A stretch of DNA of 44,059 nt from NCBI GenBank assembly GCA_945863115.1, contig CAMAYZ010000009.1, positions 1-44,059 of the forward strand, given 5' to 3'. The notes below the pieces were generated by a model that ran no database searches, was not told the origin of the DNA, and saw only the letters and a program-made list of their open reading frames with translations. Shown here piece by piece: positions 1 through 44,059 of the stretch. This DNA comes from Bifidobacterium breve. Its GTDB lineage: Bacteria > Actinomycetota > Actinomycetes > Nanopelagicales > Nanopelagicaceae. Each line of letters opens with the position of its first letter. Position 1 is the first letter of the stretch. The position numbers were made by a program, and so were the translations under genes.

Positions 1-15
1 AAACGGCGGGCCTTT
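1..15 (-). terminator. Possible left arm of a terminator, cut by the window edge
   Basis: On the minus strand, about 25 nt after the stop of the ABC binding-protein gene, the sequence reads AAAGGCCCGCCGTTT and then leaves the window. An A-run followed by a GC block is how the upstream arm of an intrinsic terminator commonly starts. The other arm would lie outside the window, so this is only a suspicion. Confidence 0.25.
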
Positions 16-39
16 CCATTTCTACTTTTTACTGGCTAA

Positions 40-1266
40 TTACTCGCCCGCTGGCACATCACCAGAGATGAACTCTGCTGGAAGTGCTACGTACTTATCG
101 TTAGCTGTGTATTGATAGATACCCATAGTTGCATATGATGGATCTCCATTGTCAGCGAACTCGACTGGACCAGAAACACCGTCATAGTCGATATCTTCGC
201 CATCAGCGATTAGCTTCTTGCAAGCCGCAAAGGTTGTGCACTTTGTGCCACCCTTTGAAACTGAAACTAGGTTGTCACGGATTGTCTGTCCATCCGTCTT
301 TCCACCTTGTTCTGCTGCAAGTGCAATCAGAATTACTGCATCATATGACTCAGGAGCATATGAGAAGTCTGTTAGTTCTGGATCGATTCCAAGTAGACGC
401 TTTTGAAGTGTGTCATCTGCGAATACACCAGGAAGAGTAGCTTTTACGCCCTTCATGATTCCTGCAGGTAGATCCTTGTAAGCACCGCTTGAAAGGTTTC
501 CGTCAACAAGGTAAGTCTTGATCTTGTTTGGACCAATTCCTTGCTTGATTAGTTCAGTGAAAATCTTTGCAGTCTCATCAAAACCGATAATTGCAATTGC
601 ATCTGGCTTTGCAGCCTTTGCCTTTGCTACATCTGCTGAGAATTCAGCTGCTTGTGGGTTGTAGACAATTGTTGAAGATGTTCCAGTAAATGCGGCAGCT
701 GCATACTTAGCTAGACCGTTACCGTAAGCATCATCAAGGTTTAGGAATACAGCGTTTTTCGCGCCTTCCTTAGCCATTAATTGTCCTAGTACTGCACCCT
801 GGAAAGTATCTGATGGTGCTGTGCGGAAGTAGTAACCATCATCCTCATACGCTGTGAAGTCAGGTGAGGTGTTCGCTGGTGAGAAGTGAACAATCTTTGC
901 GCCGGCAATCTTGTCGATTACTGTGAAAGAAACTCCTGAAGATGCTGCGCCAACAATTGCGCTAACGCCAGCTGAAATATGTGAATCAGCTGTCTGTTGT
1001 GCAATATCAGAACTTGTGTCGCCAGAATCGCCACGGATGTGCTCGATGTTCTCGCCTAGCACGCCACCAGCCGCATTGATTTCTTCAACTGCTAAATCAA
1101 CGCCAGCAAACTCTGGGGGCCCTAGGAATGCAAGACTTCCTGTCTCAGGAAGTAGTGATCCTATTTTTAATGGACCAGAAGCACTGTTACCGCTACCGCA
1201 GCTAACTAGAACTAAGCTTGCAACGGCTGCAACAGCAACTAAGGTCGCCTTTTTGAATTTCTGCAT
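40..1266 (-). CDS. Branched-chain amino acid-type ABC transporter substrate-binding lipoprotein
   Basis: 408 aa. It captures an amino acid or related small molecule outside the membrane and delivers it to an ABC permease (LivK-like, periplasmic-binding-protein type 1 fold). Residues 1-22 are a lipoprotein signal peptide with basic start MQKFKK, a hydrophobic run and lipobox L20-V-S-C23; Cys23 would be lipidated by Lgt, encoded in this same window. The mature protein starts with a flexible Gly/Ser stretch, then the family's opening (KIGSLLPETGSLAFLG) and a region around residue 70-110 typical of ligand binding (GDSGDTSSD, then GAASSGVS). Two Cys near residue 340 (KCTTFAAC) probably form a disulfide. 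The liv permease and ATPase genes are not in the window and could follow beyond the left edge. The substrate cannot be fixed from sequence. Confidence 0.9.
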   Translation of the reverse strand: MQKFKKATLVAVAAVASLVLVSCGSGNSASGPLKIGSLLPETGSLAFLGPPEFAGVDLAVEEINAAGGVLGENIEHIRGDSGDTSSDIAQQTADSHISAGVSAIVGAASSGVSFTVIDKIAGAKIVHFSPANTSPDFTAYEDDGYYFRTAPSDTFQGAVLGQLMAKEGAKNAVFLNLDDAYGNGLAKYAAAAFTGTSSTIVYNPQAAEFSADVAKAKAAKPDAIAIIGFDETAKIFTELIKQGIGPNKIKTYLVDGNLSSGAYKDLPAGIMKGVKATLPGVFADDTLQKRLLGIDPELTDFSYAPESYDAVILIALAAEQGGKTDGQTIRDNLVSVSKGGTKCTTFAACKKLIADGEDIDYDGVSGPVEFADNGDPSYATMGIYQYTANDKYVALPAEFISGDVPAGE

Positions 1267-1329
1267 TTTCTCCCTTTCGGTATGTGCCTGCTTGAACTCG
1301 TATTGCTAGAGCCCAAGAAGGATGGGGGA

Positions 1330-1358
1330 AGCATAACTCGATTTAAAATATAGGTAAA
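1330..1358 (-). promoter_or_regulatory. Candidate promoter for the ABC binding-protein gene
   Basis: In the 133-bp gap upstream of the binding-protein gene, the minus strand has TTTACC (1358-1353) and TATGCT (1335-1330) separated by exactly 17 nt. These resemble -35 and -10 boxes. The start codon lies about 65 nt downstream and has a good ribosome binding site (AAAGGGAG). This suggests the gene is transcribed independently of pdtaR. Assigned by eye only. Confidence 0.5.
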
Positions 1359-1399
1359 CGGTTTGGCGCTATTAATGCGTACAAAATTCAGCAATTATT

Positions 1400-2005
1400 T
1401 CAGAAATCAAACTTCTCGGCCTTTCCAGGGTCGGTTACTGCTAAGGCCACCTCTTTCATCGAGAGCCGGCGGTCCATGGCTGACCTCTGGATCCAGCTAA
1501 AGGCTTCCGGTTCGCTCATATCCATCGCCTTCATCAAGATGCCTTTTGCACGATCGATAATTTTCCGGGTTTCTAATCTGTCATACAAATCTGCCACTTC
1601 TTCTTTCAAAGATCGCATTTGCAAATGTCTGCTCATCGCAATTTCAATAGCAGGCGTTAAATCGTTGATGCTAAATGGTTTGACTACATATGCCATTACG
1701 CCGGCATCTCTAGCCCGCTCTACTAATTCTTTCTGACTAAAAGCAGTGAGCATTAGGACTGGTGAAATTTCGATTATTTCTTGCGCCGCTGAGATTCCAT
1801 CAAGTTCGGGCATCTTTACATCGAGAATAGCGAGGTCCGGCTTAAACTCTTTTGCTAGCGCAATTGCTTCCACGCCATTAGTTGCTTGTGCAACAACTTC
1901 ATAACCGGCCTCAGTCAACATTTCAATTAGGTCAAGGCGAATTAACGCTTCATCTTCGGCGACTAAAATCCGAGCCGGCCTATTTTCTTCTTTTTTTTCT
2001 GACAT
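1400..2005 (-). CDS. pdtaR: ANTAR-domain response regulator, PdtaR type
   Basis: 201 aa. It is a two-component response regulator whose output binds RNA and antiterminates transcription. The receiver domain covers about residues 11-125: acidic pocket E17/D18, phosphoacceptor D62 (LAILDVKMPELDG), T87 and K109 (VVKPFS). The ANTAR domain covers about residues 144-190 and has the conserved pattern ETRKIIDRAKGILM followed by SEPEAFSWIQRSAMDRR. Its histidine kinase partner (PdtaS in mycobacteria) is not in the window. The ATG at 2005-2003 lies one nucleotide after the 3' end of the upstream tRNA. Any Shine-Dalgarno (GAGG, 2012-2009) would sit inside the tRNA acceptor stem, with only 3 nt of spacing. 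Translation may therefore depend on tRNA processing that leaves an almost leaderless message. An A8 run early in the gene (1998-1991) is a possible slippage spot. Confidence 0.95.
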   Translation of the reverse strand: MSEKKEENRPARILVAEDEALIRLDLIEMLTEAGYEVVAQATNGVEAIALAKEFKPDLAILDVKMPELDGISAAQEIIEISPVLMLTAFSQKELVERARDAGVMAYVVKPFSINDLTPAIEIAMSRHLQMRSLKEEVADLYDRLETRKIIDRAKGILMKAMDMSEPEAFSWIQRSAMDRRLSMKEVALAVTDPGKAEKFDF

Positions 2006-2006
2006 G

Positions 2007-2079
2007 TGCCTCGAGTCGGATTTGAACCGACACTGTGCGGATTTTGAGTCCGCCCTCTCTACCGTTGGAGTACCGAGGC
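2007..2079 (-). tRNA. tRNA with CAA (Leu) anticodon but short class I variable loop
   Basis: A 73-nt cloverleaf can be folded. The acceptor stem is GCCTCGG/TCGAGGC (7 bp, G7-U66 wobble), with U8 and A9. The D stem has 3 good pairs (CTC/GAG) and a C13-A22 mismatch. The D loop contains GG. The anticodon arm is GCGGA-CTCAAAA-TCCGC with anticodon CAA. The variable loop is 5 nt (ACAGT). The T arm is GTCGG-TTCAAAT-CCGAC, and the discriminator is A73. CCA is not encoded; the genome continues CAT, whose last two bases begin the pdtaR ATG. Anticodon CAA reads UUG (Leu) and A73 suits LeuRS, but bacterial Leu tRNAs normally have a long class II variable arm. It may be a divergent Leu tRNA or a tRNA-like RNA with another role. 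Confidence 0.85.
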
Positions 2080-2119
2080 AATCTTTCTTAACTTACTTCA
2101 ACTACGCCCCATACTTTAA

Positions 2120-3562
2120 CTACTTGCGATATGCAGGAGCAATTCCTTCAACCGCATCGCCAACGCGGTGAACTCGCATAGCGTTCGTCGAACCCGGAAT
2201 TCCGGGCGGTGAGCCTGCGACGATGATGACGCTATCGCCCTTTGCTACTCGATGAGAGTCGATCAAGATTCGGTCAACCTGGGCAACCATTTCATCGGTA
2301 TGTGAAACCATCTGAGTAATTTTTGGTTCGATTCCCCATGAAAGCGCGAGTTGATTAAAAACTTCAGGCGTCGGAGTAAGCGCCATAATATTTATCGGAG
2401 AACGCAACCTCGACATTCGACGGGCAGAATCTCCACTTTGAGTGAAAGCAACTAGATACTTGGCGCCAATAATCGCACCAACTTCGGTCGCCGCCTTAGT
2501 TATTGCACCACCCTTTGTTTTTGGATCGTGTTGCAGTGCCGGTATCCGATCCAGCATTACCTCTTCGGTCCGTTCGATAATTCGAGCCATTGTCGTAACA
2601 GCTTCGATTGCAAATTCACCAACACTTGTCTCTCCCGAAAGCATCAAGGCATCTGCCCCATCTAGAACTGCATTTGCACAGTCGGTAGCTTCTGCTCTTG
2701 TTGGTCTCGAACTTGAAATCATTGAATCCAACATCTGAGTAGCAACGATTACAGGTTTCGCAGCTTCCCGCGCAAGCATTACGCAACGCTTCTGAACAAG
2801 TGGCACTTCTTCAATCGGCATTTCCACACCCAAATCACCACGGGCAACCATGATGCCATCGAAGGCAGCAATAATTTCTTCTAAGTTATCAACTGCCTGT
2901 GGCTTCTCAATTTTTGCAATAACTGGACGGTGGATGCCCTCTTGTTTCATAATCAAATGAACATCTTCAATATCTTTTGCACTGCGAACAAATGAAAGCG
3001 CAATGAAATCTGCGCCGGCGCGCAGGCCCCAACGTAGATCCTCTTTATCTTTTTCCGAAAGCGCCGGAACTGAAACCGCGACTCCTGGAAGATTTATTCC
3101 CTTGTTATTACTAACCGCGCCAGGTTCGATGCACTTTGTAACAACATCGTTTCCTTTTACCTCGACAACTTCAACGGTAACTTTTCCGTCATCAATTAGA
3201 ATTCGATCTCCTGGCTTGCAATCCCCTGGCAGACCTTTGTAAGTAGTTCCTACTCGATCCTTTGTGCCAGAAACTTCATCGGTTGTAATTGTAAAAATAT
3301 CGCCGCGTGCTAGATCGTGTGGTCCATTCTCAAAGCGCGCTAGGCGAATCTTTGGTCCCTGTAAATCTACGAGAACAGCTACTGCTACTCCAGCCTTCAG
3401 AGCAGCTGCCCGAACTGCATCAAGTCTTGCCTGATGCTCGGGATATCCACCGTGAGATAAATTCAACCGGGCCATATTCATGCCGGCAGCAATTAATTGC
3501 TCTACCTTTTCGGGCGCCTCTACCGCTGGTCCCATGGTGCAAACAATCTTTGCTTTACGCAT
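2120..3562 (-). CDS. pyk: Pyruvate kinase
   Basis: 480 aa, full length for bacterial pyruvate kinase. It transfers phosphate from phosphoenolpyruvate to ADP, the last step of glycolysis, in the cytosol. The N-terminus MRKAKIVCTMGPA is canonical. R32, N34 and S36 (MARLNLSHGG) bind substrate and potassium, and DLQGPKIRLARF follows near residue 66. A lid-like B domain covers about residues 72-165. The catalytic-lysine signature VIAKIEKPQAVDNL lies near residue 215-228, then MVARGDLGVEMP and the ATQMLDSM stretch. The C-terminal regulatory domain includes FTQSGDSARRMSRLRSP. It lies 44 nt downstream of gltD with its own ribosome binding site (GGAAGCGG) and 40 nt before the tRNA, so pyk, tRNA and pdtaR may share a transcript. 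Confidence 0.98.
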   Translation of the reverse strand: MRKAKIVCTMGPAVEAPEKVEQLIAAGMNMARLNLSHGGYPEHQARLDAVRAAALKAGVAVAVLVDLQGPKIRLARFENGPHDLARGDIFTITTDEVSGTKDRVGTTYKGLPGDCKPGDRILIDDGKVTVEVVEVKGNDVVTKCIEPGAVSNNKGINLPGVAVSVPALSEKDKEDLRWGLRAGADFIALSFVRSAKDIEDVHLIMKQEGIHRPVIAKIEKPQAVDNLEEIIAAFDGIMVARGDLGVEMPIEEVPLVQKRCVMLAREAAKPVIVATQMLDSMISSSRPTRAEATDCANAVLDGADALMLSGETSVGEFAIEAVTTMARIIERTEEVMLDRIPALQHDPKTKGGAITKAATEVGAIIGAKYLVAFTQSGDSARRMSRLRSPINIMALTPTPEVFNQLALSWGIEPKITQMVSHTDEMVAQVDRILIDSHRVAKGDSVIIVAGSPPGIPGSTNAMRVHRVGDAVEGIAPAYRK

Positions 3563-3606
3563 TTAAAACCGCTTCCTATTTAGTTATTACTGATTTGAAA
3601 AATCTA

Positions 3607-5064
3607 TTAGACCATCATTGAACGAGCGGTTGGTTCGATGGGTGAAGGTAACTGAGTTTCACCAACAAGAAATTCATCAACAGCCGCTGCAGCGCTTCTG
3701 CCTTCAGCAATTGCCCAAACAATTAATGATTGCCCACGTCCGGCATCACCTGCGACATAAACGCCCTCAACCGCAGTTTGGTATTTGTCATCACGAATGA
3801 TATTTCCACGATCATCAAAGGTAACTTCTAGTTGCTTTAGAAGTTCAGATTTTTCTGGGCCAACAAATCCCAGAGCAAGGAATACCAAGTCAGCTGGTAA
3901 TTCTCTCTCTGAATTTTCAACTTTCATAAATTTCCCATCAATCAATTCTGTTTCTACAAGTTTAATTCCACGTAAATTGCCGTTGGAATCGCCAAGAAAT
4001 TCTTCGGTCGAAACCGCAAACATGCGCTCCCCGGCTTCTTCATGTGCACTGCTTACCCGATAGATCATTGGATAAGTTGGCCACGGTTGCGCAGACGGAC
4101 GCTCCTCTGTTGGTCTTGGCATAATTTCTAATTGCGTAACGCTGGCGGCGCCTTGACGAATTGCTGTGCCCAAACAATCCGCGCCAGTATCTCCGCCACC
4201 AAGAATTATGACGTGCTTGCCTTGTGCGTTAATTGGTGGGGCTTCTTGTAATTCATTCAGGCCTTGAGCATTTCCCCAAGGTAAATATTCCATTGCTTGG
4301 TGAACGCCCTTGAAGTTTCGGCCTGGAACCGGAAGATCGCGCCAATTTGTTGAACCAACCGCCAAAACAATTGCATCATATTTTGTCTTTAGTTCACTTC
4401 CAGTTATATCGACACCAACATTTACTCCACTGCGAAAACGTGTGCCTTCGCTCTCCATCTGTGAGATTCGACGATCAAGAATTGATTTCTCCATCTTAAA
4501 TTCTGGAATTCCGTAGCGAAGTAATCCACCTGGCTTTGCGCCACGCTCGTAAACAGCAACCGTATGACCGGCACGGGTTAATTGTTGCGCGGCCGCAAGT
4601 CCTGCTGGACCAGAACCAATTACTGCAACAGTTTTTCCAGTGAGTCTCTCCGATGGAAGTGGAATCACAGAACCATTAGCAAAAGCCTCTTCAATCGTGC
4701 GAAGTTCAACCTGCTTGATGGTTACCGCTTCATCATTGATTGCGACAACACATGCAGTCTCGCATGGCGCTGGGCATAAACGACCAGTGAACTCTGGAAA
4801 ATTGTTGGTAGCGTGTAAACGATCAATAGCTTCGCTCATTTCACCGCGGAAAATTAAATCATTCCATTCTGGAATTAAGTTTCCTAGTGGGCAACCTTGA
4901 TGACAGAACGGAATTCCACAATCCATGCAGCGACCAGCTTGCTTCTTTAATGCAGATAAATCTTGAGGCTCGTAAACTTCTTTCCAATCAAGAATACGAA
5001 CATCGACTGGTCTGCGCGTTGGAGTTTCGCGAGATGTTGTTAGAAAACCTTTTGGATCACCCAT
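3607..5064 (-). CDS. gltD: Glutamate synthase small (beta) subunit
   Basis: 485 aa. It is the NADPH-oxidising subunit of glutamate synthase and passes electrons through FAD and Fe-S clusters to the large subunit. The N-terminal domain carries the cluster cysteines: [17 protein letters not shown] near residues 40-56 and CPAPCETAC near 96-104. The FAD-binding Rossmann motif ([17 protein letters not shown]) is near residue 145. The NADPH-binding motif ([14 protein letters not shown]) is near residue 285. The C-terminal FAD contact [18 protein letters not shown] is intact. The start ATG overlaps the end of gltB by 8 nt, so the two subunits are very likely translationally coupled. Length and motifs match the family, with no sign of decay. 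Confidence 0.98.
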
Positions 5065-8000
5065 TTACGGCCTCCATAACTGCTTTGTCTACTGGTAAAC
5101 CTTCGCGCTCGGCTCGCTCCATTGCTGCAAGCACACGTGCATAGTCGCGAGGCATAACCATCGAGATTCGTTTCTTATTCTCATCCCAATTCTTTAGCAA
5201 TTCATTTGCAACCTTGGAGCCAGTTTCAACTTCGAAGCTTGATAATAAATCTCTGACAATGATTCCCTGATCTGCTGGCAATGAAAGCACATCTACTAAT
5301 TCCGTGTTAACCAATGCCGGATCGAGATCGAGAACGAATGCTCGTCCACCAGACATACCTGCTGCGAAGTTGCGTCCAGTTCTTCCAAGAATTAACGCGA
5401 TACCGCCAGTCATATATTCGCACCCGTGATCGCCAATACCTTCGACGACTGCAGTTGCGCCAGAGTTTCGCACGCAGAACCGCTCGCCCACTCTTCCTCG
5501 AATAAAGATTTGGCCTGCAGTAGCGCCGTAACCAATTACGTTTCCGGCAATCACATTTAGCTCTGACGCAAATGTCGCCTTCTCATCTGGTCTAACGATT
5601 ACTCGACCACCTGAAAGACCCTTTGCGACATAATCGTTAGCATCGCCGTAAAGTCGAAGTGTTAGTCCTTGAGGAATAAAGGCACCGAATGAATTGCCAG
5701 CAGTTCCGTGGAAGTTAACATTTACCGAATCTTTAGGCAGACCGGCACCACCAAATTTACGGGTTATCTCCGAACCTAACATCGTTCCTACGGTTCGATT
5801 AACATTCTTAATTGGCATCTCGATATTTACAATTTCACCAGACTTAAGTGCCGGTGCAGCTAATTCAATTAAGTTATTATCGAGCGCTCCAGCTAAACCA
5901 TGATCCTGAGTAGTTGTATTTCGACGAGGTGCGTCGGTATCAAAGACTGGCGCAGCTAATAGCGGAGCCAAATCCAAACCACTCGCCTTCCAGTGCGTGA
6001 TTGCTTTCTTAGTATCTAAATACTCAACCTGGCCGATTGCCTCTTCCAGTGTTCTAAAGCCAAGCAATGCCAAAATTTCACGAACTTCATCGGCAATATA
6101 TTCGAAGAAAGTTTCTACGAACTCTGGTTTTCCATTGAACTTCGCACGTAATTCTGGATTCTGAGTTGCTACTCCAACCGGGCAAGTATCTAGATGGCAG
6201 ACGCGCATCATCACACAGCCAGAGACAACTAGTGGCGCCGTTGCGAAACCAAATTCCTCGCCGCCCAATAGCGCAGCAATAACAATGTCGCGTCCGGTTT
6301 TCATTTGACCATCGACTTGAACAACAATGCGGTCGCGCAACCCGTTAAGCATCAGCGTTTGTTGGGTTTCTGCGAGACCTAATTCCCAAGGAGCTCCGGC
6401 ATGCTTTAACGAAGTCAGCGGCGAGGCACCAGTGCCGCCATCATGACCCGAAATCAGGACAACATCAGCGTGCGCTTTGCTAACTCCAGCTGCAACAGTT
6501 CCAACGCCTACTTCTGCAACTAATTTAACGTGAACACGTGCATCCTTATTTGCGTTCTTTAAATCATGAATTAGTTGTGCTAAATCTTCAATGGAATAAA
6601 TATCGTGATGAGGTGGTGGTGAAATCAAGCCAACACCAGGAGTTGAATAACGAACCTTGGCAATCCACGGATAAACCTTTCCGCCAGGAAGTTGTCCACC
6701 TTCACCAGGTTTTGCGCCTTGCGCCATCTTGATTTGAATGTCATCAGCGTTAACTAAATATTCGCTAGTAACACCAAAGCGGCCAGAAGCTACTTGTTTG
6801 ATCGCTGATCGACGGGAATCACCATTCGCTTCCAAGACATAACGATCTGGATCTTCGCCACCTTCACCAGTATTTGATTTTCCACCAAGCCGGTTCATTG
6901 CAATAGCAAGGGTTTCGTGCGCTTCGGCAGAAATAGAGCCATAGGACATCGCACCTGTTGAGAATCGCTTGATAATTGCGGAGCGACCTTCAACTTCATC
7001 AATAGAAATCGCTTGGCGCATTCCGGTCTTGAATTCAAAGAGTCCACGTAAAGTCATTAAACGTTTTGACTGATCATCGACTCGGTTCGTGTATTTCTTG
7101 AAAATGTCATAGCGCTTGTTGCGAGTTGCATGTTGCAGCGCAAAAACTGTCTCTGGATCAAATAGATGTGGTTCACCTTCACGGCGCCACTGATACTCGC
7201 CACCAATTGGTAGACGTTTAGTTCCAGGAATTTCTCCCCCTGGTGGATATGCAACGTGGTGGCGCTTAACAGTTTCTTGAGCGATTGTGTCGATTGAAAC
7301 TCCGCCTAATTTCGAAGTTACGCCAACGAAATATTCGTCGACAACTTCACGTGATAAACCAATTGCCTCAAATACTTGGGCACCGGTGTAGGAAGAGATA
7401 GTCGAAATACCCATCTTCGACATAACCTTTAGAACACCCTTGCCAAGAGATTTAATTAAATTCGCAACTGCTTTCTCCGGAGTAATTCCGGTAATAACAC
7501 CTTGACGAACTAAATCTTCGGCAGATTCCATAGCGAGATAAGGGTTAATCGCAGCAGCACCGAAACCAACTAGTAGCGCAACATGGTGAACTTCGCGAAC
7601 CTCGCCTGATTCCACAACTAGTCCAACTTTAGTTCGAGTTTTTTCCCGAATTAAATGATGATGAACTGCAGCAGTTAAAAGTAGTGATGGGATTGGTGCA
7701 TCTTCCGCATCGCCATCTCGGTCAGATAAAACAATTATGTGCGCGCCATCCTTGATAGCTTGTGAAACTTCTAGCCGAATCTCTGTGATCCGATTAGCAA
7801 GTGCTTCGCCCCCACCTTGCACAGGGAAGAGTCCGCGAACAACATGGGCAGCAAACCCAGGGCGATTTCCATCAGCATTTACGTGGATTATTTTTGCAAG
7901 TTCATCGTTATCAATTACCGGAAAATCTAGAGCAATTTGGCGACAGGACTCTGGGCCAGGATCTAAAAGATTAAATTCTGGACCTAAAGATCCTCCAAGA

Positions 8001-9577
8001 CTTGTAACTAACTCTTCGCGAATCGCATCCAAAGGTGGGTTTGTAACCTGGGCGAAAAGTTGAGAGAAATAGTCGTAGAGCAATCGAGGTTTTGCAGATA
8101 AGGCTGCGATTGGTGAATCGGTTCCCATTGAACCAAGTGCTTCGCCACCTGATTTAGCCATTGGTGTCAAAATAATTCGTAGCTCTTCTTCGGTATAACC
8201 AAATGCGCGTTGGCGACGCACAACAGATGAGTGCGGATAAACAATATGTTCACGTGAAGGCAGGTCTTCTAAACGCACTAGCCCGGCATCGAGCCACTCA
8301 CTATATGGAGCCGCGGTTGCCAATGCATCCTTGATCTCGTCATCTTCGATGATTCGGCCCTCTTCGATATCGACCAAGAACATGCGCCCTGGTTTTAGTC
8401 GACCCTTGCTCTCAATATCTTCTGGTTTGAAATCCAAAACTCCGAACTCACTCGCTAGAACAACAAGACCATCTTTTGTAATCCAATAACGAGAAGGACG
8501 CAAGCCATTTCTATCTAATACTGCACCGATTTGTTTGCCGTCAGTGAAAGTAATGCAAGCCGGTCCATCCCACGGTTCCATAATTGTGGAGTGAAACGCG
8601 TAGAAGTCTTTGCGTGACTGGGACATGGTTGCGTGATTTTCCCAAGCTTCTGGAATCATCATTAATACTGCATGCGGTAGTGAGCGACCGCCAAGATATA
8701 AAAGTTCTAGGACTTCATCGAAGGAACCAGAATCGCTGCTTGAATTATCTACGATCGGAAATAGTCGATTCAAATCTCCGGGAATAATGTTGCTTTCTAG
8801 TAAAGATTCACGGGCGCGCATCCAGTTACGATTTCCGCGGACAGTATTGATTTCACCATTGTGGGCAATAAATCGGTATGGGTGAGCTAGCGGCCAAGAA
8901 GGAAAAGTGTTAGTCGAGAATCGAGAGTGAACCAGAGCTAGTGTTGAAACAACCCGAGCGTCAGATAAATCTGGGAAAAATCCTTCTAATTGTCCTGTTG
9001 TAAGCATTCCTTTATAAACAATAGTCCTGGCAGAAAGTGATGGGACATAGAGTGGGAAGCGATGTTCAATCCGTTTTCTGAAACAAAAAGCTAATCTTTC
9101 TAAATCTAAATCGAATTCGTCGTTAGCACCAGCAATAAAAATCTGTTCAAATTTAGGCATAACGGAGAGCGCAGTTTTGCCAATTGATTTGGTTTCAGTT
9201 GGAAGCTCGCGCCAGCCCAAAATCCGCAGGCCCTCTTCCTTTGCAATTGCTTCTATAGCTACGCGATCATCGAAAGACTTATCAATAAAAATAATTCCAG
9301 TCGCATATTTGCCAAACTCTGGCAATTTGAAATCCACAACTTCGCGGTAAAAAGCATCTGGAATGCAAATCAATATTCCTGCGCCATCACCACTGTCTGG
9401 TTCTGCTCCGGTAGCACCGCGATGCTCCATGTTACGAAGCGCAGTTAAACCTTGAGAAACTATTTCATGAGTTGCTTTACGTTTTAACGTCGCGACCATT
9501 GCAACGCCACAAGAGTCGCGCTCTTGAGTTGGGTCATACAAACCCTGTGCCGATGGCACCGTTGAAAATAAAGTCAC
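5057..9577 (-). CDS. gltB: Glutamate synthase large (alpha) subunit
   Basis: 1506 aa, normal for the bacterial alpha subunit. It converts glutamine and 2-oxoglutarate to two glutamates. With glutamine synthetase it is the main route of ammonium assimilation. The class II glutamine amidotransferase domain should start at Cys23 ([12 protein letters not shown]) after a 22-residue propeptide removed on maturation. The central domain and the FMN-binding synthase domain follow ([38 protein letters not shown]). The 3Fe-4S ligands lie in [15 protein letters not shown]. The C-terminal beta-helix GXGXG domain closes the protein ([22 protein letters not shown]). The start is GTG with a strong CTGGGAG ribosome binding site. 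It overlaps gltD at its 3' end. Confidence 0.98.
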
Positions 9578-9637
9578 GAAAACTCCCAGAAAACTTAATT
9601 AGGTGATTCGGGACGACAATGGCCCAAAGGTTTACTG

Positions 9638-9666
9638 AGTAAAGATTACAGTAGAAATGATAGCAA
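9638..9666 (-). promoter_or_regulatory. Weak candidate promoter region for gltBD
   Basis: The 101-bp gap between the VIT gene and gltB contains, on the minus strand, TTGCTA (9666-9661) 17 nt from TTTACT (9643-9638). It also contains an extended -10-like TGTAATCT (9650-9643). Neither is a clean consensus, but the gap is longer than most in this strand block, so a gltBD promoter here is plausible. Confidence 0.25.
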
Positions 9667-9678
9667 TCGCAGGTCGAT

Positions 9679-10386
9679 TTATATACCCGTCAGATGAACC
9701 AAAGATCCAATTCCCGCTGTGATTAACATACCCAGCGAACCACCAATCAAGATTCGAACGGTAGTTTTGAGGTAAGGCGAACCTGCTATTCGAGCGCTCA
9801 GAACACCAGTTCCAATCAGTCCGGCGAGAGTGAAGACGATAATGCTTAAAACTTTTGTTCCTAGGGTTGGAGCAAGTGCGCCAGCGAATGGGATAAGTCC
9901 ACCCGCGGTAAAACTTAAGGCCGAAGCAATAGATGCTTGGACTGGGCGTGCCTTGGTGTGCGGGAACTGGCCAAGTTCATCACGCAGGTGAGCTTCGAGA
10001 GCATCTTTCGCGGTCATAGTTTTCGCAACCTCTGTGGCCAACTCACGATCAAGTCCACGATTCATATAAATTTCAATTAGCTCTTCTAACTCTCCTGCTG
10101 GATCAACTGCCAGATGTTCAATCTCCAACAATCGATCCGACTCTTCAATATCGTTCTGAGATCTAACGGAAATGTATTCACCAACTGCCATCGACATTGC
10201 GCCGGCAGCAATTCCAGCGGCTCCAGCTGTAACTAAAAAATTATCTGCGCGTGCCGCAGATACACCAATCATCAAACTCGCGGTAGAAACCAGACCATCA
10301 TTTGCACCTAGTACTGCAGCACGTAACCAACCTGCACGGTGAATTTTATGATGAGCATTTCTGCGATAAACATCCTCTAAAGCCAT
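9679..10386 (-). CDS. VIT1/CCC1-family iron/manganese transporter
   Basis: 235 aa membrane protein of the vacuolar-iron-transporter family, which in bacteria is proposed to export or sequester Fe(II)/Mn(II). The signature RAAVLGANDGLVSTASLMIGV (about residues 22-42) and AGAMSMAVGEYISVRSQND (about 61-79) mark TM1 and TM2. A cytoplasmic helical segment rich in Glu (ESDRLLEIEHLA, about 82-150) would bind metal, and three further hydrophobic helices fill residues 150-235. It lies 22 nt downstream of lgt and about 100 nt upstream of gltB, so it is probably co-transcribed with lgt. The sequence does not reveal which metal is moved. There is no obvious functional tie to its neighbours. Confidence 0.9.
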   Translation of the reverse strand: MALEDVYRRNAHHKIHRAGWLRAAVLGANDGLVSTASLMIGVSAARADNFLVTAGAAGIAAGAMSMAVGEYISVRSQNDIEESDRLLEIEHLAVDPAGELEELIEIYMNRGLDRELATEVAKTMTAKDALEAHLRDELGQFPHTKARPVQASIASALSFTAGGLIPFAGALAPTLGTKVLSIIVFTLAGLIGTGVLSARIAGSPYLKTTVRILIGGSLGMLITAGIGSLVHLTGI

Positions 10387-10408
10387 GGCGTAACCATATC
10401 TCTAGGCT

Positions 10409-11221
10409 TTAGGACTTGTGGGTATTTGTTGCTCTTCCCCTTAGGAAAAGTCCCAGTGATCCGAAAAAGAGCGCCCCCGATACCCAGAGATTAAGTCGAA
10501 TCCCAAGGATTAAGTTGGCCTCATCAATTCGAATCGCCTCAATGAAGAAACGGCCCAGTGAATACGCCATAACATAGAAAGCGAAAACGGTTCCTGCTCG
10601 AGTGAAATTCTTGAAAGTTTTCATCCGCAGAATTACTCCAGCAATTACGAAGCACCAAATAGCTTCATAGAGAAAAGTGGGATGGAAAGTCATAAAACTT
10701 TCATAGCCAAGCGGTCTATTTTCTTCCGGAATCTCTAGGGCCCAGACGAGTGATGTGGGTCTGCCGAATAATTCGCCATTGAACCAATTACCGAATCTTC
10801 CAATTCCCTGCGCTATCAAAAGTCCCGGCGCAATGGCATCTAATGATTGATAAAAAGACAATGAAGGTTTCTTCGCTTTGAAAAAGATATATGCAGCCAG
10901 AGCGCCAAAACCAATTGCGCCCCAAATCCCTAAGCCACCACGCCAAATCTGTAGTGCCTGAATTGGCGAACCATTCTCGCCAAAATATTTTTGGGGCGAA
11001 GTAATAACATGATAAATCCGGCCGCCGATTATTCCAACCGGAACAACTATCAAAGCTAGATCTGTAATGTCATCCGGATTTCCGCCAAGTGATTTATATC
11101 TTCGTTTAGTAAGCCAGACCGCTACAAAAATACCTAGAAGTATCGTCAAGGCATAGAAGTGAAAAGTAAAAAATCCCAACTCCAAAGTTGATGAACTCGG
11201 AGTTGGGATAAATTTCCTCAT
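10409..11221 (-). CDS. lgt: Prolipoprotein diacylglyceryl transferase
   Basis: 270 aa, polytopic membrane enzyme. It transfers diacylglycerol from phosphatidylglycerol to the lipobox cysteine of prolipoproteins, the first step of lipoprotein maturation; LspA, also in this window, performs the second. The start MRKFIPTPSSSTLELGFFTFHFYAL matches the family's N-terminus with its first membrane helix. The Lgt signature GRFGNWFNGELFGRPT is at about residues 141-156, and FHPTFLYEAIW and GRFFIEAIRID follow. No purine-rich Shine-Dalgarno lies next to the ATG. Instead a hairpin occupies the 26 nt directly upstream. The gene follows the DsbA-like gene by 30 nt. Confidence 0.97.
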   Translation of the reverse strand: MRKFIPTPSSSTLELGFFTFHFYALTILLGIFVAVWLTKRRYKSLGGNPDDITDLALIVVPVGIIGGRIYHVITSPQKYFGENGSPIQALQIWRGGLGIWGAIGFGALAAYIFFKAKKPSLSFYQSLDAIAPGLLIAQGIGRFGNWFNGELFGRPTSLVWALEIPEENRPLGYESFMTFHPTFLYEAIWCFVIAGVILRMKTFKNFTRAGTVFAFYVMAYSLGRFFIEAIRIDEANLILGIRLNLWVSGALFFGSLGLFLRGRATNTHKS

Positions 11222-11247
11222 TTAGGGTTGGTTTATAACAGCCCTAA
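11222..11247 (-). promoter_or_regulatory. Hairpin directly upstream of the lgt start codon
   Basis: On the minus strand TTAGGGCTG (11247-11239) and CAACCCTAA (11230-11222) form a 9-bp stem with one C-A mismatch and an 8-nt loop. The second arm abuts the lgt ATG. No U-tract follows, so it is not a typical terminator. The only AGGG in the region is buried in the upstream arm, about 20 nt from the start codon. The hairpin could affect lgt translation. Confidence 0.45.
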
Positions 11248-11251
11248 TTGG

Positions 11252-11953
11252 TTACTTAATTCCGGCAGCTGCAAGTGCTGCTTGGAACTTGACTGGATTG
11301 TTGTATTCATTATCAGGAGTATCTCGACTCAATTCTTTACCATTTACGGTAACGGTTGGTGTCGAATTAACATTCTTGACTGCTGCAAACGAAGCACTTG
11401 CCTCGGTCCAGTCGTCGTAATTTCCATTACTTACACAATCTTGGAATTTAGCGGAGGTTAAATTGGCCTTTAGACCAAGCATGATCATAAATTCTTTAGA
11501 GTATCTACCGGAATTCTCGGATCCCTGATTCTGATAAATCAACTCGTGCATTTCTAGGAACTTGCCTTCATCGCTCGCACACGCTGCGGCATTCGCAGCA
11601 ATGATCGATTCATTGACTCCATTGTTTGAACGCGCACCGACGAATGTGAGTGGGTGATAAACAACTTTAGCCTTCTTCTCCACAATCATCTTTGTAATGT
11701 ATTCATTATTTATTGCTTCAAAGCTCCGACAGGCCGGGCATTGAAAATCTTCCCAGATATCGATCTGGTTGGTTAACTCTGGATTAAATACCAATCCTGA
11801 ACCATCTACTTTAGAGATTGCTGCCGGCGCAGCAACATTAGTTACTGGCTTCTTATCAAAATAGATAAAGATTCCGGTCACTGCTATTACGAAAACAATC
11901 ATTCCAATTACGATTGCGCGTAATCCTTTATCGCCAGATTTGCTGTTTGCCAT
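11252..11953 (-). CDS. Membrane-anchored DsbA-like thiol-disulfide oxidoreductase
   Basis: 233 aa. One hydrophobic helix (about residues 12-31) anchors it to the membrane; residues 60-233 form an extracytoplasmic thioredoxin/DsbA domain of the Thioredoxin_4 type. The redox motif C72-P-A-C75 sits in WEDFQCPACRSFE. A conserved Thr-Pro turn (NVNSTPTVTVNGK) near residue 195-207 corresponds to the cis-Pro loop. Other cysteines (CASDE, DCVSNG) lie in the helical insert, as in actinobacterial DsbA-like proteins. The likely role is introducing or shuffling disulfides in exported proteins. It is 35 nt downstream of the MauE-like gene and has a good ribosome binding site (AGGAGAG), which suggests a functional pair. 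The direction of the reaction (oxidase or reductase) is not determined. Confidence 0.92.
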   Translation of the reverse strand: MANSKSGDKGLRAIVIGMIVFVIAVTGIFIYFDKKPVTNVAAPAAISKVDGSGLVFNPELTNQIDIWEDFQCPACRSFEAINNEYITKMIVEKKAKVVYHPLTFVGARSNNGVNESIIAANAAACASDEGKFLEMHELIYQNQGSENSGRYSKEFMIMLGLKANLTSAKFQDCVSNGNYDDWTEASASFAAVKNVNSTPTVTVNGKELSRDTPDNEYNNPVKFQAALAAAGIK

Positions 11954-11988
11954 TGCATCTCTCCTAGATGTTATTTGTCTTATTTATC

Positions 11989-12471
11989 TTATTTATCGAA
12001 GCCTAATTTACCCTGCGGGAAGCGAAATATGTAAACAGCCAATAAAGCAAGGCCAATATCTCTTGCTATCTCTAACGTGTAATTCCAAACCGGGAGTTCA
12101 TCGGTCTCAAGGAGTCCACCTTTCCCGAAACATCCGCAATCTAATGAAATTCCCCTGGCCCATGCTTGACCGATTGCAATAATAAACATGACCATTAACG
12201 CTCCGCCTGCAATAGCTCCAAGGCGAACCCAGATACCTACTATTAAGAAAATTCCAATCGCAACCTCAGCAAATGGGAGCACGAACCCAAGGAAGTTTGC
12301 TAAATCAATTGGCAGAATTTGATAGGCGCGAACTGAGGTAGCAGATGAATATGGATCAGTTACTTTGAGCGCACCGGCAACTAGAAGCACACCACCTAGA
12401 ATTAATCGAAAAAGAAAAGTTATCCAAGGCTGATATTTAGCAGAATTTAATTTATCAATCATTTTTTTCAT
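11989..12471 (-). CDS. MauE/DoxX-family membrane protein
   Basis: 160 aa with four predicted membrane helices (about residues 17-36, 58-80, 84-106, 133-150). It resembles the MauE family, which supports disulfide-rich protein maturation in methylamine dehydrogenase clusters but also occurs widely outside them. The ISLDCGCFGKGG motif with C112 and C114 between helices 3 and 4 is typical. MauE is usually encoded beside a thioredoxin-like protein (MauD or DsbA), as here. I infer that it exchanges electrons with the downstream DsbA-like protein. There are no other mau genes. Its ATG overlaps the stop of the preceding 49-aa ORF in an ATGA junction. Confidence 0.85.
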   Translation of the reverse strand: MKKMIDKLNSAKYQPWITFLFRLILGGVLLVAGALKVTDPYSSATSVRAYQILPIDLANFLGFVLPFAEVAIGIFLIVGIWVRLGAIAGGALMVMFIIAIGQAWARGISLDCGCFGKGGLLETDELPVWNYTLEIARDIGLALLAVYIFRFPQGKLGFDK

Positions 12472-12617
12472 AGCGTTGGGTCAATTCCATCATTTAATGC
12501 ACTCCACGCACTTTCTGGCTTGCGGTCATACTTCTTAGATATGCCGCGCTTTGAAATTCGGAAAATAAAGTAGCCAAGAATCCCGGTTGAAATTAAGAGC
12601 AAAAGCGTTTTAATCAT
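12468..12617 (-). CDS. Small single-span membrane protein, 49 aa
   Basis: A short ORF of 50 codons including stop. It starts with ATG at 12617-12615 overlapping the hisI stop (ATGA) and ends with TGA at 12470-12468 overlapping the MauE-like start (ATGA). The product begins [19 protein letters not shown], one membrane helix of about 17 residues. A basic patch [14 protein letters not shown] follows, and then a short polar tail ending in DGIDPTL. Double ATGA coupling and the absence of any other explanation for this interval support a real gene. I do not recognise a family. A helper or assembly subunit of the MauE/DsbA module is one guess from context only. Confidence 0.75.
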
Positions 12618-12964
12618 GGGATCAGAATTTCTGAGTGAAAACAGCTGCGTTCTCCAGTGTGACAGGCCGCTCCAGTTTGGTTTACCAATAGCAAAATAGA
12701 ATCACTATCGCAGTCAAATGATAAGGAGAGAACATCTTGGAAATGACCCGAAGTTTCGCCCTTCACCCAGAGCGAATTTCGACTTCGACTCCAGTAAGTG
12801 GCGCGTTTCGTCTCTAGAGTTAGATTGAGTGATTCTTCATTCATCCAAGCCAACATCAAAACATCTTTTGATTCCGCATCTTGTGCGATCGCAGCGATTA
12901 ATTCACCAGCGGCAAACCGCTCTGCTACCGCTGCTGGCAATTTGGACATACCGCTATTCTCCAC
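12614..12964 (-). CDS. hisI: Phosphoribosyl-AMP cyclohydrolase
   Basis: 116 aa. It opens the adenine ring of phosphoribosyl-AMP in the third step of histidine synthesis. It is the stand-alone cyclohydrolase without a fused HisE domain. The metal-binding region is clear: [15 protein letters not shown] around residues 81-95, then [12 protein letters not shown] near 97-108, supplying Asp and Cys ligands. [10 protein letters not shown] near 36-45 is also conserved. The GTG at 12964 is the longest start. The ATG five codons later (12949) has a better placed GGAG and may be the real start. hisE and hisG are not in the window. The stop overlaps the start of the 49-aa ORF. Confidence 0.95.
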
Positions 12965-12973
12965 TATTTCCGC

Positions 12974-13735
12974 TCATGTGCGAATTGGGAAACCGCGTTT
13001 TATCAAATCATTTTTCACTTCTGAAATCCGAATTTCACCGAAATGGAAGACACTGGCTGCAAGAACTGCATCTGCGCCAGCAGAGAGAGCTTCTGCAAAA
13101 TCAGATATTTTTCCGGCGCCGCCACTAGCGATGACGGGAACGCTAGATATTTTTCGAACCGCCGACAACATCTCGATATCAAATCCATTCTTTGTGCCAT
13201 CCGCATCCATGGAATTCAAAAGTATTTCTCCAACACCTCTAAGTATTGCGTCTTCAACCCAGACTAAGGCATCTAGCCCGGCACTCTCCCGGCCACCATG
13301 CGTTGTGACTTCGAAGCCAGATTTAGTATCCGCGCGTCTGGCATCAACCGACAGAACTAAGACCTGATTTCCAAATCGATCAGAAATTTCATTTATCAAA
13401 TTTGGTCTCGCGATTGCTGCGGTGTTAATCGAAACTTTATCTGCTCCGGCACGGAGCAATTCATTAACATTCTCAACGCTACGAATCCCACCGCCAACAG
13501 TTAGTGGAATAAAAACTTGCTCAGCAGTCTGCCGAACAATCTCAAGTGTGGTTTCTCGTTCTTCAACACTTGCCGAGATATCGAGAAACGTTAATTCATC
13601 CGCCCCTTCAAGGTCATATCTCTTTGCAAGTTCAACTGGATCACCAGCATCCCTTAGCTCCTTGAAGTTAACGCCCTTTACTACTCGACCACCTGCAACA
13701 TCAAGACAAGGAATTATTCGCTTTGCTAACGTCAT
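12974..13735 (-). CDS. hisF: Imidazole glycerol phosphate synthase, cyclase subunit
   Basis: 253 aa TIM barrel. With HisH it converts PRFAR and ammonia to imidazole glycerol phosphate and AICAR. Catalytic D12 lies in [16 protein letters not shown]. The second catalytic Asp is in [10 protein letters not shown] near residue 131. The phosphate-binding glycines occur in VGGGIRS (about 80-86) and VIASGGAGK. The length is the usual 250-260. Its start overlaps the hisA stop by 4 nt, and hisI follows after 9 nt, so the enzymes are made from one message. Confidence 0.98.
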
Positions 13736-14478
13736 TTGCTTGCAACTTCCAGCGCTTGCGCAACCGTAAAAGCCCCTGAGTAAATTGCTTTACCAACAAT
13801 TGCGCCTTCTATTCCAATACCGGTCATTGCTCGTAACTCAATCAAATCCTGCAACACCGCAATTCCACCACTAGCAACGATTGGCGCTTTCGTTACTGCA
13901 CAAACTTCACGAAGCAGTTCTAAATTTGGGCCAGCAAGAGTTCCATCTTTACTAACATCAGTAACTATGTAACGTGAGCAACCTGCGGCATCTAGCTTTG
14001 CAATCATCTCGAATAGATCGCCACCGGATTCAGTCCAGCCGCGAGTCGCAAGTGTGTGTCCTCGAACATCAAGACCAACAGCAATCTTTTCCCCGTATTG
14101 TGAAATAACTTTCGCAGTCCATTCCGGGTTCTCAATTGCAGCAGTTCCTAAATTAACTCGATTGCAACCAGTAGCTAGGGCACGTTCTAGAGATGCATCG
14201 TCGCGAATACCACCAGAAAGTTCTACCTTGATATCTACGCTAGAAATAACTTCCTTGATTAAATCAAAGTTGCTTCCAGTCCCAAATGCAGCGTCGAGAT
14301 CTACCAGATGAATCCAATTTGCTCCTTGCGAAACAAAATCACTAGCTACTTCAACTGGCAGACCATAAGTGCTTGTCGCAGATAACTCTCCCTGAACCAG
14401 GCGAACTGCACGTCCATCTTTAACATCGATAGCTGGCAAAATTTCTAATTGCGGAATCTTCACAGTGTTTTCACCCAA
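13732..14478 (-). CDS. hisA: Phosphoribosyl isomerase A (HisA/PriA type)
   Basis: 248 aa TIM barrel that isomerises ProFAR to PRFAR. Catalytic D18 is in [21 protein letters not shown] (split over about residues 11-31), and the second Asp is in [16 protein letters not shown] near residue 175. The segment [16 protein letters not shown] and the loop [15 protein letters not shown] resemble actinobacterial PriA, which also performs the TrpF reaction in tryptophan synthesis. Whether this copy is bifunctional is an inference from that resemblance. It overlaps hisH by 19 nt and hisF by 4 nt. A MGENTVK extension precedes the conserved start, so an internal start is possible. Confidence 0.95.
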
Positions 14479-15056
14479 TTAGAGATCAACTTTGCTCCTG
14501 CAGCACCGCTCTTCTCTGGGTGGAACTGCGTAGCAACAATGAAATCTTTCTCAACCGCGGCTAGAAAATCTTCCCCGTAGTTTGTCATCGTGTTTACTGA
14601 CTCTGAAACTGGTTCCTTAGCTGCATAAGAATGAACGAAATAAAAAGATTCAGCTTCCACGCCTTTAAATAATTTAGAAGATGGCGCAGCGGCCACATTG
14701 TTCCAACCCATATGAGGCAATACCGGAGCATTTAGCTCACTAACTTTTCCACGCAAGAATCCCAAGCCTTGCGTATCTTTCTTTTCATTACTTGATTCAA
14801 AGAGAACCTGCATTCCTACACAAATTCCAAAAATAGGTCGGGCCTTTGACGCTCGATCCGCAATTATTTCTGCGCCACCAACTTCAATTAATTGCTCCAT
14901 GCAGGCCGCGAAGGCACCAACCCCAGGAACAATTAGTGCACTTGCTTCACTGCAAATCTTTGCGTCGCGCGTTACGACGACGTTCTTTGCAGCAAGTTCA
15001 AATGCTCGCTGTGCTGAACGTAAATTGCCAGAACCATAATCAAGAATTGCGATCAA
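14460..15056 (-). CDS. hisH: Imidazole glycerol phosphate synthase, glutamine amidotransferase subunit
   Basis: 198 aa class I glutamine amidotransferase that feeds ammonia to HisF. The catalytic triad is visible: nucleophile C79 in [11 protein letters not shown], and H179 with E181 in [10 protein letters not shown]. The oxyanion region PGVGAF is at about residues 44-49, and PHMGWN is near 114-119. The start [14 protein letters not shown] is canonical. It overlaps hisB upstream by 4 nt and hisA downstream by 19 nt. Confidence 0.98.
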
Positions 15057-15637
15057 AGAACGCCCTTGGTTGATGGAATTCCACTAACCCGATTATCAAT
15101 TGCACAAGCATCGCGCAGCGCTCTGGCAACGGCTTTAAATTGTGCTTCGAAAACGTGGTGAGCATTGCGTCCTTCTAGCACCCGAACATGCAGTGCAATC
15201 CGAGCTTCAGCAACAATAGATTCCCAAATGTGACGACCCAACGTGGTATCGAATGTTCCTATCAGTTCAACAATTTCTGGTTGGCGGTGGACTAAATATG
15301 GTCTTCCAGATAGATCAACAGCAGCTTGAACTAAAACTTCATCAAGTGGAACCATGGCATCACCGAAACGACGAATTCCGGACTTATCCCCTAACGCTTC
15401 TCGCAGCGCTTGGCCGAATGCAAGTGAAGTATCTTCAACTGTATGGTGCGAATCAACGTCAACATCACCTTTAGTTTTCACAGTTAAATCAAAGCCGGCA
15501 TGCTTACCTAATTGCGAGAGCATGTGATCAAAAAACGGAACACCAGTATCAATATCTATCGCGCCGGTTCCATCCAAATTGATTTTTACATCAACGCTAG
15601 ATTCCTTGGTTTGACGAGCTACATGGGCTGTTCTCAT
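15053..15637 (-). CDS. hisB: Imidazoleglycerol-phosphate dehydratase
   Basis: 194 aa, the single-domain dehydratase without a histidinol-phosphatase fusion. It removes water from imidazole glycerol phosphate; the enzyme is a 24-mer with two Mn ions per active site. The metal-binding motifs are present: [16 protein letters not shown] (about residues 35-50), [14 protein letters not shown] (about 61-74), and the C-terminal [16 protein letters not shown] (about 159-174). The phosphatase needed for the next step (HisN type) is not in the window. It lies 31 nt downstream of hisC with an AGAGGAGAAA ribosome binding site. Confidence 0.98.
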
Positions 15638-15668
15638 TTTTCTCCTCTTTAGATTTCGGAATAAGTAA

Positions 15669-16775
15669 TTATGACCTAAGAGCCGCGATGGCCGTTAGAA
15701 ATTCTGCGTTCTCGCTCGGCAAGCCGATAGTTACTCTTAAATAGCCGTCGAGTCCAACATCTCGCACCAGAATTCCAGCCGCAACTAGTGACTCCCAGGC
15801 AGTTTTGGAATCTGCGTTAAACCCGCGGAAGAGTAAGAAGTTTGCACTGCTTGGCACAACCTCAAAACCTAATTTTTCAAGCTCGGTTGCAACTCGATCG
15901 CGTTCTGCAACTAGCGCATCTACTTCAGCAAGAAGAGCTTTCGAATTATCTAGCGCTACGAGCGCAAGTGCCTGTGTCGTAGAACTTAGGTGATACGGCA
16001 ATCTTGTCACGAGCATCGCATCGACAATCGCATCATTGCAAATTGCATACCCGACTCTTGCTCCTGCAAATGCAAATGCTTTACTCATTGTTCTGACAAC
16101 GACAACATTTGGATATTTAGCAATCAAATTTACGGCCGATTTTTCCTTAGAGAATTCGGCATAAGCTTCATCTACTATTAACAAACCTTCGACTTCGCTA
16201 CAGGCAATTGCAAGCTCTTCAAGCGCTGCATAGGGAGTTGCAGTTCCAGTGGGATTATTTGGAGTAGTAACGAATGTGATTCCAGGTTTATTCTCTGAAA
16301 TCTTGTTGATTGCCTTCTTAATATCTAAATTGAATGAGGCTTCACGTTGACCAGATATCCAAGTTGTTCCAGTCGCTTTTGCGATTAACGGATGGACCGA
16401 ATATGAAGGAAGAAATCCAAGCGCCCCCCTCCCGCCACAAGCGAGCATTAGCGTCTGCAAGATTTCATTACTTCCATTTGCTGCCCAGATATTCTGCACC
16501 TTAAATGCAAGGTTCGAAGATCTATTTATGTATTTAACAAGCTCTTCGCGTAAGGCAACAGCGTCACGATCTGGATAACGATTTAAGTTCGCCAATACCT
16601 TTGGAAGAGCTTCAAGCATTTGGGTTACAACTTGAGCCGGCAATTCATAAGGATTCTCATTTGTGTTTAACGCCCGAACACCAGAAATCTGTGGTGCCCC
16701 GTATGGCTTCAGGTCTGCAAGTTCGCTACGGATTGGCAACCACTTTGGCCAACTGGAATTGTTTTGCTCGGCCAT
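15669..16775 (-). CDS. hisC: Histidinol-phosphate aminotransferase
   Basis: 368 aa PLP-dependent aminotransferase of fold type I. It transfers the amino group from glutamate to imidazole acetol phosphate. [10 protein letters not shown] (about residues 37-46) contacts substrate. TPNNPTGT (about 171-178) and VDEAYAEFS (about 201-209) bind PLP. The PLP Schiff-base lysine is K232 in [30 protein letters not shown] near the C-terminus holds the conserved Arg. Its ATG shares one base with the hisD stop (TAATG), so it is coupled to hisD. Confidence 0.97.
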
Positions 16776-18097
16776 TATTTCTTACTCTCAAATCGCGCAC
16801 TTATTGCTTCGCCGTGTGCTGGTAGATCTTCTGAATTTGCAAGAGTGATTACATTTGCTGCAATCTCAGTAAAAGCACTCTCGTCATACTCAATGAAGCT
16901 CACACCTTTAAGGAAAGTTTGAACTGATAGACCGCTTGAATGACAAGCACAACCACCGGTTGGAAGAACGTGATTTGATCCAGCAGAATAATCGCCTAAG
17001 GAAACCGGAGTAAATCTTCCGATAAATACTGCGCCCGCATTTCTAATTTGCTTTGAAACTTCTTTGGAATTTACTGTTTGAATTTCTAAGTGCTCTGCGG
17101 CATAAGCATTTGCCACGTCGACGCCTTGAGCCATTGAATCTACGAGAACTATTGCAGATTGCTTTCCGGATAGCGCGCTTCGAATCCGCTCTTGGTGTTT
17201 TGTTTTTGAGACCTTTTCGCCCAATTCGATCTGAACTGCTTCTACTAACTGCGGTGAATCGGTAATTAAAATCGCTGCAGCTATTACATCGTGTTCAGCC
17301 TGGCTTATTAAATCAGCAGCAACTTCATTTGGATTAGCGCTCTGATCTGCGAGAATTGCGACTTCGGTCGGGCCAGCTTCGGAATCAATCCCAACTAGTC
17401 CACGTAGTGCCCGCTTAGCAGCTGCTACATAAATATTTCCAGGGCCAGTTATCACATCAACACCCTCACAAACACCTTCGACGCCATATGCAAACATCGC
17501 AATAGCTTGAGCGCCACCAATTGCATAAACTTCGGTAATTCCAAGTAGTGCACAAGTTGCCAGAATCGTTTTATTCGGAAGGCCGCCATTTTCAACTTGT
17601 GGTGGCGATGCAACCGCAATGCTTGCAACTTTCGCAATCTGAGCCGGAACAACATTCATAATCACCGAACTTGGATATACCGCTCGACCACCCGGGACAT
17701 AGAGCCCTACGCGATCAACTGGTATTTGTTTGTGGGTTACTTCGCCACCAGCAACTACTTGGGTGAATATTTCGCTTCGTAATTGATCTGAATGCGCTTT
17801 AGTAATTCTACGAATGGCTTCTTCCAAAGCTTTTCTTATCTCAGCATCTAGAGAGTTGAGTGCTGATTCAATTTCCGATATTGGAACTCGGATTGAATTT
17901 GGTCGAATCCCATCAAACTTTTCGCAGAGATCCAACAGGTCAGATTCGTTGCCGTTCTTTACGGTCTTTAGAATTGGCGAGATACTTAAAAGCGCAGTTT
18001 CGATGTCTAGCTCTGCTCTTGGAAGTTCATTTCGATATCCGATTTTTGATAAGGAACGCCCACGGAAGTCAACAGTTCTTATAGCGGTGGGATTCAC
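16775..18097 (-). CDS. hisD: Histidinol dehydrogenase
   Basis: 440 aa. It carries out the last two oxidations of histidine synthesis, histidinol to histidine, using two NAD and a bound zinc. Conserved blocks include VPGGRAVYPSSVIMNVVPA (about residue 128-146), GPGNIYVAAAKR, SEAGPTEVAILAD, the AEHD zinc/catalytic block, and EHLEIQT. The C-terminal block covers GRFTPVSLGDYSAGSNHVLP and the Cys/His segment GGCACHSSGLSV. The start is GTG at 18097. It begins 14 nt after dnaE and heads the his operon hisDCBHAFI, with no obvious promoter in that short gap. The his genes therefore probably depend on upstream transcription or a promoter inside dnaE. Confidence 0.97.
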   Translation of the reverse strand: MNPTAIRTVDFRGRSLSKIGYRNELPRAELDIETALLSISPILKTVKNGNESDLLDLCEKFDGIRPNSIRVPISEIESALNSLDAEIRKALEEAIRRITKAHSDQLRSEIFTQVVAGGEVTHKQIPVDRVGLYVPGGRAVYPSSVIMNVVPAQIAKVASIAVASPPQVENGGLPNKTILATCALLGITEVYAIGGAQAIAMFAYGVEGVCEGVDVITGPGNIYVAAAKRALRGLVGIDSEAGPTEVAILADQSANPNEVAADLISQAEHDVIAAAILITDSPQLVEAVQIELGEKVSKTKHQERIRSALSGKQSAIVLVDSMAQGVDVANAYAAEHLEIQTVNSKEVSKQIRNAGAVFIGRFTPVSLGDYSAGSNHVLPTGGCACHSSGLSVQTFLKGVSFIEYDESAFTEIAANVITLANSEDLPAHGEAISARFESKK

Positions 18098-18111
18098 CCG
18101 CTAATTCTAAT

Positions 18112-21100
18112 CTAAACCAGACAGTCGGGGCCGAGAATTGCCTTGAGGTCAGCGCTCAAACTTGGTGATGCGGTAACTCTTAGATCATCGCCGATTTTCA
18201 TAACCAGGCTCTTGCGACCATCATCAAGTTTCAAATGAACTTCTCGTTTTCCGGGATGCGAACGGAGAATTTCTTTTATTCGGTCTACAACAGGTGGCGT
18301 GCAACGAACCGTGTCCATCGAAATAATCAAAGGGCCAGTTGGGGCAAGTGAAATATCGGGCATCGATAAATCAAGAGCCATTATTTTTACTTGTTCTTCA
18401 CGTTTATCGACTCGACCTCGAATAACCACTATTCGATCTTCCATCAGATTCATTGAATGCTGCGTGTAAGAATTTGAAAAGAACATCACATCGACGGCGC
18501 CTTCTAGATCTTCGACCGTAACAATTGCCCAAGAATCTCCGCGCCTAGAAACCTTGCGTTGAATCTGAGTAATTAGCCCACCGATTGTGACAATCTGTTC
18601 GTGGCCAACTGACTCATCATTAACTTGGCTAATCGGCATATCCGTTGATGAGCGAAGCAAATGTTCAACTCCCAAGAGCGGATGGTCAGAAACATATAAA
18701 CCCAGCATCTCTCTTTCATAACTCAGGAGCAGCGCCTTTTCCCACTCTTGATTAGGAATCTCAATTTCGACGTTTGTAATTATCGATGATGTCGAGGACA
18801 TCCCACTACCGAATAGATCAAATTGTCCGATTGATTCAGCTCGCTTTGCTTCCATAACAGAATCGATTGCCTCTAGATATATAAGTGTCAAGCCTTTTCG
18901 AGGATGGTTTAGCGAGTCAAAAGCTCCACCTTTAATCAGAGATTCGATAGTTTTCTTATTGCAAACATTTGCATCTACCTTAGTTAGAAAATCACCAAAG
19001 GATTCGTAGCGGCCAGAGGTTCTTCGATTTGCAACGATGGAGGCAACAACATTTTCGCCAACATTTCGGATTGCGGTTAAACCGAAGCGAATGTCGCTGC
19101 CTAGAGGTGTGTAATCTGATTGAGATTCATTGACATCTGGCGGCAATACTTTTATTCCCATGCGGCGGCATTCGTTGAGATAGAGCGCACTCTTGTCTTT
19201 ATCGTCTCTAACACTGGTTAGCAGCGCAGCCATATATTCGGTTGGATAGTTGGCCTTCAAATAACCAGTCCAATAAGAGACCATGCCATACCCAGCACTA
19301 TGCGCCCGGTTAAATGCGTAATCAGAGAATGGGATTAGGGTTTCCCATAACTTATCGATAGCCGACTTTGAAAATCCATTATCGGTCATGCCTTTTTCAA
19401 AATTTACATATTCTTTATCCAGAATATCTTTATTCTTCTTACCCATGGCCTTACGTAGAAGATCTGCACGACCAAGACTAAATCCAGCAACCTTCTGCGC
19501 AATCGCCATTACCTGTTCTTGATAAACAATTAGGCCGTAGGTATCCCCCAAAATATCTGAGAGCGCATCTACTAATTCCGGATGAATTGGAACAACTTCT
19601 TGTCGTTTATTCTTACGGTCTGCATAATCATTGTGTGCGTTAACGCCCATTGGGCCCGGACGGTATAACGCAATAACGGCTGATATATCCTCGAAAGAAT
19701 CTGGATTCATCTGTCTTAGAAGAGCTCGCATTGGTCCACCATCGAGCTGGAATACGCCAAGAGTTTCACCGCGGCCAAGTAATTGATAAGTTTTTAAATC
19801 ATCCAAGGTCAAAGTTGCTAGATCTAAATCAATTCCTTGATTGGCCTTTATATTTAATAAACAATCATCTAACACTGAAAGATTTCGTAGACCAAGAAAA
19901 TCCATTTTGAGCAAGCCAATAGATTCACAAGCTCCCATATCGAATTGCGTAATGATTGCGCCATCAGCTTCCCGGCGATGAATTGGAATTACATCCAACA
20001 GCGGCTCTTTACTAAGAATCACGCCTGCGGCATGCACTCCCCATTGTCGCTTCAGCCCTTCTAGTCCGCGAGCAGTGTCAACTATTCGTTTCGAATCTGG
20101 ATCGAGTTCATAGAGGGATCTAAATTCTCCAGCCTCGCCATAACGTTCATTATTTTTATCAAAGACTCCGGCAAGCGAAATATCTTTGCCCATGACAGTT
20201 GGCGGTAGTGCTTTGGTTAATTTGTCTCCAATGGCATATGGATAACCGAGAACTCTGGTCGAATCTTTAAGCGCCTGCTTAGATTTAATTGTTCCGTAAG
20301 TAATAATCTGAGCGACGCGATCTTCACCATACTTCTGGGTTGCATATGCAATCATCTCGGAGCGCCGTCTTTCATCAAAGTCCAAATCGATATCTGGCAT
20401 CGAGATACGTTCTGGATTTAGGAAACGCTCGAACAAGAGACCATGTTTAATTGGATCTAACGCAGTAATTCCAAGTGCATAAGAAACTAATGAGCCAGCA
20501 GCAGAGCCGCGGCCTGGACCTACTCGAATTCCGACACTTCTGGCATGCGAACACAAATCGGATACAACCAAGAAATATCCTGGGAAACCCATTTTAATCA
20601 TTACATCTAATTCATAATTTAAGCGATCTTGGTAAGCCGCATCCACCTTGCCATCTAACCTGGCGAGCAAACCGATATTGGCTTCTTTGCGCAACCATGT
20701 ATCTTCGGTTTCACCAGAAGGAACTGAATACTGTGGCAGTAAATTCTCATTCTCGCGCATCTTTATATTGCAGCGCTCGGCAATAAGAAGCGTATTGTCA
20801 CAAGCTTCTGGAATATCTGAGAATAATTCACGCATCTCGGCTGAGCTCTTTAGATAGAACTCATTATTATCAAATTTAAAGCGCTTTGGATCAGCTAACG
20901 TAGAACCTGACTGAACGCAGAGAAGTGCTTCATGCGAGGCCGCATCCGCGTGATGCGTATAGTGCAAATCATTTGTTGCTAGTAGCGGTAATCCAAGCTC
21001 TTTGCCAAGCTTTAATAATTCAGCCTTAACTCGAGTTTCAATATCAATTCCGTGATCCATAACTTCCAAGAAGAAATTATCAGCCCCAAAAATATCTCGA

Positions 21101-21627
21101 AAGTCGCTTGCCGCCTTTATCGCTTCTTTATACGCACCCATGCGCAATCGGGTTTGGATTTCGCCACCTGGACAACCAGTTGTTGCAATAATTCCAGTCG
21201 CATATTTAGAAAGTAGATCGCGATCCATTCGAGGCTTGTAGTAATACCCTTCAAGTGATGCAAGAGATGAAAGCTTAAATAGATTTGAAAGTCCTACATT
21301 ATTCTCGGCCAACATGGTCATGTGGGTATATGCGCCACCGCCCGAAACATCATCTTCGCCGCCATCGGCCCACTTAACACGCTTCTTTTCAAATCTAGAT
21401 TCTGGCGCAACATACGCCTCAATTCCAATAATAGGTTTTACACCCGCTGCAATAGCTTTTTTATTGAATTCATATGCACCGAAAACATTTCCATGATCAG
21501 TAATTGCAATTGCAGGCATGCCCTGATTTGCAACTTCTTTAACTAATTCATCAACCCGCGCCGCACCATCGAGCATCGAATACTCGGTATGAACATGTAG
21601 GTGGACGAATCCTGGATCTGCGGACAT
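18112..21627 (-). CDS. dnaE: DNA polymerase III alpha subunit (DnaE1 type)
   Basis: 1171 aa replicative polymerase. The N-terminal PHP domain starts FVHLHVHTEYSMLDG with H9, H11 and H13. In many bacteria this domain gives metal-dependent proofreading, and the metal-ligand histidines appear intact. The C-family polymerase core has GPGRGSAAGSLVSYALG (about 371-387) and the catalytic aspartates D412 and D414 in PDIDLDFDERRR. A third acidic region follows. Helix-hairpin-helix and beta-clamp-binding regions lie around residues 830-960. An OB-fold segment (IVTIGGLITQIQRKVSRRG) is near residue 1000-1060. It is the essential actinobacterial DnaE1 by length and PHP content, not the shorter error-prone DnaE2/ImuC. 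It follows rluD by 13 nt and precedes hisD by 14 nt. Confidence 0.98.
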   Translation of the reverse strand: MSADPGFVHLHVHTEYSMLDGAARVDELVKEVANQGMPAIAITDHGNVFGAYEFNKKAIAAGVKPIIGIEAYVAPESRFEKKRVKWADGGEDDVSGGGAYTHMTMLAENNVGLSNLFKLSSLASLEGYYYKPRMDRDLLSKYATGIIATTGCPGGEIQTRLRMGAYKEAIKAASDFRDIFGADNFFLEVMDHGIDIETRVKAELLKLGKELGLPLLATNDLHYTHHADAASHEALLCVQSGSTLADPKRFKFDNNEFYLKSSAEMRELFSDIPEACDNTLLIAERCNIKMRENENLLPQYSVPSGETEDTWLRKEANIGLLARLDGKVDAAYQDRLNYELDVMIKMGFPGYFLVVSDLCSHARSVGIRVGPGRGSAAGSLVSYALGITALDPIKHGLLFERFLNPERISMPDIDLDFDERRRSEMIAYATQKYGEDRVAQIITYGTIKSKQALKDSTRVLGYPYAIGDKLTKALPPTVMGKDISLAGVFDKNNERYGEAGEFRSLYELDPDSKRIVDTARGLEGLKRQWGVHAAGVILSKEPLLDVIPIHRREADGAIITQFDMGACESIGLLKMDFLGLRNLSVLDDCLLNIKANQGIDLDLATLTLDDLKTYQLLGRGETLGVFQLDGGPMRALLRQMNPDSFEDISAVIALYRPGPMGVNAHNDYADRKNKRQEVVPIHPELVDALSDILGDTYGLIVYQEQVMAIAQKVAGFSLGRADLLRKAMGKKNKDILDKEYVNFEKGMTDNGFSKSAIDKLWETLIPFSDYAFNRAHSAGYGMVSYWTGYLKANYPTEYMAALLTSVRDDKDKSALYLNECRRMGIKVLPPDVNESQSDYTPLGSDIRFGLTAIRNVGENVVASIVANRRTSGRYESFGDFLTKVDANVCNKKTIESLIKGGAFDSLNHPRKGLTLIYLEAIDSVMEAKRAESIGQFDLFGSGMSSTSSIITNVEIEIPNQEWEKALLLSYEREMLGLYVSDHPLLGVEHLLRSSTDMPISQVNDESVGHEQIVTIGGLITQIQRKVSRRGDSWAIVTVEDLEGAVDVMFFSNSYTQHSMNLMEDRIVVIRGRVDKREEQVKIMALDLSMPDISLAPTGPLIISMDTVRCTPPVVDRIKEILRSHPGKREVHLKLDDGRKSLVMKIGDDLRVTASPSLSADLKAILGPDCLV

Positions 21628-21640
21628 TTAGGTGAGATTA

Positions 21641-22603
21641 CTACTGTGCTTCAGGGAGTTGGCCCTTGGCCAATATTTCTAGGCAGCGTGTCAGGTCTTG
21701 CGGATACTCGGAGAAGAATGCAATCTCCGACCCAGAGGAAGGGTGAATGAATTTCAACTCTCGGGCGTGCAACCAGGGGCGAACAATTTCCAAACGCTCG
21801 GCAATTGTGTGGTCAGCCCCGTAAGTCATGTCACCAACTAGTGGATGGCGAAGTGCAGAAAAATGCACTCGGATCTGATGTGTTCGTCCGGTTTCTAATT
21901 CAATTTCCAATAGCGAAACTGCTGGAAAAAACTCAAGCGCTTTGTAATGCGTAATGCTTGGTTTTCCATCTGCAACTACAGCAAATCGATAATCTTCACG
22001 TGGATGGCGATCGATAGGTGCATCGATGGTTCCCTCCGTAGGATCCATATGTCCTTGAACAAGTGCGTGATAAACCTTAGTGACGGTGCGATCTCTAAAT
22101 TGCTGTTTTAAATTACTATAGGAATTTTCATTCTTCGCGATAACCATTAATCCTGTCGTGCCCACATCTAGCCGGTGCACAACTCCTTGACGTTCAGCGG
22201 CACCGCTCGTGGAAACTTGATACCCCGCAGCAATTACTCCACCAATTACTGTTGCCCCGCGCCACCCTGGACTTGGATGAGCTGCGACCCCAGCTGGTTT
22301 ATCAATAACGATTACATCAGAATCATCGTAGACAACCTTAAAATTTTCAATCGGTGTAGCAGTTAACTGTGGCTCGCCCAAGATTGCAGGCATTTTTATC
22401 TCTAAATAATCATCGGTGTTTACTCTGTCAGACTTAGTAAGCGCCTTACCTTTTCGGCTGACTTCATTATTTTCAATCAGCGTTACAACAGTTGATCTCG
22501 AAAGTCCCAGTAACCTAGAGAGTGCGGCATCTACCCGTTCTTGGTGCAAGCCTTCAGGAATAGAAACAAATCTAACTTCACGTTCATCTTTATTTTGGCT
22601 CAT
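21641..22603 (-). CDS. RluA/RluD-family 23S rRNA pseudouridine synthase
   Basis: 320 aa. It isomerises specific uridines in structured RNA; RluD in E. coli modifies 23S helix 69. Residues 17-75 form an S4 RNA-binding domain (ERVDAALSRLLGLSRSTVVTLIE). The catalytic domain has the family motif HRLDVGTTGLMVIAKN with catalytic D146. DKPAGVAAHPSPG (about 101-113) and GRTHQIRVHFSALRHPLVGD (near 240-259) are also conserved. The start overlaps the lspA stop in an ATGA. Gene order lspA-rluD is common in many bacteria. Which uridine is modified cannot be read from sequence. Confidence 0.95.
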   Translation of the reverse strand: MSQNKDEREVRFVSIPEGLHQERVDAALSRLLGLSRSTVVTLIENNEVSRKGKALTKSDRVNTDDYLEIKMPAILGEPQLTATPIENFKVVYDDSDVIVIDKPAGVAAHPSPGWRGATVIGGVIAAGYQVSTSGAAERQGVVHRLDVGTTGLMVIAKNENSYSNLKQQFRDRTVTKVYHALVQGHMDPTEGTIDAPIDRHPREDYRFAVVADGKPSITHYKALEFFPAVSLLEIELETGRTHQIRVHFSALRHPLVGDMTYGADHTIAERLEIVRPWLHARELKFIHPSSGSEIAFFSEYPQDLTRCLEILAKGQLPEAQ

Positions 22604-23079
22604 TTTGAAACCGATCTTGACGGTATATTTTTCCAGATAAGCCAGACTATTGTCATAACTCCTACTACAACTCCACTATCGGCAATATTGAAGGTCGGCC
22701 AGAACGAAAATGAAATCCAATCAACAACTGGTCCCTGTAATCCGCCCGGACTTCGAAATATTCGATCCGTGAGATTTCCGAAAATTCCCCCTAAAACCAG
22801 ACCAAGTGCAAGTGCCCATCTACTTGAATCAATGCGCGAGGCGAAAAAAAATATCCCAGCAGCAGCTGCCATTGCGAAAACAGATAAGAATATTGTTTTG
22901 CTAGTAGCCAAGCTAAATGCGGCACCCGTGTTAAAAACTAATTCTAACTTAAGAAAATCGCCAATTAAATTAATTGGCTCATCCACCAAGACTTTTACCG
23001 CTGCAAATTTAGTCAAGTAATCTGCGAGAAATACCAAGAAAGCCGTCACTGCCAACTTTCGTCTGACAACTACATTCAG
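22600..23079 (-). CDS. lspA: Lipoprotein signal peptidase (signal peptidase II)
   Basis: Called here as 159 aa from a CTG start at 23079. It is an aspartic protease with four membrane helices that cleaves signal peptides after Lgt has lipidated the cysteine. The family blocks are present: VFNTGAAFSLA, GNLTDRIFR with the first catalytic Asp, and PVVDWISFSFWPTFNIADSGV with the second. The only other usable start is TTG at 23055, which gives 151 aa and removes the basic RRK flank before helix 1. That would place the conserved D-Y-L-T-K only 12 residues in, against about 20 in relatives. CTG at 23079-23077 overlaps the upstream stop (CTGA) and has AGAGGA 6 nt before it. The protein is certain; the start is an inference. 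Confidence 0.93.
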   Translation of the reverse strand: MNVVVRRKLAVTAFLVFLADYLTKFAAVKVLVDEPINLIGDFLKLELVFNTGAAFSLATSKTIFLSVFAMAAAAGIFFFASRIDSSRWALALGLVLGGIFGNLTDRIFRSPGGLQGPVVDWISFSFWPTFNIADSGVVVGVMTIVWLIWKNIPSRSVSK

Positions 23080-23933
23080 CGTCGTTCCTCTTTTTGCTTA
23101 CATGACATACATAGTGTGGCACGTGGGAAAACTTGGAGTCGAGCTTTACCGATTGAATTTTCACACTCTTCGCAGCGGCCATATGTTTTATTATCAATTC
23201 GTTCTAGTGCGCGTTCGGTTTGAATCACCATGTCGCGCGCGTTGTAAACAAGAGACATCTCATGTTCACGTTCAAAAGTTTTTGTGCCCGCGTCAGCTTG
23301 ATCATCGCCGGCTCCCATGCCTTCGGCATTAATTAAATCTTCCATTCCACTTTCCACTTCAGCAAGCTCTGCACGAAGCCGAATCAAATCCTTTGAGAGT
23401 TCGCTACGCATTGCCTTGAGTTCAGTAGCGGTCCAATTTTCGATTCCATCAGAAATGATTAGTGGAGCAGGTGCGCTCTTGATTGGCTTCAGACCAGTTC
23501 CCTTTTTAATTGTTTTACTTGGTCGTGGCGGTGGAAGCATCGTTAGTCGACGCTCCTCTACCAACACCTCGGTAACAGCAACTTCATTAGGTGTAACGGT
23601 GATTGTTGTGGAATTTCCTTTTGTTGTGCTCTGTAACTTAGCTGGGAAAGGTTTGCCAACGACCTTCTTCGCACTCTTTGCCAAGGAAGGTTTAACGATA
23701 TTTGGCGAACGTTTTGCAGGGGCAGCCTTTTTCGCTGGCGCCTTCTTTGCTGCAACTTTTTTAGCCGGAGCTTTCTTAACAACCTTTTTAACAGCCTTTT
23801 TCGCTGGCGCCTTCTTAACTTTCTTGATGGCTGACTTGCTAGCTGACTTGCTTGCTGCTTTTTTGCCTACTATTTTCTTTGGCACCGATCCACCAGTCTG
23901 TTGAAAATCTATTGATTTGCGAGATTTTGACAC
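23076..23933 (-). CDS. TraR/DksA-family zinc-finger protein with lysine/alanine-rich N-terminal tail
   Basis: 285 aa. Residues 1-75 are an extremely basic low-complexity tail with repeated KAPAKK/KKAPAKKA units, similar to histone H1-like and topoisomerase tails, and probably bind nucleic acid. After a linker comes a predicted coiled-coil of about residues 165-245 (ELKAMRSELSKDLIRLRAEL). The C-terminal DksA/TraR C4 zinc finger has CEEC and CMSC. DksA relatives insert into the RNA polymerase secondary channel; the acidic GDDQADAG stretch might play the tip role, but this is not certain. The start is GTG at 23933. It lies divergent from ileS and immediately upstream of lspA. Confidence 0.9.
   Translation of the reverse strand: MSKSRKSIDFQQTGGSVPKKIVGKKAASKSASKSAIKKVKKAPAKKAVKKVVKKAPAKKVAAKKAPAKKAAPAKRSPNIVKPSLAKSAKKVVGKPFPAKLQSTTKGNSTTITVTPNEVAVTEVLVEERRLTMLPPPRPSKTIKKGTGLKPIKSAPAPLIISDGIENWTATELKAMRSELSKDLIRLRAELAEVESGMEDLINAEGMGAGDDQADAGTKTFEREHEMSLVYNARDMVIQTERALERIDNKTYGRCEECENSIGKARLQVFPRATLCMSCKQKEERR
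23086..23091 (-). promoter_or_regulatory. Ribosome binding site supporting a CTG start for lspA
   Basis: AGAGGA on the minus strand ends 6 nt before CTG at 23079, inside the last codons of the DksA/TraR-like gene. The nearest ATG (ATGTAG) is in another frame and closes at once. The TTG at 23055 has only a weak ACGAAAG upstream. Confidence 0.6.
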
Positions 23934-23954
23934 GCAAGGCGCACAGATTAGAAC
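23927..23954 (+). promoter_or_regulatory. Candidate promoter of ileS
   Basis: TTGACA, a perfect -35 box, lies at 23927-23932. After 16 nt comes TAGAAC (23949-23954), an imperfect -10. Transcription would start near 23961, just before the T-box Stem I. The -35 box overlaps the GTG start codon of the divergent DksA/TraR-like gene, so the two transcription units are packed back to back. Confidence 0.6.
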
Positions 23955-23960
23955 GTTAGG

Positions 23961-24214
23961 TGCTTAAACACCAACTTCGCCGCGCTAGAATTCCCTTCGA
24001 CTCAGAACAAGGCGTAGATGAGGCCATCACCTCGGAGCCTGCCAGAAGAGCTGAATATCGAAGTTGGAATATTCGGGGTAGAACTAGCGCTGAGATGCTT
24101 TGCAAAAAGTGGTGCGAATTTTTCGCACAAGGCGGGTGGTACCGCGGTGGATTGCTCACCGTCCCTCCAGGTTAACTAGCGAACACGCGTTTGCTGGAAT
24201 TAATTTGAGAGGCG
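23961..24214 (+). promoter_or_regulatory. T-box riboswitch upstream of ileS, probably translational
   Basis: Stem I base CCAACTTC (23971-23978) pairs with GAAGTTGG (24060-24067). The specifier ATC (Ile codon, 24057-24059) sits directly before the 3' strand and is preceded by GAAT as in specifier loops. A Stem III hairpin GTGCGAA-TTT-TTCGCAC lies at 24112-24128. The T-box core GGGTGGTACCGCGG (24134-24147) carries TGGT (24137-24140), complementary to the ACCA end of uncharged tRNA-Ile. No terminator with a U-run follows. Instead CGTCCCTC (24160-24167) can pair with GAGAGGCG (24207-24214), the ileS ribosome binding site, with one C-A mismatch. Uncharged tRNA-Ile should stabilise the alternative T-box helix and free the RBS. 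Translational ileS T-boxes are known in Actinobacteria. Confidence 0.93.
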
Positions 24215-24223
24215 TTACTTTAA

Positions 24224-27200
24224 ATGTCAACGATTAAATCACTAGCACCGCAGATTGATCTGCCTGCAGTTGAACACCAGATCCTCTCATTCTGGGAAAC
24301 TCAAGAAATTTTCAAGAAAACAATTAGTGCGCGCGATGGCCAACCTGACTGGACCTTTTATGAAGGCCCACCGACAGCAAATGGAAAGCCAGGAACACAT
24401 CACATCGAAGCGCGCGTTTTTAAAGATTTATTTCCGCGCTTTCAAACAATGAAAGGCAATCATGTTATCCGCAAGGCTGGATGGGATTGTCATGGTTTAC
24501 CGGTTGAAATTGCAGTTGAAAAACAACTTGGCTTTGCCGGCAAAGGTGACATTGAAAAGTATGGAATAGCTAAATTTAACGAGCAATGTCGGATCTCTGT
24601 GCAAGAGCATGTTGGTGAATTTACTTCGATGACTCGGCGCATGGGATTCTGGGTGGATTTCGATGAAGCGTATTGGACGATGTCTAGTGAATATGTAGAG
24701 AGCGTTTGGTGGTCGCTACAGCAAATCTGGAAGAAGGGTCTATTGGTTCAGGATTATCGAGTTGCTCCTTATTGCCCTCGTTGCGGAACTGGACTTTCAG
24801 ATCACGAACTATCTCAAGGCTATGAAACTATTAAGGATCAATCAGTTTATGTTCGCTTCCCTGCCACTTCAGGCAAGTTAGCTGAGCTAAATGCAAACCT
24901 TCTGGTTTGGACTACAACTCCCTGGACCTTAGTTTCGAATACTGCAGTTGCTGTAAATCCCAAGATTGAATACCAAGTAATTGAAGTTGTTAACGAAGAG
25001 AAAACCGAGAGATTAGTAGTTGCAAGTAATCTGGCCGCAATCCTTGGTGAAGAACGTAAAGTTATTGCCACATTTTCTGGAGCCGAGCTTGAGCATACAA
25101 AATACGCACCGCCGTTAGATCTAGTTGAAATTCCAGATGCCCATTACATCGTTCTTGCTGATTATGTAACTGTTGAAGACGGAACTGGCCTCGTGCATCA
25201 ATCCCCCGCATTTGGCGCCGAAGACTTTGCAGCCTGTCGAAAGTATGGGCTTCCGGTCATAAACCCAATTGCTGCAGATGGACACTTCCTGCCTGAATTA
25301 AAAATAGTTGGTGGCGTATTTTTCAAAGATGCCGATAAGTTATTGATTAAGGAACTTAAATCTAAGGGCCTCCTCTTCAAGCAACAGCAATACGAACATT
25401 CGTATCCACATTGCTGGCGCTGCCACACCGCCCTGATGTATTACGCCCAACCATCCTGGTATATCCGAACAACTGAAATCAAAGACGCACTGCTTCGCGA
25501 AAATGCTAATACTGACTGGCATCCGGAGACAATTAAGACCGGCCGCTATGGCGATTGGTTGAATAACAATATTGACTGGGCAATATCAAGAAATCGCTAT
25601 TGGGGCACTCCACTTCCAATTTGGCGCTGCGAAAACAAACACGAAATCTGTGTTGGATCACTTGCCGAACTTGGAAAACTATCAGGAACTGATTTATCAA
25701 AATCCGATCCACATCGTCCATTCGTTGATGACATCACCTTCAATTGCGCCGAGTGCAATTCACAAATGCTCCGCACTCCTGAAGTAATTGATTGTTGGTT
25801 TGATTCCGGGGCTATGCCATTTGCGCAGTGGGGCTATCCCCACAAAGAAGGTTCTGTTGAGAAATTCAAAGCTTCTTATCCAGCTGATTTCATTTGCGAG
25901 GCCATTGACCAAACCAGAGGCTGGTTTTACACCTTAATGACCATTGGAACTCTGGTCTTTGATAAAAGTTCATATAAAACCGTTCTATGTCTCGGCCACA
26001 TCTTGGATAAAGATGGGCGCAAAATGAGTAAGCATCTAGGAAATGTTTTAGAACCAATGCCACTAATGGACCAGCATGGCGCGGATGCAGTTCGCTGGTA
26101 CATGTTGGCGGCGGGATCTCCTTGGAGCTCGCGCCGAGTTGGACATGATGCAATAACGGATGTGGTTAGAAAAACGCTTCTGACCTATTGGAATACCGTC
26201 TCGTTCTTTACCTTATATGCCAAAGCATCTGACTTTAAGTTAACTGGACTTTCAGATGACTCATCAACGATGGATCGATGGATTATTTCCGAACTCAATA
26301 ACTTAATTGCAAAGGTCGATGAGGCTTACGAGAATTATGATTCCCAAACAGCCGGAACTCTCATTGGCCAATTCATAGATGATCTTTCAAACTGGTACGT
26401 GCGTAGATCTCGTCGTAAGTTCTGGGATGGTGAAAGCGCCGCACTCAATACTCTTTACTATTCGCTGAAAGAGCTCACAAAACTTATGGCTCCGATGGTG
26501 CCATTCATTACTGAACACGTCTGGCAAGAAATGATTCGCAATTTAGAGCCAAACGAAGCCGAATCCGTCCACTTAACTAATTTTCCAGTAAGCAACCCAT
26601 TGAAAATAGATGAGAAGCTCTCGAAATCAGTTCGCTTATCACGCAGACTTGTTGAACTTGGTCGGGCTGCACGCGCTGAATCCAAAGTAAAGATACGCCA
26701 ACCTCTTGCGCGGGCACTTGTTGCTGCAAATGGCTGGGATGAAATGGATCAAGAAATTCGCTCCCACATCTCTGATGAACTTAACGTACAGAACCTTGAT
26801 GAGATCGCTTCTGCCGGCGCAGATTTAGTTAGCATCTCAGTCAAGGCTAATTTCCGAACCATCGGCGCAAAGTTTGGTGGCGATGTTCAGGCGATTGCCA
26901 AAGCTATATCAGCTCTTGATCACGGTGATCTAGTTTCAAAAATTCGAGCTTCCGGAAGCTTTGAAGTTAATTTTGATGGCGCCAAGCCTGCTGTAATCGA
27001 TCTAGAGGATTTAGTAATTACTGAAACTCCAAAAGCTGGCTGGTCGGTTGCAAGCCACAGTGGCGAGAGCGTGGCACTTGATTTAGCTCTTACACCAGCC
27101 TTAATCGAAGCCGGAACCGTTCGTGAAGTAATTAGAGCGATTCAAGAAGAACGAAAGCAATCTGGTTTTGAAATCAGTGATCGAATCTCGGTTCGTTGGG

Positions 27201-27349
27201 GCGCTAATCCCCAAGTAAGCGCCGCGATTCTCAAAAATCTTAAAGATATTGGTGATGAAACCTTGGCAACTAAATTCGAAAACATCGCAGGCAAGAGCGA
27301 TGAGAGCAACGAGTTAGGGCTTTGGTTGGAACTATCTAAAAATAATTAA
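24224..27349 (+). CDS. ileS: Isoleucyl-tRNA synthetase, eukaryote-like (type 2)
   Basis: 1041 aa class Ia synthetase that charges tRNA-Ile. The HIGH-type motif is in PPTANGKPGTHHIEARVFKD (HHIE at residues 59-62). The KMSKS motif reads K600-M-S-K-H-L-G-N. KMSKHLGN and GKPGTHHIEA are hallmarks of the eukaryote-like IleRS group, found in actinobacteria and often tolerant to mupirocin; tolerance here is only inferred. The editing (CP1) domain covers about residues 190-400 (LLVWTTTPWTLVSNTAVAV; DGTGLVHQSPAFGAEDF). Cys pairs near residues 185-188 (CPRC), about 400 and about 510 suggest zinc sites. A C-terminal anticodon-binding domain follows. It is the only plus-strand gene in the window and is controlled by the T-box just upstream. 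Its stop overlaps the yggT stop by 4 bp tail-to-tail. Confidence 0.98.
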   Translation: MSTIKSLAPQIDLPAVEHQILSFWETQEIFKKTISARDGQPDWTFYEGPPTANGKPGTHHIEARVFKDLFPRFQTMKGNHVIRKAGWDCHGLPVEIAVEKQLGFAGKGDIEKYGIAKFNEQCRISVQEHVGEFTSMTRRMGFWVDFDEAYWTMSSEYVESVWWSLQQIWKKGLLVQDYRVAPYCPRCGTGLSDHELSQGYETIKDQSVYVRFPATSGKLAELNANLLVWTTTPWTLVSNTAVAVNPKIEYQVIEVVNEEKTERLVVASNLAAILGEERKVIATFSGAELEHTKYAPPLDLVEIPDAHYIVLADYVTVEDGTGLVHQSPAFGAEDFAACRKYGLPVINPIAADGHFLPELKIVGGVFFKDADKLLIKELKSKGLLFKQQQYEHSYPHCWRCHTALMYYAQPSWYIRTTEIKDALLRENANTDWHPETIKTGRYGDWLNNNIDWAISRNRYWGTPLPIWRCENKHEICVGSLAELGKLSGTDLSKSDPHRPFVDDITFNCAECNSQMLRTPEVIDCWFDSGAMPFAQWGYPHKEGSVEKFKASYPADFICEAIDQTRGWFYTLMTIGTLVFDKSSYKTVLCLGHILDKDGRKMSKHLGNVLEPMPLMDQHGADAVRWYMLAAGSPWSSRRVGHDAITDVVRKTLLTYWNTVSFFTLYAKASDFKLTGLSDDSSTMDRWIISELNNLIAKVDEAYENYDSQTAGTLIGQFIDDLSNWYVRRSRRKFWDGESAALNTLYYSLKELTKLMAPMVPFITEHVWQEMIRNLEPNEAESVHLTNFPVSNPLKIDEKLSKSVRLSRRLVELGRAARAESKVKIRQPLARALVAANGWDEMDQEIRSHISDELNVQNLDEIASAGADLVSISVKANFRTIGAKFGGDVQAIAKAISALDHGDLVSKIRASGSFEVNFDGAKPAVIDLEDLVITETPKAGWSVASHSGESVALDLALTPALIEAGTVREVIRAIQEERKQSGFEISDRISVRWGANPQVSAAILKNLKDIGDETLATKFENIAGKSDESNELGLWLELSKNN

Positions 27350-27642
27350 AGGCTTGCGGCAATAGTCGAAAGCACTCCAGAGAGAAGTTGGGCTCCGAGG
27401 AAAATTACAATGAATGAAAGATCGAGTGCCACTGGGCCTAACCGAAGTGGTGGAATAAAACGACGAACAAAGTTAACAACTGGATCAGTAATTGCATAAA
27501 TAAATTCCGCAATCCCTAAAACGATTCCTTTAGGGCGCCATGATGGTTTAAAAATTCTGACGTAGTCCAAGATTAATCTGCCCACCAAAGCTAAAATGAA
27601 AATATTTAGCGCAGTGTCCAGCAAGTCAAATAGAAGACTCAC
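27346..27642 (-). CDS. YggT/YlmG-family membrane protein
   Basis: 98 aa with two hydrophobic segments (about residues 5-25 and 70-95) around a cytoplasmic loop containing ITDPVVNFVRRFIPPLRLG, the YggT signature. YlmG/YggT proteins are encoded beside sepF in Gram-positive division clusters and are linked to septation or osmotic tolerance, though the mechanism is unknown. It lies 7 nt downstream of sepF and is the last gene of the dcw unit here. In many actinobacteria divIVA would come next, but here the convergent ileS follows with a 4-bp overlap. Confidence 0.92.
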   Translation of the reverse strand: MSLLFDLLDTALNIFILALVGRLILDYVRIFKPSWRPKGIVLGIAEFIYAITDPVVNFVRRFIPPLRLGPVALDLSFIVIFLGAQLLSGVLSTIAASL

Positions 27643-27649
27643 TTATGAA

Positions 27650-28135
27650 TCAACTCTGGTTGAAGAAACTAGCCTGTGCGGCCGCAGTCTTATCTTCGTT
27701 ACTAACTTTTACATTTGGCGGTGTCAGTAGAAATACTTTTGAAGTTACTCTTTCGATGCTGCCATAATGCCCGAAGACTAAACCTGAAGCAAAGTCAATC
27801 ATGCGCTTGCGTTCTGATTCTTCCATGTCACTTAAGTTCATGATTACTGGTTGACCAAGCCGATAGTGCTCGCCGATTCCACGAACATCGCTATACATAC
27901 GTGGATGCAAAGTAACAATGTGATCGACAACTACATTTGGTTGCGCAACTGGTGTAACTGCGCGAGTTGGCGCGCTACGAAGATAAGTTGGGCTTTCAGT
28001 TTCTACCGGTGCTGCAGGTCGCAATGGTCGACTGAAACGTGATTCGCTCTGTGTTGCTACTGGAGTTGATTGATCAAATTCTTCATCATCAACTAGTCCA
28101 AGAAAGTTCGCTGCTTTTCTAAATGCGTTAGCCAT
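27650..28135 (-). CDS. sepF: Cell division protein SepF
   Basis: 161 aa. SepF links the FtsZ ring to the membrane and is the main FtsZ anchor in actinobacteria, which lack FtsA and ZipA. The N-terminus MANAFRKAANFLGLVDDEEF is the short amphipathic membrane-binding helix and acidic turn. A variable Pro/Ala-rich linker (about 21-70) follows. The conserved SepF domain (about 75-150) includes LHPRMYSDVRGIGEHYR, VIMNLSDMEESERKRMIDFASG and VFLLTPPNVKVS. Its place two genes downstream of pgeF-yggS and before yggT is classical. No ftsA occurs in this cluster, consistent with SepF as anchor. Confidence 0.97.
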   Translation of the reverse strand: MANAFRKAANFLGLVDDEEFDQSTPVATQSESRFSRPLRPAAPVETESPTYLRSAPTRAVTPVAQPNVVVDHIVTLHPRMYSDVRGIGEHYRLGQPVIMNLSDMEESERKRMIDFASGLVFGHYGSIERVTSKVFLLTPPNVKVSNEDKTAAAQASFFNQS

Positions 28136-28156
28136 GGGATAAGCGTAAGTTAAGGA

Positions 28157-28825
28157 CTAGCGAACCCCGAGTATTTGGCTCCCAATGCGAATATGTGTCG
28201 CACCCTCGGAAATAGCAGCCTCGAAGTCATTACTCATTCCCGCCGAAATCTCGTGGGCTTTTGGCTGCATTTTTACAACCCGATCTGAGAGCGCCTTCAA
28301 TCTCTGGAATGCAATCACCGGCTCTACATCTAGCGGTGCCACCGCCATCAGCCCGCGAATCTTTAGGTTGGGAAAAGTTGAAATCTCCTCGAGAAATTCT
28401 GGGATCAAATCAGGCAGAACTCCCCCACGATTTGGCTGATTATCTAGTGATACTTGAATAAAAATGTCCTTTGATGTGACTAGCGAATTCAATTTACTTG
28501 CATGAGCAATATCATCAATCGAATGTAAAACATCTGCCCAATTAGCAATTGACTTCAATTTATTGCTCTGGATTTGTCCTTGAAAATGCCACCGGCAATC
28601 ATCTGGCAGTTCTGTGGATTTTGCCGATGCTTCTTGATCACGATTTTCGCCAAAATCCCGGACCCCTAACTCATAAAGAATTTGAGCATCGCTGGCTGGG
28701 AAAGTTTTTGTCACAACTATTAACGTGATTTCTTCCGCGCTTCTACCTGCATTCTGCGCAGCAACGCTTATCCGCGATTTGATGGCATTTAAGTTCTCGC
28801 TAAGTTCTTCTCTGCGGTTACTCAT
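28157..28825 (-). CDS. YggS-family PLP homeostasis protein
   Basis: 222 aa single-domain alanine-racemase-like TIM barrel that binds pyridoxal phosphate without known catalytic activity and keeps vitamin B6 and amino acid pools balanced (YggS/PLPBP/YlmE). The PLP lysine is K40 in ITLIVVTKTFP. Other blocks are RDFGENRDQEA, WHFQGQIQSNKL, and GMSNDFEAAISEGATHIRIG near the C-terminus. Its start overlaps the pgeF stop by 4 nt (ATGA). It lies in the usual ftsZ-ylmD-ylmE-sepF order of Gram-positive bacteria. Confidence 0.96.
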   Translation of the reverse strand: MSNRREELSENLNAIKSRISVAAQNAGRSAEEITLIVVTKTFPASDAQILYELGVRDFGENRDQEASAKSTELPDDCRWHFQGQIQSNKLKSIANWADVLHSIDDIAHASKLNSLVTSKDIFIQVSLDNQPNRGGVLPDLIPEFLEEISTFPNLKIRGLMAVAPLDVEPVIAFQRLKALSDRVVKMQPKAHEISAGMSNDFEAAISEGATHIRIGSQILGVR

Positions 28826-29487
28826 AAAACGATTACCCCCGCGCTTCGACCTGAGATTCCATCTCTCCGGTATGAGAAGTAATTTAGGTCATGGGCTGTG
28901 CAGATTCCAAGATCAGTTACCGAAACGCTCTGTGAAAGTAATTGGCCAGCGGCTGCTTTCTTTAAGTCGAGGCAATGTGACTCTGGCGTTGTGGCAAGGT
29001 TCGGATTAATCTCAATTGCATCCGAATACATCTGAATATCGACTTCGTAGCAACCGCCACAAATCGCTGGTCCGATAGTTGCGCTTAGTTCGCTGCCACC
29101 CAACTCTCGCATTTTGGTAATTGTCCGCTCAATAATTCCATTCAATATTCCTTTACGACCGGCATGAATAGCTCCGACAATATTTTCGCCTTTAACTAAT
29201 ATCGGTAAGCAATCAGCGCTGAGAACGGCAAGCGGTAAACCGGGTTTGCGAGTGATCAGAGCATCGGCCGTAACCGGTGCTATCGAATCTTCAACAACTT
29301 CAACGACATCATTCCCGTGAACTTGATTCATAAATCTCGGTTCCATCCGGCTCAACATGTTCTGAAGGATTCTGCGATTGTTCGCAACTGCTATTGATTC
29401 ATCCCCGACATGATCACCAAGATTTAGAAAGCTATATTTACCGGTTGAAGTGCCGCCATGACGCGCAGTAAATAACATTTGCGCCAT
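28822..29487 (-). CDS. pgeF: Peptidoglycan editing factor PgeF (YfiH/YlmD laccase-domain protein)
   Basis: 221 aa of the multicopper-polyphenol-oxidase-like fold. In E. coli it removes UDP-MurNAc-L-Ser errors from the peptidoglycan precursor pool, and relatives also act on purine nucleosides. The metal-site residues are present: H57 in MNQVHGND, C93 in SADCLPILV and H108 in GAIHAGRKG. GPAICGGCYEVD and the C-terminal RRDGISGRSAGVIVL are also conserved. It lies 26 nt after ftsZ and overlaps yggS. The location next to the mur genes fits a role in quality control of muropeptides. Confidence 0.95.
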   Translation of the reverse strand: MAQMLFTARHGGTSTGKYSFLNLGDHVGDESIAVANNRRILQNMLSRMEPRFMNQVHGNDVVEVVEDSIAPVTADALITRKPGLPLAVLSADCLPILVKGENIVGAIHAGRKGILNGIIERTITKMRELGGSELSATIGPAICGGCYEVDIQMYSDAIEINPNLATTPESHCLDLKKAAAGQLLSQSVSVTDLGICTAHDLNYFSYRRDGISGRSAGVIVL

Positions 29488-29513
29488 TATTACTTTTACC
29501 TAAAGTTGGGAAA

Positions 29514-30662
29514 TTACTTCATGAAATCTGGGATATCGATATCGTCTTCAGATACCAAATCTTCGAAAGTAATTCGCTTACGCGGACTGTTTCCAGTAGA
29601 TATCGAAACTGTCGGAACATCCAGAGCGACTGCCAATGGATCATTGGATGCGATTGGGTCTGCGTTACCTGAAAGTGAAGCTGCATCAATAACAGGAACC
29701 GAAACTCGCTTTGGTAAGCCACCATCAAAGCCAGCTGCAATAACAGTTACGCGAACTTCATCACCCAATGCATCATCAATGACAGTTCCAAAAATAATGT
29801 TGGCATCTGGATGCGCAGACTGCGCAACAAGTTCAGCCGCTTCACTTAACTCAAATAGACCGATATCTGAACCACCAGCAATTGATAGAAGGACACCATG
29901 TGCTCCATCAATTGATGCTTCAAGAAGTGGACTTGAAATTGCTAGTTCAGCCGCGCGAGTTGCGCGAGCCTCTCCCCTTGCAGAACCAATTCCCATCAGA
30001 GCAGAACCAGCGCCCGACATAACACTCTTCACATCTGCGAAGTCCAAGTTAATTAGCCCAGGAGTTGTGATCAAATCTGTGATTCCTTGAACGCCAGATA
30101 GCAGAACTTGATCTGCACTGCGGAATGCTTCTAGCTGACTAATTGAGCGATCAGAAATTGCAAGCAAGCGATCATTTGGAATAACAATTAAGGTATCAAC
30201 TTCTTCGCGCAAAAGTGCAATGCCTTCATCTGCTTGTGCAGTGCGACGCTTTCCTTCGAAAGTAAATGGCTTAGTAACTACGCCAACTGTTAGTGCACCT
30301 AAATCTTTTGCAATCTTTGCAACTATTGGAGCGCCACCAGTTCCAGTGCCACCACCTTCACCAGCTGTTACGAAAACCATATCTGCGCCACGTAACATCT
30401 CTTCAATTTCTTCTGTGTGATCAAGTGCGGCTTGTCTTCCAATTTCAGGAGCAGCACCTGCACCAAGTCCGCGAGTTAATTTTCTTCCGATATCTAATTT
30501 CACATGAGCATCACTCATTATTAATTGTTGTGAATCAGTATTGATTGCAATGAACTCAACACCTTTGAGTCCTGCTTCAATCATTCGGTTGATTGCATTA
30601 ACACCGCCGCCACCAACACCGACAACTTTGATGACTGCTAAATAATTCTGTGGTGTAGCCAC
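29514..30662 (-). CDS. ftsZ: Cell division GTPase FtsZ
   Basis: 382 aa tubulin homologue that forms the division ring. [16 protein letters not shown] is near residues 17-32. The tubulin signature GGGTGTGG is at residues 103-110. [22 protein letters not shown] (about 205-226) is the T7 loop with the catalytic Asp. After a variable linker the conserved C-terminal peptide DIDIPDFMK closes the protein; it should bind SepF and possibly FtsW. The start is GTG at 30662 with AGGCGG upstream. It has a 155-bp leader region with its own candidate promoter and a hairpin, unlike the tightly packed genes before it, which suggests separate control. Confidence 0.98.
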
Positions 30663-30683
30663 AATCCGCCTCTTTCTAAACCC

Positions 30684-30704
30684 TAAATCTCTACTTGAGA
30701 TTTA
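30684..30704 (-). repeat. Perfect 8-bp hairpin in the ftsZ leader
   Basis: TAAATCTC (30684-30691) and GAGATTTA (30697-30704) form a perfect inverted repeat around a 5-nt loop. It lies 21 nt upstream of the ftsZ start codon and downstream of the candidate promoter, so it would sit in the 5' leader. There is no U-tract after it, so it is not a standard terminator. Confidence 0.6.
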
Positions 30705-30725
30705 CGTGATGCTTACTAAGTGGTA

Positions 30726-30754
30726 AAACTATGCGTGTTGGCACTCTCAAGCAA
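30726..30754 (-). promoter_or_regulatory. Candidate ftsZ promoter
   Basis: On the minus strand TTGCTT (30754-30749) and TAGTTT (30731-30726) are separated by 17 nt, a good match to the main sigma-factor pattern. Predicted transcription would begin near 30719 and give a leader of roughly 57 nt containing the 8-bp hairpin. This is the largest gap in the cluster after mraZ-rsmH (139 bp), if mraZ is excluded. Confidence 0.55.
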
Positions 30755-30817
30755 CGACCGACACGAAATAAAAAGTGCGAATATCTAGCGAGAAATTTTC
30801 TGCATTTTGGAAATTTA

Positions 30818-31540
30818 TTATTTAACTATTGGCGCATTCGCGACGGTTAAATCAACGAAGCTAATTTTCTTATTCTCTGGAAGGTTCAACAAACCCTTTA
30901 AAACATTGCTTTTAACCACGATTTCTTCCGGCGAATTGCTCTCTCCCCAATTGATCCGTAAGGCCGGTTTGCGCAAATCTGTGACCATGATTATTTCGTC
31001 CTTTTTTGTGATCTCTAAATTCTTCAGTCCTGAAATTACATAGGCTGGCAAACTCGCGACAAAGCCGGCAACAATTCTTCGATGCGCCCTCAGATTGCCA
31101 TCATTGCCGACCAGAGAAATTGTGGCCAAATTAGTGAAGTTCTGGGGACTGGAAAAATCACGGCCATCACTTGCTAAATATCTTGGCTGTGTCTGTGCGG
31201 CACCTTCAATTTTGAAAATCGCTACTGGAATTCTTGGCACTACCGAAACTGTTACTTGTCGGCTCCACCAATTTCTTGAAACCTTTGCGGATTTGATCCA
31301 TTCTAAATCCGTAACCAAGTTCTCTTCATGCTTTGGATTTATTCTGGCAAGTGGCTCATTTAGAATTATCTTGGATTCGCCCGCAATGAGCTGGGAAGTT
31401 ATAAAATTACTTTGATTGGTCCCCTTAACTACAACTGATTGAATCGTTATTAATGAGGACCAACCCAATACATAGACGAGCCCCGCCAGAATCGATATTG
31501 CAATCAGCGAACTACTTAAGGGCTTAAACCTAATTCGCAA
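30818..31540 (-). CDS. ftsQ: Cell division protein FtsQ
   Basis: 240 aa bitopic protein that links early and late division proteins with FtsL and FtsB. A short basic cytoplasmic start (MRIRFKPL) precedes one membrane helix (about residues 10-29). The POTRA domain follows (about 34-100: ITIQSVVVKGTNQSNFITSQLI and WIKSAKVSRNWWSRQVTVSVVPRIPVAIF) and then the beta domain (about 110-235). It overlaps murC by 11 nt and is followed by a 155-bp gap before ftsZ. FtsQ is poorly conserved, so context (murC before, ftsZ after) supports the assignment. Confidence 0.95.
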   Translation of the reverse strand: MRIRFKPLSSSLIAISILAGLVYVLGWSSLITIQSVVVKGTNQSNFITSQLIAGESKIILNEPLARINPKHEENLVTDLEWIKSAKVSRNWWSRQVTVSVVPRIPVAIFKIEGAAQTQPRYLASDGRDFSSPQNFTNLATISLVGNDGNLRAHRRIVAGFVASLPAYVISGLKNLEITKKDEIIMVTDLRKPALRINWGESNSPEEIVVKSNVLKGLLNLPENKKISFVDLTVANAPIVK

Positions 31541-32918
31541 TTTTTTCCTCGAGCGTCTGCAGAATTAATGGAACCAGTAAATTTACATCGCCTGCACCTA
31601 AGGTAATTATCAGATCGCCCGCTTTTGCTTCGGAGACCGCGAAAGCGACAACATCAATCATTGATGGTTCAAAAGTTACGCTTTCCGACTTCATTGCATT
31701 TGCAATCAGAATCGAAGATACACCGGGCATCGCAGCCTCACTCGCTGCATAAATCTCCAATAAATAAGTGTGATCAGCTAGCTCTAGAACTTCGGCGAAT
31801 TGCTCGACGAACATTGCGGTTCGGGAATATCTGTGAGGTTGAAAGATTGCAATCACGCGCCCTGAACCCGCGAATCTCTTTGCGGTTTCCAAAGTTACTC
31901 TCACCTCTGTTGGGTGGTGTCCATAATCATCAATAACGGTCACGCCACTGACAGTTCCTCGGTTTTCAAATCTACGTTTAGCGCCACTAAATTTATTTAG
32001 ACCGACCAATAAATCTGCTACTGGAGCACCTAATTTGATAGCCGTTGCCAATGCGGCCGTGGCATTTTCAACATTGTGGTTACCTGGAATAGTTAAAGAA
32101 ATCTCACCCAGAACTTTTCCTAACTTGGTAATTCGCGCATGGCTTTCTGTCGGCTGAAGTGAGACATGTGAGATTGAATAGTCGGCACTCTCGCCATATG
32201 TAATTATCTCGATATCGCGCCTCTCGATTTGAGAGAGCAAATGCGCCACTCCTGGACTATCAATACCAGCAACAAGGAAACCACCTGGTTGGATTGAATT
32301 CACGAAATCAACGAAAATTTTATTTACAGATTCGATATCCGGGAAGTTATCTACGTGGTCCAACTCTATATTTGTAACTATCGCACCAAATGGTTTGTAG
32401 GCCAGAAATGAGCCATCTGATTCATCTGCTTCCGCAATGAAAATCTCACCTGAACCCCAGTGCGCATTTGTTCCACCCCGATTTATCATTCCTCCAATAG
32501 CAAAAGATGGATCTAAACCTGCTTGCTGCAAAGCGACGGTCAGCATTGAAGTCGTTGTAGTTTTTCCATGAGTTCCCGCGACAGCCACTGATTTAGATTC
32601 AGACATAAGAAGCGCAAGTGCTTGTGCCCGAGTCAAGATAACTAAAGCTTTAGCATTCGCAGCAATAATCTCTGGATTGCTTTGATCTATCGCACTTGAT
32701 ACCACCAAAATATCTGCATCGCCAATATTACTTGCAGCATGCCCAATAAATACTTGTGCTCCTAAAGTTTTTAATCCAGATAGAACTGAGGAATCTTTGG
32801 CATCAGAACCAGAAATATTTATACCCTTGGCCAACATAATTCTTGCAATGCCGCTCATTCCAGCACCGCCAAGACCAATAAAGTGAATACGTTTCTCAGC
32901 GAGCTCGGCGAGTTTCAT
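31530..32918 (-). CDS. murC: UDP-N-acetylmuramate--L-alanine ligase
   Basis: 462 aa ATP-dependent Mur ligase that adds L-Ala to UDP-MurNAc, the first peptide step in wall precursor synthesis. The N-terminal Rossmann-like domain has IHFIGLGGAGMSGIARIML. The ATP-binding loop is VAGTHGKTTTTSM (residues 114-126). EADESDGSFL, NIELDHVDNF and the C-terminal ligase motif DDYGHHPTEV are also present. It lies 3 nt downstream of murG and overlaps ftsQ by 11 nt. Confidence 0.98.
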   Translation of the reverse strand: MKLAELAEKRIHFIGLGGAGMSGIARIMLAKGINISGSDAKDSSVLSGLKTLGAQVFIGHAASNIGDADILVVSSAIDQSNPEIIAANAKALVILTRAQALALLMSESKSVAVAGTHGKTTTTSMLTVALQQAGLDPSFAIGGMINRGGTNAHWGSGEIFIAEADESDGSFLAYKPFGAIVTNIELDHVDNFPDIESVNKIFVDFVNSIQPGGFLVAGIDSPGVAHLLSQIERRDIEIITYGESADYSISHVSLQPTESHARITKLGKVLGEISLTIPGNHNVENATAALATAIKLGAPVADLLVGLNKFSGAKRRFENRGTVSGVTVIDDYGHHPTEVRVTLETAKRFAGSGRVIAIFQPHRYSRTAMFVEQFAEVLELADHTYLLEIYAASEAAMPGVSSILIANAMKSESVTFEPSMIDVVAFAVSEAKAGDLIITLGAGDVNLLVPLILQTLEEKIAN

Positions 32919-32921
32919 CGT

Positions 32922-34013
32922 TTACTTTCCGGACACTTTCTCAAGGATGCTTCTTCCGATTACTTCGGCAGCGCGTGGCTTTGAGCCTTGCGTCCTCTTG
33001 ATATTCCAGTTATCCGCTGCCAGTGCTAATGAATCGATGTTTGCCAGCAACCATTCTCCAGTGAAATCCGAGTTCAGGCAGATTTTCGCGGCTCCCTTAT
33101 CAACTAAATCTTTGGCATTGGCGATCTGTTCACCGTTGCCAATTGGCAGCGGCACGATTAAAGCGTATGAGTTAGCGGCATCAAGTTCGGCGCAAGTTAC
33201 TGCGCCTCCTCTGGAAATTACCAAATCACTTGCGATATACATATCGGCCATATTAGTAATGTACGAGAGCGGCGCATATCCTGGAACTGATTTTGGCAAT
33301 TCATTATTTTGCCCAACGCCATGAATCACATTGAATCCACGGTTTATGAGTTCAGGAAGCGCTAAAGACACTGCGCTGTTTAGGGATTGCGCGCCAAGGG
33401 AACCACCGAAAATGAAAATTGTGCGATTGCTTCGATCTAGTCCTAACTCACGATAGGTGGCATCCCACTTCGCTGAACGTTCGGATTTACTTAATTTTGA
33501 AATTGAGAATATCTCTTCTCGAATTGGCATTCCGGCCAACTCTGCTGAACTCCACTTTTGACCAAACTTGGTAGTGCTTGCGAATGCGATAAATGTTTTC
33601 TTAGCAAATCCAACACCTAGTTTGTTTGCCAAACCTGGGATTGCGTTAGCTTCATGAATAAACACCGGAATACGTTGCAACCTGGCAGCGATATAGCAAG
33701 GAGCGCTCACATATCCACCAAATCCAATTATTAAGTCAGCAGTTCTAACAATTCTTAGGGCTTGGAAAATTGAGTATAAAAATCGATACGGCCAAAGTAG
33801 CGAAGAAATATTGAATTTTCTCGGTAATGGCGATTTCGTAATCAAATGAAGTTTGAGTCCGGCAGCAGGAACTAGGTCGTTTTCAATACCACTTTTTGTC
33901 CCGACAAATTCGCACGAGATATTTTCACTGTTTGTAAGCAGCCAATCTGCAACTGCAAGCGCTGGTTCCACATGTCCAGCAGTCCCACCACCAACCAGAA
34001 TAATTCGCTGCAT
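32922..34013 (-). CDS. murG: UDP-GlcNAc:lipid I GlcNAc transferase
   Basis: 363 aa from the ATG at 34013. This GT28 glycosyltransferase attaches GlcNAc to lipid I to make lipid II at the inner face of the membrane. The glycine-rich G-loop IILVGGGTAGHVEPALAVAD is at about residues 3-22. GFGGYVSAP is near 100 and IFGGSLGAQSLN near 200. The UDP-GlcNAc pocket SRGGAVTCAELDA is near 270-282. An upstream start at 34100 is in frame but would overlap ftsW by 88 nt and add a sequence with no family match. The ATG at 34013 makes a TAATG junction with ftsW and starts directly before the conserved domain. Confidence 0.97.
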   Translation of the reverse strand: MQRIILVGGGTAGHVEPALAVADWLLTNSENISCEFVGTKSGIENDLVPAAGLKLHLITKSPLPRKFNISSLLWPYRFLYSIFQALRIVRTADLIIGFGGYVSAPCYIAARLQRIPVFIHEANAIPGLANKLGVGFAKKTFIAFASTTKFGQKWSSAELAGMPIREEIFSISKLSKSERSAKWDATYRELGLDRSNRTIFIFGGSLGAQSLNSAVSLALPELINRGFNVIHGVGQNNELPKSVPGYAPLSYITNMADMYIASDLVISRGGAVTCAELDAANSYALIVPLPIGNGEQIANAKDLVDKGAAKICLNSDFTGEWLLANIDSLALAADNWNIKRTQGSKPRAAEVIGRSILEKVSGK

Positions 34014-35197
34014 TATTTCGCCGTCTTGCGAGCTAATTGCGCCGCTTTGAAATCTGGCTCTCGGCGTGCAACATTTAAAACAAAGGCGATTGCTAAACAA
34101 TTAGCTACCAAAGAAGATCCACCGTATGAGATGAATGGCAAGGTAACTCCGATAACTGGAATGATTCCAACAACTGTCATTAAGTTAACTAGGACTTGCA
34201 GAATGATCCAGCAACCAATGCCGGTTACTACATACTTTTGAAAGAGATCCTTAGTATTTATTGCAACTCTGAAGATCGCATATATCAAAGTTGCGAAGAG
34301 GAACACGACAGTTAGCGTGCCCAACAAACCAAGCTCTTCACCGATTACCGAGAAGATAAAGTCAGTATGGGCTTCGGCCAAATTCGCCCACTTCTGTTTG
34401 CTCGCACCAATTCCAACTCCGAAGAGTCCCCCACTAGCCAAACTCATAAGGCTATGCGCTGGTTGCCAACCGGCCATCTTGTAAACCTCAGGTGCAAAAG
34501 GATCGATGACCGCGCTAAATCTACGAAGCCGTGCTGGATTAGTTATCGCAAGAGCAAGGCCACCTACGGAAAATACTGCAGATATAGATAAGAGAACTTT
34601 CAAATCAATACCTGAAATAAATAACATTCCAAAGACAATTCCAGCGACAATTATTGCCGTTCCTAAATCTCGCCCAAGTAAAATTAGAAATAGAAATCCG
34701 ACGGTCCCAATAGAAACCATCCCTATTGCATTTGACTGCAACCCTTTTGCTTTACGTTCTAAGTGTTTACGCAGTTGAAGTGCACAATAAAGAATTAAGG
34801 CTAGCTTGGCGAATTCACTTGGTTGCAGAGTGAATGGTCCGAGCGGAATCCAATTTCGGTTTCCGTTGATATTCTGCCCAAAAATAATTGGCAAAATTAG
34901 TGCAACCGCACCAATTGGTAGCGCGAGCCGAGCCAGACTCTCCCAATGTTCCAGCTTCATACGCATTGCAATAAACGAGATAAGAATTCCGGCTGCTAGA
35001 AAAAGTAGTTGCTTGAGGAAAATCGCGAAAGTGTTTCCACTCTCAGAAAGGGAAGTTACCGAAGAAGCTGATAGCACCATAACAAGACCAAGACCGGCTA
35101 GCGCACCTGTGCTACCTAGGATTAACAGATAAGAAGCAGTGGGTTTGGATAGAAAATTTGCATAGGCCTGACCACGAACATGTAAACGTTTTTTCAT
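34013..35197 (-). CDS. ftsW: Septal peptidoglycan glycosyltransferase FtsW (SEDS family)
   Basis: 394 aa with about ten membrane helices. SEDS proteins polymerise lipid II into glycan strands together with a class B PBP, here probably FtsI from the same operon. Characteristic segments are GNRNWIPLGPFTLQPSEFAKLALILY, split around residue 115-140, and GRDLGTAIIVAGI near 180. The extracellular AHTDFIFSVIGEELGLLGT lies near 285, and VIPVIGVTLPFISYGGSS near 345-362. Basic ends flank the membrane core. Its ATG overlaps the murD stop (ATGA), and its stop overlaps the murG start. Confidence 0.97.
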   Translation of the reverse strand: MKKRLHVRGQAYANFLSKPTASYLLILGSTGALAGLGLVMVLSASSVTSLSESGNTFAIFLKQLLFLAAGILISFIAMRMKLEHWESLARLALPIGAVALILPIIFGQNINGNRNWIPLGPFTLQPSEFAKLALILYCALQLRKHLERKAKGLQSNAIGMVSIGTVGFLFLILLGRDLGTAIIVAGIVFGMLFISGIDLKVLLSISAVFSVGGLALAITNPARLRRFSAVIDPFAPEVYKMAGWQPAHSLMSLASGGLFGVGIGASKQKWANLAEAHTDFIFSVIGEELGLLGTLTVVFLFATLIYAIFRVAINTKDLFQKYVVTGIGCWIILQVLVNLMTVVGIIPVIGVTLPFISYGGSSLVANCLAIAFVLNVARREPDFKAAQLARKTAK

Positions 35198-36567
35198 TTC
35201 GCCACCAAATTAGCTACTGATTGCGCGAAGAGATCTCCGCGATGAGAATATGAAGTGAATTGATCCATAGATGCGCATGCAGGTGCGAGCAAGACGGTAT
35301 CCCCTAACGTTGCAATGTCCTTAGCGCATGTAACTACCTGATCCATTAAGTCATCTGGACTATTGCTCTTTGCGATTCGAAATATTTTTACTTCAGGTGC
35401 AAATTTCTCTAAAGCCGAAGCAATCTCTTCGCCATCTTTCCCGATAATAATTGCGGACTTAATTCGTGAAGCAGTACGGCGAACTAGATCATCCATTTTT
35501 GCGCCCTTGGCCAATCCGCCAGCAATCCAAATATTCGAAAGATGGGAAAGCAGTGCAGCCGTGGCAGCATGTGGGTTTGTAGCTTTGGAGTCGTTAACCC
35601 AAGTGATTCCATCCTTAGATAGAACTGTTTGTAGGCGATGCTTATCTAGTTCGAAGTTTGCAATACCTGATTTAACTTGTGGGTGTGGAATTCCAATTGC
35701 TAGAGCCAATCCCGCCGCGGCCATTGCATTTGAGACATTGTGTGGAACGGCAGGCTTCACGTCAGTTAATTCTGCGATAACTTCTGCTGATTCCGGTGAG
35801 GCAACAAAAGCTCGGTCAATCAGAAGCTCTTCAACAACTCCAATTTCACCGGCTTGCGGTGTATCAAATCCAAAGAAAACTTTACGCCCGCTCCAACTAG
35901 CGGCTCTCAAAATTATTTCTGGATCATTAAGGTTCAGAAGGGCGGTCTTGGTCTGAGTCAGGAGCTTCATTTTCGCATTCGCATACTCTTCGAAACTTCC
36001 ATGCCAATCGATATGGTCCTGCGCGACATTTAGAATTGCCACAGCTTCATATTCTGGTAGCGAACTCCAACTAATCTGAAATGACGAGAGTTCAAGGGCC
36101 AGAACATCAAATCTCTTCGAACTTGTAACAGCCTCAACCGCTGTTGTTCCAACATTTCCGCAGGCAATTCCTGAAACTCCAGCGGCTATCAAGATTGATT
36201 CAAGCATTTGAATTGTTGTGGTTTTACCATTTGTTCCGGTAACAGCTAGCCAAGTCTGGTTCGGATTGATTTCAGACTTAAGGGTCCAAGCGAAATCTAA
36301 TTCACTAATAACCTCAACACCGCTAGCTTGCAAATTCTGTATTACTAAATGATCTACGCGCCATCCTGGCGAAACTATCGCCAAGTCATAAACTGCAAAA
36401 TCGCTTATATCAGTGAGAATTTCTAGCCCTTGCGCAGAAGCTGATTTTTCATCGAAAACCGCAAACTCAACCCCGAGGGTATTTAAATAATTCGCAAGAG
36501 ATTTTCCCGTTGTTCCGCCACCTACGATTAAAATAATTTTACTTTTAAGTTCTTCAATGTAAGACAT
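35194..36567 (-). CDS. murD: UDP-N-acetylmuramoylalanine--D-glutamate ligase
   Basis: 457 aa from ATG 36567. It adds D-Glu to UDP-MurNAc-L-Ala. IILIVGGGTTGKSLANYL marks the N-terminal nucleotide-sugar domain. The ATP loop is in LAVTGTNGKTTTIQM near residue 110-125, and later blocks include ILNVAQDHIDWHG and TWVNDSKATNPHAA. An in-frame ATG at 36585 would add six residues. The 36567 start shares a base with the mraY stop (TAATG), the junction style used throughout this cluster, so I prefer it. The C-terminus overlaps ftsW by 4 nt. Confidence 0.97.
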   Translation of the reverse strand: MSYIEELKSKIILIVGGGTTGKSLANYLNTLGVEFAVFDEKSASAQGLEILTDISDFAVYDLAIVSPGWRVDHLVIQNLQASGVEVISELDFAWTLKSEINPNQTWLAVTGTNGKTTTIQMLESILIAAGVSGIACGNVGTTAVEAVTSSKRFDVLALELSSFQISWSSLPEYEAVAILNVAQDHIDWHGSFEEYANAKMKLLTQTKTALLNLNDPEIILRAASWSGRKVFFGFDTPQAGEIGVVEELLIDRAFVASPESAEVIAELTDVKPAVPHNVSNAMAAAGLALAIGIPHPQVKSGIANFELDKHRLQTVLSKDGITWVNDSKATNPHAATAALLSHLSNIWIAGGLAKGAKMDDLVRRTASRIKSAIIIGKDGEEIASALEKFAPEVKIFRIAKSNSPDDLMDQVVTCAKDIATLGDTVLLAPACASMDQFTSYSHRGDLFAQSVANLVAK

Positions 36568-37628
36568 TATTGTGAAACAACCCATTGTCCGTAGAAAAGA
36601 CCCAGCCCAGCTGCAACACTCATGCCCGCCAAAATCCAGAATCTAATAACAATCGTGACTTCGCCCCAACCTAGTAATTCAAAGTGATGCTGAAGCGGTG
36701 CCATTTTAAAGACGCGTTTGCCGCCTGAAAGTTTGAAATATCCGGTTTGAATTATTACTGAAAGCGTAATCAGAACAAAGAGTCCGCCAAGAGCGGCAAG
36801 TAAGGCCTCTACGCGCAAGACAATGGCAATTCCAGAAATTGCACCACCTAGTGCTAGCGAACCTACATCGCCCATAAAAATTTTTGCTGGTGCTGCATTC
36901 CACCAGAGAAAACCGGCACATGAACCGGCAAGTGCAGCAGATAAAACTGCGATATCAAGTGGATCTCGGACGATGTAACACTGTGGAACATCTGAAATTG
37001 CGCAACTTTGACCAAACTCCCAGACCCCAATAACGATGAAGGATAGAAAAGTCATGATTGCGGCACCTGATGCAAGTCCATCTAAACCATCAGTTAAATT
37101 AACACCATTCGAACTTCCAAGAACAAGAAAAATAACCCAGAGAATTACCAAGACCATTCCAAGTTTTATTGAAGTGTCACGAACTCCTGAGAAATACATT
37201 GAAATTGGTGCTAGCCCAGATTCATCTTCGAATTGCAATCCGGCATATGCAAAACCAGCAGCAAAAAGTGCTTGACCGAAAAGTTTCTGCCTTGCAGTTA
37301 GTCCCAGTGATTGTTTTCTAGAAATCTTTAGCCAATCATCTAGAAAACCAATTAAACCTAATCCAACTATTAGCGCCATTACCAAAATCGCTGAGGCAGT
37401 TATTCCTACGCCTGTAAGTAAGTGGCTTGCAAAATAAGCGATGATTGTGGAGGAGATGAGAACAATTCCACCCATCGTTGGAGTTCCACGCTTTACATGA
37501 TGGGTTTTTGGCCCGTCATCGCGAATCATCTGTCCAACACCACGCTTTGCAAGGATGCGTATCAGCGTTGGTGTGAAAATAAAACTTAGCAAGAGTGCGA
37601 ATCCGCCAGCGAATACAATGCCTTTCAC
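36567..37628 (-). CDS. mraY: Phospho-N-acetylmuramoyl-pentapeptide transferase
   Basis: 353 aa integral membrane enzyme with about ten helices. It transfers phospho-MurNAc-pentapeptide to undecaprenyl phosphate to make lipid I. MIRDDGPKTHHVKRGTPTMGG (split over about residues 34-54) and GFLDDWLKISRKQSLGL near 95-112 are conserved. The nucleotide pocket NGVNLTDGLDGLA is near 174-186. The FMGDVGSLALGGAI acidic site is near 252, and the C-terminal PLQHHFELLGWGE is near 312. The start is GTG, overlapping the murF stop (GTGA). It produces the substrate of MurG, encoded three genes downstream. Confidence 0.98.
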   Translation of the reverse strand: MKGIVFAGGFALLLSFIFTPTLIRILAKRGVGQMIRDDGPKTHHVKRGTPTMGGIVLISSTIIAYFASHLLTGVGITASAILVMALIVGLGLIGFLDDWLKISRKQSLGLTARQKLFGQALFAAGFAYAGLQFEDESGLAPISMYFSGVRDTSIKLGMVLVILWVIFLVLGSSNGVNLTDGLDGLASGAAIMTFLSFIVIGVWEFGQSCAISDVPQCYIVRDPLDIAVLSAALAGSCAGFLWWNAAPAKIFMGDVGSLALGGAISGIAIVLRVEALLAALGGLFVLITLSVIIQTGYFKLSGGKRVFKMAPLQHHFELLGWGEVTIVIRFWILAGMSVAAGLGLFYGQWVVSQ

Positions 37629-38998
37629 TGGTCCACCTCCCCTAATCTCTCTTTAATCGAATCAACTAACAGATTGAATTCGCCAGAACGTGAAGCTTTT
37701 ACTAACACCACATCTCCTGGAGCAAAGTGCTCGACAATTGCCATTGCATCTGCTTTCGTGTCGAAATAGTGAACTGCACTTGCACCATCTAAATCCGCAA
37801 GGTAATCCTTTATTCCAACTACGACCAGATTGTCGATTCCGATCTCACAGACGAGTCTGCCAATTGCTGCATGCTCCGCGGCGGATGACTCGCCGAGTTC
37901 CTGCATCTTGCCTAAAATTGCCCAACTTACGCCCCCACTTTCCTGCGAAATCAGTGCCAATGTTCGAAGGGCAGCCGCGACGCTCTCTGGGTTTGCATTA
38001 TAAGAATCATTTATCAAAGTGATCTCGCCAATTTGAGAAATTTCCATGCGCCACTTGCTAGAAACTTCTGCAGTTGAAAGTGCTGCGGAGATAGTTTCGA
38101 TTGGGATCTTTAGAGCAGTTGCTGCAGCTGCCGCAGCTAGCGCATTTGAAATTTGATGCATTCCCAAAAGTTGTAGCCCTACTGCTGCTCTTCCGTCCGG
38201 AGTTACCAAATCAAAGTGTGCTCTACCCTCGCGCACTTCAACATCAGCGGCTCTGATTTCACATTTTGATTTTTCACCAAAAAGAATTCTTTTTACACCT
38301 GATGGGACAACCATATTAGGAGTGAATTCATCATAAGTTCCCAAAATCGCAGTTCCGCCAGCCGTGAGAGATGTAATCAATTCAGATTTAGCTTTAGCAA
38401 TAATCTCTCTGCTTCCGAACTCGCCAAGATGCGCAGTTCCCACAGTTAATACAACACCAACATGTGGTTTAGCGATTTCTGCAAGATATGAAATATCTCC
38501 GAGATGTCGCGCTCCCATTTCTACAATACAAAATTTCGTAGTCTCAGAGCATCTTAAAATCAATAACGGAACACCTAGCTCGTTATTCAAAGATTCCTCA
38601 GGCGCAATGGTTTCCCCTGAGACACTTAGGATGTGCCGTAACAGATCCTTGGTTGTTGTCTTTCCCTGTGACCCAGTAATTCCAATAACCTGTAAATTCA
38701 CTAGCTCGTTCCGAACATAAATTGCTAGATCCCGTAAGGCCTTTCGAACATCATTTACTTTGATAGCCGGAGCTGTGCAATCTTTGCTGACTAATGCAAA
38801 CTGAGCACCATTTGAAATTGCTTCTGCAATGTATTCATGTCCATCAACGTTAGCGCCTACAAAAGCTGTGAAGAATGTCTTACTTGTTGCTTGGTTTGAA
38901 TTAATCACCGGAAAAGCCGAAGTGGTTTGCAAGCCATCGGTGTTTCGAACTTCGCCACCAACAATCTGCGCAATTTGATTCAAAGTTAACTTAATCAT
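37625..38998 (-). CDS. murF: UDP-MurNAc-tripeptide--D-Ala-D-Ala ligase
   Basis: 457 aa Mur ligase that adds the D-Ala-D-Ala dipeptide, completing the cytoplasmic pentapeptide precursor. The ATP-binding loop is GITGSQGKTTTKDLLRHIL near residues 104-122. MGARHLGDISYLAEIAKPHVGVVLTVG, split near 155-180, and NDSYNANPESVAAAL near 325-339 are diagnostic for MurF. The ddl ligase that makes D-Ala-D-Ala is not in the window. The start overlaps the murE stop by 4 nt. Confidence 0.97.
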   Translation of the reverse strand: MIKLTLNQIAQIVGGEVRNTDGLQTTSAFPVINSNQATSKTFFTAFVGANVDGHEYIAEAISNGAQFALVSKDCTAPAIKVNDVRKALRDLAIYVRNELVNLQVIGITGSQGKTTTKDLLRHILSVSGETIAPEESLNNELGVPLLILRCSETTKFCIVEMGARHLGDISYLAEIAKPHVGVVLTVGTAHLGEFGSREIIAKAKSELITSLTAGGTAILGTYDEFTPNMVVPSGVKRILFGEKSKCEIRAADVEVREGRAHFDLVTPDGRAAVGLQLLGMHQISNALAAAAAATALKIPIETISAALSTAEVSSKWRMEISQIGEITLINDSYNANPESVAAALRTLALISQESGGVSWAILGKMQELGESSAAEHAAIGRLVCEIGIDNLVVVGIKDYLADLDGASAVHYFDTKADAMAIVEHFAPGDVVLVKASRSGEFNLLVDSIKERLGEVDQ

Positions 38999-40476
38999 GC
39001 AAGCTCCTCGATAGCGCGAGCTAGCTCGATGCGGTCATCAAATGCAAACTTCTTTCCTGCTATCTCTTGGCCGGTTTCATGACCCTTCCCAAGAATCACT
39101 ACACAATCCCCCGGAAGGGCATTAGTTACCGCAAATGCTATTGCTTCGCGCCTATCAACCAGAGTTGTGCTATTTTCTTTAAGGTCTAAGCCCGCAATCA
39201 TTTCATCCAAAATTGTTTCAGGTGCTTCGCTCCTCGGATTATCGCTGGTAAATATTGCCAAGTCAGAACCCTCAAGCAATTCCCGTCCCATAATCGGACG
39301 TTTTGTTTTATCTCTATCTCCACCGCAACCGAGAACTGCGATTATTCGTCCACTCACACTTTTGCGTAAGGTGGCCAAAATTCTTGTTACTGCATCTGGA
39401 GTGTGTGCATAATCGACTAGCGCTAAGAATTTCTGACCGATATCGACGCTCTCTAAGCGCCCTGCGGCGCCCTTCAAGTTCGGAAAACAATTACCAATAA
39501 CTATTGGATCGATCTCGAATTGCGAGGCGATCGCTACTGCCATTAGCAAATTATCTAAGTTATGTTCACCAATTAAATTAATTTCGCCTTCAATCAAAAT
39601 TCCACCAGTTCCGCGGATAGCAACGGAATAACCTCGAGCTGTCGGTTCGATTCGTTCAAAGCGCCATTGAGATTCTGGGTTCTGTCGAGATAAGGAGATC
39701 ATCGGAATCTGAGGATTGTTGTATAACTCTCGACCGTATTTGTCATCAATATTTATGAAACCTAATTCGCTATATTCAGCCGTAAATAACTTTGCTTTGG
39801 CTGCAAAATAACTCGCCATGTCACCATGAAAATCTAAATGATCCTGAGTTAAATTAGTAAACCCAACTATTGAAAACTTAGTGCCAGCTACTCTCCTGGC
39901 TTCAAGTGCATGGCTACTGACCTCCATTGAAACATGTGAAATATGTCGTTCGCCCATTGTCGCAAGAAGACTCTGCAACTCAGATGCCTCTGGGGTCGTG
40001 TAAATTGCAGTTAATTTCTCTGGCCCAATTTCAATTCCAACTGTTCCAATTAAGCCAGTGGATTTACCGGCAGCTACCAAGATTTGATTGAGAATAGTTG
40101 TTGTAGTCGTTTTCCCATTTGTTCCGGTGATCCCAACTAATTGCATGGTGCTGGAAGGTGAACCGTAAAACCATGAACAGATGGCGCCTAGGAATCGGCG
40201 TGGATTTGAAATCACAATAACAGGGAGTTTTTTGCCAATTAGTTTCGCACCGGCTTCGTCTGTGATTACTCCTATGGCACCAGAAGCTACAACATTATCG
40301 ATGTAGCTAGCGCCATGTGAATTTGCACCAGGAAGAGCGACGAATAAATCACCAATATTTACTCCACGCGAATCTGAAGTGATTCCCGAAAATTCCAAAT
40401 TAAGGTCGGATTCAATTCCAATAAAATTAGCTAGTTCCGTTACTGACTTAACATAATCAGAGACCGGCCGAATCAT
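38995..40476 (-). CDS. murE: UDP-MurNAc-tripeptide ligase, meso-diaminopimelate type
   Basis: 493 aa Mur ligase that adds the third residue of the stem peptide. The ATP loop GITGTNGKTTTTT is at residues 115-127. K228 in SYFAAKAKLF is the probable carbamylated lysine. The motif D412-N-P-R-S-E in TSDNPRSEAP is the recognised signature for meso-diaminopimelate rather than lysine, so the wall is predicted to be meso-DAP type. GCGGDRDKTKRP and GKGHETGQ near the C-terminus are also conserved. It overlaps both ftsI and murF by 4 nt. Confidence 0.98.
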   Translation of the reverse strand: MIRPVSDYVKSVTELANFIGIESDLNLEFSGITSDSRGVNIGDLFVALPGANSHGASYIDNVVASGAIGVITDEAGAKLIGKKLPVIVISNPRRFLGAICSWFYGSPSSTMQLVGITGTNGKTTTTTILNQILVAAGKSTGLIGTVGIEIGPEKLTAIYTTPEASELQSLLATMGERHISHVSMEVSSHALEARRVAGTKFSIVGFTNLTQDHLDFHGDMASYFAAKAKLFTAEYSELGFINIDDKYGRELYNNPQIPMISLSRQNPESQWRFERIEPTARGYSVAIRGTGGILIEGEINLIGEHNLDNLLMAVAIASQFEIDPIVIGNCFPNLKGAAGRLESVDIGQKFLALVDYAHTPDAVTRILATLRKSVSGRIIAVLGCGGDRDKTKRPIMGRELLEGSDLAIFTSDNPRSEAPETILDEMIAGLDLKENSTTLVDRREAIAFAVTNALPGDCVVILGKGHETGQEIAGKKFAFDDRIELARAIEELA

Positions 40477-42266
40477 TTTACAATCGCGCTTTTCTTGAGT
40501 TCTGCTTCGGTTAATGGATAAGCCTTTAGTTTTGTTGTTGAAGGTGCAATATGTTTTGACTGCAGAACAAACTTCATTACCTTCGCAAATACTGGTCCGC
40601 CAAGTGCCCCACCCCAGTGCATTCCTTGTGGTTCTTGGATTGCAACGCTTACAACGTAAGCTGGATTATCTGCCGGAGCAAATCCGATAAATGAAGCGGT
40701 GTAGCCGCTATAGCAAGAACAATCTGAATTGAATTTCATTGCCGTTCCAGTTTTACCTGCTACTCGATAACCAGGTATTGCTGCAGTTGGAGCCGTTCCA
40801 TTTGCAGAAACCACGCTCTCTAGCATCGTGCGAATTTCTTTTGCAGTTTCGGCACTGATTACTCGCTTAGATTGCTGATCTTTAGCAGGAATATAGTTTC
40901 CACTTGCATCAGTCGTTCCAGCAACAACCGTCGGAGTAACTCGAACTCCATCATTAGCGATAGTTGCAAAGACGCTCGTCGCCTGAAGGGATGTCACTGA
41001 ATAACCTTGGCCGAATGCAAAAGTTGGAAGTGAGGTTCCAGACCAATCGCTGACCGGTCGTAATAATCCAGCTGATTCACCTGGAAGATGCGACCCAGTG
41101 CTTTTCCCGAAGCCGAAGTCAGTTAGATATTGATACAGCGTCTTGCTTCCAAGTTGTTGGCCAATTTTGATTGAAGCAGTGTTACTAGAAACAGCCAATG
41201 CGCCAGTTGCAGTAAGTCGTTGGGTTGGGTGGCGTTCGTGATCTGAAAATTTAGTGCCGGCAACCTTCATGGAATAAGGAACCGTGTAGACCGAGTTTGC
41301 GGTCAACTTCTTCTCTTCCAGGGCCGCAGCGTATGTGATTACTTTTCCAGTTGACCCGGGCTCGTAAACATCTTGGACCGCAGGATTTCTAATTACATTC
41401 AAGTTTCCAACAATAGGTTTTGCTGGATTGAAAGTTGGCGCACTTGCTTGCGCAATAATTGCACCAGTCTTTGGATCCATGACAATTACCGTTCCAGATT
41501 TTGCTTTTGAACTTGCCACTGCCTTGCTAATTGCATCTTGTGCAACCCATTGAATATCTCTATCAACTGTTAGGCGCACCGAGGTTCCAGCCTTAGCTTC
41601 AGTTCTAATTTTTGCTGAACCAGGAATAATTGTTCCCGCTCCATTATCAAACATATATTGGCCGTTAGTTCCTGAAAGTTCGCTATTTAAACTACTTTCA
41701 ATTCCAGCTGCGCCAACACCTTCATGATTTATGAAACCAATTAGCGAAGATGCCAGTGTTCCCGTTGGATATTCCCGGATGTATCCGCGCTCTGAGAAGA
41801 AGCCAACTATTCGCTTAGCTAAACCACCTTTTTCCTTAAGGACTTCAGTGTTGTAATCCGAAATAGTCTTCTGCAGCGCGCTCCACATAGCCGGCTTGCC
41901 ATTCTTAACAATTATTTTATAACGAAGGGTGCCGGTGTAAAGAGCGGTTAATTCTGCTTCGTCCATTTGCAATACCGGGCTTGTTACTTGGGCAACCAAC
42001 TTTGGATTCTTAATTTGAGCTTGATCGACAACGATAGTTATCGCAGCAACACTTCTCGCAAGTTCAACACCATTAACGTCACTGATTACGCCGCGAGGTG
42101 CCAGAAGCGTAGAAGTCCGAAGCAATTCAGTTGCGGCACGTTCACTAATTGTCCCTGCCCTTACAACCTGGACAGAGAACAATTGCGCAATGATTACTCC
42201 GAATAAGGCAAATGTCACGACTAACAGGGTGCGAATTCGCTTATGAACTAGAGCGTTGTGACTCAT
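40473..42266 (-). CDS. ftsI: Septal class B penicillin-binding protein FtsI (PBP3)
   Basis: 597 aa. This transpeptidase cross-links septal peptidoglycan and pairs with FtsW. A short cytoplasmic tail and one membrane helix (about residues 11-36) are followed by the PBP dimerisation domain (about 50-215, APRGVISDVNGVELA at 56-70). The transpeptidase domain then carries nucleophile S305 and K308 in YEPGSTGKV. The second motif is S360-S-N362, and the third is K505-T-G in VAGKTGTAM. There are no PASTA repeats at the C-terminus. The gene overlaps murE by 4 nt and the FtsL-like gene by 4 nt. Confidence 0.97.
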   Translation of the reverse strand: MSHNALVHKRIRTLLVVTFALFGVIIAQLFSVQVVRAGTISERAATELLRTSTLLAPRGVISDVNGVELARSVAAITIVVDQAQIKNPKLVAQVTSPVLQMDEAELTALYTGTLRYKIIVKNGKPAMWSALQKTISDYNTEVLKEKGGLAKRIVGFFSERGYIREYPTGTLASSLIGFINHEGVGAAGIESSLNSELSGTNGQYMFDNGAGTIIPGSAKIRTEAKAGTSVRLTVDRDIQWVAQDAISKAVASSKAKSGTVIVMDPKTGAIIAQASAPTFNPAKPIVGNLNVIRNPAVQDVYEPGSTGKVITYAAALEEKKLTANSVYTVPYSMKVAGTKFSDHERHPTQRLTATGALAVSSNTASIKIGQQLGSKTLYQYLTDFGFGKSTGSHLPGESAGLLRPVSDWSGTSLPTFAFGQGYSVTSLQATSVFATIANDGVRVTPTVVAGTTDASGNYIPAKDQQSKRVISAETAKEIRTMLESVVSANGTAPTAAIPGYRVAGKTGTAMKFNSDCSCYSGYTASFIGFAPADNPAYVVSVAIQEPQGMHWGGALGGPVFAKVMKFVLQSKHIAPSTTKLKAYPLTEAELKKSAIVK

Positions 42267-42649
42267 TTAGTCACCAAAGCTTCCACGTCCGAATAATTAA
42301 GATAACCGATTTTGCTTGCTGGCTTCATTCCCAATTCAATTGCAGCTTTTGAGAGATTTACTGGAGAATTCTTCTGGTTTACTAAATTAAGAATTGCATC
42401 CTTCTCGTCCATGGCAGTATTTCTCTGGCTTTTCAATTCTTGCAGTGTGAATGCATCTTGGGTCATCAAGATATTTATTCCTGCAATCACCAGAAGATTT
42501 ATGGTTACAGCAGAAGCCATAAGCAACATAAATTTGCGGGTATCTAATCTTTGAACCGCAACAGTTGTTTGCGCCTCATCAATGACAACCGCTGGGCGCT
42601 TTACTGCAAGACGCGGTCTAGTTAAAGCAGGAAGTGCAAGAATCGCCAT
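42263..42649 (-). CDS. ftsL: FtsL-like bitopic division protein
   Basis: 128 aa. It has a cytoplasmic N-terminus rich in Pro/Arg/Val (residues 1-38), one membrane helix at about 40-62 (MLLMASAVTINLLVIAGINI), then a short helical or coiled-coil segment (about 68-95, FTLQELKSQRNTAMDEKDAIL). The layout matches FtsL, which forms a complex with FtsB/DivIC and FtsQ to activate FtsWI. FtsL is too divergent for sequence alone, so the call rests on topology and its position between rsmH and ftsI. Its ATG shares a base with the rsmH stop (TAATG). Confidence 0.85.
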   Translation of the reverse strand: MAILALPALTRPRLAVKRPAVVIDEAQTTVAVQRLDTRKFMLLMASAVTINLLVIAGINILMTQDAFTLQELKSQRNTAMDEKDAILNLVNQKNSPVNLSKAAIELGMKPASKIGYLNYSDVEALVTK

Positions 42650-43599
42650 TAGGCAGCCACTCTTTCCAGAGCGCGAAGCCGCATTGATTGCGCCCTTGCA
42701 TTATTTTCAATTTCAGAATCGCTTGCACCTTCACTACCGCTGACAACTAATTTGTAACTTGCAGCTGAATTTGGCAGATCAAATGGCAAGCCAAGTGGTG
42801 AGTTTGAACCGACTACATCAGCAAAAGCTCGCTTCACTATTTTGTCTTCAAGAGATTGATAAGACATAACAACTAGGCGGCCACCAATTCTGATCGCGCT
42901 AATTGCTTTAGGAATCGCTCGCTCTAAGACTGCGAGTTCCTGATTAACTTCAATTCGAAGGGCTTGGAAAGTGCGCTTTGCAGGATTACCACCGGTGCGC
43001 CTTGCTGGAGCTGGGATACTGTTTTTAACTAGTTCTGCTAAATCTTTTGTTGTTACAAGCGAATTAGTCTCGCGGGCCTTAATAATGTTGTCCGCAATTT
43101 TTGTTGCAAACTTCTCTTCACCGTAATTGCGAATAACTCGAACTAATTCCCCATATGAATAAGTATTCAAAATATCTAGCGCACTTGGCCCGCTGCTTTG
43201 ATCCATTCGCATATCAAGCGGTGCCTCTTGCGAGTAGGCAAAACCTCGATCTGCTTGATCAAGTTGCATTGAAGAAACGCCAAGATCAAAGAGAATTCCG
43301 TCAACTTCGGTGATTCCTAGCTTTGAAAGAACTTCATCGAGTTCGTCATAAACTGCGTGGATTATTTCGACTCGATTACTTACTTCACTTAAATTTGTTG
43401 TTGCAATTGCGATTGCACTTAAATCACGATCTAAAGCGATGATTTTCAGATTAGGGAATTTCAATAGAAGCGCCTTGCTGTGACCACCTAAACCGAGTGT
43501 GGCATCAACAATTATCGGATTGCTTTTAGCTTCAATTGCAGGAGAGAGCAGTGCAATGCAGCGATCTAGTGCAACTGGAATATGTAACGCGTCCTGCAT
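42649..43599 (-). CDS. rsmH: 16S rRNA (cytosine-1402-N4)-methyltransferase
   Basis: 316 aa. It methylates N4 of C1402 in the decoding centre of 16S rRNA using S-adenosylmethionine. It was formerly named MraW. The SAM site is VDATLGLGGHSKALL (about 31-45), with ALDRDLSAI (about 55-63). DGILFDLGVSSMQLDQADRGFAY lies near 100-122. The region RRTGGNPAKRTFQALRIEVN is near 203-222, and YQSLEDKIVKRAF is near 249. The ribosome binding site AAGGGGGAG is strong. A GC-rich structured leader lies between mraZ and this gene. Confidence 0.98.
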   Translation of the reverse strand: MQDALHIPVALDRCIALLSPAIEAKSNPIIVDATLGLGGHSKALLLKFPNLKIIALDRDLSAIAIATTNLSEVSNRVEIIHAVYDELDEVLSKLGITEVDGILFDLGVSSMQLDQADRGFAYSQEAPLDMRMDQSSGPSALDILNTYSYGELVRVIRNYGEEKFATKIADNIIKARETNSLVTTKDLAELVKNSIPAPARRTGGNPAKRTFQALRIEVNQELAVLERAIPKAISAIRIGGRLVVMSYQSLEDKIVKRAFADVVGSNSPLGLPFDLPNSAASYKLVVSGSEGASDSEIENNARAQSMRLRALERVAA

Positions 43600-43658
43600 C
43601 TTCTCCCCCTTTCTAGTTCATACACTTTTAATGCAACTACTTAACTTTTCTAAACTCT

Positions 43659-43733
43659 GGTCATCGCCGGCCGACGGATCTGGGGGTTAACGGCGCCGGG
43701 GAAGGGGCGTCGTTATAGAGGTCGGCGATGGCC
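43659..43733 (-). other. GC-rich structured RNA leader upstream of rsmH (candidate mraW-type motif)
   Basis: In the 139-bp mraZ-rsmH gap, GGTCATCGCCGGCC (43659-43672) and GGTCGGCGATGGCC (43720-43733) form a 14-bp stem with only two G-U wobbles. An inner stem GACG/CGTC (43673-43676 with 43708-43711) stacks on it, leaving an 8-nt bulge on one side (43712-43719). The apical loop is 31 nt and very C-rich in the RNA sense, with GGCGCC and GTTAAC palindromes. The block is much richer in GC than its surroundings. I recall an mraW RNA motif predicted in actinobacterial rsmH leaders; whether this belongs to it needs a covariance search. No U-run follows, so simple termination is unlikely. Confidence 0.65.
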
Positions 43734-43738
43734 ACAAT

Positions 43739-44059
43739 TTAGAAAAGGCCTGGAAGCACCTCCGATGAAACATCAGAGAAAGTTTTTTCACGATCCGCTA
43801 AATAAGAATCCCAAGCTGCGTTATCCCAAATTTCTAAACGAGTATTTGCGCCGATGACAACGCAATCTTTTTCTAAACCTGCATATGTTCGAAGTCCACT
43901 TGGAATTGTTACGCGACCTTGCTTATCTGGAACTTCATCGTGTGCGCCAGCAAACATCACGCGCATGTAATCGCGTGCTGCTTTTTCGGTGACGGGTGCT
44001 TGGCGCAGACGATCAGTAATTGAAGAAAATTCGCCGCTAGGAAAAACATATAAACAACG
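43739..44059 (-). CDS. mraZ: MraZ transcription factor, C-terminal part (cut by window edge)
   Basis: The reading frame is open to the end of the window, so 106 residues are visible and the N-terminal part lies outside. An ATG at 43966 exists, but codons upstream continue with family-typical sequence (RCLYVF, then [18 protein letters not shown]), so it is not the true start. The second MraZ repeat is clear in [21 protein letters not shown], split around the DxxGR motif, and in [13 protein letters not shown]. MraZ binds repeats in its own promoter and represses or tunes the dcw cluster; that site would lie beyond the window. It precedes rsmH as in most bacteria. Confidence 0.95.

Follow-up and report, generated by a model that had tools for sequence, protein, structure and literature searches.

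A long variable arm is treated as a standard trait of bacterial leucine tRNAs. The determinants of leucine identity seem, nevertheless, to lie elsewhere in the molecule: according to excerpts of PMC9976931, those of Escherichia coli are A73, the A15-U48 pair, G18G19 and A20a, the sequence and folding of the long arm show no correlation with leucylation, and tRNA-Leu variants without long arm and anticodon arm are still active. The same excerpts describe human mitochondrial tRNA-Leu(UUR) as having no long arm and relying on A73 and A14. The tRNA-Leu(CAA) studied here is like it in being of the UUR kind, in having no long arm and, probably, in owing its identity to A73 and A14; it differs in being a bacterial gene in a genome that also has class II Leu tRNAs, where a single LeuRS was found for the two kinds. 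Another case is a short-loop tRNA-Leu(TAG) that, according to excerpts of PMC6582537, two Mycobacterium strains carry in a cluster of tRNA genes. It too is bacterial, specific for Leu and short in its loop, but it reads CUA, belongs to an accessory cluster and is accompanied, at another place in the genome, by a class II isoacceptor of the normal kind. Finally, part of a toxin study names "especially" Leu-2, -3 and -5 of M. tuberculosis as having a long variable loop (PMC11541572), which suggests that the remaining Leu tRNAs of that species are short-armed; it is a passing mention there, made without any analysis of identity or distribution. Beyond this hint at M. tuberculosis members, we found no paper in the open-licence PMC literature that describes a family of short-armed tRNA-Leu(UUR) in bacteria, which is weak evidence of absence.

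The gene occupies positions 2007..2079, minus strand, of the window, by which we mean the whole stretch of 44,059 nucleotides that was analysed. A first-pass annotation, made from the letters, had read it as a 73-nt cloverleaf with A73, anticodon CAA and a variable loop of 5 nt, and this description stands. ARAGORN calls a tRNA-Leu(caa) at 2006-2079 of the minus strand, where 2006 is an encoded C74 (the CCA itself is not encoded), and RF00005 matches 2007-2079 on the same strand with 55.7 bits (gathering 29, E 1.3e-10). The discriminator A73 is position 2007, the anticodon (34-36) is 2044..2046, and the class I variable loop (44-48) is 2032..2036, read ACAGT from 2036 to 2032 on the minus strand; its last base, U48, is the partner of A15, as judged from covariation of 15 and 48 in relatives. 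Energy folding gives an MFE of -26.6 kcal/mol (z -2.53, with 4 of 200 shuffles equally good) and recovers the acceptor, anticodon and T stems, and the RF00005 score together with the fold rules out a chance or false tRNA. A better fold with a long variable arm, which the annotation had considered, was looked for and there is none, only 5 nt lying between two intact stems, against arms of 13-15 nt in the UAG and GAG tRNAs of the same genome; by this measure the gene is not class II. A plus-strand match to the Rfam Plastid-ycf2 element was rejected (34.1 bits, under the gathering score of 65.7).

A covariance search of the source genome, a 1.32-Mb draft that is 93.5% complete, gave 40 tRNAs. Four are Leu tRNAs: UAG and GAG, with variable arms of 13 and 15 nt, and UAA and CAA, both with 5 nt. 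A second CAA tRNA was not found among the 40, and the gene at 2007..2079 is thus the only tRNA found in the draft whose anticodon matches UUG exactly, although at 93.5% completeness a class II CAA gene may have been missed. The UAA tRNA might read UUG too, by wobble, and the CAA tRNA therefore need not be essential. The same search returned a few odd genes of other isotypes: a Gly(ACC) (G000:C6:80506-80577, 40.5 bits) whose D arm, by eye, resembles that of Gln tRNAs, as well as a Val(AAC) and an additional Val(GAC) whose D loops look Arg-like by eye and whose variable loops have 6 nt (C2:135890-135963 and C11:16937-17010 of the same genome, G000).

How widespread is this tRNA body? A pattern that asks for a YAA anticodon, a D loop of Leu type and a variable loop of exactly 5 nt occurs in 72 genomes of a phylum-wide draw of 296 (1/296 for the reversed control pattern) and in 84 of 118 drawn across the class (control 0/118), 76 of them among the 100 better genomes of that class sample. 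The pattern is strict and misses variants, since allowing one mismatch brought in two more genomes, of family f3. The class II arm, taken by the first-pass annotation as the norm for bacterial Leu tRNAs, thus fails as a norm for the UUR isoacceptors of many Actinomycetes (the same 84 class genomes). A CAA-only scan of named genomes, which did not sample them at random, added at least 118 loci, 107 in Actinomycetota and 11 from seven other phyla; of these 11, L160 matches by chance. For comparison of positions we parsed 154 rows, 30 from the phylum survey, 122 from the CAA scan and 2 from phages, and kept the 152 that fold, with at least 3 pairs in the anticodon stem and at least 6 in the acceptor stem, which left out L160 and one misparsed row of locus L150; Saccharofermentans (L109) was kept in spite of a class-II-like D stem, and is probably a separate case. 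The phage genes are those of Streptomyces phage Alone3 (CAA) and cyanophage S-CREM1 (UAA). The record of the M. abscessus prophage prophiGD02-2 (L188, 1-50) opens inside a short-armed tRNA-Leu(UAA), of which it has the 3' half, and this gene is therefore probably its attachment site. Two genomes of Chloroflexota, one of Pyrinomonadaceae and a MAG from Actinomycetes have short-armed UAA and CAA tRNAs at a short distance from each other.

The D stem of tRNA-Leu(CAA) is weak by energy. The MFE structure pairs C10-U11-C12 with GAG at 21-23 and the centroid fold has no D stem at all, whereas the covariance alignment pairs the same three bases with GAG at 23-25 (C10-G25, U11-A24, C12-G23), a register shifted by two, and leaves C13.A22 unpaired. 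We favour the latter register because 10-25 and 11-24 are standard pairs in 152/152 short-armed UUR tRNAs, with compensatory changes. The three good pairs and the C13-A22 mismatch that had been noted from the letters are right in this conserved register, and the mismatch is not decay, since C13 faces A22 in all 152 (the UAA tRNA of the same genome included), A22 being forced by the search pattern and C13 not.

The features by which LeuRS would recognise this tRNA are all there. A73 and A14 are present in it and in 152/152 of the short-armed set. It also has the A15:U48 Levitt pair, a position pair at which the set shows A-U in 138, G-C in 13 and A-C in 1; this covariation was not imposed by the search pattern, and the 13 relatives with G-C run counter to the E. 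coli determinant A15-U48. G18G19 and A20a can be read directly in its D loop, AACGGTAG, while in the relatives G18G19, A20a, G21 and A22 were imposed by the pattern and their conservation is no evidence. Taken singly, these identity features are not specific for Leu, as A14 occurs in 39 of the 40 tRNAs of the genome, and each of A15:U48 and A73 is found in isotypes besides Leu. The combination of G21, A22, A15:U48 and A73, on the other hand, is found among the 40 only in the four Leu tRNAs; tRNA-Cys has G21 and A22 but G15:C48 and U73.

Do the codons concerned mean leucine in this genome? TTA and TTG make up 113 of the 263 Leu codons in five genes of the window. In alignments of pyk and pdtaR, the two genes that flank the tRNA, Leu is the majority residue in 8 of 12 TTG columns, 8 of 10 TTA columns and 26 of 31 CTN columns, a small sample of two genes with distant homologs (identity up to 75%) in which the homologs' own use of TTA and TTG was ignored; put the other way, Leu is not the majority in 4 of 12 TTG columns against 5 of 31 CTN columns. 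As the TTG and TTA columns mostly align with Leu, UUR most likely stands for Leu here. One LeuRS frame exceeds the family cut-off in the genome (minus strand of L191, G000:C20). It is 818 aa long from the first Met and can be aligned with Thermus LeuRS from one terminus to the other, except that Thermus residues from about 597 to 633, before the KMSKS motif, have no counterpart; we take this missing insertion to be the leucine-specific domain.

The annotation had left three readings side by side: a divergent Leu tRNA, a tRNA charged by another synthetase and a tRNA-like regulator. The second has in its favour the short variable loop itself and a human case described in part of PMC8450103, and nothing further was found to support it; we consider it very improbable in view of the G21, A22, A15:U48 and A73 combination, which marks this tRNA and its three Leu companions and is absent from the remaining 36, the recurrence of the same body with a CAA anticodon at no fewer than 107 actinobacterial loci, the lack of any other CAA tRNA among those found in the genome and the majority of Leu in the UUG columns (8/12). 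The identity set, the 15-48 covariation and the status of only CAA tRNA found all speak for the first. That no other Leu(CAA) tRNA might exist, this one being simply charged in the normal way, had been seen as fatal to any oddity; the first half is true as far as the draft goes, and normal charging by LeuRS is likely. We think it very probable, on these grounds, that tRNA-Leu(CAA) is a UUG-reading elongator of a short-armed lineage, charged by the ordinary LeuRS, for which the long arm is dispensable. The gene would be expressed and its product would read UUG in elongation; the ordinary LeuRS of the genome would charge it in spite of the short arm, and the arm would be dispensable because bacterial LeuRS would read A73 and the D-loop and tertiary core (A14, A15:U48, G18G19, A20a), all of which are present.

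The two body types seem to replace each other. We searched 26 genomes of the same class for UUR tRNAs of both classes, counting UAA and CAA apart, which makes 52 slots; exactly one class was found in 44, both in 1 (CAA in G268) and neither, by these patterns, in 7, an agreement that is inflated by the relatedness of the 26 genomes. One class II match (G182:C38), with an unpaired anticodon stem, was set aside by eye, and all 20 class II UUR matches that were fetched are tRNA-Leu by ARAGORN. In six of the 26 genomes, our source among them, the UAA and the CAA tRNA are both short-armed and there is no class II UUR match; in others a short UAA tRNA accompanies a class II CAA tRNA, or a short CAA tRNA a class II UAA tRNA. 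In many Actinomycetes the short-armed tRNA-Leu(UUR) lineage would thus stand in for the class II tRNA at UUA, at UUG or at both, and we infer that the long form gave way to the short one and not the reverse. Outside Actinomycetota the situation is different. Ten genomes of other phyla were reached through named loci, and seven have a class II CAA match besides the short tRNA, so that the latter often looks like an extra there; two have a class II UAA match only, and Nostoc has neither class II UUR match. These ten, and the occurrence of short-armed Leu tRNAs in phages, are what could be said for a degenerating or horizontally acquired extra tRNA, derived from a phage or a mobile tRNA array. 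For the gene in the window we regard such an origin as extremely improbable, given that the same body stands before pdtaR in 70/70 inspected genomes of the family and that no class II UUR match was found in the source genome, in Candidatus Planktophila versatilis or in M. asiaticum (the third actinobacterial genome checked alongside the last two, Bombiscardovia, has a class II UAA).

The short-armed tRNAs resemble class II bacterial tRNA-Leu in A73, A14, A15:U48, the Leu-type D loop with G21 and A22, and the Leu codons that they match. What they do not share is the 13-15-nt arm, and the core differs in step with it. We compared the 152 with 22 class II Leu tRNAs (the UAG and GAG of the source genome and 20 class II UUR tRNAs of Actinomycetes): position 9 is A in 148 of the 152 and G in 22/22; pair 12-23 is C-G in 151 and G-C in 22/22; and the C13.A22 of all 152 is replaced by G13.A22 in 20 and A13.A22 in 2. 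Judged by these positions, the tertiary core of the short-armed set is a different one, beyond mere shortening of the arm. A tree of 174 tRNAs made by a quick method (65 columns, anticodon removed) leaves 64 of 125 inner branches open, with 10 starred; on it the class label needs 2 changes, and 9 are needed for the anticodon label among the short-armed tRNAs. This suggests, from a tree that is mostly unresolved, one short-armed lineage in which C34 and U34 have been swapped.

The neighbourhood of the gene is conserved as well. pyk, for pyruvate kinase (2120..3562, minus strand; Pfam PF00224, PF02887), ends 40 nt before the tRNA, and a response regulator gene with receiver and ANTAR domains (1400..2005, minus strand; PF00072, PF03861) follows it, with its start codon at 2005-2003, 1 nt past A73; we call it pdtaR, as the annotation did and in keeping with usage. 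The order pyk-tRNA-pdtaR is also found in Candidatus Planktophila versatilis and in a Candidatus Nanopelagicales MAG, in which pyk and pdtaR are both 94% identical to those of the window, so that the source most likely belongs to the same group. A search for PdtaR in 101 genomes of the window's family gave 99 strong matches (E 3e-66 or lower) and two weak ones (G356, G365). We inspected 70 family loci (L204-L233 and L254-L293, that of the window included; 31 of the 101 genomes are outside this count), and a short-armed tRNA-Leu(CAA) lies upstream of pdtaR in 70/70. The guess that this could be a recurring actinobacterial feature beside pdtaR proved sound: among the 107 actinobacterial CAA loci listed, pdtaR lies within 600 nt of the tRNA at 85, divergently at 73 (median gap 121) and downstream in the same direction at 12; one more is otherwise placed, and at 21 the sequence available around the tRNA shows none. 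The four loci with the label Candidatus Nanopelagicales are divided, two co-directional and two divergent.

It is this constancy, the position directly before pdtaR in the family and the proximity at 85 of the 107 listed loci, that could suggest that the gene is a tRNA-like element which controls the ANTAR regulator downstream, for instance as an attenuator or a decoy, and takes no part in translation. We hold this to be very unlikely: UUG would then be left to wobble by the UAA tRNA alone, the 15-48 pair has been maintained along with the stems of the acceptor, anticodon and T arms, and among the 107 loci listed tRNA and pdtaR are divergent at 73 and pdtaR is missing from the available sequence at 21. 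Nothing was found that supports this reading.

An elongator tRNA may, all the same, influence the gene that follows it. In mitochondria, tRNA punctuation is the way in which maturation of a tRNA sets the 5' end of the next mRNA. The likeness here is that tRNA maturation would set the 5' end of pdtaR mRNA. In 62 of the 70 family loci A73 is followed by a C and then by a start codon in frame with PdtaR (ATG 57, GTG 5), so that the start lies at the very 3' end of the tRNA and there is no room for a leader. Seven of the eight loci without this junction have a start 34-64 nt after A73, preceded by a purine-rich, SD-like stretch (by eye); the eighth is L293. Other starts among the exceptions are an in-frame TTG at 28 in L227 and an in-frame ATG at 8 in L259. 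In the window, no in-frame ATG, GTG or TTG precedes the pdtaR ATG back to the nearest stop, and tRNA-Leu(CAA) is the only one of the 40 tRNAs of the genome with an ORF (at least 80 aa) starting within 17 nt downstream. The acceptor strand contains a GAGG, ending 3 nt ahead of the ATG, that may act as a weak SD for pdtaR.

Where would the transcript start and be cut? A -10-like hexamer TAAGTT (2090..2095, minus strand), the putative tRNA promoter, lies 16 nt before the first base of the tRNA; TANNNT occurs at -16 to -14 in 30 of the 70 loci against about 5 in mononucleotide shuffles, a comparison in which the 70 loci are related and the shuffles ignore kinship. A stricter scan for a sigma-70 promoter on the minus strand between pyk and the tRNA found none. 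As to the 3' end, C74 is encoded in 40/40 tRNAs of the genome (the full CCA in 20), and where CCA is not encoded the next base is never C (0/20), which suggests that tRNA processing retains C74. tRNase Z was considered as the cutting enzyme and dropped: the source genome has only a partial match to TIGR02651 (24.8 bits, in a 773-aa frame), and nine family genomes reach at most 25.3 bits, one of them without a match, while two other Actinomycetes match over the length of the model with 270.3 and 265.2 bits (the curated cut-off, 292.95, is not reached even there). The lack of a convincing tRNase Z in the family therefore disfavours the simplest punctuation model.

A parallel may exist in Propionibacterium acnes, which, according to excerpts of PMC3848588, has no obvious tRNase Z and cuts some tRNA 3' ends between the two Cs of CCA, just as a cut after A73-C and before AUG at pdtaR would require. 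In the same excerpts other tRNAs are cut a few nt downstream and no junction between a tRNA and a leaderless mRNA is described; moreover, those cuts were mapped, and the junction at pdtaR is deduced from sequence only. We found neither an association of pdtaR with tRNA-Leu nor a leaderless bacterial mRNA made by tRNA processing in the open-licence PMC literature, which is weak evidence of absence. We put forward tentatively, and with somewhat more doubt than confidence, that the transcript would start a few nt before tRNA-Leu(CAA) and that an endonuclease other than a recognisable tRNase Z would cut after the encoded C74. The downstream product would then begin exactly at AUG and be a leaderless mRNA for the ANTAR antiterminator PdtaR, and the output of this regulator would be tied to the production of the tRNA that matches UUG.

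If the short-armed tRNA-Leu(CAA) is what we believe it to be, a single LeuRS appears to charge both short- and long-armed tRNA-Leu in these bacteria. The type of tRNA body varies codon by codon across the class, which makes it a natural test of recognition by LeuRS and of the means that keep SerRS away, and annotation that judges the Leu isotype by the arm could misjudge short-armed genes. Finally, the A73-C-AUG junction offers a directly testable case in which the 5' end of a bacterial mRNA would be set by the trimming of a tRNA.
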